Assembly (NCBI GenBank): GCA_029782355.1
Contig: JAKOUY010000031.1
Coordinates: 62,001-126,000 of the forward strand
DNA length: 64,000 nucleotides
DNA from: Actinomycetes bacterium
Lineage (GTDB): Bacteria; Actinomycetota; Acidimicrobiia; Acidimicrobiales; Ilumatobacteraceae
Direction: 5' to 3'
Part shown: in pieces, positions 1 through 64,000 of the stretch
Layout: every line of letters starts with the position of its first letter
Numbering within the stretch: the stretch's first letter is position 1
Notes under the pieces: generated by a model
Database searches by the model: none
Told to the model about the DNA's origin: nothing
What the model saw: only the letters and a program-made list of their open reading frames with translations
Translations under genes and position numbers: made by a program

Positions 1-346
1 GGGCCAGATAGGTCGCCGCCATCGCCGAGACGGACGCCGTCTTCCAATAGGTCAGCTCGGTCCCGTCGATCACCGCCACCGGCGCACCGGTCGCCGCGTC
101 GAACACGTCGACCAACGCCTGCACCGCCGGCCCGGCGGTGTTGCCGGGGATGATCGTGCAGACCTTGGCCACGACCAAGCCGGACGGGTCCCAGCCGTGC
201 CAGGCCAGCAGGCCGCGGCCCTCGTGCTCGACGTGCACCCCGCGCACCAGCGGTGGGGGCCGGCGATGCCCGTCGATCTGGGCGGCGACCAGCGTGTGCC
301 AGTCGGCCGTGGCGCGGATGTCGGCGGCGGAGAGGAAGCGGATGAC
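1..346 (-). CDS. Ornithine cyclodeaminase / mu-crystallin family protein, N-terminal part
   Basis: The minus strand reads an open frame off the left edge. Its N-terminal part (VIRFLSAADIRA, LLAWHGWDPSG, VAVIDGTELTYWKTASVSA) matches the ornithine cyclodeaminase/mu-crystallin family, NAD(P)-dependent enzymes that include ornithine cyclodeaminase, imine and ketimine reductases. The TYWKTAS segment is the conserved substrate/dimer region before the Rossmann domain, which lies outside the window. The start is unclear: no ATG, GTG or TTG lies in frame between the first conserved residues and the divergent dus start, so a non-standard start or a later GTG near residue 35 must be used. The exact substrate cannot be told. 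Divergent from dus, with a gap of about 20 bases. Confidence 0.7.
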
Positions 347-366
347 CCGAACGTAGCCTGACGATC

Positions 367-1488
367 GTGCGCATCGGACCGATCGAGCTCGCCGCGCCCG
401 TGGTCCTGGCACCGATGGCCGGGGTGACCAACGCCCCGTTCCGCGCCCTCTGCCGGCGCTTCGGTCCCGGGCTGCTGTACGTCAACGAGATGGTGATGGC
501 CACCGCGCTGGTGTGGGGCAACGCCAAGACCGAGCGGATGGTCAGCTTCGCCCCCGGGGAGCAGCCGCGCAGCCTGCAGCTGTACGGCAGCAACCCGGCG
601 ATGCTCGGCGCGGCGATCTCCCGCCTGGGCGACGGCGGGCGCGTCGACCACGTCGACCTCAACTTCGGCTGCCCGGCGGCCAAGGTGACCCGTCGTGGCG
701 GCGGGGCCGCGGTGCCCGCCAAACCGCGCCTCCTGGCCGCCCTGCTGCGCGCCGCGGTGCGTGCCGCCGAGCCGTACGGCATCCCGGTGACCGCCAAGTT
801 CCGCATCGGGCTGTTCGACACCATGCCGACCCACGTCCAGACCGGCCGGATCGCCGCCGAGGAGGGCCTGGCGGCCATCGCCCTGCACGCCCGCACGGCC
901 GAGCAGCACTACGCCGGCCGGGCCGCCTGGCCGGCGATCGGCGAGCTCAAGGCTGCGGTGCAGGGGATCCCGGTGCTCGGCAACGGCGACATCTGGGAGG
1001 CCGCCGATGCCCGGGCGATGATGGCCGAGACCGGCTGCGATGGCGTGGTGATCGGCCGTGGCTGCCTCGGCCGGCCGTGGCTGTTCGGTCAGCTGATCGA
1101 GGCCCTCGCCGGCCGCCCGGTCGGACCGGCGCCGGTGCTGGGCGAGGTCCGCCTGGTGATGGCCGAGCACGGTCGGCTCCTGGCCGATCACCTCGGCGAG
1201 AACCTGGCGATGCGTGACTTCCGCAAGCACGCCGCCTGGTACCTCACCGGCTATCCGGTGGGTGGCGACATCCGCCGCCGGCTGGCCATGGTGTCGTCCC
1301 TCGCCGAGCTCGACGACCTGCTCGCCGAGCTCGATCCGCGCCTGGGTCTGGTCCCGGGTGGCCAGCGGATCCGGCGCGGGCACACCAACGGCCCGATCCG
1401 CGTCGCCCTGCCCGACGGCTACCTCGACCGCCTCGACGACGACGTCGCTCCTGACGACGGCGATCTGGTGGTGCTCAGCGGTGGGTGA
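367..1488 (+). CDS. dus: tRNA-dihydrouridine synthase (DusB-like)
   Basis: 373 aa. FMN enzyme reducing uridine to dihydrouridine in the tRNA D-loop with NADPH. Visible family motifs: the N-terminal APMAGVTNAPFR of the TIM barrel, LNFGCPAAKVTRRGGG with the catalytic cysteine at about residue 102, AKFRIG, LHARTAEQHYAG and the phosphate-binding VIGRGCLGRPWLF. A C-terminal helical domain (MRDFRKHAAWYLTGYP) is the tRNA-binding part. GTG start chosen because the family's opening segment begins at once. Its stop overlaps the start of maf, so the two are translationally coupled. Which uridine it modifies cannot be told from sequence. Confidence 0.93.
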   Translation: MRIGPIELAAPVVLAPMAGVTNAPFRALCRRFGPGLLYVNEMVMATALVWGNAKTERMVSFAPGEQPRSLQLYGSNPAMLGAAISRLGDGGRVDHVDLNFGCPAAKVTRRGGGAAVPAKPRLLAALLRAAVRAAEPYGIPVTAKFRIGLFDTMPTHVQTGRIAAEEGLAAIALHARTAEQHYAGRAAWPAIGELKAAVQGIPVLGNGDIWEAADARAMMAETGCDGVVIGRGCLGRPWLFGQLIEALAGRPVGPAPVLGEVRLVMAEHGRLLADHLGENLAMRDFRKHAAWYLTGYPVGGDIRRRLAMVSSLAELDDLLAELDPRLGLVPGGQRIRRGHTNGPIRVALPDGYLDRLDDDVAPDDGDLVVLSGG

Positions 1489-2077
1489 GCCGAGCCGGGT
1501 CGTGCTGGCCTCGTCATCGCCGCGGCGGCGGGAGTTGCTCGAGCGCGTCGGCGTGCGCGTCACGGTGCGCGTCCCCGACGTGGACGAGTCGGTTCGCCCG
1601 GGCGAGCCGCCGACCGCGTACGTCGCCCGACTCGCTGCGGCGAAGGCGGCGGCGGTGCCGGCTGGGCCCGACGACCTGGTGGTCGGCGCCGACACCACCG
1701 TGGTGCTCGGCGCGCAGATCCTCGGCAAGCCGCTGGACGTCGCCGACGCCCGGCGGATGCTCGTCGCGCTGAGCGGTGGCCAGCATCACGTGCACACCGC
1801 GGTGGCGATGCGCCGCGGCTCCCAGCTGCGCACCGAGGTGGTGACCACCGCGGTGCGCCTCGTCGATCTCGACGAGGCGACGATCGACTGGTACGTCGGC
1901 GCCGACGGCGGCCCGGACGAGATCCTCGACAAGGCCGGCGCCTACGCCATCCAAGGTGCCGGGGCGGTGCTGGTGGCCGCCGTCCACGGCAGCGTGACCA
2001 ACGTGATCGGTCTGCCGCTGGACGCCTGCGTGCGCCTGGCGGCCGAACTGGGCGTCGACCTGCTCGGCCGCCGCTGA
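1481..2077 (+). CDS. maf: Maf-family nucleoside triphosphate pyrophosphatase
   Basis: 198 aa, normal Maf length. Hydrolyses non-canonical or surplus nucleotides (dTTP/UTP or methylated NTPs in studied members) to monophosphate and pyrophosphate. The signature ASSSPRRRELL starts near residue 9; GADTTVVL holds the catalytic aspartate; KAGAYAIQGAG is the conserved substrate loop, of the YhdE type. GTG start at 1481 overlaps the last codons of dus by 8 bases. The Dus-Maf pairing looks like a housekeeping operon. Confidence 0.92.
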   Translation: MGEPSRVVLASSSPRRRELLERVGVRVTVRVPDVDESVRPGEPPTAYVARLAAAKAAAVPAGPDDLVVGADTTVVLGAQILGKPLDVADARRMLVALSGGQHHVHTAVAMRRGSQLRTEVVTTAVRLVDLDEATIDWYVGADGGPDEILDKAGAYAIQGAGAVLVAAVHGSVTNVIGLPLDACVRLAAELGVDLLGRR

Positions 2078-2094
2078 CGGAGCCGGCGGCGGGA

Positions 2095-5000
2095 TCAGCC
2101 GCCTTGGTCGAGCGGGGTCCGGACCAGCGTCGGCGTGGGCAGGACCACGGCCGTGCGCCACGCCAGCGACGGATCGTCGACGTCGGCGCCCAGCAACCGC
2201 GCCGCGTCGCGTGCCGTGCGCGGCCGGCGCCGAGGGTCGAGCTCCAGGAGGGCCAGGTAGCGGTCGGTGCCGAAGGCGGCGACGACCTCGTCGGCCTGCG
2301 GCGGGGCGCCGGCGATCGGCGGGCGACCGGTGGTCGCGAACAGCAGGGTGAGACCCAGCGAGTACAGGTCGCTCATCTTCGACGGGTGCCGGCCGAGCCA
2401 GATCTCCGGGGCCGCGTACGGCGGGGTCATCGACGCCGCCGGTCCGCCCTCGGCCCGCACCCAGGCGCTGCCCAGGTCGCCCAGGATCGGCGTGCCGTCG
2501 TCGTCGATGAACACGTTCTCCGGCTTGACGTCGCCGTGAAGGATGCTGTGGCGGTGCAGGGTGTCGAGGGCCAGCGCCAGCGACTGACCGAGGGCGACGA
2601 CCTCGCCGGGTGACAGCGGCCCACCGCGCTGGATGCGCGAGGTCAGCGTGCCGCGGCCGTACAGCCGCGTCACCAGGTACGGCTGGCCGGCGGCGGTGAG
2701 TCCGGAGGCGAACAGCTCGGGCAGGTTGTGCTGGCCCGACACCATCGCCGCGACACGCGCCTCCCACTCGAAGCGCTGGCGGTCGAAGGGGCGGTGCTCG
2801 ACCGTGTAGCGGAACACCTTGGCGGCCACCGGCCGGCCGTCGTCGAGCACGTGACCTCGGTAGACCACCGCGCTGGCGCCCTCGCCGAGGACGTGCTCGA
2901 GCTGGATCCCAGGGATCTGGGCGCTCACCGCCGGGCTGTCGACCAACTCGTCGGCGGTCAGCGTGCCCTCCCAGGGTCGGGCGCCCGGCTGGTGCCGACG
3001 GGCGCCGGCCAGGCGCCGGGCGGCGACGAGCGGATGGCGGAGCGGAGCCAGCGTGGCCGGCCACGAGCGCGGCAGGCGGGCGTCGACCGCGTCGGCCAGG
3101 GCCCAGGCCAGGCCGGCGTCGGCGCCGATGGTGCCAGCGGGGTCGTAGCGGGCCTGGTCGGCCAGCGTGGCCGCCCGGCCGAGCAGCGCCGTGGCGGCGC
3201 GGGGGATGCGGCCGGCCGTCGCTGCGGCGGTCTCCGCCGGGGTCAGGTGGGCGCGCAACGGGACCGACCGATCGGCGAGGCGATCGACCACGTGGTCCCA
3301 GGCGGCCAGGACGGCGGCGGCCGGATCAGCCGTCCGCTGCCGGCGCCGGCGCGTCGCCCACGGCACCATCACCAGCCACGCCAGCAGGCCGACGGCGGCC
3401 AGGGCGGCGCCGGCGGCCACCCAGCGCCATGGCGCGGCGTGGTCGCCCGGGTGGACCGGGTCGACCGGTGTCGCGTCGGCGGCCGGCGCCGGATCGGGTG
3501 CCGGGCTGGGCGGTGGGGGTGGCTGCTGAGCGACCTCGGCCTGGCGGCGCTGCTCGTCCGGGGTCGGCACCGGATCGATCGGCACCCAGCGGGCGGCGGC
3601 CATCGGGACCTCGACCCAGGCGGTGATCTGCTCGGGACGGTAGGTGGTGGTGGTGTCGGCGGCGGGCGCCGGGAACCCGACCACGACGCGCACGGGGACG
3701 TCGGCGCAACGCGCCAGGACGGCGAAGGTGCTGACGAAGGCTTCCATGTTGCCGCGAGCCAGATCTTGGCCGACGAACTGCTCGAGGCTGCCCAGCGTCT
3801 GGCCGCCCGGAGCTCCGGGGTCGTAGACCTTGCGCAGCTTGAGCCACGACTCGATCCGCCGGAGCCGTTCCAGCGGGTCGGGAGTGCCGGCGGCCAGGGC
3901 CTGGGCGGCGTTGCGCACGATGGTGCTGTCCGGGCAGCTGCGCAGCACGCTGGGCACGCCGGTACTGAGTTGGTCGGCGCGCTCGACGCCGGCTGCACTG
4001 GCCTCCAGCGGCGCGGTGTCGTAGGCCACCGGGGCCGCCGAGCCGCGCGTCAGGAGCACGCCCGCCGCCGCCGAGTAGACCACGTCGTCGGGCGCTCCGA
4101 CGCGCTGCGGGAGACCGGCCGTCGGGACCCCGGCGAGGCCCGTGGAGCCGGGGCCGCGGCTGACCTCGACGTGGGTGGCCGACGCCGCGCCCGCCGGAAA
4201 GACGCCGTCGGCCAGGGCTCGGCCGGTGATCGCGTACTGGGTGACCTGGTGCCAGCCCTCGGGTTGGTAGGTGTCGAGCACCGCCAGGCGCAGACGACCG
4301 GGCGAACCGCCGCGCACGGCGACGATCGCCGCCGGTGCGGCATCGGCGGACGGCTGATCCGTCTGCAGCCGGGCGGCGCGCGCCAGGGGGTTCTCGTCGG
4401 CGAGGTCGAGCAGGTCGGGATGGACGAAGTGGCGCAGGTCGAAGCTGGACAGCGCCGGCATGGTCGAGGCGGCCACCGCGGCGCCCACTGCGCCGACGCC
4501 GATCAGCGCCGCCCCGAACGGGCTGCGCCGCCGCCCCGCCACCGCCGGGTCGGGGATCAACGGTGGGAGCTGCTCGTCACCGCGGTGGGCATCGAGGAAG
4601 ATCGTCGTGGCCACCAGGGCGCACACCGCACCCACCGCCAGCAGCGGAGCAGGTCGTGGCGCAGCCAGCACCGATGCGCCGAGCACGGCCGCCGCGGGTC
4701 CGCCGACGAATGGCCCCGATCGGTGGCGCAGCGCCCCCCACGCGGTGATCGCCGTGGCCGGGAGGGCCACGGCCGCGGCCACCAGTGCCAGGCCGCGCAG
4801 GCCGGCGGCGGGCAGGCCGACGGTGAGGAACGTGGCCATGACGGACGGGATCCGCAGCGGGCCGCGCCACGATCCGGCGGTGAGGACGGCGGCCATCCAG
4901 GCCACCGCGCCGACTGCCGCGAGCCGCGCCGGCCACGGCACCCGGCGGGCCGCCGCCGCGCCACCGATGAGCACGCCGCCGAGCACGCCGACGGCCGTCC

Positions 5001-5103
5001 CGGCCAGCAGCACCCGGTGGTCGAGCACCCGCCACATCAGGAGGGTGGCCGCCGCGCACCTCGCCGCCCCGGCCACCAGCCGTGCTCCGGCGTGCCGGCT
5101 CAT
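2095..5103 (-). CDS. Membrane protein: degenerate transglutaminase-like domain fused to Ser/Thr protein kinase
   Basis: 1002 aa. About six N-terminal membrane helices (residues 1-220) are followed by an extracytoplasmic transglutaminase-like domain of the TgpA/DUF3488 type, a further helix (about 560-582) with an RRRRQR stop-transfer, and a C-terminal kinase (about 729-990). In the transglutaminase fold the catalytic Cys is Met453 (RGNMEAF), the His is Thr494 (ITAWVEV) and only Asp510 remains, so it should not be catalytic. The kinase looks intact: glycine loop GEGASAVVYRG, Lys in AAKVF, HGDVKPEN with catalytic Asp858 (a non-RD kinase), DLG and AAPE. Last gene of the MoxR-DUF58 operon; starts 4 bases inside the DUF58 gene. 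It resembles a receptor kinase that uses a dead enzyme as sensor; the role is inference. Confidence 0.88.
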   Translation of the reverse strand: MSRHAGARLVAGAARCAAATLLMWRVLDHRVLLAGTAVGVLGGVLIGGAAAARRVPWPARLAAVGAVAWMAAVLTAGSWRGPLRIPSVMATFLTVGLPAAGLRGLALVAAAVALPATAITAWGALRHRSGPFVGGPAAAVLGASVLAAPRPAPLLAVGAVCALVATTIFLDAHRGDEQLPPLIPDPAVAGRRRSPFGAALIGVGAVGAAVAASTMPALSSFDLRHFVHPDLLDLADENPLARAARLQTDQPSADAAPAAIVAVRGGSPGRLRLAVLDTYQPEGWHQVTQYAITGRALADGVFPAGAASATHVEVSRGPGSTGLAGVPTAGLPQRVGAPDDVVYSAAAGVLLTRGSAAPVAYDTAPLEASAAGVERADQLSTGVPSVLRSCPDSTIVRNAAQALAAGTPDPLERLRRIESWLKLRKVYDPGAPGGQTLGSLEQFVGQDLARGNMEAFVSTFAVLARCADVPVRVVVGFPAPAADTTTTYRPEQITAWVEVPMAAARWVPIDPVPTPDEQRRQAEVAQQPPPPPSPAPDPAPAADATPVDPVHPGDHAAPWRWVAAGAALAAVGLLAWLVMVPWATRRRRQRTADPAAAVLAAWDHVVDRLADRSVPLRAHLTPAETAAATAGRIPRAATALLGRAATLADQARYDPAGTIGADAGLAWALADAVDARLPRSWPATLAPLRHPLVAARRLAGARRHQPGARPWEGTLTADELVDSPAVSAQIPGIQLEHVLGEGASAVVYRGHVLDDGRPVAAKVFRYTVEHRPFDRQRFEWEARVAAMVSGQHNLPELFASGLTAAGQPYLVTRLYGRGTLTSRIQRGGPLSPGEVVALGQSLALALDTLHRHSILHGDVKPENVFIDDDGTPILGDLGSAWVRAEGGPAASMTPPYAAPEIWLGRHPSKMSDLYSLGLTLLFATTGRPPIAGAPPQADEVVAAFGTDRYLALLELDPRRRPRTARDAARLLGADVDDPSLAWRTAVVLPTPTLVRTPLDQGG

Positions 5104-6227
5104 CGAGCCGCGCTCCAGGCGGTGACGAACTCGGCGGCCGTCGAGCAGGCCACCGCACGGACGCCGGGTGGCGGGACCAGTGGGGCGGTGCGCCGGGCGA
5201 CCACCGACACCAGGTAGGCGGGCGAGAAGCCGCGGGCGATCCGCCCGACGGCCACCAGATCCGGTCCGACCAGTTCGCCGGTGACGAACACCAGGCTGCG
5301 CCCGCGGGCGACCAGCCGCTCGCTGAGGGTCAGCAGCGAGTCGGTGCTCGACCGCCCGATCTCGGTGAGCTGATCGAGATGGGGGACCGGCGTGCCGTCA
5401 TCCGTCGCGGTGATCGCCGGGCTCCCACCGGTGAACAGCAGGGCGGTGGGAAACCCGTCGTTCTCGGCGGCGCGCAGCAGGGAAGCGGCCACGTCGACGG
5501 CCTCCTCGAAGTCGGTCGCAGTGATCGCCACGTCGCGGTTGTCGACCACCACGACCAGCTCCGGCCGGGTGGTGTCGACCATCTGCTTGACCATCAGCGT
5601 GCCGGTTCGGGCGGTGGTCCGCCAGTGGATGCGGCGGAGATCGTCGCCGACGGCGTACTCGCGGATCTGGTGGAAGGACGCCGTGCCCTCCGAGCGTTCG
5701 CGCGTCGGCCCTTCCAGGTCGCGCTGTCGACCGGAGGGCAAGAGACGCATCGGATAGATCCGCGGCCGGACGCTGACCGAGCACGTCCCCCCGAAGCGGG
5801 TCCGGGCGGCGACGAGACCGAACGGGTCGGCGCGCCGGGCCTCCAGCGGCCCGCACACCTGGACACCGCGCCGCGAGGTGTCGACGGGATAGGTGACGAC
5901 GGTTCCCTGCGGGTCGACCCGGTGGACCGTGGCGACCCGGTCATGGCCGGCCACCCGTTCCACCAGGGTGGTGGTCCGGCGCAGCGCCGACCCGGCCGTC
6001 AGCGTCAGGCGGACCTCGGCCGGCGTGGTCCGGCTGACCTCCGGCGGCGAGGCCAGTCGCCCGACGCGCAGGTCCGGGCGCCCGGCGACATCGATCAGCC
6101 CGACGGCGACGAGCACGAGGCACAGCGCACCGACGGCCAGCGCCGCGGGGAACCCGAGGCCGACGCCGAACGCCACCATGGCGATGCCGCCGGCCAGCAC
6201 CCCCGACCCGAGCGGCGTCAGCCGCAC
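5100..6227 (-). CDS. DUF58 domain protein of a MoxR cluster
   Basis: 375 aa. Two N-terminal membrane helices (roughly residues 5-48) precede a beta-rich region and a DUF58 domain with the signature IHWRTTARTGTLMVKQ followed by a VWA-like strand (ELVVVVDNRD). DUF58 proteins sit next to MoxR ATPases across bacteria and are thought to work with them in assembling or maturing envelope complexes; their molecular role is poorly known. Five bases downstream of the MoxR gene and overlapping the kinase-fusion gene by 4 bases, so the three are one transcription unit. Confidence 0.88.
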   Translation of the reverse strand: MRLTPLGSGVLAGGIAMVAFGVGLGFPAALAVGALCLVLVAVGLIDVAGRPDLRVGRLASPPEVSRTTPAEVRLTLTAGSALRRTTTLVERVAGHDRVATVHRVDPQGTVVTYPVDTSRRGVQVCGPLEARRADPFGLVAARTRFGGTCSVSVRPRIYPMRLLPSGRQRDLEGPTRERSEGTASFHQIREYAVGDDLRRIHWRTTARTGTLMVKQMVDTTRPELVVVVDNRDVAITATDFEEAVDVAASLLRAAENDGFPTALLFTGGSPAITATDDGTPVPHLDQLTEIGRSSTDSLLTLSERLVARGRSLVFVTGELVGPDLVAVGRIARGFSPAYLVSVVARRTAPLVPPPGVRAVACSTAAEFVTAWSAAR

Positions 6228-6232
6228 GGGCG

Positions 6233-7288
6233 TCAGCTCGAGCGCCCGCCGGGCACCGAGACCCGGCTGAGCAGATCGGTGATCACCCGCTCGGCGGTGA
6301 TGCCGCGCAGCTGGGCGTCGGGGGAGACGATCAGGCGGTGGGCCAGCACGGGGACGGCCAGGCGCTTGACGTCGTCGGCGATGACGTACGCCCGTCCCTC
6401 CGCCGCCGCCAGTGTCTGGGCGGCGCGCAGCAGGCCGATCGAGCCGCGCGGGCTGGCGCCGAGGCGGACGTCGCTGGTCTCGCGTGTGGCATGCACCAGC
6501 GAGACGGCGTAGTGCACCACCTGGGCATCGGTGCGGACGCGCGAGCTGACGTCGATCATCGCCGTCACGTCGTCGCGGCTGAGCACCGGCGACAGCGGGC
6601 CGGGCACGCCGCCGTGGCGCTTGACCACGATGCTGGCCTCGGCCGCGGGGTCGGGATATCCCATGGCCATCTTCAGCAGGAAGCGGTCGAGCTGGGCCTC
6701 CGGCAGGTTGTAGGTGCCGCTGTCGGACTCCACCGGGTTCTGCGTGGCGACCACGACGAACGGCCGGGGCACCCGATGGGTCACCCCGTCGGCGGTGACC
6801 TGGCGCTCCTCCATCACCTCGAGCATCGCCGACTGGGTCTTCGGTGAGGCCCGGTTGATCTCGTCGCCGATGACGACGTTGGCGAACACCGGCCCGCCGC
6901 GGAACTCGAACTCACCCGTCGACTGCCGGTACACCGAGGTGCCCGTGACGTCGGACGGCAGGAGGTCGGGGGTGAACTGGATCCGGCTCCACGAGCCGGC
7001 GATCGACTCGGCGATCGACCGCGCCAGGCTGGTCTTGCCCACCCCGGGGACGTCCTCCAACAGCAGGTGACCCTCCGACAGCAGGGCGATGAGCGCGTAG
7101 CTGATCTGGTCGGACTTGCCCTGGATGCGCTGGCCGATGTTGCCGGCAAGGCGACCGAATCCCTCGCGGAACCGAGCGATGTCACGTTCCGAGACGGTCG
7201 AGGTGTTGGCCGCGCTGGCCACCGGTGGCGGCGGCGCGGCGACCCCGGAGATGACCCGCGGCGGGCTGGGTGGGGACGTCTCGGGCAT
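6233..7288 (-). CDS. MoxR-family AAA+ ATPase
   Basis: 351 aa. Walker A is EDVPGVGKTSLA, Walker B and the MoxR motif are VVIGDEINRASPKTQSAMLEV, sensor 1 is VVATQNPVE, and the C-terminal AAA lid follows. MoxR ATPases act as chaperones for metal-enzyme or envelope-complex assembly with DUF58 or VWA partners. The first 35 residues are a Pro/Ala-rich extension without a fold. It lies 36 bases downstream of the Thr/Pro-rich surface protein and 5 bases upstream of DUF58. Confidence 0.92.
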   Translation of the reverse strand: MPETSPPSPPRVISGVAAPPPPVASAANTSTVSERDIARFREGFGRLAGNIGQRIQGKSDQISYALIALLSEGHLLLEDVPGVGKTSLARSIAESIAGSWSRIQFTPDLLPSDVTGTSVYRQSTGEFEFRGGPVFANVVIGDEINRASPKTQSAMLEVMEERQVTADGVTHRVPRPFVVVATQNPVESDSGTYNLPEAQLDRFLLKMAMGYPDPAAEASIVVKRHGGVPGPLSPVLSRDDVTAMIDVSSRVRTDAQVVHYAVSLVHATRETSDVRLGASPRGSIGLLRAAQTLAAAEGRAYVIADDVKRLAVPVLAHRLIVSPDAQLRGITAERVITDLLSRVSVPGGRSS

Positions 7289-7324
7289 GGGGGTCGGTCG
7301 GCTCCTCGGGAGGGCGGGCGTGGC

Positions 7325-9706
7325 TCAGCCCGTCGTGGTCGTGGTGGTCGTCGGCGCCGGTGGGGCCGTGGTCGGCGGCGGCGTGGGCTTGGTGGTGGTC
7401 GTCGGGGGGTCGGTGGGTCGGGTGGTCGGGGGCACCGTCGTGGGTGGCGCGGTGGTGGGTGGCGCGGTGGTGGGTGGCGCGGTGGTGGGTGGCGCGGTGG
7501 TGGGTGGCGCGGTCGTCGGCGCGTCGGTCGAGGGTGGCGCGGTGGTCGGTGGCGCGGTCGTGGCGGTCGTCGTGGTCGTCGTCGTGGTCGTCGTCGACGG
7601 TGGCGGGGTGGTGTCCGGTGGGACGGTGCCGGGCACGCTGGAGGTCGTCGGTGACAGGTCGACGGTCGCCTGGCGAGCCGCCGTGGCCCGGTCGCCGGCA
7701 CGCCGGAAGGTGACGGTGAGGTTGACGCAGTAGCGGCCCTCGCCGGCGAAGGTCAACGTGGTGGTGGTCGACGACGGCCCGTCGACCCCCGAGAGGGTGG
7801 CCTCGCTCCCGCACGGGCCGAACTCCCAGTGCGAGGCCGGGTCCCACCCCGGGGCGTACTGGTAGCCGGCGCTGGCCGTCACCGTCGCCCCCGGCTGCGG
7901 GGTGCCCTCGAGCTGGATGGCATCGAGCGTCGGCGCCGGCTCTCCGGCCACGTCGCGGCGGATCGTGGCGGTGAGCCCGCACACGCTGACGCTGACCACC
8001 ACCGCACCCGGGGCGATGTCGATGGTGGTGGTGTCGCTTCCGCCGCCGCCGTCCAGGCCGAGCCCGACCCGCTGGCGTCCGGAGGTCGAGCCGTCCCAGG
8101 CCAGGTCGGCCACCGTGCGACCAGAGCCGTTCACCGACCCGCCGTTGCCCTCGCACTGCTGGGCGGTCCCGGTGAACCCGTAGACCACACCGGCCGTGGT
8201 GCCGGTGAGCGGGTCGGCATCGCTGGAGAAGTACAGGATCACGTCGCCCCCGGCCGGCGGCTGGGTGGTCGACGAGTGCGGCTTGCTGGTGGGCGTCGGC
8301 GGTTCGGTCACCGGGGGAGCCGGTGGCAGCGTCGCCACCGGTGGCTCGGTGACCGGCACGGTGCTGGACGGCGTCACCACCGTCGTCGAGCTGACCGGCG
8401 CGGTGGCCGCCGGCGTCGTGGTCGTCGGGGCCGTGGTGCCGTCCGGCGCGGCCGGGCGGGCCAGTGTGGTGCTGGTGCTCGGCGCCACGCTGGCCGTGGT
8501 GGTGGTCACCGGCGCAGTGGTCGAGACCGCCGGCGGAGCCACGGGCGGCAGGGTCAGCGGGGGAGCAGCGGGCGGTGCCGTCGTGGTGGTCGTGGCCGTC
8601 TCGGCCGCCGGCGGCTGCGCGTCGGGCTGCGGGCGGGTGGTCGTGGTGGTCGGGGCGTCCTTGGTCCGCTGGTCGATGTACTTGATGGCGTCCTCGGCGC
8701 TGCAGTCGCCGACGCACAGATCGAGGTTGGTGGCCGCCAGGTGGAACACCGTCACCTGCTGGTCGCGGTCGACGGCGGCGGCGGTGGTCGGGTTGACGAA
8801 CCACAGCCGCCCGCCGTCGGCGAACATCTGGGTGGAGGCACCCATGCCCGGAACCGTGGCCGGTTCGGCGCCACCGGCCACGTCGACCAACCCGGTGGTG
8901 GTGGCCGCCCAGACGTTGCCGTACCACACCGCGAGGTGCTGCACCGGTGCGCCGAGGCGGACCTGGCTGCGCTCGCCGAGATCGACGCGCCCGTCGGTGG
9001 CCGTCGCCCACCGGTTCCCGGTGGCCACGGCGACCGCCGGGAGGATCGCGCCGTCGGCGACGCGTGGCGCCGGCCCGTCGAGGCCGACCAGCCGGCGACC
9101 GACCCGGGCGACGGCCCGTCCGTCGATCAGCAGCAGGTCGCTGGCGTCGGCGCCGAGGGCGACCGAGCGGGTGATGTCGGCCGACGGGCCGATGCGCAGC
9201 GCTCGCCGGGTTCCGTCGACCTGGCGCAGCACCCAGGCATCGCCGTGGCCGTCGACGACCGACGCCGAGCCGGGCACGGGCGACCCGCTGCCGGCGACAC
9301 CGACGGGGTCCTGGATCCGCCCGGCGGCACTGATCGGGCGGACGACCACCCGTGTGCCGTCGACGACCACCGACTGGTCGGCGAGCGCCAGCGCAGCGCC
9401 CGGTTCGACGCCGATGACCTCGGCCCGATGCGCGCCGTCGCCGACCACCACGGCCGTTGCCCCGCTGCGCAGGAGCGTGAACCGGGCGTCGGAGCCGGCA
9501 AAGCGGGCGTCAGCGGGGAGGGCGGCCCGGCTGGTGGCCCGGGCCTCGACCAGCCCGGAGATGCCGTTGGCCAGCACCAGCGTCGGGCCGTCGGCCTTGC
9601 GCAGCGAGAGCCAGGTGCGCCCGTCCACCTCGTCCGGTCGCAGTTCTGCCGGACGGTCGAGCAACGGGGGGACGACGACGGCGCCGAGCCCGACCAGCGT
9701 GACCAC
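7325..9706 (-). CDS. Membrane-anchored surface protein with propeller-like domain and Thr/Pro-rich tail
   Basis: 793 aa from the GTG at 9706. A hydrophobic segment at the very N-terminus (VTLVGLGAVVVPPLL) is followed by about 300 residues of repeating beta-strand motifs resembling a propeller (AVARVGRRLVGLDG, VWYGNVWAATTTGLVDV), a long Thr/Pro/Ala-rich linker, a PKD- or Ig-like part with paired cysteines (residues about 480-690) and a tail of TTAPP repeats. It looks like an exported, probably glycosylated, surface protein. The frame stays open with strong GC3 for 37 codons upstream, back to the stop of the WXG gene, and that stretch encodes RRRRPLLVAG, the expected basic flank of the helix; no normal start codon lies there. 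No known family is recognised. Confidence 0.75.
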   Translation of the reverse strand: MVTLVGLGAVVVPPLLDRPAELRPDEVDGRTWLSLRKADGPTLVLANGISGLVEARATSRAALPADARFAGSDARFTLLRSGATAVVVGDGAHRAEVIGVEPGAALALADQSVVVDGTRVVVRPISAAGRIQDPVGVAGSGSPVPGSASVVDGHGDAWVLRQVDGTRRALRIGPSADITRSVALGADASDLLLIDGRAVARVGRRLVGLDGPAPRVADGAILPAVAVATGNRWATATDGRVDLGERSQVRLGAPVQHLAVWYGNVWAATTTGLVDVAGGAEPATVPGMGASTQMFADGGRLWFVNPTTAAAVDRDQQVTVFHLAATNLDLCVGDCSAEDAIKYIDQRTKDAPTTTTTRPQPDAQPPAAETATTTTTAPPAAPPLTLPPVAPPAVSTTAPVTTTTASVAPSTSTTLARPAAPDGTTAPTTTTPAATAPVSSTTVVTPSSTVPVTEPPVATLPPAPPVTEPPTPTSKPHSSTTQPPAGGDVILYFSSDADPLTGTTAGVVYGFTGTAQQCEGNGGSVNGSGRTVADLAWDGSTSGRQRVGLGLDGGGGSDTTTIDIAPGAVVVSVSVCGLTATIRRDVAGEPAPTLDAIQLEGTPQPGATVTASAGYQYAPGWDPASHWEFGPCGSEATLSGVDGPSSTTTTLTFAGEGRYCVNLTVTFRRAGDRATAARQATVDLSPTTSSVPGTVPPDTTPPPSTTTTTTTTTTATTAPPTTAPPSTDAPTTAPPTTAPPTTAPPTTAPPTTAPPTTVPPTTRPTDPPTTTTKPTPPPTTAPPAPTTTTTTTG
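7441..7515. repeat. Five tandem 15-base units encoding TTAPP
   Basis: The unit TGGGTGGCGCGGTGG occurs four times exactly and a fifth time with one change, end to end. It lies in the 3' part of the surface-protein gene and encodes a Thr-Thr-Ala-Pro-Pro run. Less regular copies continue to about 7560. Such a run can expand or shrink by slippage and would change the length of the stalk. Confidence 0.92.
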
Positions 9707-9817
9707 CCCGGCGACGAGCAGCGGCCGTCGCCGCCGCCAGCGGCCGGCGGATGGCGCGGCGTCCGGGTCGATGACGCCGCGGCCCGGGTCGGTGCGCTTC
9801 CCGATGGCCGGTCCCGC

Positions 9818-10402
9818 TCAGCGGTCAGCGGCGACCGAGGCGTTGACCTGGTCGGTGATGTACGTGCTGATCGCCTGGTGGGCCGCCTGGCAGTGACCGG
9901 ACGCCGTCGTGGTCAGCCGGGCGACCGCCTCGACGGCAGTGTTCTTGGCTGCGCCCGTCCAGTCCGTGGCGCCGAGGGCCCGCTGGTGGGTGGCCAGATG
10001 GTTGGCCAGGGCCGTGAAGTGGTTGCCGACCACCGGTCCGAGCCCGGTGAGCGCCTCGGTGTCGACGTCGACGTAGTCGACCTTGGCGGGGGTCGGCGGG
10101 GTGATCGCCTTGTTGTCCACGGTGATCGAGATCGGGGTGCCGCCGAGCGAGGCGGCGATGTTCGAGGTCGAGGTGCGCACCGCATCGGCCATCGCGGCGA
10201 TGTCCTGGTGGAGCTTGGCGGCGAAGTCGGCGGCGAGCTGGCCGGCCTTGGTCTTGAAGTCGACGGCGTTGGGACCGAAGTAGTGCACCCCGACGACGTC
10301 GTCCACCAGCTTGGTCAGCTCCGTGTGGATCTGGGCGAAGATCGCCCCGGCCTGGCGCCCGTAGCCACGAACGCTCTCGGGGTTGACACGGATCTGGGTC
10401 AC
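9818..10402 (-). CDS. Tandem WXG100-like helical-hairpin protein, candidate type VII substrate or partner
   Basis: 194 aa, about twice a normal WXG100 protein. Residues 1-90 form two long helices joined by YFGPNA where WXG100 proteins have their turn; residues about 125-194 form a second hairpin with a true W-x-G (DWTGAAKN). A Pro-rich linker (ITPPTPAK) joins them. This resembles an EsxA/EsxB pair fused in one chain. GTG start at 10402 is chosen for the GGAGGGC ribosome-binding site eight bases upstream and because the WXG-type opening MTQIRVNPESV begins there. It lies directly downstream of the EssC-like ATPase gene. No exact YxxxD/E export motif is seen at the C-terminus. Confidence 0.78.
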   Translation of the reverse strand: MTQIRVNPESVRGYGRQAGAIFAQIHTELTKLVDDVVGVHYFGPNAVDFKTKAGQLAADFAAKLHQDIAAMADAVRTSTSNIAASLGGTPISITVDNKAITPPTPAKVDYVDVDTEALTGLGPVVGNHFTALANHLATHQRALGATDWTGAAKNTAVEAVARLTTTASGHCQAAHQAISTYITDQVNASVAADR

Positions 10403-10536
10403 GGCTGCCCTCCAGTGTGAGTGCGGCGCCCCGGGGACCAGCGGTCGGGAGGCGCCGGCGGAGTCGGTGCGGCCACGATACCTGCGCCGTCCGCCCCCGA
10501 CAATGGGTGGTGGCCCGACCGCACACCGACGGGCCG

Positions 10537-13500
10537 TCACCCCGTCCGCACCGGCCCGGGAACCTGGACGAGGGTCACCGATCGACCGTCGATGACCACG
10601 CCGCGCCCGGCGGGCAGGCGCACGCCCGGCCGCAGCGGGGGGCGGACGCCGAACAGCTGGACCACTTCGTTGCCGTCGGCCGGCTGGAGCAGGAGCACCC
10701 GCCGGGCCCGGCGGACCTCGACCAGCAAGGCGTTCATCGAGTAGCTGGTCTGGGCCCGGGTCTCCAACGCGGCCACCACCCGGACCCCGGCTCGCAACAG
10801 GCGCTCGAACGCCGGGTTGTGGGCGTTCTCGTCCAGACGGTCGAGGTCGTCGACGATCAGCACCTGCGGGCGGTCCGTCGCCGACCCGAGGGTTGCGTCG
10901 AGGCGCTCCAGCGTCGCGCCGATGGCATCGTCACCGGCGAACGTGCCCTCGACGCCCACCGGCAGCCACCCGGCCAGCGGGCTGGTGGGCGGCCCGACGA
11001 CCCACAGGTCGTGGGAGCCGGCCAGCGCCGTGGCGCAGTGGGCCAGCGCCGTGGACCGCCCGGAGCCGGGTGGGCCGATGACGCTGAGCGGTGAGTGGGC
11101 CAGATCGACGGTGACCACGGCGCCGGTCACGTCCGCCAGGCCGAGCGGGATGCGGTCCGGGCTCGGCGAGTCACCCAGCCGATCGGCGGCCAGGGCATCC
11201 GGAAGGCCAGCCGAGCGGATCGACGACGGCGACGTCACCCGGTGCGCAGCCCGCAGCCGTTCGGCGAGCTCGCTGATGGCTGCGGCCTGCGCCGGGCTGG
11301 ACGGGTCGGCCGACACGCTGGCCACCTGGAGCGTGTCGCGGGCCTCCCACAGGCCGCGCCCCGGGGCCAGCACCAGTCCCTTGGCGCGGGCCAGGGCCAC
11401 GCCGTGGTCGGTGTAGCCGCTCTCGTCGGCGTGGCGCAGGATCACCCGGTTGGACACCGCGCTGTGCAGGCGGGGCGGCACTGCGGTGCGCCGGTCGGCG
11501 GTGATGATGGTGTGCATGCCCACCTGACGGCCTTCCACGGCCACGGTGGCGACGAGCTCCGGCCAGGCGTCCATCGGCGTCGCCACCGACATCGACCCGG
11601 CGCTGCTGGCGAAGGCGGCCAGCAGACCGCCGTATCCATCGATCAACACCAGGATCCGGGGCAGCGGCGTGTGCCGGGCGTTGTAGGCGGTGAGGTGCTC
11701 GGCCCGGGCGTCGGCCAGCAGGACCCGCCGCCTGCTCAGTTCGGCGTCGAGCACGGCGATCAGCCGGGTGACTGCGTCGAGGTCGTCGCCGGTGGCCACC
11801 TCGATCACCTGGGGGAGCGCGGCGATCGAGCCCAGCCCACGGGAGGCGAAGTCGAAGCCGACGATCTCGACCCGCCCGCCCGGATCGAGGCGCGCCGCGG
11901 CCGCGGCAGCGGTGCGCAGCAGGGTGGTCTTGCCGGAGCCGCCCGACCCGAACACCAGGCATCCGCCGCCGTCCTCGAGGTCGACGACCAGCGGAGCCTG
12001 GTCCTGCTCCTCGGGCAGGTCGAGCAGGCCGAGGGGGATCAGTCGCCCCGGTTGGGTGGCCGCCACCGTGGCTCGTGGATCGGCCAGCACCTCGTCGAGG
12101 GTCACCCGCTCGCCGAGCACCTCGCGCCACGGCTGGCGCGGTGCCGGGATGCCCGCCTCGGCCGTGGCCGCGGCGATCGCGTCGAGGACCGCGTCCAGGT
12201 GGGTGCGCTCGCCGGCTGTGCTCGGCCCGGAGGCCTTGACCGAACTGCGGTCGTCGGCGAACTCCCCCACCAGCACCGGGGTCTGCAGCGCCTCGCTGAG
12301 CAGCGGCGCCGAGCAGTACGAGCTCTGGAACGGGACCAGCGCGCGCGGCCCGAGGCGGACGTAGCCACGGCCGCGCAGCGGCACCGGGATGTCGGCCGCC
12401 TCCGGGCTGCCGATCACCGACGAGGACTCGGCGCGATCCAGCATGCGCAACGAGATCCGCAGGTTGGTGTTGGCCAGGATGTTGTCGTTGACCGAGCCGG
12501 ACGGCCGCTGGGTGGCCAGCACCAGGTGGATGCCCAGGCTCCGACCGCGCTGGGCGATGTCGACCACCCCGGCGACGAAGTCGGGCACTTCCTTGACCAA
12601 GGTGGCGAACTCGTCGACGACGATGAGCAGCGACGGTGGAGCCGCGTCGGGGTCGAGCTCGATCATCTCGCGCAGGTCCTTGGCCCGGCCCTCCATGATC
12701 CGCATCCGCCGGTTGAGCTCGGCGCGCAGCGAGGTCAGGGCCCGCCGCGACAGCTCGGCGCTCAGGTTGGTGACGTACCCGACCGTGTGCGCCAGCGTGG
12801 TGAACACGGTGGACGAGGCCCCGCCCTTGTAGTCGATGAACAGGAAGTTGAGCCGCCGCGGGTCGTGGTGGCAGGCCAGGGCGGCGACCATCGACTGCAG
12901 CAGCTCGCTCTTGCCGGCGCCGGAGGTGCCGCCGATCAGGGTGTGCGGTCCGTCTTCGACCAGATCGAGGTGCAGTGGCCCGTCGGCGCCGAGACCGATC
13001 GGGAAGCCGAGGGCGTAGTGCTCGGCGGATCGAGCCCACAGCCCGGCGATCCACGCCGCGGTCGGCGTGCCCACGCCCAACACGTCGAGCAGCGGGGCGA
13101 CCCGCGGGATGGACGTGGTGGCCGAACCCGCCGAGGCGTCGCGCACCGGGGCCAGCGCCCGGGCGGTGCGGTCGGCGATGTCGGCGCGCAGCTGGTCGAC
13201 CTCCAGGCCACGGGTCGGCACGGTCGGGTCGGTGCTCCACAGCGACCCGGCGACGCGCACCGAGCCGGCATGGCACTGCAGGATGCTGGTCGCCTGGCGG
13301 GGCAGGTCGGCCTCGTGGCGCGCCAGCCAGATGACCTGGATGCCGGTCTGCCCGGCCAGGTCGAGCAGCTTGGACAGCGCCACTGGATCGACGTCGACCG
13401 CCGCGTCGGCCACGAGCAGCAGCCGCGGCCAGGCTCGCTCGGCGCGCTCGCGCTCCGGGAGGGCGATGCGGAACTCGGCCACCTCCAGCAACTGGCGGAT

Positions 13501-14913
13501 CAGCTCGTCGGCGGCGGCGCCACGGCAGACATGGGTTCCGCTGAGCGGCGAGGTCACCGAGCGGCAGTGGGGGAGCCACTTCAGCCAGCCGGCGATCGTC
13601 GAGTGCTCGTCCAGAGCTCCGGCGATCGTCAGGTCCTCCGGGCTGTGCAGGCACGCCGCCTGGATCAGGCACGACGCCGCCGCGCCGACCACCGCCTCGG
13701 GGTCGCCGTGGATCGCCAGCACGCCGGCGTCGGCCAGGTCGACGGTGACCGGGACGTCGTCGAGCTGGTCGGCCCCCGCCCCGGCGGATTCCAGCTCGGC
13801 GCGGAACGTCTCGTCCCCGCCTCGCTCGGCCGGCACGACGATGCGGGTCGCCGACCGGCCCAGTCCGAGGCGCACCACCAGGAAGTCCGGAGCGTGGCGG
13901 CCGCGGGCCCACAGGTCGACGGTGCGCAGTTCGGCGCGGCGGGCCAGCTCGGCCAGGTCCGGAGCGGCACGCAGCCGCTCCACCCGTTCGGCCGCCGCGG
14001 CGGTGGCCACTGCGGCGCGCCGTTGGACCAGCCGCTCGCGGAACGCCGCTGCGTCGGCGGCGAAGCGGTTGCGCCCGCTGCGGCGGTCCTCGTACCAGTT
14101 GCCCACCATGGCCACGGGGGACAGCCCGGTGAGCGCCAGGTACTGCAACTGCCCGCTGAAGGCGAACATGGTCAACCCGGCGACCAGCGGGGCCAGCACG
14201 GTGAGGACCTGGAACCGGCGCGGCTCCGGGCGTGACGGGATCGGGCCGACCTCGGCCACCGGTCGCTCGCTGACGGTCAGCGGGCGGTACGGCGTGCGCT
14301 GGAACTCGACCTGACCGAGCTGGTCGCGGCGCTCTCCGGGCGTGCGCACGAAGCGCCGCGAGGCCAGCCGGGTGGTGCCCAGTCCGATGACGTCGTCGCC
14401 CGAGACCACCACCGCGGTGGTCACCGGCTGGCCGTTCACCGTCAGCGGGTTCTCCACGCCACCCACGGGATGGACGGTGACCGACCAATCCGGCCCGACG
14501 GCCAGGTCGAGTTGGTGCGGGGCGACCGTCGGATCGTCGATGCAGATGTCCATCGCCGGATCGCGGCCGATGCGGTAGCGGCCCTGCATGACGATGACGC
14601 TGGTGCCGGACTCCGGGCCGCTGAGCACGTCGACCGTGACGGCGCGCAGCGGCATGGCCGGCACCCGGGCCGGGGCGGACGGCGGATCGACCAGCAGGTC
14701 GTCACCGCTGTGGATGCCGGCGTCGACCACGGCGAGGTCCGGGTCGAGCACGCCGCCGAGGCGGACCACGCTGAGCGCCGGGCGGACCGTGGCCAGCCCG
14801 AAGGTCACGGCGAGGGCCTCGGCGAGGTCGGCGATGCGGTGCTCGGGTTCGACCGCCACGATCAGGTCGCGCCACCGGCCGCCGGGCGGATGGGCGCGGA
14901 CGGCGAGCTCCAC
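10537..14913 (-). CDS. EssC/EccC-like FtsK-SpoIIIE secretion ATPase with ubiquitin-like and FHA domains
   Basis: 1458 aa from the GTG at 14913. Order: an 80-residue ubiquitin-like (YukD-type) region ending AGIHSGDDLLV; an FHA domain (YRIGRDPAMDI, VAPHQ, LTVNG) whose usual Ser before the His is Ala; two membrane helices (about 235-275); then three FtsK-like ATPase modules. P-loop 1 is GGTSGAGKS (Lys668), with Walker B LLIVVDEFA and ATQRPSG; P-loop 2 is GSGGSGKT; P-loop 3 is GPPGSGRS, with Lys replaced by Arg. This is the motor of a type VII-like secretion system; the FHA-first layout resembles Firmicute EssC more than mycobacterial EccC. A GTG at 14943 is also in frame but lies inside a CIRCE operator, so 14913 or 14922 is preferred. 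Confidence 0.9.
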   Translation of the reverse strand: MELAVRAHPPGGRWRDLIVAVEPEHRIADLAEALAVTFGLATVRPALSVVRLGGVLDPDLAVVDAGIHSGDDLLVDPPSAPARVPAMPLRAVTVDVLSGPESGTSVIVMQGRYRIGRDPAMDICIDDPTVAPHQLDLAVGPDWSVTVHPVGGVENPLTVNGQPVTTAVVVSGDDVIGLGTTRLASRRFVRTPGERRDQLGQVEFQRTPYRPLTVSERPVAEVGPIPSRPEPRRFQVLTVLAPLVAGLTMFAFSGQLQYLALTGLSPVAMVGNWYEDRRSGRNRFAADAAAFRERLVQRRAAVATAAAAERVERLRAAPDLAELARRAELRTVDLWARGRHAPDFLVVRLGLGRSATRIVVPAERGGDETFRAELESAGAGADQLDDVPVTVDLADAGVLAIHGDPEAVVGAAASCLIQAACLHSPEDLTIAGALDEHSTIAGWLKWLPHCRSVTSPLSGTHVCRGAAADELIRQLLEVAEFRIALPERERAERAWPRLLLVADAAVDVDPVALSKLLDLAGQTGIQVIWLARHEADLPRQATSILQCHAGSVRVAGSLWSTDPTVPTRGLEVDQLRADIADRTARALAPVRDASAGSATTSIPRVAPLLDVLGVGTPTAAWIAGLWARSAEHYALGFPIGLGADGPLHLDLVEDGPHTLIGGTSGAGKSELLQSMVAALACHHDPRRLNFLFIDYKGGASSTVFTTLAHTVGYVTNLSAELSRRALTSLRAELNRRMRIMEGRAKDLREMIELDPDAAPPSLLIVVDEFATLVKEVPDFVAGVVDIAQRGRSLGIHLVLATQRPSGSVNDNILANTNLRISLRMLDRAESSSVIGSPEAADIPVPLRGRGYVRLGPRALVPFQSSYCSAPLLSEALQTPVLVGEFADDRSSVKASGPSTAGERTHLDAVLDAIAAATAEAGIPAPRQPWREVLGERVTLDEVLADPRATVAATQPGRLIPLGLLDLPEEQDQAPLVVDLEDGGGCLVFGSGGSGKTTLLRTAAAAAARLDPGGRVEIVGFDFASRGLGSIAALPQVIEVATGDDLDAVTRLIAVLDAELSRRRVLLADARAEHLTAYNARHTPLPRILVLIDGYGGLLAAFASSAGSMSVATPMDAWPELVATVAVEGRQVGMHTIITADRRTAVPPRLHSAVSNRVILRHADESGYTDHGVALARAKGLVLAPGRGLWEARDTLQVASVSADPSSPAQAAAISELAERLRAAHRVTSPSSIRSAGLPDALAADRLGDSPSPDRIPLGLADVTGAVVTVDLAHSPLSVIGPPGSGRSTALAHCATALAGSHDLWVVGPPTSPLAGWLPVGVEGTFAGDDAIGATLERLDATLGSATDRPQVLIVDDLDRLDENAHNPAFERLLRAGVRVVAALETRAQTSYSMNALLVEVRRARRVLLLQPADGNEVVQLFGVRPPLRPGVRLPAGRGVVIDGRSVTLVQVPGPVRTG

Positions 14914-14936
14914 GGCGACCACAGTACGCGAGCCCG

Positions 14937-14963
14937 TTAGCACTCTGCCGTGCCGGTTGCTAA
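14937..14963. promoter_or_regulatory. CIRCE operator, imperfect copy
   Basis: TTAGCACTC, nine bases, then GGTTGCTAA: the left arm matches the CIRCE consensus exactly and the right arm in 7 of 9 positions. CIRCE is the inverted repeat bound by the heat-shock repressor HrcA. This copy lies about 24 bases upstream of the preferred start of the leftward secretion-ATPase gene and 110 bases upstream of groES, so it could act on both promoters. Confidence 0.85.
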
Positions 14964-14985
14964 GTCGCCGGCTCGTCGCCTAGCA

Positions 14986-15012
14986 TTGGCACTCGACTGA
15001 GCAGAGTGCTAA
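14986..15012. promoter_or_regulatory. CIRCE operator of groESL
   Basis: TTGGCACTC, nine bases, then GAGTGCTAA: 17 of 18 arm positions match the CIRCE consensus. It lies about 60 bases upstream of the groES ATG, the usual place for HrcA repression of groESL in actinobacteria. Confidence 0.95.
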
Positions 15013-15071
15013 CGGCTGCTCGACCGAATCCACGTCACCACGAGTGCCAACTGCCAACGGAGGCTGCACCC

Positions 15072-15365
15072 ATGAACCTCAAGCCGCTCGATGACCGCAT
15101 CGTCGTCAAGCCCAACGACGCCGAGCAGACCACCGCATCCGGCCTGGTCATCCCGGACACCGCCAAGGAGAAGCCCCAGCAGGGCGAGGTCCTGGCGGTC
15201 GGCCCCGGCCGCTGGAGCGACGACAAGGGTTCGCACACCGCCCTCGACGTCAAGGTCGGCGACACCGTGCTGTACAGCAAGTACGGCGGCACCGAGGTGA
15301 CCGTGGATGGCAAGGACCTGCTCATCCTCACCAGCCGCGACGTGCTGGCCATCGTCCAGAAGTGA
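15072..15365 (+). CDS. groES: Co-chaperonin GroES
   Basis: 97 aa, normal size. The heptameric lid of the GroEL folding chamber in the cytosol. Family features: [19 protein letters not shown] at the start, the mobile loop [24 protein letters not shown] and the C-terminal [16 protein letters not shown] chosen because it begins the conserved fold and is preceded by the purine-rich AACGGAGG. Under two CIRCE operators, and followed 14 bases later by groEL. Confidence 0.98.
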
Positions 15366-15370
15366 GCTGA

Positions 15371-17017
<1,647 letters not shown>

Positions 17018-17039
17018 CCGCGACTCGCGTCCCCTCGAC

Positions 17040-17090
17040 GACGACCCCCGGCCGCTCCGAGTCCCCCCGGACCGAGCGCCGGGGGTCGTC
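17040..17090 (+). terminator. Hairpin terminator of groESL
   Basis: Arms 17040-17052 (GACGACCCCCGGC) and 17078-17090 (GCCGGGGGTCGTC) pair perfectly over 13 bases, 22 bases after the groEL stop. The loop of 25 bases can itself pair through GCTC and GAGC. There is no T-run, as is common for terminators in high-GC actinobacteria. Confidence 0.8.
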
Positions 17091-17096
17091 TCGCGT

Positions 17097-17162
17097 CCCC
17101 ACCCCACCCGCCCCCACCTCGCCCCACCCGCCCCACCCCACCCGCCCCACCCCACCCGCCCC
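17097..17162. repeat. C-rich low-complexity tract, G-quadruplex-prone on the minus strand
   Basis: About 66 bases made almost wholly of CCCC, CCC, A and G spacers (units such as CCCCACCCGCCCCACC). The complementary strand carries more than ten runs of three or more G at short spacing, a sequence able to form G-quadruplexes. It lies in the 666-base stretch without genes after groEL, between its terminator and the palindromic repeats. Confidence 0.8.
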
Positions 17163-17203
17163 GCGCAACCTCGCCCGCCCCACCCGGCCCGACCCGCCCG
17201 ACT

Positions 17204-17538
17204 CCCATGGGCGCGCCAACGTGCACACCCGGCAGTTTCCGCGCCCATGGGCCCGTGGGACGTCACCGCGCGGTCGAGCGACACTCGGCCTGTCGGGGAT
17301 CACGGGGCGAGAAGTCTGGTGGGGTCCGAGGGGCGGGTCACGCTGGCTGGGAGCACCATGGGCGCGCCAAGGTGCACCGGCGGCAATTTCCGCGCCCATG
17401 GGTCCGAGGGGCGCCATGGTGGCCGGCGGTCCCATGGGTGCTGGGACCACCGCCCCCGGCAGTTTCCGCGCCCATGGGTCCGAGGGGCGCCATGGTGCTC
17501 GGCGGTCCCATGGGTGCTGGGACCACCGGCCCCGGCAG
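17204..17538. repeat. Cluster of CCATGG-bounded palindromic intergenic repeats
   Basis: The 666-base gap between groEL and the next gene is filled by a repeat. A 47-base unit running from CCATGGGCGCGCC to TTCCGCGCCCATGGG occurs at 17205-17251 and 17356-17402 with about five differences. A 76-base unit occurs in tandem at 17387-17462 and 17463-17538 with a handful of differences. The same element, in reverse orientation, is found at 20109-20269. No convincing coding signal is seen here, although open frames cross it. It has no transposase or target duplications that I can see, and looks like an REP/MITE-type family. Confidence 0.85.
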
Positions 17539-17683
17539 CTTCCGCGCCAATGGGGACGTGGTGATGCATGCGGACGGGGTCGACTGGGTGGCGGGTCGCC
17601 TGGATGGGGCGTCATGGGTGGGGGTCGCGTGGTCAGGCGCGACTCGGGGCGGGCCACGGGGGAGGCCGGGTAGCGTCGGGCGG

Positions 17684-18184
17684 GTGAAGCGGCCGTTCTG
17701 GATGCACCAGGTCGTCGAGTACCTGTTCGGCATCGCCCTGGTGTTCTCGGGGTTGCGCTCGGGTACGCCGGCCGTGCCGGCCGTGGCCGGCGGGCTGACC
17801 GTGGCCCATGCAGCCTTCAGCGTCGGGCCCCTGTCCGCGTTCCGGGTCTTATCCCGTCGCCAGCACCGGGTCACCGATCTGGTCGTCATCGGGATCGGCC
17901 TGCTGGCCGCCGGGCAGCCCTGGGTCCGCTGCGACACCTCGGCCCGGTTCACCACCGTGCTGGTGTCCTTGGCTCATCTGTTCGTCTGGTGGCAGACCGA
18001 CTTCCGGGCCGCGATCGACCGCGACGAGCGAGTCGCCCGGCGCGCCGCAGCCCGGGCCCAACGGTCGGCCGGCGGCGCGGTCGAGGACCGTGCGGTGGCG
18101 CTCGGCCGCAAGGCCGGCCGGCTGGTCGGGCGAGGCGTGCGTGCTGCCCGGGCGGCCAAAGCAGGGCGCGACGCGCAGCGCTAG
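17684..18184 (+). CDS. Small integral membrane protein of unknown function
   Basis: 166 aa. Four hydrophobic stretches (VVEYLFGIALVFSG, AVAGGLTVAHAAF, VTDLVVIGIGLLAAG, FTTVLVSLAHLFVWW) form residues 5-105; the last 60 residues are Arg/Ala-rich and should be a basic cytosolic tail. No family is recognised with confidence. The GTG start is placed where the repeats end and a basic-then-hydrophobic start begins. Ten bases before the next small gene. Confidence 0.7.
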   Translation: MKRPFWMHQVVEYLFGIALVFSGLRSGTPAVPAVAGGLTVAHAAFSVGPLSAFRVLSRRQHRVTDLVVIGIGLLAAGQPWVRCDTSARFTTVLVSLAHLFVWWQTDFRAAIDRDERVARRAAARAQRSAGGAVEDRAVALGRKAGRLVGRGVRAARAAKAGRDAQR

Positions 18185-18193
18185 CCTGCCCGC

Positions 18194-18361
18194 ATGTCCT
18201 TCGAGGCTCCGGCCCCCGACCTGTCGAAGATCCTCGCCGCCTGGAACGACTGGGAGCGCGGCGAGCAGACACCGGGCAAGGTCCTCGCCCAGCTGAAGAC
18301 GGCCGGCCTCGGCACGGTCATCCAGCAGCTGGTCGACGGTGGCTGGGTCCCCGAGCGCTGA
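18194..18361 (+). CDS. Small conserved-looking acidic protein, 55 aa
   Basis: ATG to TGA, 55 aa, beginning MSFEAPAPDLSKILAAW and ending VDGGWVPER. Codons are strongly GC3, the frame sits snugly between the membrane protein and the Nudix gene, and the composition (two helices, three Trp, acidic) looks like a real folded small protein. Function unknown; no motif beyond the amphipathic helices. Its last codons may overlap the Nudix start. Confidence 0.65.
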   Translation: MSFEAPAPDLSKILAAWNDWERGEQTPGKVLAQLKTAGLGTVIQQLVDGGWVPER

Positions 18362-19052
18362 GCCGGCGCCTCGCCCTGCCGGCCCGTGGCGTGCCGGCGG
18401 GCGCCAGGACATCCCTCGGCCCGTGGCTCACCGGGTCGTGCATGCCGGGCCGTGGCCGTCCGGCCGGCTCGACCTGACCGACGTGGAGGTCGCCGTGCGC
18501 GATCACCCCGTCGCTGCGGTGGGCCCGTTCTTCGACGACTCGCGCCACTCGGCGGTGATGGTCGCCCTCCGCCAGGGACTCGATGGTGCCGAGGTCCTGC
18601 TCACCAAGCGTTCGGTGCACCTGTCCAGCCATCGCGGCGAGATCAGCTTCCCCGGTGGTCGGCTCGACCCGGAGGAGACCTTCGAGGACGCAGCGCGACG
18701 TGAAGCGCACGAGGAGGTGGCACTCGACCCGGCTGCGGTGCGGGTGCTCGGTCGGCTCGATCCGCTCAACACCTTGGTCAGCCGGAGCTACATCGTTCCG
18801 GTGGTGGGCGCGCTGGACGATTCCGAGGTTGCCGTTGGCCCGGCCTCGACGGAGGTCGAGCGAGTGATGTGGGTGCCCCTGGGCGAGCTAACCCGGCCCG
18901 ACACCTACCGGGAGGAGCGATGGGGACGGTTCGGCGCCGAGCACCCGATCTTCTTCTTCGAGCTCGACGACGAGACGGTGTGGGGTGCCACGGCCCGCGT
19001 GCTCCACCAACTACTCAGTGCGATCCTGGGCCCGCCGCAGCCCGCCGGGTGA
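18339..19052 (+). CDS. Nudix hydrolase, CoA pyrophosphatase-like
   Basis: 237 aa from the first GTG; a GTG at 18423 would give 209 aa, nearer the family's length, and the first 28 residues look unfolded. The Nudix box is GGRLDPEETFEDAARREAHE plus EV. Just before it stands LLTKRSVHLSSHRGEISFPG, the extra motif of CoA-diphosphate hydrolases (NudL/PCD1 type), which cleave CoA to phosphopantetheine and 3',5'-ADP. Metal ligands (REAHEE) are intact. Cytosolic. Its 3' end faces the phospholipase gene. Confidence 0.88.
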   Translation: MAGSPSAEPAPRPAGPWRAGGRQDIPRPVAHRVVHAGPWPSGRLDLTDVEVAVRDHPVAAVGPFFDDSRHSAVMVALRQGLDGAEVLLTKRSVHLSSHRGEISFPGGRLDPEETFEDAARREAHEEVALDPAAVRVLGRLDPLNTLVSRSYIVPVVGALDDSEVAVGPASTEVERVMWVPLGELTRPDTYREERWGRFGAEHPIFFFELDDETVWGATARVLHQLLSAILGPPQPAG

Positions 19053-19062
19053 TCTTGGCCGC

Positions 19063-19560
19063 TCACGGGCCTCCGAGGGCGCGGACCACGGCATAGAACG
19101 TCTGCGCCCAGGCGTAGCACGTCGGCCGCTGCCACCACGACCGACCTGAGCAGTTGGAGCGCATGTCGGCCAGGAACCGGCGATCGGCATCGAGGCGCGA
19201 GTCGTGGTTCCAGGCGTGGGTGCGGTAGCGGTGGTCGATCAAGGGCAGGTTGCGATAGGCGAAGTCGTGGCGTCGGCAGGCGGCGCGGAAGTCGAAGGTC
19301 ACGCCGGTGCTGCCGATCAGCGGAGCCGAGCACAGGTCGGTGGTCCAGTCGTACCACCGGTCGTGGTTGGGTGACGTCGCCATCGTCAGGAAGCTGGTGA
19401 GCGAGGCGACGTCGATCATCGCCGTGACGAAGGCAGTGTCCCCCGTCGCGGTGTGGGTCGCGGCGCGGGTCTCGGCGGCGACGGCGACGGACAGACCGAC
19501 GACCAGCGCGATCGTGGCGGCGGTCATCGATCGGACCAAGCGGGGCAGGCGCGGGGTCAT
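19063..19560 (-). CDS. Secreted prokaryotic phospholipase A2
   Basis: 165 aa. Signal peptide at residues 1-34 (RSMTAATIALVVGLSVAVA, cleavage near AETRAA). The mature part holds the prokaryotic PLA2 signature FDFRAACRRHDFAYRN with the catalytic His98-Asp99 pair, and WYDWTTDLCSAP, the N-terminal half of a conserved disulfide; CSGRSWWQRPTCYAWA supplies the second pair. It matches in size and layout the Streptomyces violaceoruber enzyme, a calcium-dependent secreted lipase releasing sn-2 fatty acids. ATG start chosen because it opens the signal peptide. Confidence 0.88.
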   Translation of the reverse strand: MTPRLPRLVRSMTAATIALVVGLSVAVAAETRAATHTATGDTAFVTAMIDVASLTSFLTMATSPNHDRWYDWTTDLCSAPLIGSTGVTFDFRAACRRHDFAYRNLPLIDHRYRTHAWNHDSRLDADRRFLADMRSNCSGRSWWQRPTCYAWAQTFYAVVRALGGP

Positions 19561-19616
19561 CGGTTGGTCGCTCCTTCGGTGTCGGGTCGGCCGGGACCGG
19601 CAACCCGCAGAGGACG

Positions 19617-20027
19617 CTAGGTCCCGTCGTCCGGCAGGCTCGCCACGTCGGCCGGCCGCGGAGGCTCGCCGGGGTCCTCGCCCTCCGTCGCCCAGTCGCG
19701 GTTCGGGGCCACCACCCGACGGGCGTGGGCCCGTGACGAGCGAGCCACCTGCCAGGTGACCAGGCCCATTCCGATGAGCAACGCGGCCAGCACCAGGGCC
19801 ATCCGCCAGCCCCCCTTGGCCGCGCTCCCGCACCCCGGTCGTTCGACGCCGGGCCCGCAGTTGCTCAGGTCCTGGTTGGCGGGCAGGAACACGTTGGTGG
19901 CAGGCGTCGGGCCGACCTCCGCCGTGGCCACCGACGGCGGCGTGCGCGAGATCGGCGGTGGCCCGCTGGCGCACGCCCCGCTGAGCACGGCGAGTCCAAC
20001 GACTACGGCGACCAACCCGAGCCGCAT
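19617..20027 (-). CDS. Putative lipoprotein with second membrane segment
   Basis: 136 aa. N-terminus MRLGLVAVVVGLAVLSGAC has a lipobox (LSGAC), so lipidation at Cys19 is likely. Residues 22-70 are Pro/Thr-rich with two cysteines (NCGPG, PGCGS), then a membrane helix (about 75-95, RMALVLAALLIGMGLVTW) and a basic and acidic tail. Function unknown. ATG at 20027 chosen over a GTG four codons upstream because the signal starts there. It lies 56 bases upstream of the PLA2 gene on the same strand and may be cotranscribed. Confidence 0.65.
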   Translation of the reverse strand: MRLGLVAVVVGLAVLSGACASGPPPISRTPPSVATAEVGPTPATNVFLPANQDLSNCGPGVERPGCGSAAKGGWRMALVLAALLIGMGLVTWQVARSSRAHARRVVAPNRDWATEGEDPGEPPRPADVASLPDDGT

Positions 20028-20108
20028 GCGAACGATCACCCTCCCATCGTCGCAGCTCCACCCGCCCGCTCCCAACCCCCTCGACCCGCTCGAATGACCC
20101 CACCTGGA

Positions 20109-20269
20109 CCCATGGGCGCGGAACCTGCCGGTGACGGGACGCAGCGCGCCCATGGGGGTGAGCGCCGCGGGCGCGTCCGCGCCCGTGGGCGCCGTGGGAG
20201 GTGGGCGCAGGTTCCGCGCCCATGGGCGCGGAACCTGCCGGGAGCGGGATCCGGCGCGCCCATGGGGGT
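20109..20269. repeat. Second cluster of the CCATGG palindromic repeat
   Basis: Two direct copies, 110 bases apart (20109-20159 and 20219-20269), start CCCATGGGCGCGGAACCTG and end CGCGCCCATGGGGGT. Reversed, they match the 17.2-17.5 kb elements (shared core GGAA-C/A-CTGCCGG). The gap from 20028 to 20435, between the divergent lipoprotein and guaA, holds only this cluster and a G-rich tract. Confidence 0.85.
20207..20238. repeat. Perfect 32-base palindrome
   Basis: The sequence centred on CCATGG at 20220-20225 reads the same on both strands for 32 bases: the left half is GCAGGTTCCGCGCCCA and the right half is its complement in reverse. It is formed where two copies of the intergenic repeat abut in opposite sense and could extrude as a cruciform or form an RNA hairpin. 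Confidence 0.95.
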
Positions 20270-20280
20270 CGGGGGTGTCA

Positions 20281-20372
20281 GCGGGTCGGGGGATCCGGGG
20301 GCATGGGGAGCATGGGGAGCACGGGGAGCCCGGGGCACGGGGAGTCGGGAGTGCGGGGGCATGGGGGAGTCG
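20281..20372. repeat. G-rich tract upstream of guaA
   Basis: About ten runs of three to five G in 92 bases on the plus strand, partly as tandem GCATGGGGA units. It could form G-quadruplexes in DNA or in a guaA leader RNA. It lies 64 bases upstream of the guaA start. Confidence 0.75.
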
Positions 20373-20435
20373 GGCGAGTGGTAGCGAGGTCGAGGGACCA
20401 CGTCCGGGAGCGGGTGGGGTTCGTACACTCGGGGC

Positions 20436-22007
20436 ATGCCCGCTGCTCGTACCTCGTCCGACCATCCGCGCGGCGAGACCGTGCTGGTGGTCGACTTCGG
20501 TGCCCAGTACGCCCAGCTGATCGCTCGCCGGATCCGCGAGCTCGACGTCTACTCCGAGATCGTGTCGCATCGGATCACCGCCGCCGACCTGGCCGCCGAC
20601 CCGCCGGCCGCACTGGTGCTTAGTGGTGGGCCGAAGAGCGTGCACGTCGAGGGCGCACCTGCCCTGGACCCGGCGATCTACGACCTCGGCATCCCCACCC
20701 TCGGCATCTGTTACGGCGCGCAGCTCATCGCCCAGCAGCTCGGCGGGACGGTCGGGCGGGGGATGCGTGGCGAGTACGGCCGGGCCCGGCTCGACGTCGC
20801 CGACCGGTCTTCCACGCTGCTGGCCGATCTCCCGGCCACCCAGGACGTGTGGATGAGCCACTTCGACGCCATCGTCGAGGCCCCGCCCGGGTTCGTCGCC
20901 AGCGCGTCCACGCCGGACGCTCCGGTCGCCGTGTTGGAGTCGGCCGATCGGCGGGTGTGGGGGGTGCAGTTCCACCCGGAGGTGGTGCACACGCCGCACG
21001 GTCAGGACGTGCTGCGCCGCTTCGTGGTCGACCTCGCCGGGGCGCCGACCACGTGGACCATGGACTCGATCATCGACCAGGAGATCGCCAAGGTCCGCGC
21101 CCAGGTCGGCCGGCAGCGAGTGATCTGTGCGCTGAGCGGCGGCGTCGACTCGTCGGTCGCCGCGGCGCTGGTGCACCGCGCCGTGGGCCACCAGTTGACC
21201 TGCATCTACGTCGACACGGGGCTGATGCGATTGGGCGAGAGCGATCAAGTCGTCGAGACCTTCCGCCGCAACCTGGGCATCGAGCTGATCCATGTCGACG
21301 CCGGACAGCGGTTCTTCGACCAGCTGGCCGGGGTGACCGATCCGGAGGGCAAGCGCAAGATCATCGGTGAGCAGTTCGTGCGGATCTTCGAAGAGCACGC
21401 CGGCGGGCTCACCGAGGCCCGGTTCCTCGTCCAGGGAACTCTCTATCCGGACGTGATCGAGAGCGGTGGTCACGACGGGACGGCGGCGGTGATCAAGAGC
21501 CACCACAACGTCGGTGGGCTCCCCGAGGACATGACCCTCGAACTGGTGGAACCGCTGCGCGACCTGTTCAAGGACGAGGTCCGCCGGCTCGGCCACGAGC
21601 TCGGGCTGCCCGACGAGATCGTCTGGCGCCAACCGTTCCCCGGCCCCGGACTGGGCGTGCGGATCATCGGCGAGGTGACCCCGGAGCGCGTCGCCATCCT
21701 GCAACACGCCGACGCCATCGTCCGGGCCGAGATCGCCGCCGCCGGCCTCGAGCGCCAGCTGTGGCAGGCCTTCGCCGTGCTGGCCGACATCCGCTCGGTG
21801 GGGGTCATGGGCGATGAGCGGACCTACGCCCATCCGATCATCATCCGTGCCGTGACCAGCGACGACGCGATGACGGCGGACTGGGCGCGGTTGCCCTACG
21901 ACCTGCTCGAGACGATGTCGTCGCGGATCATCAACGAGGTCGCCGGGGTCAACCGGGTGGCCTACGACATCACCTCGAAGCCCCCGGGGACCATCGAATG
22001 GGAGTGA
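20436..22007 (+). CDS. guaA: GMP synthase (glutamine-hydrolysing)
   Basis: 523 aa, normal length. Converts XMP to GMP with ATP and glutamine. N-terminal class I amidotransferase with GICYGAQL (catalytic Cys about residue 90) and QFHPEVVHT; central ATP pyrophosphatase with [14 protein letters not shown]-terminal dimer domain with [12 protein letters not shown] and ending in the invariant [12 protein letters not shown] chosen at the family start. A possible -10 (TACACT at 20424-20429) lies only six bases from the ATG, which suggests a leaderless message. Confidence 0.98.
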
Positions 22008-22082
22008 TCGCGCCGAAAAAGCTCGATGACAGCCCGGTTGAGAATGCAATCACTTCGTAACATTTGCTACAGTGCTTGCGTC

Positions 22083-23474
22083 ATGGACCGCGCCACTCGC
22101 TTTCCCCGCCCGAGCTCGATCCGACCCCGCCGCACCCTGCTCGTCGGAGCCCTCTCGCTGGCCGCCACCACCGCTGGGTGGGTCAACCCGGCCCGCGCCG
22201 ACAGCACGTCCGACGAGCGCCGCAAGGTCGCCCAGGTCGTCGATCAGCTCGACAAGCTCTCGTCCCAGACCGATGCCAACACCGAGGCGTACCTCGCCGC
22301 GCAGGGTCAGCAACAGCAGCTCAACGCCGACATCAAGGTCCTCCAGGCCAACGTCGACAGCCATGCCGGTCAGCTCTCCCAGCTCCAGGGTCTGCTCACG
22401 AAGATCGCCGTCAACCGGTACACGTCGAACGGATCGGCGGCCGCCAACCCGCTGCTCTCCAACTCGGACACCTTCGAGGTCGCCCAGCAGCGCGACAACC
22501 TGGCCCGGGTGGTGCTCGACGCCGGCATCGATGGCGCCGACAACGCCCAGGCGGTGGTCGACCAGCTCACCGCCCAGCAACGGACCCTGGCGACCAAGAA
22601 GCAGCAGGCTGCGGCCCTGGTCGGCTCGCTCAACGCCCGCAAGGCGCAGCTCGATGCGCTGACCAACCAGTACACCAAGTTGAAGGCCCAGGCCGACGCC
22701 GAGTTGGGCAAGGCCATCGTCGAGCAGGAGCAGGCTCGCCGGGACGCGGCCATCGCTGCCGCCGAGGCCGCCAAGATCGCCGCCGCCCGCAAGGCCGAGG
22801 CCGCCCGGCAGGCTGCCGAAGCCCGTGCGGCCGCCGCCCAGGCCGCCGCCGCCCGCCCGACGCCGTCGGCCGATCGAGGTGGCGGGGCCACGCCATCCAC
22901 CCGGCCGCGTCGCGGTCCGCGCCCGTCGTCGAACCCCCCGACCAACCCCAACCCGCCGGGTGGGCCGAAGCAGCCCCGCCAGCCGTCCGGCGGTGGAGGC
23001 AACGGCGGCGGCAACGGTGGCGGGAACAACGGTGGCGGGAACAACGGTGGCGGCAACAACGGAGGCGGCGGCAACACCCCGCCCCCGCCACCACCTCCGC
23101 CGCCGAAGGATCCGCCGGTCTCCGGGCGGGCCGACACGGCGGTGGCCGCGGCCCAGAGCCAACTGAACGTGCCGTACCGGTTTGCCGCCGAGTCCCCCGG
23201 GGTGGCCTTCGACTGCTCCGGCCTGACCAAGTACGCCTGGGGTCGCGCCGGCGTGTACCTGCCGCACCAGTCGGCCCAGCAGTACGCCTCGGTGCCGCAC
23301 GTCTCGGAGGGCTCGGCCCGGCCCGGCGACCTGATCTTCTACTACTCCCCGATCTCCCACGTCGGCATCTACATCGGCGGCGGCACGATGATCCACGCCC
23401 CGCGCACCGGCGACGTGGTGCGCACGGCCACGGTCCACTGGGACAAGGCGGTCGGCGTCGGGCGCCCCGGCTGA
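22083..23474 (+). CDS. Secreted NlpC/P60 peptidoglycan endopeptidase, RipA-like
   Basis: 463 aa. Signal peptide (about 1-40, SLAATTAGWVNPARA), a coiled-coil region (about 45-255, rich in Gln/Ala/Leu), a low-complexity linker with NGGG repeats and a Pro run, and a C-terminal NlpC/P60 domain (about 345-463). The catalytic triad Cys378 (FDCSGLTKY), His426 (SHVGIYIG) and His438 (IHAPRTG) is intact. It should cut stem peptides in the cell wall during cell separation; the coiled coil probably autoinhibits or binds partners as in RipA/PcsB-like proteins. An AT-rich patch (22046-22073, with TACAGT) just before the start is the likely promoter. Confidence 0.93.
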   Translation: MDRATRFPRPSSIRPRRTLLVGALSLAATTAGWVNPARADSTSDERRKVAQVVDQLDKLSSQTDANTEAYLAAQGQQQQLNADIKVLQANVDSHAGQLSQLQGLLTKIAVNRYTSNGSAAANPLLSNSDTFEVAQQRDNLARVVLDAGIDGADNAQAVVDQLTAQQRTLATKKQQAAALVGSLNARKAQLDALTNQYTKLKAQADAELGKAIVEQEQARRDAAIAAAEAAKIAAARKAEAARQAAEARAAAAQAAAARPTPSADRGGGATPSTRPRRGPRPSSNPPTNPNPPGGPKQPRQPSGGGGNGGGNGGGNNGGGNNGGGNNGGGGNTPPPPPPPPPKDPPVSGRADTAVAAAQSQLNVPYRFAAESPGVAFDCSGLTKYAWGRAGVYLPHQSAQQYASVPHVSEGSARPGDLIFYYSPISHVGIYIGGGTMIHAPRTGDVVRTATVHWDKAVGVGRPG

Positions 23475-23524
23475 CCGCCCGCCCGGCCTGAGGCCGTCAA
23501 CGGCGACGGTCTACGCTCTGGCCG

Positions 23525-24547
23525 ATGCAGACCCCGTCCGGCATCGATTCGGCGCGCGTCGGTGCGTGGCTCGACCAGCACCTCGCCGGCTGCCGCGGCC
23601 CCTACACCTTCCGGCTGATCGCCGGTGGCCGATCGAACCTGACCTACACCGTCGATGACGCGGCCGGCCGGCGGGTCGTGCTGCGCCGCCCGCCGCTCGG
23701 CCACGTGCTGGCCACGGCCCACGACGTCGCCCGGGAGCACCGGCTGATCTCCGCCGTGGGACCCACCGGGGTTCCCGTCCCCGAGGCGCTCGGGGTGTGC
23801 ACCGACCCGGCGGTCAACGACGCTCCCTTCTACGTGATGTCGTTCGTCGACGGGGTGGTGCTCGACTCCACCGAGCGAGCGCAGCTGATGAGTGCGGAGG
23901 CGCGCGCCGACGCCGGCCGCGACCTGATCGATGTCCTCGCCGCCCTCCACGCGGTCGACGTGGATGCCGTCGGCCTCGGCGACCTGGCCAAGCGCGACGG
24001 CTACGTCGCCCGCCAGGTGCGCCGGTGGACCGCCCAGTGGGAGTCGTCGAAGACCGAGGAGCTCGACGTGGTCGAGCGGGTCGCCGCCCACCTGGCGGCG
24101 AACATCCCCGAGCAGCAGGGATCGACGATCGTCCACGGCGACTACCGCTTCGGCAACTGCATCACCGATCCGGTCGCCGGGCGGATCCGGGCGATCCTCG
24201 ACTGGGAGCTGTGCACGCTGGGTGACCCGCTGGCCGATCTCGGCTACCTCGGCGTGTACTGGAACGACGGCGGGGACGCCGTGCTGGTGTCGAGCGACCC
24301 GACCGGAGCGGGTGGGTTCGGGGACTACGGCGAGCTGGTCGAGCGCTATGCGACGCGCACCGGGCGCGACGTGTCCAACCTGAACTACTACGTGGCGTTC
24401 AGCTGCTGGCGGCTGGCGGTGATCAGCCAGGGGGTCTACGCCCGGTTCCTGCACGGCGCGATGGGCGACCAGCAGATCGACCTGGAGAACGCCCGACGCA
24501 GCGTGGTCTACCTGGCCGAACGGGCGGCCGCGACGCTGGGCGTGTGA
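23525..24547 (+). CDS. APH/ACAD10-like phosphotransferase
   Basis: 340 aa. Aminoglycoside-phosphotransferase-like kinase fold: GRSNLTYTV glycine-rich strand, VLRRPP in place of the ATP lysine strand, REHRLI helix, catalytic loop VHGDYRFGNC and metal site ILDWELCTLGDPLADLGY. This form is the one fused to or found beside acyl-CoA dehydrogenases (ACAD10/11-type), where it phosphorylates a hydroxyacyl-CoA. No acyl-CoA dehydrogenase is adjacent here, so the substrate is open. Antibiotic resistance is unlikely. Confidence 0.85.
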   Translation: MQTPSGIDSARVGAWLDQHLAGCRGPYTFRLIAGGRSNLTYTVDDAAGRRVVLRRPPLGHVLATAHDVAREHRLISAVGPTGVPVPEALGVCTDPAVNDAPFYVMSFVDGVVLDSTERAQLMSAEARADAGRDLIDVLAALHAVDVDAVGLGDLAKRDGYVARQVRRWTAQWESSKTEELDVVERVAAHLAANIPEQQGSTIVHGDYRFGNCITDPVAGRIRAILDWELCTLGDPLADLGYLGVYWNDGGDAVLVSSDPTGAGGFGDYGELVERYATRTGRDVSNLNYYVAFSCWRLAVISQGVYARFLHGAMGDQQIDLENARRSVVYLAERAAATLGV

Positions 24548-24565
24548 GCGGGCGCCACGGGGGGA

Positions 24566-26518
24566 TCACCGGGTGGTCGCCGGCACCGACGACGCCGCCT
24601 GACGGGCCAGGTCGACCACCTCGTGCCACAGCTCCGGCCCGTCGAAGCCCAGCGCCCACAGGCACACGCCGCCCAGCCGGCTGGTGCGCGCCAGGTCGAT
24701 GCGCGCCCGGGCACCGGCGGCGGTCACGATGTGCACCTCGCGCGTCTGGTGGCAGGTCGGGGTGCCGTCGGGGAACCCGGCGGTGTAGGTGAAGCTGGCC
24801 TCGCCGACGTCCTCGTCGACCTCGGGGGTGGCGTTGCGCCGCTCGGCCAGGTCGGCCAGGCCGCGCTGGGTGATCGCCACCCGCCCGGTCGACGTGCCGT
24901 CGGGGCACGGCCCGGTGGTGGACGTCACCCAGCTGTAGCCGTACAGCGGGATTCCCAGGGCCAGCTTGGACGGCGCCCCGCTGACCCGCTTGGCGGCGCG
25001 CAGCGCGTCGGCCACCCACGGCATCGGGGCCACCGGGCCAGGCTTGTCGAACGACTTGTCGTAGGCCATGATCCGCACCTGGTCGGCGTGCTTGGCCAGC
25101 TCGCGGTAGTCGTACACCCAGTAGCCCGGATCGCTGTCGCCGCCGTTGCCCTCGATGGTGGGCACGGCGACGGTGAGCAGGCGACCCTCGGCGTGCAGCC
25201 GGGTGGCCAGCTCGGCGATGAACGCACTGAACAGTGGCCGGGTGGTCGCCCAGGTGCCGCGGCCGTCGCTGAAGGCGAAGCGCTCGTAGTCGATGTCCAG
25301 GCCGTCGACCCGGTTGGCCTCGGCGAAGTGCAGGAGGGCGCCGATGTGCGCGGCGCGCGCCGCCGGGTCGGCAAGGGTGGCGGCCATCGTGCCGGCCGCG
25401 GTCTGGTCGACGATCGATGGGATGACCCGCAGGTGTCGCTGGCGGGCCAGGTCGATGAACGCCGTGGTCTTGTCCGGGTTGGCGTGGGTGTTGATGACCA
25501 CCTGGTTGACGCCGGAGGCGTCGTTGACCTCGAACCAGAACGGCGACACCGAGGTGAGCATCCGCGAGTTGCCGCGCAGCGAGGCGGTGGCCTCGTCGAT
25601 CCGCCAGTACGGCACCCAGGCGGCAATGGGAATGTCCGGCGGCGGGGGGAGCTCCTCGCCGCCGAGCAGCCAACCGGCCGCGGCGGCGACCGCGGCCACC
25701 CCGACCCCGCCGACCAGCAGCTGGCGGCGGCTGATCGTCCGCCCGGCGATGCGCACCGTGCCGTCGAGGGCCGTGCCAGCGCCCGCCCGTCGGGTGCGGT
25801 CGGCGGTGCGCGGCTCGGGGTGGCGGGACCGCGGCGTGGTGAACAGCCCGTCGAGATCGGCCAGGTGGATGTCGGCCAGCGAGCGCCGCACGGTCAGACC
25901 CGGACGGCGTTCGATCGGCACGATGTTCGGCACGGCGATGGTCCGGCATCCGGCGCTCATGGCCGACGCCACGCCGGTGGGTGAGTCCTCGATGGCCACG
26001 CAGTGCTGCGGTTCGACCCACAGCATCTGCGCCGCGGTGCGGTACGGCTCGGGATCGGGCTTGCCGCGCTCGACCATGTCGCCGGACACGATGGTGGCGA
26101 ACGTCCCGGGTGGCAGCTGGTCGACGACGGCGGTGGCCAGCGCCCGCCACGACATGGTCACCAGCGCGCACGGCACCTGGTTGGTCCGCAGCTCCTCGAG
26201 CAGCCGGCGGGCGCCCGGTCGCCACGGCGTGGCGCGGCGGATGTCGTCGATGACCGCACCGAGCAGGTAACGGACGATGTCGTCGACGCCCATCCGCACA
26301 CCGCCTTCGCGCTGCAGCACCCGGGCCGACTCGCGCAGGTCGAAGCCGATCAGCCGGTGGGCCTGCTCGTCGGACCATCGCCCCGAGCCGTGCTCGGCGA
26401 CGAGACGATGCTCGGCGGCGATCCACGACGGCTCGGTGTCGACCAGGGTGCCGTCGAGGTCCCACAGCACGGCGGCGGGCAGCGGGGTCTGCCCGTCGGG
26501 TGCCGTGGCGGGGCTCAT
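24566..26518 (-). CDS. HAD-like phosphatase fused to a membrane-anchored GH18 glycosidase
   Basis: 650 aa in one unbroken frame. Residues 1-222 are a HAD hydrolase of the beta-phosphoglucomutase type (LWDLDGTLVDTEP with Asp20 and Asp22, GKPDPEPY, AIEDSPTGV). A basic linker leads to a membrane helix (about 262-285, RRQLLVGGVGVAAVAAAAG) and a GH18 domain resembling YaaH-type enzymes, with the catalytic DGLDIDYE (Glu412) and MAYDKSF. So the phosphatase should be cytosolic and the glycosidase outside. An in-frame GTG near 25762, just before the anchor, could also start a separate GH18 protein. It overlaps the upstream OYE gene by 4 bases (ATGA). Confidence 0.8.
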   Translation of the reverse strand: MSPATAPDGQTPLPAAVLWDLDGTLVDTEPSWIAAEHRLVAEHGSGRWSDEQAHRLIGFDLRESARVLQREGGVRMGVDDIVRYLLGAVIDDIRRATPWRPGARRLLEELRTNQVPCALVTMSWRALATAVVDQLPPGTFATIVSGDMVERGKPDPEPYRTAAQMLWVEPQHCVAIEDSPTGVASAMSAGCRTIAVPNIVPIERRPGLTVRRSLADIHLADLDGLFTTPRSRHPEPRTADRTRRAGAGTALDGTVRIAGRTISRRQLLVGGVGVAAVAAAAGWLLGGEELPPPPDIPIAAWVPYWRIDEATASLRGNSRMLTSVSPFWFEVNDASGVNQVVINTHANPDKTTAFIDLARQRHLRVIPSIVDQTAAGTMAATLADPAARAAHIGALLHFAEANRVDGLDIDYERFAFSDGRGTWATTRPLFSAFIAELATRLHAEGRLLTVAVPTIEGNGGDSDPGYWVYDYRELAKHADQVRIMAYDKSFDKPGPVAPMPWVADALRAAKRVSGAPSKLALGIPLYGYSWVTSTTGPCPDGTSTGRVAITQRGLADLAERRNATPEVDEDVGEASFTYTAGFPDGTPTCHQTREVHIVTAAGARARIDLARTSRLGGVCLWALGFDGPELWHEVVDLARQAASSVPATTR

Positions 26519-28419
26519 CGGTTGGCGCCGGCCACGGCCCGTCCGGCGCGGCGCCCGTCGAGGATGGCCTCGTGCACGGTGCGCGGCGCGACGCAGTCCC
26601 CGGCCTGGAGGTGGGCGTCGGGGCGGGCCGTGTCGGGCAGGCGGAACCCGCAGTCGACCACCGCCTCGGCGGTGATGATCCGCCGCCGTCCGGTGAACCG
26701 GTCCTCGACCTCGACTTCGCCGGGGCGCACGACGCGGGGGAGGCAGCGTCGCTCGACGGTGACACCGGCCTGCGCCAGGCGGACGTTGGCGGGGGCCAGG
26801 TCCCCGGTGCGCGACAGCTCGTTGCCGGCGATGTGGTCCTGGGTGATCAGCACCGCTCGTGAACCGAGCTCGGCGGCCAGCTCGACGGCGATCGGCCCGC
26901 CGATCGGATCGAGCACGGCCACCGGGCCGTGGTCCGGCAGTCGGGCCGAGCCGCGGCGGAGATCGGCCACGTCGATGACGTCGGTCGAGGTGACCGCATA
27001 GGTCGGCTCGCCGGGCACCGACCCGGTGCACTGCACCACCACCGCATCCCCGGGCGGCAGCGAACGCTCGTCGACCGCGCAGTGGATGGTGGCCCCGGCC
27101 GCCTCGGCCTCGGCGGCCAGCCAGCGCACCAGGGCCTGATGCGGTCCGGCGACGGCGGCCAACCCACCGGGCTGCGCGGCGCGCTCGTACACGGTCACCC
27201 GATGGCCGCGCCGGGCGGCAACGCGGGCGGCCTCCAGTCCGGCCGGCCCGGCGCCGAGCACGACGACCGTGCGGGCCTCGGTGTCGGCGGCCAGCCAGTC
27301 CGGATCCTCGGTCTCGTGCCCGGTACTGGGTTCGCCGACGCACGTGATGATCGGGTTGCGGGCATCGCGCACCTGGCAGGTCTGGTTGCAGCGGGTGCAC
27401 GGGCGAATCGACGCGGCCCGGCCGGCGCCGGCCTTGACCACGAGATCCGGGTCGGCCAGCAGCGCCCGGGTCATCTCCACGGCGTCGAGCCCGGCGCCAT
27501 CGCCGTGCGCACCGGTCAGCGCGGCCTCGGCCATGGCGACGTCGACGATCGACCCCTGGGCGATGACCGCGCAGCCCGGCGCGCTGGCATGTACGGCCAC
27601 GGCCACTCGCCGGGCCAGGTCGAGGTTGTAGCCCGCCGGTTGGTGGTGGTCGGCGCGGGTCTGCTCGACCGAGAAGATCGAGCCGCGCACGACCACCAGG
27701 TAGTCGAGCCCCAGCCCGGCCAGCGTGGCGGCCATCTCGGGGGCGCCGTCCGGGGTGATCCCGGCCCATGGGGCCAGCTCGTCGCAGCTCAACCGGAGGC
27801 CCACCAGTGGGGCGTGCGGGCGCACCGCGGCGATCACCCGGCGGGCCAGCAGCAGCCGGTCGGTGCCCCAGGCGTCGGACCGCTGGTTGGTCAGGCCGCT
27901 GGCGAACTGGCGGACCAGGCTGTGCTGGCCGGCGTTGATCTCGACCCCGTCACAGCCGGCCCCGGTGGCGATCTGGGCAGCGGTGGCGAACCCGGCCACG
28001 ACCGCCTCGATGTCGTCGTCCTCCATCCACTTGGGCACTTCCCGGGTGTTCACCTCGGGCACGTTCGACGGTGCCCACAGCGGCGCCTGACTGTAGGCCG
28101 ACGAGCCCTGCCCGCCGGCGTGGTCGAGCGAGGCCACGACGACGGTTCCGTGCCGGTGGCAGGCGGCGGCGACGGCGGCCCACCCGGCAGCGCAGCGCTC
28201 GGCCAGTGGAGCCCGCTCGTAGGGCCAGTCGCCGGGGTGCACGCTGGCGCCCTCGGTGACCACGATGCCGCATCCACCGGCAGCGCGGCGGGCGTAGAAC
28301 GCGGTGTGGCGCGGCGAGAAGCGGCGGTCGTCGTCGCCGAGATTGGTGACGATCGGGCCGAACATCACCCGGCTGGGGGCCGGGCGCGAACCGAGGACGA
28401 TGGGTTCGGTGAGCCGCAT
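26515..28419 (-). CDS. OYE/FadH-type iron-sulfur flavoprotein, mycofactocin-associated
   Basis: 634 aa. N-terminal FMN TIM barrel of the old-yellow-enzyme family (about 1-340; VTEGASVHPGDWPYE, GCDGVEINAGQHSLV, RLSCDELA), a [4Fe-4S] cluster motif (CTRCNQTC plus a later Cys in PIITC), and a C-terminal FAD/NAD(P) dinucleotide-binding part starting VVVLGAGPAGLEAARVAA. This is the layout of 2,4-dienoyl-CoA reductase and trimethylamine dehydrogenase; a subfamily is known to co-occur with mycofactocin, and its position downstream of mftABC fits that. It may accept or donate electrons to mycofactocin or reduce an enone substrate. Downstream of plsY by 18 bases. Confidence 0.85.
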   Translation of the reverse strand: MRLTEPIVLGSRPAPSRVMFGPIVTNLGDDDRRFSPRHTAFYARRAAGGCGIVVTEGASVHPGDWPYERAPLAERCAAGWAAVAAACHRHGTVVVASLDHAGGQGSSAYSQAPLWAPSNVPEVNTREVPKWMEDDDIEAVVAGFATAAQIATGAGCDGVEINAGQHSLVRQFASGLTNQRSDAWGTDRLLLARRVIAAVRPHAPLVGLRLSCDELAPWAGITPDGAPEMAATLAGLGLDYLVVVRGSIFSVEQTRADHHQPAGYNLDLARRVAVAVHASAPGCAVIAQGSIVDVAMAEAALTGAHGDGAGLDAVEMTRALLADPDLVVKAGAGRAASIRPCTRCNQTCQVRDARNPIITCVGEPSTGHETEDPDWLAADTEARTVVVLGAGPAGLEAARVAARRGHRVTVYERAAQPGGLAAVAGPHQALVRWLAAEAEAAGATIHCAVDERSLPPGDAVVVQCTGSVPGEPTYAVTSTDVIDVADLRRGSARLPDHGPVAVLDPIGGPIAVELAAELGSRAVLITQDHIAGNELSRTGDLAPANVRLAQAGVTVERRCLPRVVRPGEVEVEDRFTGRRRIITAEAVVDCGFRLPDTARPDAHLQAGDCVAPRTVHEAILDGRRAGRAVAGANR

Positions 28420-28437
28420 TGGCTGGACAGTCTCGCG

Positions 28438-29022
28438 CTAGTGACCGGTCGCTGACAGCTCGCGGCCGTCCACCAGCCGGCGGATGTTGCCGGCGTGGCG
28501 GACCAGGACCAGCGCCGACAGCCCGACGATGGCGGCGATCTCCCACCCCGGCGTGCCGCGCACCGCCATGTCGATGATCAGTGCGGCGATGATCGCGAAC
28601 GTCGCCACCGAGGCCGTGCCGGTGAGCTTGCGGATGACGATCCAGGCCGCCAGCAGGATCAGTCCGTGGATGGGGAACAGCGCCAGGATGGCGCCGCCGA
28701 GGGTGGCGGCCCCCTTGCCGCCGTGCCAGCCGCGGGTGGCGGGGAACATGTGCCCGAGGATCGCCGCCGTGACCAGCACGTAGGCGCCGGGTCGGCTGTG
28801 CAGTGCCAGTCCGGCGACGGCCGGGATGGCACCCTTCAGCGCGTCGAGCAGGAAGACCAGCGCGCCGTACTTGGCGCCGAGGACGCGGGCGACGTTCGAC
28901 GCGCCCGGGTTGCCCGACCCGACGGTGTGGATGTCGATGCCCTTGCTGCGGGCCACGATGACCGCGCTCGGGAAGGTCCCGAGCAGGTAGGCCACCGGGA
29001 TCAGCACCAGCGCGGCGATCAC
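28438..29022 (-). CDS. plsY: Glycerol-3-phosphate acyltransferase PlsY
   Basis: 194 aa, five or six membrane helices. Transfers acyl groups from acyl-phosphate to glycerol-3-phosphate, the first step of phospholipid synthesis. Family motifs: YLLGTFPSAVIVARSKGID (motif 1), GSGNPGASNVARVLG (motif 2) and GHMFPATRGWHGGKGAATLG (the glycine-rich third motif). It starts four bases inside mftC, so an essential lipid gene is coupled to the mycofactocin genes. Confidence 0.95.
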   Translation of the reverse strand: MIAALVLIPVAYLLGTFPSAVIVARSKGIDIHTVGSGNPGASNVARVLGAKYGALVFLLDALKGAIPAVAGLALHSRPGAYVLVTAAILGHMFPATRGWHGGKGAATLGGAILALFPIHGLILLAAWIVIRKLTGTASVATFAIIAALIIDMAVRGTPGWEIAAIVGLSALVLVRHAGNIRRLVDGRELSATGH

Positions 29023-30161
29023 CGCCGCATGTTACGGGTCAGCTGGACCGGTGACGTGGTGCCCCAGCTGCGGTCGACGCCCGGGCGGGGCGCACCGGCC
29101 GGATCGAGCCCGACCAGGGGGTGGTCGTCGCCGGAGGTGACGCACTCCGGGTCGGGTCCGTCGAGCGGCAGGCCGGTGAAGAACTTGGCGGCCATGCACC
29201 CGCCCTGGCAGGCGTCGAAGGCACCGCACGAGGCGCAGGCGCCGGCCGACTGCGGTTGGCGAAGCTCGAGGAACCGTGGCGAGTCACGCCACACGGCGGC
29301 GAACCCGCCAGGGTCGCGGACGTTGCCGGCGCGGAACTCCTCGTGGATCACGAACGGGCAGGCGTAGACGTCGCCGACCGGATCGATCAGGCAGACCACT
29401 CGCCCAGCGCCGCACAGGTTGAGCCCGGGGAGTGATTCACCGAGCGCGTTCAGGTGGAAGAACGAGTCGCCGGTGAGGACCCGCTCGCCATGCCCGAGCA
29501 GCCAGCGGTAGACCTGGCGCTGCTGCGCCTGGGTGGGGTGCAGCTCGTGCCAGGTGTCGGCGCCGCGGCCGCTGGGGCGCAGCCGGGTGAGGCGCAGCTG
29601 GGCGCCGTAGCCCTCGGCGAGGTCGAGGAACTCGTCGAGTTGGCCGGCGTTGTGCCGGGTGAGCACGACGCTGACCTTGAAGTTGCCGAAGCCGGCTGCC
29701 GCCAGGTGGTCCATGGCCTGGCGGGCCATGGCGAAGCTGCCCGCGCCGCGCACGGCATCGTTGGTCGGCGCGTCGGCACCGTCGATGGAGATCTGCACGT
29801 CGAGATAGTCGGTGGCGGCCAGGCGTCGAGCGACGGCGGCGTCGAGGCGTGACCCGTTGGTGCTGAACTTGACCCCGACGCCGCGCTCGACGGCGTAGTC
29901 GACCAGCTCGAAGAAGTCGCCGCGGATCGTGGGCTCGCCGCCACCGATGTTGACGTAGAACACCTGCAGGTCGTGGAGCTCGTCGATCACCTGACGGGCC
30001 TCGGCGGTGGTCAGCTCCCGCGGATCCCGCCGTCCGGAGGACGACAGGCAGTGCACGCACTGCAGGTTGCAGGCGTAGGTCAGCTCCCAGGTCAGGCAGA
30101 TGGGCGCGGCGAGGCCGCGCTTCATGTGCTCGGCGAGGGGAGTCCTAGCCGGTGCGCTCAC
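29019..30161 (-). CDS. mftC: Mycofactocin radical SAM maturase MftC
   Basis: 380 aa. Radical SAM enzyme that oxidatively decarboxylates the C-terminal Tyr of the MftA peptide and then forms a Val-Tyr crosslink. The SAM cluster motif is CNLQCVHC in YACNLQCVHCLSSSG, with IGGGEPTIRGDF after it. The SPASM region binds two more clusters (LCGAGRVVCLIDPVGDVYAC, then CASCGAFDACQGGC). GTG start at 30161 overlaps the end of mftB by 17 bases; it gives the family's usual length and start (MKRGLAAPICLTWELTYAC follows). Order mftA-mftB-mftC is canonical. Confidence 0.96.
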   Translation of the reverse strand: MSAPARTPLAEHMKRGLAAPICLTWELTYACNLQCVHCLSSSGRRDPRELTTAEARQVIDELHDLQVFYVNIGGGEPTIRGDFFELVDYAVERGVGVKFSTNGSRLDAAVARRLAATDYLDVQISIDGADAPTNDAVRGAGSFAMARQAMDHLAAAGFGNFKVSVVLTRHNAGQLDEFLDLAEGYGAQLRLTRLRPSGRGADTWHELHPTQAQQRQVYRWLLGHGERVLTGDSFFHLNALGESLPGLNLCGAGRVVCLIDPVGDVYACPFVIHEEFRAGNVRDPGGFAAVWRDSPRFLELRQPQSAGACASCGAFDACQGGCMAAKFFTGLPLDGPDPECVTSGDDHPLVGLDPAGAPRPGVDRSWGTTSPVQLTRNMRR

Positions 30162-30435
30162 GGACGATCCCCGAGCGGGCCAGCTGCTCGACGGCGGCCG
30201 CGAACGCCACTCGCTGGGCGCCGATGACGCCGCAGGCGTCCAGCGTCGCCGCCAGCGACGGATGGTCGGCCAGCGCCCTGGCCACGGCCACCAGGCCAGG
30301 ATGGCGGAGGAACACCAGACGCCGGGTGCCGTAGTGGTACGCCAGGGCACCGAACGGCTCGGGCCGCAGGGCGACCTGCGGATGCAGCTCCAGGGCGACG
30401 TCGTCGCGGGCGACGTCGGTGAGGGTGGCGTTCAG
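30145..30435 (-). CDS. mftB: Mycofactocin peptide chaperone MftB
   Basis: About 96 aa, a RiPP recognition element that carries MftA to MftC. The family core RPEPFGALAYHYGTRRLVF is present, followed by helices ending in IVRERTG. There is no ATG, GTG or TTG in frame between the mftA stop and this core; the first in-frame normal start lies inside the core. A CTG at 30435, two bases after the mftA TGA, is the best start and would work by termination-reinitiation. The 3' end overlaps mftC. Confidence 0.88.
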   Translation of the reverse strand: MNATLTDVARDDVALELHPQVALRPEPFGALAYHYGTRRLVFLRHPGLVAVARALADHPSLAATLDACGVIGAQRVAFAAAVEQLARSGIVRERTG

Positions 30436-30436
30436 G

Positions 30437-30547
30437 TCAGTAGACCCCGCACATCCCGTCGATGGAGATCTCCTCGACGAGCAGGTCCTCGGTGAGCAGC
30501 TCGTCGTCGACGGCCCGCTCGGCGGTCTCCTCGGTGGTGGTTTCCAT
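30437..30547 (-). CDS. mftA: Mycofactocin precursor peptide MftA
   Basis: 36 aa: an acidic leader starting METTTEETAERAVDDELL and the invariant core IDGMCGVY at the C-terminus. The last two residues, Val-Tyr, are the ones that become the redox cofactor premycofactocin after processing. The ATG lies at 30547, and the TGA is followed by mftB. Too small for ordinary gene callers. Identified from the core motif and from mftB and mftC downstream. Confidence 0.97.
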   Translation of the reverse strand: METTTEETAERAVDDELLTEDLLVEEISIDGMCGVY

Positions 30548-30637
30548 GGGCCGGAGCGTAGCGGCGGCCGACGGCGCGGCGGCGTGCCCGCGGCGCTACT
30601 GTCGCCCTGTCCGGTGCCGAGAAAGAGGGGTCGTCCC

Positions 30638-31756
30638 GTGAAGACCAAGGCCGCCATCCTGTGGGAGCGCAACACGCCGTGGAGCGTGGAGGAGATCGAG
30701 CTCGACCCGCCGCAGCGCGGCGAGGTCCTGGTGAAGTTGGCCGCCAGCGGCATGTGCCACAGCGACGAGCACCTGGTCACGGGTGACATGGCGGGGATCA
30801 CGCCCGAGCCCCCACTGATCGGCGGTCACGAGGGTGCCGGCGTGGTCGTGGAGGTCGGCGAGGGCGTCTACAGCCTGGCACCCGGGGACCATGTGGTGTT
30901 CGGCTTCGTCCCGGCCTGCGGGCGCTGCCCGAGCTGCGCCACGGGTCACAGCAACCTGTGCGACATGGCCGCCAACATGGCCGTCGGGACGCAGGTCGAC
31001 GGCACCTACCGGCATCATGCCCGTGGCAAGGACATCGCCCTCGGCGTGGGTGTCGGCACGTTCGCCCATCACACCGTCGTCCATGAGGCGTCGTGCGTGA
31101 AGATCGGCGCCGAGTACCCGATGGACAAGGCCTGCCTGCTGGGTTGCGGGGTTGTCACCGGGTGGGGCTCGTCGGTGTATGCCGCTGAGGTGCGCGCCGG
31201 CGACGCGGTGGCGGTGGTGGGCTGCGGTGGCATCGGCTCCAACGCCATCCAGGGTGCCCGGCTGGCCGGGGCCAAGGTGATCGCCGCCATCGACCCCGTG
31301 GAGTTCAAGCGGGAGAAGGCCATGGAGTTCGGCGCCACGCTGACGTACGCCTCGATCGGTGAGGCGCTGGCGGACCTGGAGCGCTCGACCTACAACCGCG
31401 GCTTCGACAAGGTGATCATGTGCATGGGCGTCGGCGACGGCACCACGTTGGGCGAGGCGTTCTGGTTGTCCGGCAAGCGATCGCGCACGGTCGTCACCAA
31501 CATCCACAGTCCGGCCGAGCAGAGCATCGCGGTCCCGGCGGTGTTCCTCACCGTGTTCGAGAAGCAGCTGGTCGGCTCGCTGTTCGGCAGTGCCAACTTC
31601 CGCAAGGACATCCCGCATCTGCTCGAGCTGTACTCCCAGGGTCACCTCGACCTCGACGGCCTGGTCACCCGGACCTACCCGCTGGAGGAGATCAACCAGG
31701 GCTACGCCGACATGAACGCCGGGAAGAACATCCGGGGCGTGCTGGTCTACGACTGA
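30638..31756 (+). CDS. NDMA-dependent (mycofactocin-type) zinc alcohol dehydrogenase
   Basis: 372 aa. Medium-chain zinc dehydrogenase: catalytic Zn ligands in GMCHSDEHL and GGHEGAG, structural Zn site CGRCPSCATGHSNLC, NAD-binding GCGGIGSNAIQGARLAGA. The sequence is of the nicotinoprotein subfamily that holds NAD(H) tightly and passes electrons to an external acceptor, mycofactocin in vivo and NDMA in the test tube. Divergent from mftA with 90 bases between, so regulation is probably shared; TACTGT at 30597-30602 is a possible -10. GTG start chosen for the AAAGAGGGG site upstream. Confidence 0.93.
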   Translation: MKTKAAILWERNTPWSVEEIELDPPQRGEVLVKLAASGMCHSDEHLVTGDMAGITPEPPLIGGHEGAGVVVEVGEGVYSLAPGDHVVFGFVPACGRCPSCATGHSNLCDMAANMAVGTQVDGTYRHHARGKDIALGVGVGTFAHHTVVHEASCVKIGAEYPMDKACLLGCGVVTGWGSSVYAAEVRAGDAVAVVGCGGIGSNAIQGARLAGAKVIAAIDPVEFKREKAMEFGATLTYASIGEALADLERSTYNRGFDKVIMCMGVGDGTTLGEAFWLSGKRSRTVVTNIHSPAEQSIAVPAVFLTVFEKQLVGSLFGSANFRKDIPHLLELYSQGHLDLDGLVTRTYPLEEINQGYADMNAGKNIRGVLVYD

Positions 31757-31808
31757 TCGGGCGGCGCTGAAGCTGCACCTCCCCACCCGCCCGCCGCGCC
31801 TCCACGAG

Positions 31809-32198
31809 GTGGCCGCGGTCGTCGCCCTGATGGCCGTGGTCACCTTGGCGTTCGGGTGGTGGGACCGCCACGACCCGCCGTCGCGCCGCGCCGTGTCGCC
31901 GTCGACGGTGGTCACTGCAGAGACCGAGAGCCGTCAACCGTTGGCGGTGTTCCACGTGTTCGTCGGCTGTGGCGGGTCACCGGCCGACGTGTGGCGCGAC
32001 GGCGCGCACACCGACATGCCGGTCACCGTGTTCGACCATCGCGACATCGCCTTGCAGGTCTTCGACACGCCGGGCTCGTGGGTGTCGGTGACCGTGCGGC
32101 TCGATCGGAGCGGCGAGCTGGTGGTGGTCAACGGTCCGGCGGCGTTCCAGCAGGGCTCGCTGTCGGTGGGCGCCGGGCAGACGCCGATCTGCCGCTGA
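31809..32198 (+). CDS. Small exported or membrane-anchored protein, unknown
   Basis: 129 aa from GTG. One hydrophobic N-terminal segment (AAVVALMAVVTLAFGWW), then a basic and Ser/Thr stretch and a compact beta-rich domain (VFHVFVGCGGSPADV, WVSVTVRLDRSGELVVVNGPA) with two cysteines, the second near the C-terminus. No family recognised. It lies between the two alcohol dehydrogenase genes on the same strand, so it may be an accessory of that operon. The start could be further upstream. Confidence 0.6.
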   Translation: MAAVVALMAVVTLAFGWWDRHDPPSRRAVSPSTVVTAETESRQPLAVFHVFVGCGGSPADVWRDGAHTDMPVTVFDHRDIALQVFDTPGSWVSVTVRLDRSGELVVVNGPAAFQQGSLSVGAGQTPICR

Positions 32199-32214
32199 TC
32201 GCTACGCTCGGCCG

Positions 32215-33366
32215 ATGCAGACACGCGCCGCGGTGCTCCACGGGGTCGGCCAGGACTGGTCGGTCGAGACGATCACGGTCGACCCACCGAAGGTCGGTGA
32301 GGTCCTCGTGCAGTGGAAGGTCGCCGGACTGTGCCACAGCGACGAGCACCTGGTCACCGGCGACCTGTCGATCCCCGACCAGATCGCTGCCCAGATGGGC
32401 ATCCCCCCGATGCTGCCGATGGTGGGCGGCCACGAGGGAGCCGGGGTGGTGGCCGAGGTCGGTCCCGGCGTCACCAGCGTGCAGCTCGGGGATCACGTGT
32501 CGGCCAGCTTCGTCCCGTCGTGCGGGCGGTGCCGGTACTGCTCGACCGGACGCCAGAACCTGTGCGACGCCGGTGCCGGCACGCTGACCGGCGGGATGAT
32601 CACCGACGGCACCCACCGCCACTTCCTGGGCACCGGCGACCCGGCCAAGCTGATGGCCAAGGTCGGCTCGTTCAGCGAGATCACCTGCGTCGCCGAGGCC
32701 TCGGTGATCAAGGTCGACGCCGACCTCCCGCTGGAGTGCGTCGCCCTGGTGAGCTGTGGCGTGGCCACCGGGTTCGGGTCGGCGACCACCCGGGCGGACA
32801 CTCGTCCCGGCGACACCGTCGTGGTGGTGGGCGTGGGCGGCATCGGCATCAACGCCGTGCAGGGCGCCCGCCTGGCCGGCGCCAAGCGGGTGATCGCCGT
32901 CGATCCCGTGGAGTTCAAGCGGGAGAAGGCGATGGAGCTGGGTGCCACGCACACCTTCGAGTCGATGGAGGCGGCCATGCCGGCCGTCACCGAGCTGACC
33001 ATGGGGCAGATGGCCGACAAGGTGATCATGACCCCGGGCGTGCTGCACGGCGAGTTGATGGCCCTCGGAACCCAGCTGGCCGGCAAGGGTGGCACCATCG
33101 TGGTCACCGCCCTGGCCCCGATGATGCAGACCCAGGCGGCGGTCAATCTGTTCGAGCTGGCGATGTGGAACAAGGAGATCAAGGGGACGATCTTCGGCTC
33201 GCTGAACCCGCGCCACGACATTCCTCGCCTGCTGTCGATGTATCGCGAGGGTGACCTCAAGCTCGACGAGCTGATCACCCGGCGGTACTCGCTGGACCAG
33301 ATCAACGACGGCTACCAGGCCATGCGCGACGGAACGAACCTGCGCGGCGTCGTCGTCCATGGCTGA
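32215..33366 (+). CDS. Second NDMA-type zinc alcohol dehydrogenase
   Basis: 383 aa, clearly homologous to the first dehydrogenase in this locus (shared GHEGAG, IDPVEFKREKAME/VDPVEFKREKAME) but diverged. Zn ligands in GLCHSDEHL and GGHEGAG; structural site CGRCRYCSTGRQNLC; cofactor site GVGGIGINAVQGARLAGA. Longer by an insert after the first Zn ligand (LSIPDQIAAQMGIPPM). The last 8 bases overlap the start of the MoxR gene, so enzyme and chaperone-like ATPase are co-translated. Confidence 0.92.
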   Translation: MQTRAAVLHGVGQDWSVETITVDPPKVGEVLVQWKVAGLCHSDEHLVTGDLSIPDQIAAQMGIPPMLPMVGGHEGAGVVAEVGPGVTSVQLGDHVSASFVPSCGRCRYCSTGRQNLCDAGAGTLTGGMITDGTHRHFLGTGDPAKLMAKVGSFSEITCVAEASVIKVDADLPLECVALVSCGVATGFGSATTRADTRPGDTVVVVGVGGIGINAVQGARLAGAKRVIAVDPVEFKREKAMELGATHTFESMEAAMPAVTELTMGQMADKVIMTPGVLHGELMALGTQLAGKGGTIVVTALAPMMQTQAAVNLFELAMWNKEIKGTIFGSLNPRHDIPRLLSMYREGDLKLDELITRRYSLDQINDGYQAMRDGTNLRGVVVHG

Positions 33367-34264
33367 CCTGGTCGACCGGGTCGCGGCCCGGGTGGTGGGC
33401 CGAGCCCGGGAGATCGAGCTGCTCGTCGCCGCGCTGGAAGCCGGCCGGCACGTGCTGCTGGAGGGACCGCCGGGCACCGGCAAGAGCACCCTCCTGCGTG
33501 CCGTGGCCGCCGAGCTGGGCATCGGCTTCGAGCTGGTCGAGGGCAACGCCGAGCTGACCCCGGCCCGCCTGGTGGGCCACTTCGACCCGGCGCAGGTCCT
33601 GACGTCCGGCTACGACCCCGAGCAGTTCGTCCACGGTCCCCTCGCCGCGGCGCTGACCGGGGGGTCGCTGCTCTACGTCGAGGAGATCAACCGGGTGCCG
33701 GAGGAGACGCTCAACGTGCTGATCACGGTGATGAGCGAGGGCGAGCTGCACGTGCCACGCGTCGGCCGGCTGGTGGCCGCACCCGGGTTCCGCCTGGTGG
33801 CGGCGATGAACCCGTTCGATGCGGTCGGGACGGCGCGCATCTCCGGCGCGGTCTACGACCGGGTGTGCCGCCTGGCGCTCGGCTATCAGGACGCCGCCGA
33901 CGAGGCGGCGATCGTCGCCGCGTCCGGCGCCGACACGGACCCGGCCTGGACGGAACGGGTGGTCGAGGTGGTCCGCCGGACCCGCGTCCACCCCGACGTG
34001 CGCGTCGGGTCGTCGGTGCGCGGTGCCATCGACACCGCCGCGGTGGCCGGGGCGTTGGCTCGCCGGCGCAACTGCCCGGTCGACGCCGTGCTGGGCCTCG
34101 ATGCCGCCGGCGTGGCGCTGTCCGGGCGGCTGCGGGTCCGCGAGGGCTGTGCCCGGTCCGCCGAGGAGATCATCGAGGAGCTGTGGTGGCAGGTCTTCGA
34201 GCGGCCGGCCGGCGATGAGCCCTCGGGAAAAGCCACCGCCCCGGCGGGGGCGAGCGGTCCGTAG
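33359..34264 (+). CDS. MoxR-family AAA+ ATPase coupled to the alcohol dehydrogenase
   Basis: 301 aa. Walker A GPPGTGKST, Walker B LLYVEEINRVPEETLNVL, sensor AMNPFD. Members of this family load metals or cofactors into enzymes together with a VWA protein. Here the upstream gene is a zinc/NAD dehydrogenase and the downstream gene is a VWA protein, so a role in activating the dehydrogenase is plausible; this is inference from context. Different in sequence from the MoxR at 6.2-7.3 kb. Confidence 0.88.
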   Translation: MADLVDRVAARVVGRAREIELLVAALEAGRHVLLEGPPGTGKSTLLRAVAAELGIGFELVEGNAELTPARLVGHFDPAQVLTSGYDPEQFVHGPLAAALTGGSLLYVEEINRVPEETLNVLITVMSEGELHVPRVGRLVAAPGFRLVAAMNPFDAVGTARISGAVYDRVCRLALGYQDAADEAAIVAASGADTDPAWTERVVEVVRRTRVHPDVRVGSSVRGAIDTAAVAGALARRRNCPVDAVLGLDAAGVALSGRLRVREGCARSAEEIIEELWWQVFERPAGDEPSGKATAPAGASGP

Positions 34265-34323
34265 CGCCGCCGCGCCCCCTGCCGGGTGGGACGGTCCACG
34301 AGGGTGACGCGGCCGAGGCGGAG

Positions 34324-35211
34324 GTGGCCGCGGCCCGCCGGCGAACGACGGCGCGCAGCCACCTGGCCCGCCACGAGCGGTTCGAGCAGATCTCCCCGGA
34401 GGTCGGCGTGCTCGACGACGAGGCGGTGGCCTCGGCCATGGACGAGGACCCCGATGCCACCCTCGGGCTGCTGGCCGAACTCACCGCCGCCACCGATGTC
34501 GCCCTGCGCGAGCGCGCCCGCCGGCTGGCCGGGCGGCTGTTCGTCGATCTCGCCCGCCACGGCCGGTCACGGCGGCGGGGCGTCGGCCGGGTGGTCACGG
34601 CCGCTCTGGTCGACGGCGGGGACCTCGACGTGGACGCCAGCATCGACGCGCTCGCCGAGCTGCGCGCCACCGGCGTGGCCGACCCCGAACGGCTGCGCGT
34701 CCGGACGTGGCGACGGCCCGATCTGGCGGTCTGCCTGGTGGTCGACCGCAGCGGGTCGATGGGCGGTGCCCCGCTGGCCACGGCCGCGCTGGCCGCCGCC
34801 GCCGTTGCCTGGCGGGCTCCGCAGGAGCACGCCGTGCTGGCATTCAGCCGCGACGTCGTCACCCTGCGCTCGATGTCGTCGGACCGCCCGGTGTGGCGGG
34901 TGGTCGACGATCTCCTCGCCTTGCGCGGCGCCGGCACCACCGACCTCGACGGGGCGCTACGCGGCGCCGCGGCCCAACTGTCCCGCAGCCGGGCGGCGCG
35001 GCAGCTGACGCTGCTGCTCAGCGACTGCCGGGCGACGGTCCACGGCGACCCGACCGCAGCCGCGGCGGCCCTGGAGGAGCTGGTGATCGTGGCCCCGGCT
35101 GCGGACCGGGCGGAGGCCGACGCCCTGGCCTGCAGCGCCGGTGCCCGCGTCGTGACCGTCGACGGTCCGAGCTCGGTGGTGGCCGCGCTGCACGCGGCCA
35201 TCGACGGCTGA
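34324..35211 (+). CDS. VWA-domain protein, partner of MoxR
   Basis: 295 aa from GTG. N-terminal helical region, then a von Willebrand A domain with a complete metal-binding DxSxS motif (VVDRSGSMGG), a Thr (GAGTTDLDG) and LLLSDCRATVHGDP. Such proteins work with MoxR ATPases in enzyme maturation. The frame is open for about 35 further codons upstream, to the 3' part of the MoxR gene, with GC3 bias but no ATG, GTG or TTG, so the true start might be an upstream CTG. Confidence 0.85.
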   Translation: MAAARRRTTARSHLARHERFEQISPEVGVLDDEAVASAMDEDPDATLGLLAELTAATDVALRERARRLAGRLFVDLARHGRSRRRGVGRVVTAALVDGGDLDVDASIDALAELRATGVADPERLRVRTWRRPDLAVCLVVDRSGSMGGAPLATAALAAAAVAWRAPQEHAVLAFSRDVVTLRSMSSDRPVWRVVDDLLALRGAGTTDLDGALRGAAAQLSRSRAARQLTLLLSDCRATVHGDPTAAAAALEELVIVAPAADRAEADALACSAGARVVTVDGPSSVVAALHAAIDG

Positions 35212-35240
35212 CCGGGCGCCCGCCGGCCGTCAGCGCGGCG

Positions 35241-36632
35241 TCAGCAGTGCACGTCCTTCTGCGGCAGGATGGCCGGAACCACGTTGTCCTGGGGTTCGGT
35301 CCCGAGCGCAGGCGGCGTGCTGGCTGGCGGGACCGTGCCCGCGGGGAGCGTGGCAGCCGCGGTGCTGTGCGCCGGTGCGGGCGGCTCGGGTCCGGCAGGC
35401 AGGGTGGCCTCGCCGCGGAAGATCCGCAGGATGGCTTGCATCTCGGGCCGGTTGATCGTGTTCTCCCACACCAGGACATCCGCACCGCCGATCGTCTGGC
35501 CGTTGGCGTCGATGGTGTAGCGGCGGATCTGGTTGGGATCGACCCGGCGCATGACGCCGGCGAAGCCCAGGAGGTCGTCGGTGCTCAGCCGGCTCATGAC
35601 GATGTCGCCGTTGACCAGCGTGTCGATCAAGCCCTTGGCCACGCTGGGGTTGAGCAGGCCCTTGTCCAGCGCCTTGGCCAGCATGCGTGACAGCATGTCC
35701 TGCTGGCGGCTGATCCGGGCCAGATCGGACAGCGGCTCGGTCCGCCCCCACTTGCCATTGGGCATCTTGGCGCGCATCTCTCGCGAGCGGGCGTAGGCCA
35801 GTGCCTCGTCGCCGACGAAGTGGTGGCAGCCCGGATCCTCGATGCGGATCTGGGTGTTGTCGTCGCGGATGCCCGTGGCGAAGGACATGTCCAGCCCACC
35901 GATGGCGTCGACCACCCGCTTGAACGCGCAGAAGTCGACCTGGATGTAGTGGTCGATGTTGACGCCGAAGTTGTCGGCGATGGTCTGGATCAGCCGGTCC
36001 GGTTCGTTCATCCGGTAGGCGGCGTTGATCCGCTGGCGACCGCGTCCGGGGATCCGGACCCACAGGTCGCGAGGAAAGGACAGCACCGCGGCGCGGTTGG
36101 TGGTCGGGTCGATGCGGATCACCATGATCGTGTCGCTGCGGTCCGACGCCGGCCGCTTGGGGTCGGCGGCGTTGGCCCACGGTGAGCCGGGGTCGATGCA
36201 GGCGTGGTTGTCGGCTGCGGCGACGAGGAAGTTCTGGGCGTTGGGATCGACGTGCGGGTAGGTGGGCGGGGTGGTCGGTTCGGGGATCGTCGTCTCGATC
36301 GTCGGGGCCACCGTGGCCGAGGTCGCGTTGGTGGCGTCCGTCGACGGCACCGTGCCACCGATGGCGGATGCGGGAACGGGCGAGCCGGGCACGGTCAGCT
36401 CGGGCGTCGTGTCCGTGGTGATCACCCGCGGCGGGCGTGACGTGGTCGTGGTGGTTCCCAGGTCGACGAGCTGGAACTGCTCGCGGGTGTACTTGCCAGC
36501 CAGCAGCGCACCGGCGCCCGCCAGGCAGCCGAGGATGGTCACCACCGCAGCACCCAGCATCAGCCGTTGGGCGGTGGTGTGGCGGGGCCGGTAGCCGGGT
36601 CGCTGATCGGGTGGACGCCAACGCCAGGACAT
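35241..36632 (-). CDS. LytR-CpsA-Psr (LCP) family cell-wall ligase
   Basis: 463 aa. Short cytosolic N-terminus, one membrane helix (about 20-45), a Thr/Pro-rich spacer, then the LCP domain: RSDTIMVIRIDP, VLSFPRDLWVRIPG with the pyrophosphate-binding Arg, RINAAYRMN, and a later ALAYARSREM. LCP proteins attach arabinogalactan, teichoic acid or capsule to peptidoglycan outside the cell. The C-terminus is Pro/Ala-rich and lacks a LytR_C domain I can recognise. ATG at 36632 preferred because upstream codons give no fold. Divergent from the MscS-like gene. Confidence 0.9.
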   Translation of the reverse strand: MSWRWRPPDQRPGYRPRHTTAQRLMLGAAVVTILGCLAGAGALLAGKYTREQFQLVDLGTTTTTSRPPRVITTDTTPELTVPGSPVPASAIGGTVPSTDATNATSATVAPTIETTIPEPTTPPTYPHVDPNAQNFLVAAADNHACIDPGSPWANAADPKRPASDRSDTIMVIRIDPTTNRAAVLSFPRDLWVRIPGRGRQRINAAYRMNEPDRLIQTIADNFGVNIDHYIQVDFCAFKRVVDAIGGLDMSFATGIRDDNTQIRIEDPGCHHFVGDEALAYARSREMRAKMPNGKWGRTEPLSDLARISRQQDMLSRMLAKALDKGLLNPSVAKGLIDTLVNGDIVMSRLSTDDLLGFAGVMRRVDPNQIRRYTIDANGQTIGGADVLVWENTINRPEMQAILRIFRGEATLPAGPEPPAPAHSTAAATLPAGTVPPASTPPALGTEPQDNVVPAILPQKDVHC

Positions 36633-36691
36633 GCAGGCCGAAGGATACTGGCCCGGCATCGTCGGGAACCGGTCAGGTACCATGCGCGGCG

Positions 36692-37504
36692 ATGCCCGCC
36701 GTGCGCACCACCCCGCACTGGGTGACCCGCCTCGACGAGCTCCACCTGCTGACGCCGTTGCGCGTCGTGCTGATCGTGCTCACCGCACTGGTGCTGACCG
36801 TGGTGGTCCGGGCGGTGATCAGCCGCTCGGCGCGCCGGACGATCGTCGTGCCCGGCACCGACCGGGCTCGGGCCGAGGCTCGCCAGACCGCCGTGGCCGG
36901 CATGTTGCGCAGCGCGGTGGTCGGGGTGGTGTGGACGGCGGCGGTGATCACGATCATCAGCGAGCTGGGCGTCAACATCGGCGGGGTGGTCGCCACGACC
37001 ACGATCATCGGCGGCGCCGTGGCATTCGGTGCCCAGACGTTGATCCGCGACGTGATCGCCGGCTTCTTCGTGCTGGCCGAGGATCAGTTCGGGGTGGGTG
37101 ACGACGTCGACCTCGGTCTGTGTCGGGGGGTGGTCGAGCGGGTCACGGTGCGCAGCGTACGCCTGCGAGACGGTGAGGGGCGCCGCTGGTACGTGGCTCA
37201 CGGCAACGTGCCGCGGGTGGCCAACCTCTCGCAATCCGGGTCGGTCGTGCTGTCCGTCGACGTCGCTCGGGCCACGGCGCCGGCCGCTGCGGAGGGGTTC
37301 GTCCGGGCGTTGGCGGCCCAGGTCGAGGGAGCCGAGGTGATCGGGCTGACCAGCGTGGCCGACGACCGGCTGACCTATCAGGTCCGGGTGCCGATCGGAC
37401 TCGGCCGCTCGGCGAGCGAGGTGCATCGATCGTGGCGGGCCGCGGTGCTGGACGCCTTCGCCGGCAGCGACGAGATCCACCCGCCGTCGGTACCAGGCGC
37501 TTGA
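36692..37504 (+). CDS. Small mechanosensitive channel of the MscS family
   Basis: 270 aa. Three membrane segments (about 20-45, 70-95, 96-125) and the pore-lining TM3-like AVAFGAQTLIRDVIAGFFVLAEDQFGVGD split over residues 108-136, followed by the beta domain (VERVTVRSVRLRDGEGRRWYV, HGNV) and an alpha/beta C-terminal part. It should open under membrane tension to release solutes. Convergent with the Crp-like gene. Confidence 0.9.
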   Translation: MPAVRTTPHWVTRLDELHLLTPLRVVLIVLTALVLTVVVRAVISRSARRTIVVPGTDRARAEARQTAVAGMLRSAVVGVVWTAAVITIISELGVNIGGVVATTTIIGGAVAFGAQTLIRDVIAGFFVLAEDQFGVGDDVDLGLCRGVVERVTVRSVRLRDGEGRRWYVAHGNVPRVANLSQSGSVVLSVDVARATAPAAAEGFVRALAAQVEGAEVIGLTSVADDRLTYQVRVPIGLGRSASEVHRSWRAAVLDAFAGSDEIHPPSVPGA

Positions 37505-37512
37505 TTGCGGGC

Positions 37513-38154
37513 TCAGCCGCGGCTGGCGAACCGCTCGACGGCCGGCCGATCGATCAACCGGATCCGGCAGCGGCTGCGCTCGATCAGCCCCAGCGCCGCC
37601 AGGCGGCCGAGCTCGGCGTTGGCCGTCGCCCGCACCACACCGGCGACGGCGGCGACCGCATCCTGGTTGACGCCGACCACGTGGTCGGTGCCGGCCAGCC
37701 GGCACAGGGCCCGGGCGACGCGGGGTGCGGAACGGAGCAGGGCGGCTTCGGCCACTCGTTCGGTCAGCCAGCGGTTCTCGCACACGGCGGCCTCGGCCAG
37801 GACCGGGCGAAGCTGCTCGCCGGCCCGGGCCTCGGTGAGATCGCCCCAGTCGATCAGCTGCACCTCGGTGGCGGACAGGGCGCGCACCGTGCCCTCGTGG
37901 ACGCTGCCCGGCAGCAGGAGTCGGCCGACGCCGATCAGATCGCCCGGTCGGTACAGGGTGGCGATCATCGCATCGCGTGCCCCGCAGGCCACCTCCAGGC
38001 CGGCCAGGCCGCTGCGGACCACCATGGCGGTCTCGCTGCGATCGCCACGGAAGCAGATCACCTGGCCGGCCCGGGCGCACCGTCGGCGGATCGGCACGCC
38101 GCTGAGGAGCTGGGACAGTCGATCGTGATAGCCGTTGGGCGGTTCGAGCATCAT
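37513..38154 (-). CDS. Crp/Fnr-family transcriptional regulator
   Basis: 213 aa. N-terminal cyclic-nucleotide-binding-like domain (GQVICFRGDRSETAMVV, YRPGDLIGVGRLL) and a C-terminal winged helix (VNQDAVAAVAGVVRATANAEL, LGLIERSR). The cAMP-phosphate residues (R-S-T/S motif) are not seen and no FNR cysteines are placed for a cluster, so the ligand is unknown. It is the last gene of the leftward run. Confidence 0.85.
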   Translation of the reverse strand: MMLEPPNGYHDRLSQLLSGVPIRRRCARAGQVICFRGDRSETAMVVRSGLAGLEVACGARDAMIATLYRPGDLIGVGRLLLPGSVHEGTVRALSATEVQLIDWGDLTEARAGEQLRPVLAEAAVCENRWLTERVAEAALLRSAPRVARALCRLAGTDHVVGVNQDAVAAVAGVVRATANAELGRLAALGLIERSRCRIRLIDRPAVERFASRG

Positions 38155-38202
38155 GCGCTCAGAGGACCACCCGGCCGCTAACGACCTGTTAACGGCGTCC
38201 GG

Positions 38203-38844
38203 TCAGTCGAAGCGGATGTTCGCCGCGCTGACCCATTGGGTGGAGGTGCCGTTGACGGCGAGGTACTCGGGCTGGCCGTCACGCTGGCGGACGGCGAGCA
38301 ACCGCCACCCGGGGTTGTTCGCCGAGGAGAGGTTGGTGACCTCGCGGAACCCGGGGATGGCAACGAACGGTGGTTCTGCCGGCGCAGCCGTACCAGCTGG
38401 CCGCCCGGCGGCCGCAACGACCATCTCCCGGGCCACGTGCTGGCGGGCGATCACGGTCTCGGTCATGACTGCCGCCCGCCCGCGCACGTCGCTGGCCAGC
38501 AAGTACGCCACCCCCAGGATCAGGCCCACGCTCAGTGCCGCACCCGCGTAGAGCATCGTGCTGCGGAGCTCCGGGAGGCTGTTCCACATGCTCTTAACTC
38601 CCAACCACACCCCGCCCACAGCCGCTGCCCCGCCGATGGCCCACCACTTGGAGAGCGCGGTGGCACCGGCTTCGATCAAGGCGACGCTCTGTGGCGGGCC
38701 ACTGAAGACCGCCCCGAGGTCGCCAGCTTCCTTGAGATCGTCATGGCTGGGCAGGAGGTTGAGCGAGTTGAGCAGTTGAACCGTCGGGGCGACGAGGTCG
38801 CCGTTACCGGCGGGGATCTGAGCTTGTCCGTTGTTGTCCGTCAT
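38203..38844 (-). CDS. Two-helix membrane protein of unknown function
   Basis: 213 aa. Polar N-terminus, two membrane helices (about 68-85 and 100-118, WWAIGGAAAVGGVWLGV and LYAGAALSVGLILGVAYLL), a charged helix, then a C-terminal beta-rich domain ending in SAANIRFD that looks like a small SH3-like fold. No family recognised. Composition is a little less GC-rich than neighbours. 64 bases downstream of the next unknown gene. Confidence 0.7.
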   Translation of the reverse strand: MTDNNGQAQIPAGNGDLVAPTVQLLNSLNLLPSHDDLKEAGDLGAVFSGPPQSVALIEAGATALSKWWAIGGAAAVGGVWLGVKSMWNSLPELRSTMLYAGAALSVGLILGVAYLLASDVRGRAAVMTETVIARQHVAREMVVAAAGRPAGTAAPAEPPFVAIPGFREVTNLSSANNPGWRLLAVRQRDGQPEYLAVNGTSTQWVSAANIRFD

Positions 38845-38908
38845 GCCGACAGCGTCGGCTCAAACCGTCACCCGTTCCATCACGACGGCGACACCGCCTC
38901 CATCGCCG

Positions 38909-39340
38909 TCACGTCGAGCCGGGTTCACCGCCTGGTTCGGAGTCAAGCGGCTTGACCCGCACGATCGTGTGACCGTCGGGGTCGAGGACGAGCGATGGTG
39001 GTTCGGGGAAGTCGGGCGAGATCTGCAACTCGAAGGTGGTGTTGCGGTCGGCGAAGTCGCACAACCAGTGGAGGAAGGTCGGGGCGGTATGCGTGATCTC
39101 GTAGTACTCCCTGATGCGCGGCGGGACCCGGTGGCTGCGGACGAGCCGCTCCAGCACGCTCGTCAACCGCGTCTCGGGAACGCGGTCGTGGGCGGTGTCG
39201 TTCAGGTGCTGATGCAGTGCCGCGTGACCGACGCCCCTCGCTGGCTTGCCCGCCTCGTTCACCTCCCTCACGAATTCGTCCTGCTCAGCCAGTTGCTCGG
39301 CCGTGATGGTCTGCTTGGCCGGATTGACGCCGTCGCTCAT
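38909..39340 (-). CDS. Unknown soluble protein, 143 aa
   Basis: Starts MSDGVNPAKQTITAEQLA. Mostly helical (VLERLVRSHRVPPRIREYYEI) with a beta-hairpin near the C-terminus (FELQISPDFPEPPSLVLD). No motif or family recognised. The ATG lies 56 bases inside the 3' end of the SARP-type regulator gene, an unusually long overlap, so the two are probably cotranscribed. Confidence 0.65.
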   Translation of the reverse strand: MSDGVNPAKQTITAEQLAEQDEFVREVNEAGKPARGVGHAALHQHLNDTAHDRVPETRLTSVLERLVRSHRVPPRIREYYEITHTAPTFLHWLCDFADRNTTFELQISPDFPEPPSLVLDPDGHTIVRVKPLDSEPGGEPGST

Positions 39341-42300
39341 GTCCCGCACCCCCTGTGGTTGCCCAACCCGCGGCAAAGCTAGCCGTTGCCGAGAGACGTT
39401 CGGCGCACGCCTCGGCCAGATCCCGTCGACGGAGCCGGTGAGCAAGGTGCATCAGATACTGGTCGACCGGCCCGAGGCAGGCCGTTCCCCCTTCCACCAA
39501 CGCCAGGGACCCGGCGAGTGGCGTCAACTCCTCGGCGAGGCGTGCTGCGACGGCATCGCCGTCGGGATCCGCCGGATCGAGCGCCAAACTGGCGAACACC
39601 AGCGTGACGACCCTGGCCGACCCGTGCAGGGCCTCGTCCACACAGCGGTCGACCAGCGCAGACGGAGACGGTTGCCCAGCCGCTGCGGACACCGCCGACG
39701 TCGCCAACTGCACGGTGACGTCGAGCCTCGGATCGAACACGGTCGGGGTGGCGGCTCCGTACAGGTCGGCCAACGTGCCGTGACGTAGGTGATCGGCCAC
39801 GAGGTACTCGAGGGCAGCACCGTCCCGAACATCGGGGTCGATGGCGGCGAGATAGCGGTCAGCCGTGCGCACGTGCTGGTCGGCGGTCGAGTCGTCGCCC
39901 TGGCAGTGGGCGATGGCGGCCGCGAGGCGGTACGCGTCCCACGTGTGGAAGGCGGAGTGGGACTCCTGGGCGACGCGCAGGTAGGACTGCAGTGCCTCGC
40001 TGGTCGAGCGATCGGCCATGGCAAAGCGATCGCTGACGAGGGCCCGGTGGGAACGCAGCACCAGCGTGGCGTCGGCCAAGCGCCGACTCGCGGCGACGGC
40101 CGCTGCGGATCGGCGAACTCGCTCGCTCGGTCGAGCGCGCAGTTTCCAGGAGATGACCCGAAGCCCGAGGTTGGCGAGGGCCGTGCTGCGCGGATCGCCC
40201 GCGTCCTCGCTCGCCCGTTCGAGATCGGGAAGCACATCGCCTTGCAGGCGTTCGGCTGCCGGAGCGATGTCTGTTGCCACGACCCGGCACGCCGCCTCGG
40301 CCAGGGCGATGCGAGTGGTCCGATCGGCGCGGTCCACCATGTGCCAGGCGTCGGAGATCATCTCGATGGCGAGTTCGTGAGCTGGTCCGACGGTCAGTTG
40401 CATGCCGGCGCTGGCAATCGCCGCGCTGGCGAACAGATCCGCCCGACCGAGTGGGCGAGCTCGCCGGGCGACCTCACCGGCGAGCGTGATCGAGTGGGTG
40501 GTCCTTCCGGCCAGGTGGTGGAGGCGGACGGCGGCGAGCTCCCACGGCACGGTCACCTGCGGGTCGATCTGGGCCTCGGCGCCCAGGCTGGCGGCCAGCT
40601 CGTAGCTCTCGGCGGCAGTCAGGAGCGCGCCGCGCTGGGCGAGCTCCTCGCCGGCCCGGGCCGTCCACTCCGCCGCCGCCGGGCGGAGTGCCGGGTCGGC
40701 TGCCCGCCGCAGGTGATGGGCGGTGCGCGACGCGCCGGCGGCGCGCCGGTTCACGAGCGTGGTGGCCAGCGCAGCGTGATGCAGCGCTCGGCGGGCGGTG
40801 GTCATCGACTCGGCGATCGACTCGCGGATCAGCGCATGACGGAAGCAGGGCCCTGCCGGGGAGTCGTGGACGAGACCGACGGCCATCGCTTCCTCGACCC
40901 CGGCCACGCCACGCTCCCGTGAGGTCTCCATCGAGTCGGCGAGTGCGGCGACGTCGATGGTGTCCGTCGGGTCGAGCGCGGCCCGCTCGACGAGTTGCCG
41001 GGCGATGCCGCTGAGCAGGCCGAGCTGGCGGCGAGCATGATCGACCGTTGCCGCCGGCACGGCCGGCGCCTCGCCCGCGCCGATCGCCCGGGACAGTGCC
41101 GTGACCAGGAACGGGTTGCCGTCGGCTCGCCGGACGGCGTCGTCGATGGTCGACTCGTCGATCTCGGTGAGCCGTGACCCGACCCACGACCGGGCCAGCA
41201 GGCGGGCATCGCTCTCGGTGAGCGGCGGGATGGCGACGACGGCCAGGCGCGCCGAGCTCCCAACGTCGCCGTAGAGCTGTCCGGCGAGCCCGGCCGATGT
41301 CCGCCCGCTGGTCAGCCAGTGCACCTCGGGGCAGGCCGCGGCAACGAGCGTCAGCGTGGCCGCCGAGTCCGGATCGAGGGTGTCGGCATCGTCGATCGCC
41401 ATGGTGACCGGGGCGTCGCGCAGCCGGGTCACCAGGTCGGCGGCGCGTTCGGCCGCGGACCGCTCTCCCGCCTGCCAGGTGACGCCGAGATCGCGGGCGA
41501 TCAGCTCGACCGCTGCCAGGGCCAGCCGTCCGGCTCCGGCGGTGACGTGCAGCACCTGGCGGCCGTCCGCACGCAGTTCGGTGACCAGTTGATGGAGCAG
41601 CGTCGACTTGCCGATGCCGGCCTCGCCGACGAGATGGGTCATCCGCCGGGTGGCCGGACTGCGGAGCTCGTCGAGGAGCTCGTCCACGAGAGCCCGTCGG
41701 TCGGGGAGGTCCTCGTCCGTGGTCGTGCCTCGTGTCGGACCTCCGCCCGGATGTGGTCGTTGCAGCCACTCGGCGTGCCCGAGGATGTCGTGCTCCAGGC
41801 GGACCAGCTCGGGAGTCGGGTCCAGGCCCAACTCGCCGACGAGGTGCTCGACGAAGTCGCGGACCGTGCGCAACGCGCCGACCTGGTCGCCGGCCTGGTA
41901 CTGGGCGGCGGCCAGCATGCCGAGCAGTGGCTCGCATGTCGGGTGGATGCGGAGTTGGGCGGGAACGCCGGCCAGCACCTCGGCTGTCCGCCCAGCGGCC
42001 ACGTCGGCCTGGGCCACCACGACGCATGCGTCGGCGTGGCGGCGCAGCAGTGCCCGGCGGTGGGCGATCACCCCGTCGATGTCGTCGAGGCCCTCGAACG
42101 GTTCGCCGGCCCACCCTGCCAGTTCACGGCGGAGGCGTTCGATGGTGGTGGCCCGTTCCGGTCCGGCGAGCGCGCCGCGCAGCGCGTCGTCGAAGCGGGC
42201 GACGTCGAGCTCACCAGGCTGCAGGATCACGCTGTAGCCGTGCCCGACCCGCGCCAGGCGCGACGGTGCATCGGGCCCCGGCCGCAGCGCCGCCCGCAGG

Positions 42301-42503
42301 GTGGACAGATGGACGCGCAAGGCCGTCTCGGCCGTGCGCGGCGGCTCGCCGGACCACAGTCGATCGATCAGGACGTCGGTCGACCACACGCGGTTGGGCT
42401 CCAGCAGCATCAGACCCAGCAGGGCACCGACCCGTGGACGGAGCACCGGTGACTCGTTGCCCACGGTGACGCCCACCCGGCCGAGGACGCGGAAGCGGAT
42501 CAC
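39285..42503 (-). CDS. SARP/BTAD regulator with AAA ATPase and helical repeats
   Basis: 1072 aa. N-terminal winged-helix DNA-binding domain (FRVLGRVGVTVGNE, LIDRLWSGEPPRTAETALRV), bacterial transcriptional activation domain (about 100-250), an ATPase module with Walker A GEAGIGKST and Walker B TMAIDDAD, and a long C-terminal region of TPR-like helices (650-1070). This is the AfsR-type layout: an activator that senses a signal through its ATPase and repeats. GTG at 42503 chosen because the DNA-binding domain starts at once. 12 bases downstream of the desaturase gene; its target genes are unknown. Confidence 0.9.
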   Translation of the reverse strand: MIRFRVLGRVGVTVGNESPVLRPRVGALLGLMLLEPNRVWSTDVLIDRLWSGEPPRTAETALRVHLSTLRAALRPGPDAPSRLARVGHGYSVILQPGELDVARFDDALRGALAGPERATTIERLRRELAGWAGEPFEGLDDIDGVIAHRRALLRRHADACVVVAQADVAAGRTAEVLAGVPAQLRIHPTCEPLLGMLAAAQYQAGDQVGALRTVRDFVEHLVGELGLDPTPELVRLEHDILGHAEWLQRPHPGGGPTRGTTTDEDLPDRRALVDELLDELRSPATRRMTHLVGEAGIGKSTLLHQLVTELRADGRQVLHVTAGAGRLALAAVELIARDLGVTWQAGERSAAERAADLVTRLRDAPVTMAIDDADTLDPDSAATLTLVAAACPEVHWLTSGRTSAGLAGQLYGDVGSSARLAVVAIPPLTESDARLLARSWVGSRLTEIDESTIDDAVRRADGNPFLVTALSRAIGAGEAPAVPAATVDHARRQLGLLSGIARQLVERAALDPTDTIDVAALADSMETSRERGVAGVEEAMAVGLVHDSPAGPCFRHALIRESIAESMTTARRALHHAALATTLVNRRAAGASRTAHHLRRAADPALRPAAAEWTARAGEELAQRGALLTAAESYELAASLGAEAQIDPQVTVPWELAAVRLHHLAGRTTHSITLAGEVARRARPLGRADLFASAAIASAGMQLTVGPAHELAIEMISDAWHMVDRADRTTRIALAEAACRVVATDIAPAAERLQGDVLPDLERASEDAGDPRSTALANLGLRVISWKLRARPSERVRRSAAAVAASRRLADATLVLRSHRALVSDRFAMADRSTSEALQSYLRVAQESHSAFHTWDAYRLAAAIAHCQGDDSTADQHVRTADRYLAAIDPDVRDGAALEYLVADHLRHGTLADLYGAATPTVFDPRLDVTVQLATSAVSAAAGQPSPSALVDRCVDEALHGSARVVTLVFASLALDPADPDGDAVAARLAEELTPLAGSLALVEGGTACLGPVDQYLMHLAHRLRRRDLAEACAERLSATASFAAGWATTGGAGHERRRQSGQADHHGRATG

Positions 42504-42514
42504 CCCGTCGGACG

Positions 42515-43459
42515 TTAGTGGGACGACTCCGTGGCGGTCGCGGTGGTCGGCGTCCAGCCGGGACGGCCGAACACGTGGCCGAGCTTGGCTCGCCAGCCTC
42601 GGGCGCGGTGGACGTCGCGGGCGATGTCGACGAACTCGTGGTAGCCGATGCGGATCGGGTTGAAGGTGGCGATGTTCTTGGTCAGCCCGTACTTCACCCG
42701 GCGCAGCTCCGGCTCGAAGGTGCCGAACAACCGGTCCCAGAGGATCAGGATGCCGCCGTAGTTCTTGTCCAGGTATTGCCGGTTGGCCCCGTGGTGGGCC
42801 CGGTGGTGCGACGGCGTGTTGAACACGGCCTCGACGGGTACCGGCAGGCGGTCGATGGCCTCGGTGTGGATCCAGTACTGGTACAGCAGGTTCAGCTGGC
42901 CGGCCCGCGAGGTGGTCTTCAGCGGGAACCCCAGCAGTGGCATCGGGGCGAAGACCCACGACATCAGCAGCGGGCTCCACGGCTGTCGCAGCGCGGTCGA
43001 CAGGTTGTATCGCTGGCTGCTGTGGTGGGTGACGTGGTTGGCCCAGAACAGGCGGACCTCGTGCATCCAGCGGTGCTCCCAGTAGTACAGGAAGTCCCAG
43101 GCGACCATGGCTGCCGCGAGCGCGCCGCGCCGTGACCCGATGGTGCTGATCCGCCGGCGAGCCAGGGCACGGTCCATCCGCGCGGCCACCCCGAGCGTGG
43201 CGAACGTGACGCCGATGTTGCCGGCCAGCATCGCCAGGCTGGCGGCAGTGTCCTTGGCCTCATAGCCGACCGGAACCAATGGGTCGGCGGGCAGTTGCGG
43301 GCCGCTGAGCGTCTGCCAGTCGGCCTCGGCCAGATCCCCGAAGGTGCGCTTCGGGCGACGATGGAGGACGGCCGCCTCGGCCAACATGGTCACGGCGAAC
43401 AACGGCAGCGAGGCCCGGTCGATCGGGTCGAGGTCGCGGAAGAACTGGCGCAAGCCCAC
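42515..43459 (-). CDS. Sterol desaturase / fatty-acid hydroxylase family membrane enzyme
   Basis: 314 aa, several membrane helices and the clustered histidines of a di-iron site: HRWMH, HVTHHSSQRYN, and HHRAHHG. These enzymes hydroxylate or desaturate sterols, carotenoids or lipids in the membrane with O2. The substrate cannot be told. GTG start at 43459. Between the GNAT-oxidase gene and the SARP regulator in a same-strand run. Confidence 0.9.
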   Translation of the reverse strand: MGLRQFFRDLDPIDRASLPLFAVTMLAEAAVLHRRPKRTFGDLAEADWQTLSGPQLPADPLVPVGYEAKDTAASLAMLAGNIGVTFATLGVAARMDRALARRRISTIGSRRGALAAAMVAWDFLYYWEHRWMHEVRLFWANHVTHHSSQRYNLSTALRQPWSPLLMSWVFAPMPLLGFPLKTTSRAGQLNLLYQYWIHTEAIDRLPVPVEAVFNTPSHHRAHHGANRQYLDKNYGGILILWDRLFGTFEPELRRVKYGLTKNIATFNPIRIGYHEFVDIARDVHRARGWRAKLGHVFGRPGWTPTTATATESSH

Positions 43460-43492
43460 CCCTGGCAGCGTACCGGCCGGGGCCGTCGGCGT

Positions 43493-45235
43493 TCAGTCGA
43501 CCAGCCGGCACCGGCGGGCGACGTCGTCGACCAGCCGGCAGCGCTCGTGCTCGGACATCGTCTCGATCCGCCTGGCCCACTCGTCGACGGCGAACCAGCA
43601 CAGGGTGGGGCACCCGGCCAAGTCGGAGACGTCCACCGCCAAGCGCAACTCGGGCGCATCGACCGACATGGCCCGCACGGCCGGCCACCACGCCGTGTCG
43701 TAGTGGGCGTAGAGCTTGGTCACCGAGCCCGCCCGCAGGTGGTCGATGGCGTCGACGACGTCGCCGGGCAGTCCTGGCTCGAAGGTGATCCGGCCGGACC
43801 GCAACACGCCGATCGGCACGGTGACGACCACCGCGTCCACCTCGACCGGCTCGGCACCACCGTCGACCCGCCAGCCCGTCGATGTGCGGGCCAGCCCGCC
43901 GACCCGGTGGGCGAGGCGGATGTCGAGGCTGCCGGCCAGTTCGTCGAGCGTGTCGTCCAGTCCGGCGATGATCAGCCGGTTGGGGCCGGGAAGCATGAAC
44001 GGTTCATGACCGCCGCTCGCTGGGAAGTGGTCGAGCTCCCCGGCGTACAGGCTCTGGACCTCGGTGCGCAGCCAGGTCCGCACGCAGCGGCGGACCGTGT
44101 CGGCAACGGCGGGGAGCGCACCGATCAGCCGGTCGATCTCCGGACCGATCGGCAGGTCGGCGGGAAGCGACTCCAGCTCGGCCTCAACGTTGCGGCGCGC
44201 CACCCGAGCCGCGTCCAGATCGACCTCGGCGACCCGGCCGATCCCGTCGAGGAACGTCAGGTCACGGCTCCACTCGTCGGCGACCGAGGTCACCCGCTCC
44301 ACGAGCGGATGGCCGACGTCACCGTGCAGCCACATCCCGCCGAGCGGCAAGGACACCCCGGTCGACCGCTCGACCCGAGCTCGGCCACCGGGTCGCCTCC
44401 CGGCCTCGAGGACGACGACGTCCGCGCCCGCAGCTACCAGCGTGTTGGCCGCAACCAGTCCGGCGAGACCAGCACCGACCACCGCCACCCGCCCGTGCCC
44501 GGCGTCCGCCACCTGCCTGGCGGCCCGCTCGCCGCTGAACCACGCGCCGTGCAGCGTGCCCGGGTACTCGGCGCTGGTCGCCTCCCCGGCGAACCACAGG
44601 CCGGGGAGGATCGGCTCGGCCAGCCGGCGACGGTGCTGCGGCCGTCCACCGATCGCCAGATACGAGTACGCCCCGGCGATGTCCGGATCGGTCGACCACC
44701 GCGAGCACACCGTCCGGCGGGCCGCGACGTGTGCCGTCGAGCGGGTCATCACGGTGGCCCGGTGGCCGTGCGTCTCGACGGTCTGCAGGGCGTGCCAGCC
44801 GCGGGCCGCGTAGTAGGCCTCCTGACCGGCAGTGAACAGGTAGACGGCGGGGTGCCCGCCCTGCCGGGCAGCATCGACAGCCACGCCGGTCAGGGCCGAC
44901 CCGAGACCGCCCCCGCGTGCCCCGGGGACGACGTACAGGCTGGCCAGCCACGGCCCGAGATGGCCGAACCCGGCGAGGTCGTCGGTGGCCAGCAACGACA
45001 CCGAGCCGACGAGCGAGTCGACGTCGTCGGCCGGGCCGTCGAAGGCCACCCAGGTCTGATCGTCGCCCTGCCCGGTGGCCATGGCCACGAACTCGTCGTG
45101 GGCGACGCCGAGGTCCCACACCGCCGGATCGTAGAGATGTCCCCACTCGGCGACGTGCCAGTGGGCCAGGGTGTCAGCCAGCTGGGTCAACCCGGCCAGC
45201 GGGCGGATCCGCCACGCCTCAGCCGGGGGGTTCAC
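43493..45235 (-). CDS. GNAT acetyltransferase fused to a circularly permuted flavin amine oxidase
   Basis: 580 aa. Residues 1-150 are a GNAT domain (YVVPGARGGGLGSAL acetyl-CoA loop, AYYAARGWHAL). Residues about 165-245 carry what is normally the C-terminal end of a flavin amine oxidase (RWSTDPDIAGAYSYLAIGG, LWFAGEATS, TLHGAWFSGERAA). Only after this comes the normal N-terminal FAD site (VAVVGAGLAGLVAANTL, VLEAGRRPGGRARV) and the rest of the oxidase, ending just before the point where the C-terminal segment would begin. So the oxidase is circularly permuted, with nothing missing that I can see. GTG start overlaps the valS stop (GTGA). Substrate unknown; a polyamine or aryl amine is possible. 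Confidence 0.82.
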   Translation of the reverse strand: MNPPAEAWRIRPLAGLTQLADTLAHWHVAEWGHLYDPAVWDLGVAHDEFVAMATGQGDDQTWVAFDGPADDVDSLVGSVSLLATDDLAGFGHLGPWLASLYVVPGARGGGLGSALTGVAVDAARQGGHPAVYLFTAGQEAYYAARGWHALQTVETHGHRATVMTRSTAHVAARRTVCSRWSTDPDIAGAYSYLAIGGRPQHRRRLAEPILPGLWFAGEATSAEYPGTLHGAWFSGERAARQVADAGHGRVAVVGAGLAGLVAANTLVAAGADVVVLEAGRRPGGRARVERSTGVSLPLGGMWLHGDVGHPLVERVTSVADEWSRDLTFLDGIGRVAEVDLDAARVARRNVEAELESLPADLPIGPEIDRLIGALPAVADTVRRCVRTWLRTEVQSLYAGELDHFPASGGHEPFMLPGPNRLIIAGLDDTLDELAGSLDIRLAHRVGGLARTSTGWRVDGGAEPVEVDAVVVTVPIGVLRSGRITFEPGLPGDVVDAIDHLRAGSVTKLYAHYDTAWWPAVRAMSVDAPELRLAVDVSDLAGCPTLCWFAVDEWARRIETMSEHERCRLVDDVARRCRLVD

Positions 45236-47796
45236 GGCGAGGCATGGTCCGCGGACGCCAGGCTGATGGCGGTGTGCAGCTCGGCGCCATCGGCGGTGTC
45301 GTAGTCGACCACGGCCAGTGAACCCGCTTCGCGCAGGTCGGCCTCCACGCTGCGCACCGCGCCGACGATCCGCTCGGACCCGCCCACCAGCAGGCGCTCG
45401 ACGGCAGCCCGCTGGCTGAGCTTGGCCTCGGTCTTGGTCCGCCGGATGCGCGCCAGCACCTCGGTCACGACGGGCAGCATGGACACGTCGCCGTCGGTCG
45501 TCGATGGCTCCGGCCACGGTACGGCATGGATCGAGCCCTCGTGCCACCACCCCCAGACCTCGTCGGTGACGAACGGCATGATCGGGGCCAGCAGGCGCAG
45601 CGTGGCCGACAGCGCCGTGCGCAGGGCCAGTTGGGCGGACCCGGCCGGCTCGGCTCCCTGGGTGCCATAGGCCCGCCCCTTGACCAGTTCGACGTAGTCG
45701 TCGCAGAACCACCAGAAGAACTGCTCGGTGCGCTCCAACGCCCGGGCGTAGTCGTAGTCGTCGAACGCCCTGGTGGCATCGGCGATGACGTCGTCGAGGC
45801 GGGTCAGCATGGCCCGGTCGATGGCTGCCGTCACCGTCGTGCCGGTCGGTGGCTCGCCGAAGGCGAGGACGAAGCGGCTGGCGTTGAGGATCTTGGTGGC
45901 CAGCTTGCGGCCGATCTTCATCTGCCCCTCGTCGAAGGCGGTGTCCACTCCGGGGCGCCCGCTGGCGGCCCAGTAGCGCACGGCGTCGGTGCCGTACTGC
46001 TCGAGCAACCCGATGGGCGTGATGGTGTTGCCCTTCGACTTGGACATCTTCTTGCGGTCCGGGTCGAGGATCCACCCGGACAGGGCGGCGTTGCGCCACG
46101 GCACGGCATGGTGCTCGTGGTGGGCGCGGACCATGGTGGAGAACAGCCAGGTGCGGATGATGTCGTGGCCCTGCGGACGGACGTCCATGGGGAACACCCG
46201 GCGGAACAGGTCGGGGTCGTCCTCCCACGCCGCGGCGATCTGCGGGGTCAGCGAGGACGTCGCCCAGGTGTCCATGACGTCGGGGTCGCCGACGAACCCG
46301 CCGGGCACCCCACGCTGCTCGGCGGTGAAGCCGGGCGGGCAGTCGGTGGACGGATCGACGGGCAGGGCCGATTCGTCGGGCACCAGCACCTGGTCATGAT
46401 CGGGGTTGCCGTCGGCGTCGAGCCGGTACCAGACCGGGATGGGGACACCGAAGAAGCGCTGCCGGCTGATCAGCCAGTCACCGTTCAACCCGCCGACCCA
46501 GTTGTCGTAGCGGTGCTGCATGTACGGCGGGTGCCAGGCGACCTCGGTGCCGCGCTGGATCAGAGCGTCACGCAAGGCGCCGTCGCGCCCGCCGTTGCGG
46601 ATGTACCACTGTCGGGTGGCCACGATCTCCAGCGGCCGGGTGCCGCGCTCGTAGAACTTCACCGGGTGGGTGATCGGGCGTGGCTCGCCGAGCAGTTCAC
46701 CGGTGTCGCGCAGCTGGCGGACGACCGTGGCCTGGGCGGCCTTCGGGTACAGCCCGGCGATGTCGGCGTAGCGGGCCTTGCCCGGGTCAGTGGTGATCCA
46801 TTCCGGGGTGGCCGTGGCGAAGCGCCCGTCGAAGCCGATCAGCGCTCGCGACGGCAGGTTCAGTTCGCGCCACCAGGTGACGTCGGTGATGTCGCCGAAG
46901 GTGCAGATCATGGCGATGCCGGTGCCCTTGTCCGGCTCGGCGAGGCGATGAGCGACGATGGGCACCTCGACGCCGTACAGCGGCGTGGTCACCGTGTGGC
47001 CGAACAGTGGTCGGAAGCGGGAGTCGTCGGGGTGGGCGACCAGGGCCACGCAACTTGCGACCAGCTCCGGGCGGGTGGTGTCGATGCGGATGTCGCCCTG
47101 TCCGTCGGTGCGGTGGAAGGCCAGCTGGTGGTACGCGCCGGCGATGTCGCGGTCCTCCATCTCGGCCTGGGCCACCGCGGTGCGCTCGTCGATGTCGTAC
47201 AGCGTGGGGGCGTCCTGCTGGTAGGCCTCGCCACGGGCCAGGTTGCGCAGGAAGGCCCGCTGGCTGACGCGCCGGGCCCGCTCGCCGATCGTGGTGTACA
47301 GCAGGTCCCAGTCGACGCTCAGTCCGAGGGTGCGGAACAGGTGCTCGAAGGCCTGCTCGTCGAGGTGGGTGATCTCCCGGCACAGTTCGACGAAGTTCGG
47401 CCGGCTGACCGCCACGGCGCGGTGGTCCTTGGGCACGTCGCCATGGAATGGTGCGGTGAAGTCGGGGTCGTAGGGCAGCGACGGGTCGCAGCGCACCCCG
47501 GTGAAGTTCTGCACCCGGCGCTCGGTGGCCAGGCCGTTGTCGTCCCAGCCGATCGGGTAGAAGACGGCCTTGCCACGCATCCGCTGGAAGCGGGCCACCG
47601 TGTCGGTGTGGGTGTAGCTGAAGACGTGGCCGATGTGCAACGACCCGCTGACCGTGGGCGGCGGCGTGTCCACGGCGAACACCTGCTCACGGGTGGCGGT
47701 GCGGTCGAAGCGAAAGACCCCGTGGTCGGCCCACCGTTGCTGGATGCGGGCTTCGATGCCGTCGAGCGACGGCTTCTCCGGGATCTCGGTGGCCAT
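45232..47796 (-). CDS. valS: Valyl-tRNA synthetase
   Basis: 854 aa. Class I synthetase charging tRNA-Val. HIGH motif in SGSLHIGHVFSY, KMSKSKGN, editing domain in the middle (RIDTTRPELVASCVALV) and WATSSLTPQIAAAW typical of ValRS. The C-terminal coiled arm is short. Divergent from the B12-binding subunit gene, with 107 bases between. Translationally coupled to the GNAT-oxidase gene. Confidence 0.96.
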   Translation of the reverse strand: MATEIPEKPSLDGIEARIQQRWADHGVFRFDRTATREQVFAVDTPPPTVSGSLHIGHVFSYTHTDTVARFQRMRGKAVFYPIGWDDNGLATERRVQNFTGVRCDPSLPYDPDFTAPFHGDVPKDHRAVAVSRPNFVELCREITHLDEQAFEHLFRTLGLSVDWDLLYTTIGERARRVSQRAFLRNLARGEAYQQDAPTLYDIDERTAVAQAEMEDRDIAGAYHQLAFHRTDGQGDIRIDTTRPELVASCVALVAHPDDSRFRPLFGHTVTTPLYGVEVPIVAHRLAEPDKGTGIAMICTFGDITDVTWWRELNLPSRALIGFDGRFATATPEWITTDPGKARYADIAGLYPKAAQATVVRQLRDTGELLGEPRPITHPVKFYERGTRPLEIVATRQWYIRNGGRDGALRDALIQRGTEVAWHPPYMQHRYDNWVGGLNGDWLISRQRFFGVPIPVWYRLDADGNPDHDQVLVPDESALPVDPSTDCPPGFTAEQRGVPGGFVGDPDVMDTWATSSLTPQIAAAWEDDPDLFRRVFPMDVRPQGHDIIRTWLFSTMVRAHHEHHAVPWRNAALSGWILDPDRKKMSKSKGNTITPIGLLEQYGTDAVRYWAASGRPGVDTAFDEGQMKIGRKLATKILNASRFVLAFGEPPTGTTVTAAIDRAMLTRLDDVIADATRAFDDYDYARALERTEQFFWWFCDDYVELVKGRAYGTQGAEPAGSAQLALRTALSATLRLLAPIMPFVTDEVWGWWHEGSIHAVPWPEPSTTDGDVSMLPVVTEVLARIRRTKTEAKLSQRAAVERLLVGGSERIVGAVRSVEADLREAGSLAVVDYDTADGAELHTAISLASADHASP

Positions 47797-47903
47797 AGCG
47801 AAACCAGGCTACCGAGCACGGTTGAGCGGACCTGCTGGCGTTGCGCGCCGCCGACAGGCCGGATTCGGCGGGTTCTCCGGGTCGGGCGTAGGCTCCAGGT
47901 CTC

Positions 47904-48311
47904 GTGAAGCGCCACTATCGCGTCGTCGTGGCCAAGCCGGGCCTGGACGGGCACGACCGCGGCGCCAAGACCATCACCCGAGCGCTCCGTGACGCCGGGT
48001 TCGAGGTCATCTACACGGGCCTGCACCAGACCCCGGAGCAGATCGCCGAGACCGCCCTGCAGGAGGACGTCGACGCCGTCGGGCTGTCCCTGCTGAGCGG
48101 GGCTCACCTGACCCTGTTCCCCCGCGTGATCGAGGAGCTCAAGTCCCGCGAGCTCGACGACGTGCTGGTGTTCTGCGGCGGGGTGATCCCCGACGCCGAC
48201 GCCCGGGCCCTCCGCGCCCAGGGCGTGGCGGAGATCTTCGGCCCGGGCAGCAGCCTGAAGGGCATCAGCGCCTGGCTGGAGGCCCAACTGGATTCCCGAG
48301 AGGAGCAGTAA
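47904..48311 (+). CDS. B12-binding subunit of a methylmalonyl-CoA-type mutase
   Basis: 135 aa, a stand-alone cobalamin-binding domain. The DxHxxG motif is in [21 protein letters not shown] and CGGVIPD complete the B12 pocket. In the family it joins a separate catalytic TIM-barrel subunit to isomerise methylmalonyl-CoA to succinyl-CoA (or isobutyryl-CoA to butyryl-CoA). That large subunit is not in the window. sucC starts at the base after its stop, so product and next enzyme are coupled. Confidence 0.92.
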
Positions 48312-49463
<1,152 letters not shown>

Positions 49464-49464
49464 C

Positions 49465-50376
49465 ATGGCCATCTTCGTCAACGCGGACACCAAGGTGCTC
49501 GTCCAGGGCCTGACCGGCGGTCAGGGTAAGTACCACGGACTGCGCAACCGGGCCTACGGCACCCAGGTCGTCGCCGGTGTCACGCCCGGCAAGGGCGGCT
49601 CCGACGTCACCGCTGATGACGGTGGAGCCATCCCGGTGTTCGACACCGTCGCGGATGCGGTGGCCGCCACGGGGGCCACGGCCAGCTTCATCGCCGTGCC
49701 ACCGAAAGCCGCTCCTGCAGCCATCCTCGAAGCGGCCGCTGCCGGCATCGGCTTCATCGTCTGCATCACCGAGGGCATCCCCGCCCAGGACGAGGCCAAG
49801 GTGTACAACACGCTGGTCCGCGACTACCCGAACACCCGGCTGCTGGGACCGAACTGCCCGGGGATCATCAGCCCCGGCAAGTGCAACATCGGCATCACCG
49901 CCGGCGAGATCGCCCAGCCACCCACGGCCGGCGGCCCCAACGTGGGCATCGTCAGCCGCAGCGGCACGCTCACCTACCAGGCGCTGTACGAGCTCAAGCA
50001 GCGCGGCATCGGCGTGTCCACCTGCGTCGGCATCGGCGGCGATCCGGTGCCCGGCACCAACTTCATCGACTGCCTGGGGGAGTTCCAGGCCGATCCGGAG
50101 ACCCACGCGATCATCATGATCGGCGAGATCGGTGGCTCCGCCGAAGAGGAAGCGGCCGAGTTCATCACGGCCAACGTCACCAAACCGATGAGCGCCTACA
50201 TCGCCGGGGTGACCGCCCCGGAGGGCAAGAAGATGGGCCATGCAGGGGCGATCACCTCGGGCGGCAAGGGCACGGCGAAGGGCAAGATGGACGCCCTCGC
50301 GGCCGCCGGCGTGAAGGTCGGGCTGAACCCTACCGAAGCCGGCGACCTGATGGCGGAGATCGTCGCCTCGCTCTGA
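49465..50376 (+). CDS. sucD: Succinyl-CoA synthetase alpha subunit
   Basis: 303 aa. Binds CoA and carries the phospho-histidine. TKVLVQGLTGGQGKYHG is the CoA loop, GPNCPGIISPGKCNIGI, and GHAGAI holds the active-site His (KKMGHAGAITSGGKGTA). ATG start one base after the sucC stop. Convergent with the protease gene. Confidence 0.97.
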   Translation: MAIFVNADTKVLVQGLTGGQGKYHGLRNRAYGTQVVAGVTPGKGGSDVTADDGGAIPVFDTVADAVAATGATASFIAVPPKAAPAAILEAAAAGIGFIVCITEGIPAQDEAKVYNTLVRDYPNTRLLGPNCPGIISPGKCNIGITAGEIAQPPTAGGPNVGIVSRSGTLTYQALYELKQRGIGVSTCVGIGGDPVPGTNFIDCLGEFQADPETHAIIMIGEIGGSAEEEAAEFITANVTKPMSAYIAGVTAPEGKKMGHAGAITSGGKGTAKGKMDALAAAGVKVGLNPTEAGDLMAEIVASL

Positions 50377-50380
50377 CGCG

Positions 50381-53300
50381 TCACCTGTGGAGGTCGAGTT
50401 CGGTGGGTTCGCTCGAGCCCCAACCCTGGTGGCCGGAGTAGCGAACGATCCCGAGGTGGTAGCCGGGGGTGAACTCCAGCGTCGCCAAGCCGTCGTTCCC
50501 GACGCGAGCGGCCACCACCTCGGCAGTCTCCCCGGTGTCGTCGAGGACCTGCATCGTCACCGTTCCGTCGTTGGGTGACGGCGCCCCGGCGGCGGTCGAG
50601 GTGACCCGGACCAGGCTCCGACCGGGCCCGAGCCGTTCGGCAACCGGCTCGATGCGGGTGCGCACCCGGGTGGCCACGTCCAGCGTGACGCCGGTGCCCG
50701 TGCCGGAGGTGGTCGAGCGGGTCAGGTCGATCCACGAGTTGACCCACGTGCGCCCGTCGGGCCAGTGCGCCTCGATGGCGTCCCAGATCGACCGGGCCCG
50801 GGACTCGACCTCGACGCGCACCTGGCGGGTCTCGCCGGCCTCGAGATGCACCCAGCGGTGGTCGACGTAGGAGCGGTACCGGGTGGAGTCCTGGCGAAGC
50901 GTGATCGAGGCGCTGACCGGATAGCCGAACGGGTTGTGCACGTCGACGACGCTCATCTCCCGGCTGGCCGGTGAGCTGGGCGCCGATTCGATCTTGAAGT
51001 AGTTCGACTGGGCCAGGTTGTTGTCGACGTCGGGCTCGTCGGCCTTGGCGCCCGGCACCCGTGTGTACCGGTCGATGCGCGCCTGGACACAGAAGTGGCG
51101 GTCCTCGGGCGGCACCCAGGTGGTCTCGAACTCGACGGCACCGCCCGCGGGGACGTCGTGCTTGATTGGCCCGCCAAGGTCCTGCCACCGCTCCGACTCG
51201 GGATGGTCGGTGTTGAACGGGAGCACCTTGAACCGTACGGAGACGTTCGGAGCCGGAAGTCCGCCGATGTTGTGCACGGTGGCGACCACCCGGTTCTTCT
51301 TGCCCAGTAGCGGCCGGTTGAGCCACGCCGAGTCTTTGTCGCTCAGCTCGTTGCGAACCTGGATGTCCGGGCTCTTGTAGTCGCCCTTCTCGCCGAGGTT
51401 GTTGCGCAGCGCCGGGTCGGGCTGGCTGACCGGCGCCAGCTTGACCCGGACCGTGGCCGACGTCGCCCCGATCGAGACCACCTCGATGCTGAAGGCGACC
51501 AGGGCGTTGGGATCGTTGGTGTCGATCACGTTGTAGGTCGTGCCGGCGGTGAGCGTGGGTCCGTCGTTCTCCTCGTCCGGGTTGACCAGCACGATCAGCC
51601 GTCGCGCGTCGGCGGCGATCGGCGGATCGGCGTAGCGCCAGGCGTCGTAGCCGACGATCAGGCCACCACCGAACACGGCACCGGTGTCGCCGATCCCGCC
51701 CGTCCCACGACGGAACTCGAAGAACCAGCTGACCTTCGGGGCGACGCGCAGTTCGACGGCGGCGAAGGTGCCGGCGGACGGCAGGCCCGTGGCCAGGGCG
51801 GAGAGCGTCACCGTCTCGTCGACTGCGGTGCCGTACACGTAGCTCTTGACGTGACCGGGATCGAGGAAGCCGAGCAGGAGCTTGTGGCGGGCGCACAGAT
51901 GTGGCAGGGCGGTCTCGAGTGCCATCAACTCCCGGCTGGAGAGATCGCGCCGGGCCATGGCATCGCTGAACCCGCTGCCCATGTACTGGTCGTCGAGGCC
52001 GAGTGTGTGACCGAGTTCGTGGCTCGTCACCTCCACGTTGGTGAATCCGAGCCCGGCAGCCGTGGTCTGGTCGTGGCACATCGTGATGTCGCCGATCGCC
52101 CGCTCGACGTCCTTGCCGGCGCCGTCTTTGACCTTGTACTTGCGTGCCTGGTTCTTGCCGTGGCCCCACGGCCAGGCGAACTGGGTGGCCGACGGTGAGC
52201 GGACGATCAGCAGCACGGCGTCGGTGGCCGACAGGTCGACCTTGGCGGTGGTCAGGCTGGCGATGACCTTGTCGAAGGTGCCTTGCTTGGCCACCCACTG
52301 GCCACCAGCGTTCTTGTCGAACCAGTCGGTCCACGTGCCGCCGAGATGGACGGGGTCGAGCACGGCGCCGGTATGCAGATCGACGCCCAACCGACCGGCA
52401 GACAGCTCCCGGTAGAAGGCGTCGACGCTGCCTGGCCCGGTGAGCACGCTGCGCCAGGTCGCCTTGGCGTCGCTCACCGTGGGGGCCATGTTCGGTGGGA
52501 TGGTGTTCGTCGGCCACACCGCCGATCCGGTGTCCACCAGCACGGCGGTCACCCGCCACTGCGACAGCACCGTCGAGCCGTCCCGAGGGGTGCGCGCCCC
52601 CTCGTCCCGGACACCCGGCGACAGGTCGAGGTCCAGCAGCGTCAGACCACCGGACACGGGCTGGCCCTCCCCGATCCACTGCGGTGGCCCGTCCAGCGGG
52701 GAGGCGTCAGGGATCCCGACGCGCACGGCACGGCGAGCCAGCTCGGCGCCCGTCGCCCGCTCGCGCACGACGACATCGGTGGAGCCGTAGCCCGCGCCGG
52801 CCAGGATCCGCACCGTCGGATGAGCCGGGTCGGCACCGGCGGCCGGGTGATCGCTGATGTCGGCGATGCCGGGCGGATCGACGACCACCTCGAGGTCGGC
52901 GGCCACGTACCCGCTGACGCCCGTGTCGATCTCGGCGTCGTACCACGACGCCGGCCACATCGCCTCGCTGGGGAGGTCGAGCGACACCCCGGGACGCAGC
53001 CCTCCGGACGCATCGGCGGCCAGCACTCGCTGGTTGCCGGTCACGCACAGCAGCCTGCCCATCGTCACGGCCTGACTGGGCTGGGTGATTCCGGCGCCCA
53101 CCAGGCGGATCAGCTGCGGTGCCGGCTGGGTGACGTCGACGAGCGCGACGCGGTTGGCCGGGTCCCGTTCCGTCACGAGCAGCGTCGTCGCCGAGTCGTC
53201 GGCCCACGAGAGCAGGAACGGGGCGACCAGTCCGAGCACCACCGCGTCGCGTCCGCCGTCCGGGCGCAGCGCCAGCAGGCGGCCGGGGGCCTGCTCGGTC

Positions 53301-53755
53301 ACGTAGCGCGTGCCGTCCGCGGCGATCGCCAACCCGATCGGCTGGCTGAGGCCGCTGGCCACGACGGTGGCCGCCCCCGACGGGATGTCGACCGACAGGA
53401 TCCGGCCGCCGGCGTAGTCGACCACCTCGGCGGTGGAGGCATCGACGCGCACCACTTGGTGCAACGACCCGAGCCCTGCTGCCACCACGCGAGCGCTGGC
53501 CCGGCCCGGGGTGAGCAGGTCCTGCTCCAGCAACGCACCTGTGCGTTCGGTGATCCAGGCCACGTCGTCGTGGATCACCAGCGACTCCGGGGACGAGTAG
53601 CCGTCGCCCCACGGCTCGACGTGCCCGTCTTCGGCGGCGAACGCCAGCAGCCGCCCGCCGGCCCAGTCGAGCACCATCAGGGTGCGCTCGTTCCAGACGG
53701 TGGCGCCGATCCCGACACCCAGCGTGCCGTCGGCCCAGAACTGCGGTTCGCTCAT
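50381..53755 (-). CDS. Large HExxH metalloprotease with N-terminal propeller-like domain
   Basis: 1124 aa. The first 270 residues have NHL/SGL-like beta-propeller repeats (ESLVIHDDVAWITERTG, GLAIAADGTRYVTEQAPG). The middle holds a zinc protease site SHELGHTLGLDDQ (His579, Glu580, His583) with a possible third ligand Asp, resembling M6/immune-inhibitor-A-type or reprolysin-like sites. The C-terminal part has CARDB-like Ig domains (IQVRNELSDKDSAWL, VSVRFKVLPFN). No signal peptide is visible at the start MSEPQFWADG, which is odd for such a layout. Not assigned to a named family. Confidence 0.8.
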   Translation of the reverse strand: MSEPQFWADGTLGVGIGATVWNERTLMVLDWAGGRLLAFAAEDGHVEPWGDGYSSPESLVIHDDVAWITERTGALLEQDLLTPGRASARVVAAGLGSLHQVVRVDASTAEVVDYAGGRILSVDIPSGAATVVASGLSQPIGLAIAADGTRYVTEQAPGRLLALRPDGGRDAVVLGLVAPFLLSWADDSATTLLVTERDPANRVALVDVTQPAPQLIRLVGAGITQPSQAVTMGRLLCVTGNQRVLAADASGGLRPGVSLDLPSEAMWPASWYDAEIDTGVSGYVAADLEVVVDPPGIADISDHPAAGADPAHPTVRILAGAGYGSTDVVVRERATGAELARRAVRVGIPDASPLDGPPQWIGEGQPVSGGLTLLDLDLSPGVRDEGARTPRDGSTVLSQWRVTAVLVDTGSAVWPTNTIPPNMAPTVSDAKATWRSVLTGPGSVDAFYRELSAGRLGVDLHTGAVLDPVHLGGTWTDWFDKNAGGQWVAKQGTFDKVIASLTTAKVDLSATDAVLLIVRSPSATQFAWPWGHGKNQARKYKVKDGAGKDVERAIGDITMCHDQTTAAGLGFTNVEVTSHELGHTLGLDDQYMGSGFSDAMARRDLSSRELMALETALPHLCARHKLLLGFLDPGHVKSYVYGTAVDETVTLSALATGLPSAGTFAAVELRVAPKVSWFFEFRRGTGGIGDTGAVFGGGLIVGYDAWRYADPPIAADARRLIVLVNPDEENDGPTLTAGTTYNVIDTNDPNALVAFSIEVVSIGATSATVRVKLAPVSQPDPALRNNLGEKGDYKSPDIQVRNELSDKDSAWLNRPLLGKKNRVVATVHNIGGLPAPNVSVRFKVLPFNTDHPESERWQDLGGPIKHDVPAGGAVEFETTWVPPEDRHFCVQARIDRYTRVPGAKADEPDVDNNLAQSNYFKIESAPSSPASREMSVVDVHNPFGYPVSASITLRQDSTRYRSYVDHRWVHLEAGETRQVRVEVESRARSIWDAIEAHWPDGRTWVNSWIDLTRSTTSGTGTGVTLDVATRVRTRIEPVAERLGPGRSLVRVTSTAAGAPSPNDGTVTMQVLDDTGETAEVVAARVGNDGLATLEFTPGYHLGIVRYSGHQGWGSSEPTELDLHR

Positions 53756-53805
53756 CGTCGACCTCCTCGTCGCCCACAGAGCGCGACGAGCTCAGTCGAG
53801 ATACG

Positions 53806-54180
53806 TCAGGCCGGGCGGCGACGCTCCGCCAGCCAGCCGGCCACCACCCGCCAGCCGACGAGGAACGCGCCGAGGGCGATGGTGGCGACGACGACGAAGG
53901 CCGCCGCCGTGCTGCGGCCGAACGCGAAGCGGCGCAGCAGCACGCCACCGATCACGGTCACCAGCCACACCGGGATCCCGGTGGCCCACGCGTCCCACGG
54001 CTGACGCCAGGCCCGGGCCACCAGCCAACCGAGGGCCAGGGCGATGACGAACGGGGCGGCGACCTTCAGGGTGCCGGTGACCAACGCGCCGGACTCGTGA
54101 TGGCTACGTCGACCGACCACCACGAAGGTGAGCACGGCGACCAGGTCGACGAGCGCGGCGCCGCCCTGGCGGCGAGTCAC
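53806..54180 (-). CDS. DUF3054 membrane protein
   Basis: 124 aa with four membrane helices. ALVDLVAVLTFVVVGRRSHHE at the start is the DUF3054 signature (Asp and Gly-Arg-Arg in helix 1), followed by PFVIALALGWLVARAW and WLVTVIGGVLLRR. Function unknown in the family; common in actinobacteria. Start overlaps the flavin reductase stop by four bases. Confidence 0.85.
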   Translation of the reverse strand: MTRRQGGAALVDLVAVLTFVVVGRRSHHESGALVTGTLKVAAPFVIALALGWLVARAWRQPWDAWATGIPVWLVTVIGGVLLRRFAFGRSTAAAFVVVATIALGAFLVGWRVVAGWLAERRRPA

Positions 54181-54671
54181 AGCGCGGTGAAGCTGCCGAG
54201 CTGGCCGCGGTAGAACAGCAGCGGTCGAGGATCGGTGTCCGGGTGGGCGTGCTCCAGCGCCTGCAGCCGGCCAAGCACCATCCAGTGGTCACCCGCCGGC
54301 AGGACCTCCTCCACGGTGCAGTCCATCCAGGCGATCACCCCGTCGATGATCGGCGATCCGGTGACCGGCGCCGGCGTCCAGGTGACGCCCTCGAACGGCC
54401 GGTCGATCGAGTGCTTGGCGAAGCGCCAGCACAGATCGGCGTGTCCGGTACCGAAGACGTTGACGCAGAACGCCTTGCTGGCGGCGATGCGGTCCCACCG
54501 CTCGCTGGTGACCATCGGCAGGAAGCCGACCAGCGGGGGATCGAGCGAGACCGAGGTGAACGAGCCGATGGTCAGCCCGACCGGCTCGTCGCCCTCCATC
54601 CCGGAGATCACCGTCACGCCGGTTGGGAAGTGGCCGAGCACGGCGCGGTACTGCATCGGGTCGATGGACAT
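54177..54671 (-). CDS. Flavin reductase-like FMN-binding protein
   Basis: 164 aa. Flavin_Reduct fold: HFPTGVTVISG, GLTIGSFTSVSLDPPLVGF, CVNVFGTGHADLC and a C-terminal PLLFYRGQLGSF. Members supply reduced flavin to monooxygenases. ATG at 54671; a GTG six codons upstream is less likely. No partner oxygenase is adjacent. Upstream of the DUF3054 gene and divergent from the cyclo-ligase gene. Confidence 0.92.
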   Translation of the reverse strand: MSIDPMQYRAVLGHFPTGVTVISGMEGDEPVGLTIGSFTSVSLDPPLVGFLPMVTSERWDRIAASKAFCVNVFGTGHADLCWRFAKHSIDRPFEGVTWTPAPVTGSPIIDGVIAWMDCTVEEVLPAGDHWMVLGRLQALEHAHPDTDPRPLLFYRGQLGSFTAL

Positions 54672-54713
54672 GGTCGGGATGCTAGTCACGCCGCTCTATG
54701 GGACACTGTCCAG

Positions 54714-55232
54714 GTGATCGACAAGGCGACGATGCGCCGGCTGATGCGCGAGGCGCTGGCCGACGTCCCCGATCGCACGCTGCGCAGCGTGGCCCTGTGG
54801 GCCGAGTTGGCCGGGTTGGAGGCGTACCGGGGGGCGTCGGTGGTGATGGCGTTCGATGCCATTCCGGCCGAGCCGGACACGGACGGGCTGCACGCCCGGA
54901 TCGCCCGCGATGGCAAGCACCTGATCCTGCCGCGCGTCGGCCCCGACGGCATCGAGCCGGTTGCGTCGTCCGCCGACCATCAGGTCGGGTCGTTCGGCAT
55001 CCGCGAGCCGCTCGGTGCGGCGGTCGATCGATCGTCGATCGATCTCGTCGTCGTCCCCGGCCTGGCCTTCACCGCCGACGGATGGCGCCTGGGCCGTGGC
55101 AAGGCCTACTACGACCGATTCCTGGCCACCGTCCGAGCCGCCACGGTCGGCGTGTGCTTCACCGAACAGCTCGTCGAGCAGCTCCCGGTCGACGCCCACG
55201 ACGTGCGCCTCGACCAGGTGCTGAGCTGCTGA
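54714..55232 (+). CDS. 5-formyltetrahydrofolate cyclo-ligase
   Basis: 172 aa. Converts 5-formyl-THF to 5,10-methenyl-THF with ATP. The family signature is PGLAFTADGWRLGRGKAYYD, with LPRVGPDGI and FGIREPLG before it. GTG start at 54714. The gap of 42 bases to the divergent flavin reductase must hold both promoters. Confidence 0.93.
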   Translation: MIDKATMRRLMREALADVPDRTLRSVALWAELAGLEAYRGASVVMAFDAIPAEPDTDGLHARIARDGKHLILPRVGPDGIEPVASSADHQVGSFGIREPLGAAVDRSSIDLVVVPGLAFTADGWRLGRGKAYYDRFLATVRAATVGVCFTEQLVEQLPVDAHDVRLDQVLSC

Positions 55233-55235
55233 CCG

Positions 55236-57224
55236 TCACGTGTCGGTCATCGATGCCGACCCGTGATGCAGCTCGGTTCGGATCCGCCGGCCCTGGCAGA
55301 CGATGGCGTCGATGACCGCATGCTCCACCACGGGCGCCGGGGCCAGCAGCGTCGGCCCGTGGTCGGTCGGGACCACCGGCGCGCACGCCCACGCCGCGAC
55401 CGCGGCCGCCGCAGCGCTCCACGCCTGCGGCCGGCAGGATGCCGGATACGGGATCACGCCATCGTCGTCGGTGTAGCCGTACAGCTCGGGCAGCCGCCCA
55501 CCGAAGGTCTCCGTGGCGCGCAGCAGGCCACGCAGGAGCTCGGCGGCCTCGCCGGCGAAGCCGGCCAGGGTCATCCCGCGCGCACAGATGGCCACGTCGT
55601 GCGGCCAGATCGAGCCGTTGTGGTAACTGATCGGATTGAACCGGGCGCTGCTGGCCGACATCGTCCGCATGCCCGCCGGGGTGGCCAGCTCGGCCATCAA
55701 CCGGCTCACCACGACCTGCTCCTCCGCCGGACGGAGGATGCCGGTCCCCAGCAGATGTCCAGGGTTGGAGGTGACCACGTCCAACGGGCGCTTGGATCGG
55801 TCGACGGCGATGGCCACGAAGCGGCCGGCGCGATCCTCGAACCAGAACGAGCGGCTCACGGCGTGGCGCACCCGCGCCGCGTACGCCCGCAGCTCGGTGC
55901 TCCCCGGCAGCTCGAAGGCGTCGAACAGGTCGGCAGCGTCGAGCGCCGCCGCGTAGGCGTAGCCCTGCACCTCGCACAGGGCGATCGGCGGCGTGGCCAT
56001 CGTGCCGTCCCGCCAGCTCACCGAGTCACCCGAGTCCTTCCACCCCTGGTTGGCCAGCCCGTGGCCGGACTCGTCGATGTACTCGACCAGGCCGTCACCG
56101 TCGGGGTCGCTGTCGGTCGTCAGCCAGCCAGCGGCGGCGCGCAGGGCCGGCAGCAGCTCGGTCACCGCGTCACGCCCCAGCCCCCACCGCCAGGCATCCG
56201 CCAGGGTGCTGATCCACAACATCGTGGCGTCGATGCTGCCGAAGTACCGCGCCGGCAAGGTCGTGTCGCCGAGATCCACGGGCCGGCTGCGCTCCTCGTG
56301 CAGGATGCGGCCGGGCTGTTCGGCGGTCCCGGCCACGTGGTCCGTGCCCTGGCGACGAGCCAGGCATCGGAGGGTTGACGCCGCCAGGTCGAGGTCGAAG
56401 GGGATCATCATCCGGGCGGTCCACAGGCTGTCCCGCCCGAAGAGCGTCAGGTACCAGGGGCTCCCCGCGGCGACGAAGCGGTCCGGCGGGGCCAGCGGGT
56501 CGACGCAGGTGAGGTGGGCGATGTCGGCCAGCCCCCACCGAAGCAGCTCGTCGAGGCGCCGATCCGAGGTGGTCGAGCGCACCGCCGGCGAGCCGAACCG
56601 ACGCGGTGCGGCGAACAGCCCGTCCGCCAACGTGGCGGTGACGGTCACGTCGACGCTTGCCTCGGCGTGGGCGCCGACGTGGAGATCCCAGCGCAGCGTG
56701 CCGTCGTCGCTCACCGCCGTCGGGGCCGGCGATGACCGCACCGCGACGCTCGATCGCCCGGTGCGCAGTTCGGTACCACCGGCGACCCGGCGGGTCTCCA
56801 CCGGGCGGGTGACGGTCCGCCCGCACTTGACGTCGAAGGTGCTGGCGAACTCGGCATCGACCGAGAGCTGCAGCGACACCGGTCGAGGGACGAGACCGTC
56901 GTTGACCACGGTCCACCGCTCGGCCATGCCGTCGGGGAGCTGGTGTCGCCGGCGGCGGAGGCGCAGCGTCGGATCCGGGGTCGGCTCGGACCCGTCGCGC
57001 AGCACGGACGTCACCGTCAGCGAGTCCGGCTCGTGGCGGTGGTGGACCGCCTCGGGGGCGCCGGCCTGCCAACCGACGACGAAGCGGGACAGCACTCGCT
57101 CGTCCGCCACGTAGACGCCCTGTGCGCCCAGTCCGTGGATCTGGCCATCCGGCGGCGAGACGGTTGCGCTGCAGCCGGCGATCGTGGTGATCAGGTCGTG
57201 GACGAACGGTTGGAGTGTGGTCAC
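55236..57224 (-). CDS. Glycogen-debranching-like (GDE) alpha-glucosidase
   Basis: 662 aa. N-terminal beta-sandwich (GDE_N type; GLGAQGVYVADERVLSRF) and a C-terminal alpha/alpha-barrel with LFGRDSLWTARM, NQGWKDSGDS with the likely catalytic Asp, EVQGYAYAA, NPGHLLGTGI and NGSIWPHDVAI. Family members cut alpha-1,6 or related links in maltodextrins and glycosides. No signal peptide. GTG at 57224 chosen over upstream starts that would run across the operator. It is divergent from the LacI gene and under the same operator. Confidence 0.9.
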   Translation of the reverse strand: MTTLQPFVHDLITTIAGCSATVSPPDGQIHGLGAQGVYVADERVLSRFVVGWQAGAPEAVHHRHEPDSLTVTSVLRDGSEPTPDPTLRLRRRRHQLPDGMAERWTVVNDGLVPRPVSLQLSVDAEFASTFDVKCGRTVTRPVETRRVAGGTELRTGRSSVAVRSSPAPTAVSDDGTLRWDLHVGAHAEASVDVTVTATLADGLFAAPRRFGSPAVRSTTSDRRLDELLRWGLADIAHLTCVDPLAPPDRFVAAGSPWYLTLFGRDSLWTARMMIPFDLDLAASTLRCLARRQGTDHVAGTAEQPGRILHEERSRPVDLGDTTLPARYFGSIDATMLWISTLADAWRWGLGRDAVTELLPALRAAAGWLTTDSDPDGDGLVEYIDESGHGLANQGWKDSGDSVSWRDGTMATPPIALCEVQGYAYAAALDAADLFDAFELPGSTELRAYAARVRHAVSRSFWFEDRAGRFVAIAVDRSKRPLDVVTSNPGHLLGTGILRPAEEQVVVSRLMAELATPAGMRTMSASSARFNPISYHNGSIWPHDVAICARGMTLAGFAGEAAELLRGLLRATETFGGRLPELYGYTDDDGVIPYPASCRPQAWSAAAAAVAAWACAPVVPTDHGPTLLAPAPVVEHAVIDAIVCQGRRIRTELHHGSASMTDT

Positions 57225-57256
57225 TGCGACTCCGCAGAAAAGGCCGCTCAGTCCCT

Positions 57257-57286
57257 TGACTTGAACGTTCAAATCAGCGTAGAACA
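57257..57286 (+). promoter_or_regulatory. LacI-type operator overlapping a promoter
   Basis: TTGAACGTTCAA (57262-57273) is a perfect 12-base palindrome typical of LacI-family operators (central CG). It sits between a -35-like TTGACT (57257-57262) and a -10-like TAGAAC (57281-57286) 18 bases apart, facing the regulator gene. The leftward debranching gene starts 38 bases away, so one operator serves both. Confidence 0.85.
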
Positions 57287-57325
57287 TGCCCAGCACTGTG
57301 GCAACCGTCACGTCGCAACACGCCC

Positions 57326-58396
57326 ATGGAACGCGTTCCCACCATCGACACGCCGCCGAGCCGCACCCGGCGAGCCGCCCGCCCCACTCAGGAGCCGGCG
57401 CGGCCCGTGCGGCCGCCCACGGTCGACACCGTCGCCGAGCGGGCCGGAGTCTCCCGCCAGACCGTGTCGAACGTGCTCAACGCCCCGGAGCGAGTCCTGC
57501 CGGCCACCCGCCAGCGTGTCCAGGCGGTCATCGACGAACTCGGCTACCGGCCGAACCGCTTGGGCAGCGCGCTCCAGTCACGCGTCACCCGGACGTTCGG
57601 CTACCGGTGTCACCTGTCCGAGGACGAGGAGAACCTGCTGCTCGACCGGTTCCTCCACGACCTGTGCCGGGCGGCAGCGGCCCGCAACCACTACATCGTG
57701 CTGGTCAGCCCGCCGACGGCCGACGACGAGCTGTCCATCTACCACGACATGTATCGCACGGGCAGCGTCGACGGATTCGTCCTGTCGGGCACCTTCCCGG
57801 GTGATGCCCGCCTCGGGACCCTGCGCGGCTGGGGGGTGCCCGTCGTCAGCTTCGGTCGCGACTGGGACCACCCGGACGCCGGGGGATGGGTGGACATCGA
57901 TGGGGCCACGGGCATCGCCGAGGCGGTCGAGCACTTCTGGAGCCGGGGTCATCGGGCCATCGCCTGGCTCGGTGGCGCCAGCGGCGGTGCCGGCGAGGAC
58001 CGCCGCTCGGGCTACCGCAGCGCGACCCGCACGCACGGCCTGGCGCCCGTCGAGATCGAGTGCGCCCACAGCATCGAGGCCGCCGCCGAGGCTGCCGGTC
58101 ATGCGCTCGACGGCCCCCAGCCACCCACCGCCTTCGTCTGTGCCACCGATGTGCTGGCCGTGGGCTGCGCTCGCGCCGCCGCAGCCCGTCACCTGGACAT
58201 CGGCGGCGACGTCGGGATCATCGGCTTCGACGACACCCGCCTGGCGCTGGCCACCTCGCCACCGCTGTCCTCCATCCGCCAGCCAACCGAGCACGTCGCC
58301 GAGCTGCTGATCGACGCGCTCATCGGCGCCGTCGCCGGGACGCCACCGCCGTCGGCGATGTTGGCGCCGCGGCTCGTCCATCGGGGCTCGTCGTGA
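57326..58396 (+). CDS. LacI-family transcriptional regulator of the sugar locus
   Basis: 356 aa. Extended N-terminus of about 30 residues, then a LacI HTH (TVDTVAERAGVSRQTVSNVL) and hinge helix (NRLGSALQSR), followed by a periplasmic-binding-protein-like sensor (GIAEAVEHFWSRGHRAIAWL, FVCATDVLAVGCARAAA, IIGFDDTRLALA). It should bind the TTGAACGTTCAA sites and be released by the imported sugar. The true start may be a later codon near the HTH. Confidence 0.94.
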   Translation: MERVPTIDTPPSRTRRAARPTQEPARPVRPPTVDTVAERAGVSRQTVSNVLNAPERVLPATRQRVQAVIDELGYRPNRLGSALQSRVTRTFGYRCHLSEDEENLLLDRFLHDLCRAAAARNHYIVLVSPPTADDELSIYHDMYRTGSVDGFVLSGTFPGDARLGTLRGWGVPVVSFGRDWDHPDAGGWVDIDGATGIAEAVEHFWSRGHRAIAWLGGASGGAGEDRRSGYRSATRTHGLAPVEIECAHSIEAAAEAAGHALDGPQPPTAFVCATDVLAVGCARAAAARHLDIGGDVGIIGFDDTRLALATSPPLSSIRQPTEHVAELLIDALIGAVAGTPPPSAMLAPRLVHRGSS

Positions 58397-58421
58397 TCCA
58401 CGGATCGCGTCTCGCCCCGCA

Positions 58422-58435
58422 TTTGAACGTTCAAA
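58422..58435. promoter_or_regulatory. LacI-type operator of the ABC transporter genes
   Basis: TTTGAACGTTCAAA, a perfect 14-base palindrome identical in core to the sites at 57262 and 63120. It lies 131 bases upstream of the binding-protein gene, after the regulator's stop. Confidence 0.88.
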
Positions 58436-58565
58436 GCTGTGCCGGCAGGACGCCTGCCGGCCACCGTTGGACGTCGACCGGACCCCGGCCGGGAGATCCG
58501 GCCGGCTCAGCAAGCTGCCACGGGCAGATCGACCGACTGGCACCGATCCATGAGGGGAGAAGCAA

Positions 58566-59795
58566 GTGAAGCAACATCGCATGTGGACGATCGGCCTCGC
58601 CGCCGGGGTGGTGGCGCTGCTGCCGGCCGTCGGTGTCACGGCCAGCACACCGCCCGCCACCGGCGGGACGAAGATCCAGGTCATGGTGGCGTCCTCCGGC
58701 CCGGCCGAGACGGCCGCCGTGGAGGCGGCGATCCACGCCTGGGAGGCGGCATCCGGCAACACCGTCGAGCTGATCGCCGCCAAGGACATGAACCTCCAGC
58801 TCGGCCAGGCGTTGGCCGGCGGCGAACCGCCGGACGTGTTCTACGTCAACGCCGACAAGTTCCAGGAGTACGCCAAGGGCGGCAGCCTCGCCGCGGTCGG
58901 CGACAAGCTGGACAACCCGGACGACTTCTACCAGTCGTTGCGCGACGTGTTCACCTACGAGGGCAAGCTGTACTGCGCCCCGAAGGACTACTCGTCGCTC
59001 GGCCTGATCATCAACAAGAAGTCATGGGCGGCCGCCGGGCTCACCGACGCCGACATCCCCAAGACCTGGGACGACCTTGCCGCCGTGGCCAAGAAGCTGA
59101 CGACCGACAGCCAGGTCGGGTTGGCCAGCGGTGCCACCCGTGATCGCCTCGGCGCGTTCATGGTCGAGGCCGGTGGCTACTTCACCAATGCCGACCAGAG
59201 CGCGGCGACCGTCGACTCGCCCGAGAACCTCAAGGCCCTCGAGTTCATCAAGAGCATGCTCGACGCCGGCTCGTTGAAGTTCGCCGAGAACCTCGACGTC
59301 GGGTGGGGTGGTGAAGCCTTCGGCAAGGAGAAGGCGGCAATGGTCATCGAAGGCAACTGGATCCGTGGAGCGATGAAGTCGGACTACCCGACCGTCGAGT
59401 ACACCGTCGCCGAACTGCCCAAGGGTCCGGCCGGACCGGGCTCGATGGTCTTCACCCAGTGCTGGGGTGTGGCCCAGGCGACCAAGCACATGGACGCCGC
59501 GGTCAGCTTCGTCAACTTCATGACCAAGGCCGACACGCAGCTGGCGCTGGCCCAAGCCTTCGGCGTGATGCCGTCGCGGGCCTCGGCCAAGGACGCCTTC
59601 CTGGCCGCCAACCCGGACTTCGCCCCGTTCGTCGCCGCCGGCGAGTACGGACGTGGTCAGGTCACGCTGCCGGCGTTCAGCGCCGTCCTGGCCGAGTTCG
59701 ACAAGGGCCTGCTGGCCATGGCCAAGGGCGAGACCGACCCCGCCACCCTGTTGAAGGAGACCCAGACCAACGCCGACGACGCCATGTCGGGTTGA
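58566..59795 (+). CDS. ABC sugar transporter, solute-binding protein
   Basis: 409 aa. Signal peptide (about 1-28, WTIGLAAGVVALLPAVGVTAS) without a lipobox Cys, then a family-1 sugar-binding fold: KIQVMVASSGPAET, DVFYVNADKFQEYA, GLIINKKSW, and MVIEGNWIRGAM. It should capture an oligosaccharide, probably maltodextrin-like given the debranching enzyme. GTG start with GAGGGGAGAAGC upstream. Confidence 0.94.
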   Translation: MKQHRMWTIGLAAGVVALLPAVGVTASTPPATGGTKIQVMVASSGPAETAAVEAAIHAWEAASGNTVELIAAKDMNLQLGQALAGGEPPDVFYVNADKFQEYAKGGSLAAVGDKLDNPDDFYQSLRDVFTYEGKLYCAPKDYSSLGLIINKKSWAAAGLTDADIPKTWDDLAAVAKKLTTDSQVGLASGATRDRLGAFMVEAGGYFTNADQSAATVDSPENLKALEFIKSMLDAGSLKFAENLDVGWGGEAFGKEKAAMVIEGNWIRGAMKSDYPTVEYTVAELPKGPAGPGSMVFTQCWGVAQATKHMDAAVSFVNFMTKADTQLALAQAFGVMPSRASAKDAFLAANPDFAPFVAAGEYGRGQVTLPAFSAVLAEFDKGLLAMAKGETDPATLLKETQTNADDAMSG

Positions 59796-59804
59796 TCGAC
59801 ACCA

Positions 59805-59853
59805 GTCCCCCGACGGTGGGTTGCCCGGGCGATCGGGCAGCCCACCGGGGGAC
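59805..59853 (+). terminator. Intra-operon attenuator hairpin
   Basis: A long hairpin: GTCCCCC pairs with GGGGGAC, then GGTGGG with CCCACC and TTGCCC with GGGCAG, with a small bulge and an eight-base loop. It stands between the binding-protein stop and the permease gene and would stop or slow much of the transcription, leaving more binding protein than membrane subunits. Confidence 0.82.
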
Positions 59854-59889
59854 ACGACCGGATCGCAGACGACAGGGGGGAGGGGTGCG

Positions 59890-60978
59890 ATGACCACAGC
59901 GATGGTGGGCGAGGTGCCGTTGGAGTCCGACGAGGACCTGCGCGCCCTCGGCAGACGATCCCGCCGGGCCGAGCGCCGGCGCGGGGAGGGGTTGTGGGGT
60001 TGGCTGTTCCTCAGCCCGTCACTGATCCTGCTGATCACCTTCGTCATCGTGCCGATCGCCCTGGCGCTGTACGTCAGCTTCACCAAGTGGAACGGCCAGG
60101 GAGGACCGTTCTCCAAGTCAGCCAGCTGGGTGGGGCTGGAGAACTACCAGCGACTGTTGACCCGCTCCGGGCTGACCCGCAAGAACTTCTCCACCTCGCT
60201 GCGCAACAACCTCTACTTCGTGCTCTTGGTGGTGCCGCTGCAGACGATCATCGCCCTGTTCCTGGCGATCATCCTCCACCAGCGCAAGCTCAAGGGGAAG
60301 AGCTTCTTCCGCACCGCGTTCTACATGCCGTCGATCTCCAGCGCGGTCGCCGTCGGCATGATCTTCGTCTTCCTGTTCGCCAGCGGCGGCGTGGTCAACA
60401 CGGTGCTCGGGTGGTTCGGGGCCAAGGACATCAGCTGGTTCAACAACGGCACGGGCATCTTCCACAGCTTCTTCAAGGTGCTCGGGGTGGACAAGCCGCC
60501 GTCGTGGTTGGCCAGCCACGACTTCCTCGGGCTCAGTTGGTGGAACTGGATCTCCGGGCCGTCGTGGTCGATGACCGTCATCATCATCCTGGCGGTGTGG
60601 ACCACCTCGGGGACCTTCATGCTGATGCTCCTCGCCGGGCTGCAGAACGTGCCCGAGGAGGTCCACGAGGCGGCGGCCATGGATGGTGCCGGGCGGTGGC
60701 AGACCACCCGCCTGGTCACCCTGCCGCTGCTGAAGAAGCAGATCATCCTGGTCGTCACCCTCGGCCTGATCGGCACCTGGCAGATGTTCGACCAGATCTA
60801 CGTGATGAGCGACGGGGCCGGGGAGACGATGACGCCGGCGTACCTGGCGTACGTGTCGGGCATGAAGGACAACCGTCTCGGCAGCGCCTCGGCCCTCGCC
60901 TTCATCCTGTTCGGGATCATCCTGGTGTTCACCGCCGTCCAACGATTCGTCACCCGCGACAAGGAGGGAGGGCGATGA
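59890..60978 (+). CDS. ABC sugar transporter permease, MalF-like
   Basis: 362 aa with six or more membrane helices and a cytosolic N-terminus rich in Arg. The ATPase-contact EAA loop is EVHEAAAMDGAGRWQTTRLV. ATG chosen at 59890. The next permease starts inside its last codons (ATGA). Confidence 0.95.
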   Translation: MTTAMVGEVPLESDEDLRALGRRSRRAERRRGEGLWGWLFLSPSLILLITFVIVPIALALYVSFTKWNGQGGPFSKSASWVGLENYQRLLTRSGLTRKNFSTSLRNNLYFVLLVVPLQTIIALFLAIILHQRKLKGKSFFRTAFYMPSISSAVAVGMIFVFLFASGGVVNTVLGWFGAKDISWFNNGTGIFHSFFKVLGVDKPPSWLASHDFLGLSWWNWISGPSWSMTVIIILAVWTTSGTFMLMLLAGLQNVPEEVHEAAAMDGAGRWQTTRLVTLPLLKKQIILVVTLGLIGTWQMFDQIYVMSDGAGETMTPAYLAYVSGMKDNRLGSASALAFILFGIILVFTAVQRFVTRDKEGGR

Positions 60979-61925
60979 GCACCGCTCCCGACGCCACGGT
61001 CCCGATGGCCCTCGCCGAGGACGAGGCCATCGACCTGACCACCGTGAGCGACGACCCCATCGAGGACGGCAGCGAGACCTCCCGGCGAGTCAAGCGGATG
61101 CTCAGCTACGGCGTGCTGTCGATCTTCGCCGTGCTGTTCATCGGTCCGTTCCTGATCTCGATCATCACCTCCTTCAAGACCGACCCGGATTCGATCGGCC
61201 GGCCACTGTCCCCGATCCCCAACCCGTTCACCCTGCAGGCCTGGCGATCGCTGTTCACCGGCAAGGTCGGTGGCGGCAGCATCGACGTCAACATGGTCCG
61301 CTGGACGATGAACTCGCTGATCGTCACGATCTGCGTCACCGTCGGACGGGTCGGCTTGGCGTCGATGGCCGGGTACGCCCTGGCCCGGCTGGACTTCCCG
61401 GGGCGCCGGACGGTCTTCGCCATCATCCTCGGGGTGATGATGGTCCCCGGTGTCGTGCTGTTGATCCCGCGCTTCCTGGTTCTGAAGGAGCTCGGTCTGC
61501 GCAACACCTACCCGGGCATGATCCTGCCGCTGATGCTCGACCTGGCCGGCGTCTACCTGATGAAGCAGAACTTCGAGGCCATCCCCAAGTCGGTCGAGGA
61601 GGCCGCGCAGATCGACGGGGCCTCGATCTTCGGCACCTGGCGGCGGATCCTGCTGCCCATGGCCCGGCCGAGCCTGATCGCCCTGACGATCCTGTCGGTG
61701 CAGAGCTCGTGGAACGAGCTGACCATGTTCCTGGTGTCCACGGACAAGCCGCAGTTCAAGACGCTGACGCTGGGCCTGGCCAACTTCCAGGGCGGGCTCG
61801 GATCGGGCAAGCGCTACCCGCTGACGCTGGGCGCCGCCTTCCTGATCACCCTGCCCATCGTCATCCTGTTCTTCGCCTTCCAGCGGTACTTCAACGGCGA
61901 GTACACCAAGGGCGTCGACAAGTAG
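60975..61925 (+). CDS. ABC sugar transporter permease, MalG-like
   Basis: 316 aa. Charged N-terminus of about 45 residues, six helices and the EAA loop EEAAQIDGASIFGTWRRILL. Pairs with the MalF-like subunit. Convergent with the ATPase gene, which ends one base later. Confidence 0.95.
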   Translation: MSTAPDATVPMALAEDEAIDLTTVSDDPIEDGSETSRRVKRMLSYGVLSIFAVLFIGPFLISIITSFKTDPDSIGRPLSPIPNPFTLQAWRSLFTGKVGGGSIDVNMVRWTMNSLIVTICVTVGRVGLASMAGYALARLDFPGRRTVFAIILGVMMVPGVVLLIPRFLVLKELGLRNTYPGMILPLMLDLAGVYLMKQNFEAIPKSVEEAAQIDGASIFGTWRRILLPMARPSLIALTILSVQSSWNELTMFLVSTDKPQFKTLTLGLANFQGGLGSGKRYPLTLGAAFLITLPIVILFFAFQRYFNGEYTKGVDK

Positions 61926-61926
61926 C

Positions 61927-63075
61927 TCAGCTGCCGATGGCCCGCTCCGTCTGACGGTCGAAGAAGTGCAGGTCGGCCCCGTTGGCGGTGATCGCGGCGG
62001 TGTCGCCGACCTGCAGGGCGGTGCGTGCCTCGGTCCGGGCGATGAGCATCGCCGTCTCGGTCTGGGTGACGTCGCCCACCCCGGCCACCGCCAGGCCGGG
62101 AGCGTCGATCCGAACGTGGAGCATGACTTCGCTGCCGAGTCCTTCACGCACCTCGACGACGCCGTGCAGCGCTGACGGATCGGCGGTCGAGGCTTCCTTG
62201 GCGTGCTCCGGGCGTAGCCCCACCGCCACCTCCCGGCCGTCGTATCCGGCCAGCGCCGGGCGGCTGGCGAACACCTCGGGCGGCAGGGGGATCGCCTGCG
62301 ACCCCACGTGCAGGGTCGGCTGGTCCCCCATGGCCAAGCGCCCGACGAACAGGTTCATCTGCGGCGACCCGATGAACGAGGCGACGAACAGGCTGTTGGG
62401 GAAGTCGTAGAGGTTCTCCGGCGAGTCGACCTGCTGCAGCACGCCCTTGGACAGCACGGCGACCCGGTCGCCCATGGTCATCGCCTCGACCTGGTCGTGG
62501 GTCACGTAGACCGTGGTGACGCGCAGGTCGCGCTGCAGCTTGGCGATCTCGGCGCGCATCTGGACGCGCAGCTTGGCGTCGAGGTTGGAGAGCGGCTCGT
62601 CCATCAGGAAGGCCTTCGGCTGGCGAACGATGGCCCGGCCCATGGCGACGCGCTGGCGCTGGCCGCCGGAGAGCTGACCGGGCCGGCGGTCGAGGTACTC
62701 GGTCAGGTTGAGCTTGGCGGCCGCGGCCTCGACTCGGCGGTTCAGCTCGGCCTTGTTGACCTTGGCCAGCTTCATCGAGAAGCCGATGTTCTCGCGCACG
62801 GTGAGGTGCGGGTAGAGCGCGTACGACTGGAAGACCATGGCGATGTCCCGGTCCTTCGGCGGGACGTGGTTCATCACCTTGTCGTCGATGCGCATCGTGC
62901 CGCGGGTGATGCTCTCCAGGCCGGCGAGCATGCGTAGGGCGGTGGACTTGCCGCACCCGGACGGACCGACGAGCACGAGGAACTCGCCGTCGTGGATCTC
63001 CAGGTTGAGCTTGCGGATGCCGACGTACCCGTTCTCGTACACCTTGTCGACATTGGTCAACGTGATCTGAGCCAC
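61927..63075 (-). CDS. ABC sugar transporter ATPase, UgpC/MsmX-like
   Basis: 382 aa. Walker A GPSGCGKST, signature LSGGQRQRVAMGRA, Walker B AFLMDEPLSNLDAKLRV, H-loop VYVTHDQVEAMTM, and a C-terminal TOBE domain (GLRPEHAKEAS). Powers the neighbouring permeases. It is transcribed toward them and has its own copy of the LacI operator upstream. Confidence 0.96.
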   Translation of the reverse strand: MAQITLTNVDKVYENGYVGIRKLNLEIHDGEFLVLVGPSGCGKSTALRMLAGLESITRGTMRIDDKVMNHVPPKDRDIAMVFQSYALYPHLTVRENIGFSMKLAKVNKAELNRRVEAAAAKLNLTEYLDRRPGQLSGGQRQRVAMGRAIVRQPKAFLMDEPLSNLDAKLRVQMRAEIAKLQRDLRVTTVYVTHDQVEAMTMGDRVAVLSKGVLQQVDSPENLYDFPNSLFVASFIGSPQMNLFVGRLAMGDQPTLHVGSQAIPLPPEVFASRPALAGYDGREVAVGLRPEHAKEASTADPSALHGVVEVREGLGSEVMLHVRIDAPGLAVAGVGDVTQTETAMLIARTEARTALQVGDTAAITANGADLHFFDRQTERAIGS

Positions 63076-63119
63076 GGCGTCGCCCCCTGCGCTGGTGTGT
63101 TCGGCGTCACACTACGTCG

Positions 63120-63133
63120 TTTGAACGTTCAAA
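63120..63133. promoter_or_regulatory. LacI-type operator of the ATPase gene
   Basis: TTTGAACGTTCAAA, identical to the site at 58422. It lies 45 bases upstream of the ATPase start and about 109 bases upstream of the small secreted-protein gene on the other strand, which may also be under control. Confidence 0.88.
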
Positions 63134-63241
63134 TCAAGGGGTTGGTTGGCAGGAGTGCCAGTTAGCAGACCGTTAGCGCCCGTCGTTCATCGTCGTCCGG
63201 CCACACCACATCGGGTGGGTGGCGGACCAAAGGAGAGATTG

Positions 63242-63721
63242 GTGAATCTGAAGAAGGGTTTCCTCGTTGGCGCGCTTGGCACCTGCCTGGTGGCGGCAGC
63301 CGCGCCGTCAGCCAGTGCGGTGAGCGGCGTCGTCCGCCCGGCCTACGACGCCTACGGCGCCTTCGTCTACACGCCGGTTGGCCGGGTGCCGTCCGCAGCG
63401 GCTGCCGGCAACTCGATCATGTGGGACACCAACGGCCAGTACGTGACCGTCTACACCCACGTCAAGGACACCGGCCGCAGCGACGGTCAGCTCGCCGGGC
63501 TGTACGCCAACCTGACCTTCACGGACGGAACGCGCTCGGGGCGCAAGCCGGTCTTCCAGACGGGCGTGGAGACGTCGTGGATGCCCGGATCGCGGGCGTT
63601 CGTGCCGTCCAAGCGGGTGGCGAACGTGCAGCTCGAGGCGTGCCGGTACTCCGCTGCGGCGGGCATCAACGCCTGCACGCCGGCGGGATCGTCGTGGTTC
63701 TACGACAACCCGTACACGTGA
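63242..63721 (+). CDS. Small secreted protein of unknown function
   Basis: 159 aa. Signal peptide (about 1-28, KKGFLVGALGTCLVAAAAPSA, cleavage near SASA-V, shown here in two parts: KKGFLVGALG and TCLVAAAAPSA). The mature part is beta-rich with two cysteines in the C-terminal third and several aromatic residues (SSWFYDNPYT). No family recognised. GTG start with AGGAGAGA seven bases upstream. Its gene lies next to the third LacI operator. Confidence 0.75.
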   Translation: MNLKKGFLVGALGTCLVAAAAPSASAVSGVVRPAYDAYGAFVYTPVGRVPSAAAAGNSIMWDTNGQYVTVYTHVKDTGRSDGQLAGLYANLTFTDGTRSGRKPVFQTGVETSWMPGSRAFVPSKRVANVQLEACRYSAAAGINACTPAGSSWFYDNPYT

Positions 63722-63785
63722 TGGGCGCCACCTCGACGAGTCCGGCACCTGCGACCCTGGCCTGGCTGGGTTCGTGAACCGCACG

Positions 63786-63817
63786 GTGGGGCTGGCGTTT
63801 CCGGACGCCAGCCCCAC
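63786..63817. terminator. Hairpin between convergent genes
   Basis: GTGGGGCTGGCGT, six-base loop, then the exact complement: a perfect 13-base stem. It lies 65 bases after the secreted-protein stop and 61 bases after the stop of the opposing gene, so it can serve as a two-way terminator. Confidence 0.85.
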
Positions 63818-63877
63818 GCGGCGCGCCAGTGCCGACCTGTTCGGGCTCTCGTTCGGAGACCGCCCGCGTTGCCAGCT

Positions 63878-64000
63878 CTACAGCTCCTCGTAGTACTCCC
63901 GGCCGAGGTGGGTGATGACCTCCTCGCCCATCATCCAGCGCAGCGTGTTCTTCAGCTTGGTGAGCTGGATGAACAGGTCGTGCTCGGGATACAGGCCGGG
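63878..64000 (-). CDS. C-terminal end of an unrecognised gene
   Basis: The minus strand enters from the right edge and ends in TAG. Only 40 residues are visible, ending in MMGEEVITHLGREYYEEL, with LTKLKNTLRW before. Codon use is typical of the genome. The segment is helical and acidic. The family cannot be named from this much sequence. Confidence 0.6.
   Translation of the reverse strand, partial: PGLYPEHDLFIQLTKLKNTLRWMMGEEVITHLGREYYEEL

Follow-up and report, generated by a model that had tools for sequence, protein, structure and literature searches.

A flavin amine oxidase with a probable natural circular permutation and a GNAT acetyltransferase domain at its new N-terminus

The GNAT-oxidase gene and its parts

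The window (the whole stretch of 64,000 nucleotides that was analysed) holds a single open reading frame (ORF) of 580 codons plus a stop at 45235..43493 on the minus strand, the strand also of its parts and of the valS gene given below. It starts with a GTG codon at 45235, stops at 43493-43495 and has no internal stops. Read over its full extent (43493..45235), the gene encodes a GNAT acetyltransferase part, followed by the C-terminal block (C block) and then the N-terminal block (N block) of a flavin amine oxidase. Immediately upstream is the valyl-tRNA synthetase gene valS (45232..47796; PF00133 and PF08264). The valS stop and the start of the GNAT-oxidase gene share 4 bases (GTGA), an overlap with which translational coupling is possible. 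The gene downstream is a fatty acid hydroxylase (PF04116). The available flanks of 11 relatives contain no match at E 1e-8 to any of four genes of the window, namely the hydroxylase gene, valS, the regulator and the gene at 47904.

The GNAT part covers residues 1-168 (44732..45235), with EWGHLY at 30-35, and scores 29.3 bits with PF00583 (cut-off 20.7), which bears out the fusion described in an earlier note on this DNA. Residues 107-112 (44900-44917) read RGGGLG, which we take to be the acetyl-CoA motif of the pattern R/QxxGxG/A. Among the GNAT-fused proteins described below, Arg107 of this motif is kept in 9/9 aligned rows and Gly110 in 8/9. Solved structures match the GNAT part weakly, the best being puromycin acetyltransferase (E 0.0082), and because these matches are weak we do not propose a GNAT substrate from them.

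The oxidase was identified by a whole-protein match to the Pfam model PF01593 (169.2 bits, cut-off 19.8) that falls in two stretches. The longer stretch places residues 257-575 on profile positions 1-363. Scanned alone, the N block (residues 248-580) matches up to profile position 363, and the C block (residues 169-247) matches positions 373-442 of 443 (E 4e-17). The model is covered nearly whole, once, with its last sixth relocated to the front. The C block, as delimited by PF01593 and by the C-terminal ends of PDB sequences, comprises residues 173-242 (44510..44719) and contains RRTVCSRW, GAYSYL (188-193), FAGEAT (215-220) and TLHGAWFSG (227-235). A short join at about residues 243-248 (44492..44509), placed by comparison with a model of canonical sequences, connects the old C-terminus to the old N-terminus. 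The N block follows at residues 249-575 (43511..44491), with VVGAGLAGL (252-260), WLHG (302-305) and a conserved lysine, Lys507 (43715-43717), presumed to be catalytic and to lie near the flavin N5. Both FAD motifs of the family, GAGxAGL...E...GGR and FAGEAT...HGA, are present. In the canonical order the N-terminal FAD block comes first and the C block last; here residues 173-242 precede residues 249-575. The earlier note had read the blocks in this swapped order and had the chain ending where a C block would begin, and the profile coordinates agree with it on both points.

Comparison with proteins of known structure gave the same division. Residues 168-249 enclose the stretch that aligns with the C-terminal ends of LSD1, LSD2 and spermine oxidase, and residues 247-519 the stretch that aligns with N-terminal parts. 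When the PDB was searched with a profile of the junction, none of the 60 matches listed, out of 110, had its best stretch across the junction. No NCBIfam model scored above its own cut-off among the matches listed. Elsewhere in the host genome, PF01593 matches one gene over the whole model in canonical order (contig C7, 1-441) and several others partially.

Permuted relatives and their common cut site

The earlier note had suggested a search for the permuted order in other genomes, and that search was productive: the order is found with and without GNAT, with the same junction in 45 distinct proteins. Matches across the swapped junction turned up in further genomes of a set of 61, made up of the host and 60 relatives; GNAT is present in three of these (L004, L005, L006) and absent from others (L008-L012). 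A scan of genome contigs gave 17 relatives, of which nine are a GNAT joined to a permuted oxidase, seven are stand-alone GNATs (L072-L078) and the last is a fragment (L079). Six of the nine fused genes are full length and open (L063, L064, L065, L066, L068, L071), two run off the end of a contig (L069, L070) and the ninth has an in-frame TAG (L067). Under second labels, L004, L005 and L006 reappear here as L065, L069 and L070. The fusion is retained across divergent members (39-54% identity). Of the 17 relatives, three (L064, L069, L070) carry the label Ilumatobacteraceae. The labels of L066 ("Mycobacterium sp.") and L073 ("Klebsiella pneumoniae"), both metagenome assemblies, look doubtful; L066 clusters with L064, labelled Ilumatobacteraceae, and L065.

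To class block order we used one profile for the N block and another for the C block, in a count that leaves aside the loci from the host PF01593 scan and from the 200-genome family search described below. This gave 59 permuted ORFs (45 distinct) and 42 canonical ORFs (39 distinct). Most of the distinct permuted proteins, 36/45, have no GNAT, a point missed by the earlier note. Nine of the 45 N-termini are a GNAT, and a simple rule assigns to 31 others a twin-Arg/Lys plus hydrophobic leader, or about 30 given that the leader of L133 precedes its likely start codon. Five show neither GNAT nor leader: L012, L093, L131, L039, which is damaged, and L097, which lies on the edge of a contig. The leaders mostly end in Cys and look like Tat lipoprotein signals; no leader was seen in the GNAT-fused form. 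The genome of L064 (G783) encodes three permuted oxidases, the GNAT form and two more on contigs C28 and C117.

Permuted oxidases occur in two phyla, Actinomycetota and Pseudomonadota. Among the matches listed, those spanning the junction come from 11/396 Actinomycetota genomes (E up to 1e-18), 22/395 genomes of the host class (E up to 1e-24; the match in G590 starts at a contig edge) and 4/349 Pseudomonadota genomes (E up to 1e-28). In Verrucomicrobiota, a search made without a positive control found them in 0/145 genomes at E 1e-28. Within the host family, a whole-protein search at E up to 1e-30 gave a spanning match in 27/200 genomes, one of them with an in-frame stop, and a GNAT fusion in 6/200, two of the six cut by contig ends. 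Canonical oxidases served as an internal control, and in the same searches appear as two separate matches with the C block downstream. Eight plasmid records were matched, and the 2/8 that were classed (L117, L118) have the canonical order.

The position of the cut was read against a model of 39 canonical sequences (423 positions). The N block ends at model position 334-344 in 41/41 permuted proteins readable to that end; the other four of the 45 do not reach it because of a contig end (L005, L006) or stops (L039, L086). The C block starts at position 338-349 in 31/45, up to 43 positions earlier in 13, where the alignment continues into other N-terminal sequence, and at 364 in one at a contig edge. 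The join between the old ends measures -2 to 7 residues in 45/45. Such fixed geometry is predicted by circular permutation and not by random fusion. The junction profile was itself built from this cut, so that permutants with another cut would escape it.

The residues expected to form the FAD site and the active site are largely kept. Lys507 is present in 7/7 GNAT-fused rows that reach it, and H304, Y190, E218, T227 and H229 are present in 9/9. G254, E277, R285, A216 and E218 are kept in 7/7 GNAT-fused and 33/33 other permuted rows, and W180 in 33/33 non-GNAT permuted rows of the tree set. In these non-GNAT rows the lysine is found in 28/33 (missing in L011 and L040-L043), and H304 and Y190 vary more. 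For one close pair of fused genes (L068/L071), dN/dS values are 0.097/0.375 overall, 0.047/0.250 for GNAT, 0.056/0.361 for the C block and 0.132/0.442 for the N block. In this pair all three parts appear to be under purifying selection, with a lower rate of change in the GNAT than in the oxidase.

A decayed or chimeric remnant, or a misassembly, in which two pieces of canonical oxidases were joined into a non-functional product, would account for the abnormal order, and a few relatives do carry stops or damage (L067, L039, L086, L152). Against it stand the open 580-codon frame, the 45 distinct proteins with one junction and one cut, dN below dS in the pair above and the conserved active-site residues, and we regard it as highly improbable. 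The earlier note had itself raised a fusion remnant marked by a second C block or a frameshift. Neither turned up: all 59 permuted ORFs classed (45 distinct) have a single C block, and the frame of the window gene is unbroken. For the window gene, then, a remnant or frameshift was ruled out by the open frame, the single C block and dN below dS in L068/L071, and an assembly chimera by the same swapped arrangement in other genomes. The profile E-values and the conservation in other genomes likewise exclude a chance origin of the arrangement.

The damaged copies differ in kind. In L067 the TAG (around 6682) sits exactly between the C and N blocks, as in a broken gene, a split gene or a sequence error. 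L086 has a stop in the N block, past which the same frame continues. L039 has a stop or stops in the N block and has lost its middle, and L152 has one TGA in frame.

Origin of the permuted order

Circular permutation is generally modelled as a tandem duplication followed by loss of the outer parts, and this is the likely route here. The old N- and C-termini would lie near each other in the FAD domain, where a short join could close them, and the old chain would have been opened at the loop just before the RW..DP segment. At the new N-terminus some members carry a GNAT, others a Tat/lipoprotein-like leader and a few neither.

In trees of re-ordered sequences, the seven full-length GNAT-fused proteins group with L093 (100/98, 100/100, 100/100). 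The remaining permuted proteins fall among canonical ones, and the backbone of the trees is poorly resolved. L093 (L111 3620-4915, minus strand) is permuted, has neither GNAT nor leader and groups firmly with the GNAT-fused proteins; it could represent either the state that preceded the fusion or one that has lost the GNAT.

The shared cut favours a single origin of the permutation. The alternative, that permutation at the same cut arose more than once or reverted, draws on the failure of the re-ordered trees to yield one permuted clade and on a test that rejected such a clade at p 0.0147 (33 vs 19 rows). Larger sets do not reject it (p 0.0899 with 35 vs 33 rows, p 0.098 with 40 vs 39), the backbone is weakly resolved and a single cut site is used throughout. 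We consider repeated origin or reversion unlikely, if still a serious candidate, and favour a single origin tentatively.

Predicted structure, activity and substrate

AlphaFold2 modelled the whole chain, from nine sequences, at pLDDT 81.9 (five models 63.6-81.9) and pTM 0.70, and the oxidase part at pLDDT 84.3 (79.5-84.3) and pTM 0.85. Low-confidence residues lie near GAYSY, at 181-191 in the whole chain and 193-195 in the oxidase part. The values for the oxidase part do not contradict the expectation in the earlier note that a permuted chain can fold, but the surroundings of GAYSY were poorly modelled. We infer an intact FAD site, from residue conservation, and docking of the C block onto the N block.

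The closest relatives of known structure are flavin oxidases of the LSD and polyamine oxidase kinds. LSD2 is the top match of the oxidase profile (E 2.2e-57), followed by LSD1 and spermine oxidase. Structural aligners keep chain order, so that the Z scores given here describe the N block and not the docked C block: 25.9 to LSD1 (329 residues, 2.9 A), 23.0 to murine N1-acetylpolyamine oxidase (5lae) and 23.8 to maize polyamine oxidase (model 80-412 on chain 5-379 of 459 residues). The amine oxidase domains of LSD1 and LSD2 (2z5u, 4gu0), whose substrate is histone, have the canonical block order and no GNAT in these matches, whereas the window gene is permuted and has one. In single-sequence comparison with the PDB, spermine oxidase (7oxl) ranks first (E 1.2e-25) and matches in both blocks, and the WxHG histidine of the GNAT-oxidase aligns with it. 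Spermine oxidase and N1-acetylpolyamine oxidase are also canonical in order and are not known to be joined to an acetyltransferase. Among the best canonical matches of the junction profile are bacterial amine oxidases of a Tat/lipoprotein-like type (e.g., L044 and L101). Their leaders are similar to those of the permuted group, but their N block comes first and their C block last, the opposite order.

Taken from sequence and model, the GNAT-oxidase is probably a member of the LSD/spermine oxidase/polyamine oxidase kind of flavin enzyme that has undergone circular permutation in nature and bears a GNAT at the new N-terminus. In the literature we searched, preprints and most subscription journals aside, neither a circularly permuted flavin amine oxidase nor a GNAT-oxidase fusion turned up; the passages of PMC2876114 and PMC1282579 that matched deal with other proteins. 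We thus found no earlier description there of a natural permutant of the MAO/LSD/polyamine oxidase fold with one cut site in two phyla, heavily studied as this fold is. The permutation counts for more than the GNAT fusion. As an experiment done by nature, it can tell which connections of the chain this fold requires and at what points modules may be added, and it illustrates that block order can stay hidden behind domain matches.

The permuted oxidase is very probably active. The two blocks would rebuild the usual enzyme around FAD, and an amine and O2 would give H2O2, an aldehyde and a shorter amine. For some members, if not all, the fold might instead have been kept for another reaction or for binding alone, as the missing lysine in L040-L043 and L011 could suggest; the lysine and the FAD residues are present in all GNAT-fused rows that reach them, and such a change of use seems improbable. 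L040, L041, L042 and L043 are leader-type proteins that belong to a single family (f85); besides missing the putative catalytic lysine they differ at the His and Tyr positions, and perhaps they catalyse another reaction.

The GNAT form poses a testable question, namely whether a single chain first acetylates an amine and afterwards oxidises it. Most plausibly, if the two parts cooperate, the GNAT would acetylate a shared substrate before oxidation or the amine product afterwards. That both act on one substrate is a tentative reading, appreciably short of an even chance. Nearly an even chance, by our estimate, goes to an active oxidase whose GNAT acts on something unrelated. The stand-alone GNATs in other bacteria (L072-L078), the 36/45 permuted oxidases that do without one and the lack of any neighbour-gene link we could find all fit separate roles; the persistence of the fusion across its divergent members and the slower evolution of the GNAT in the one tested pair speak against them.

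For the oxidase substrate the nearest solved relatives suggest a polyamine, though as an identification this is doubtful. Searched for speE and speA, the host genome (G000) gave no match to either. Across the seven GNAT-oxidase genomes, speE was above its cut-off in 0/7, two coming near (224.6-224.7 of 249.55 bits), and speA in 0/7. As far as these two genes go, the result may argue against the host making its own spermidine. We hold it similarly unlikely that, in a permuted group reaching across phyla, the opened loop is a docking point for new N-terminal modules and the GNAT form acetylates and then oxidises one amine. If true, the GNAT form would match, within one protein, the eukaryotic polyamine pathway of SSAT and acetylpolyamine oxidase, in which acetylation precedes oxidation.

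The seven stand-alone GNATs are 36-56% identical to the fused GNAT part and differ from it in having no oxidase attached. The most similar (L072, 6001-6492; 56% identity) ends where the fusion would start, and its genome also encodes a permuted oxidase as a separate gene.
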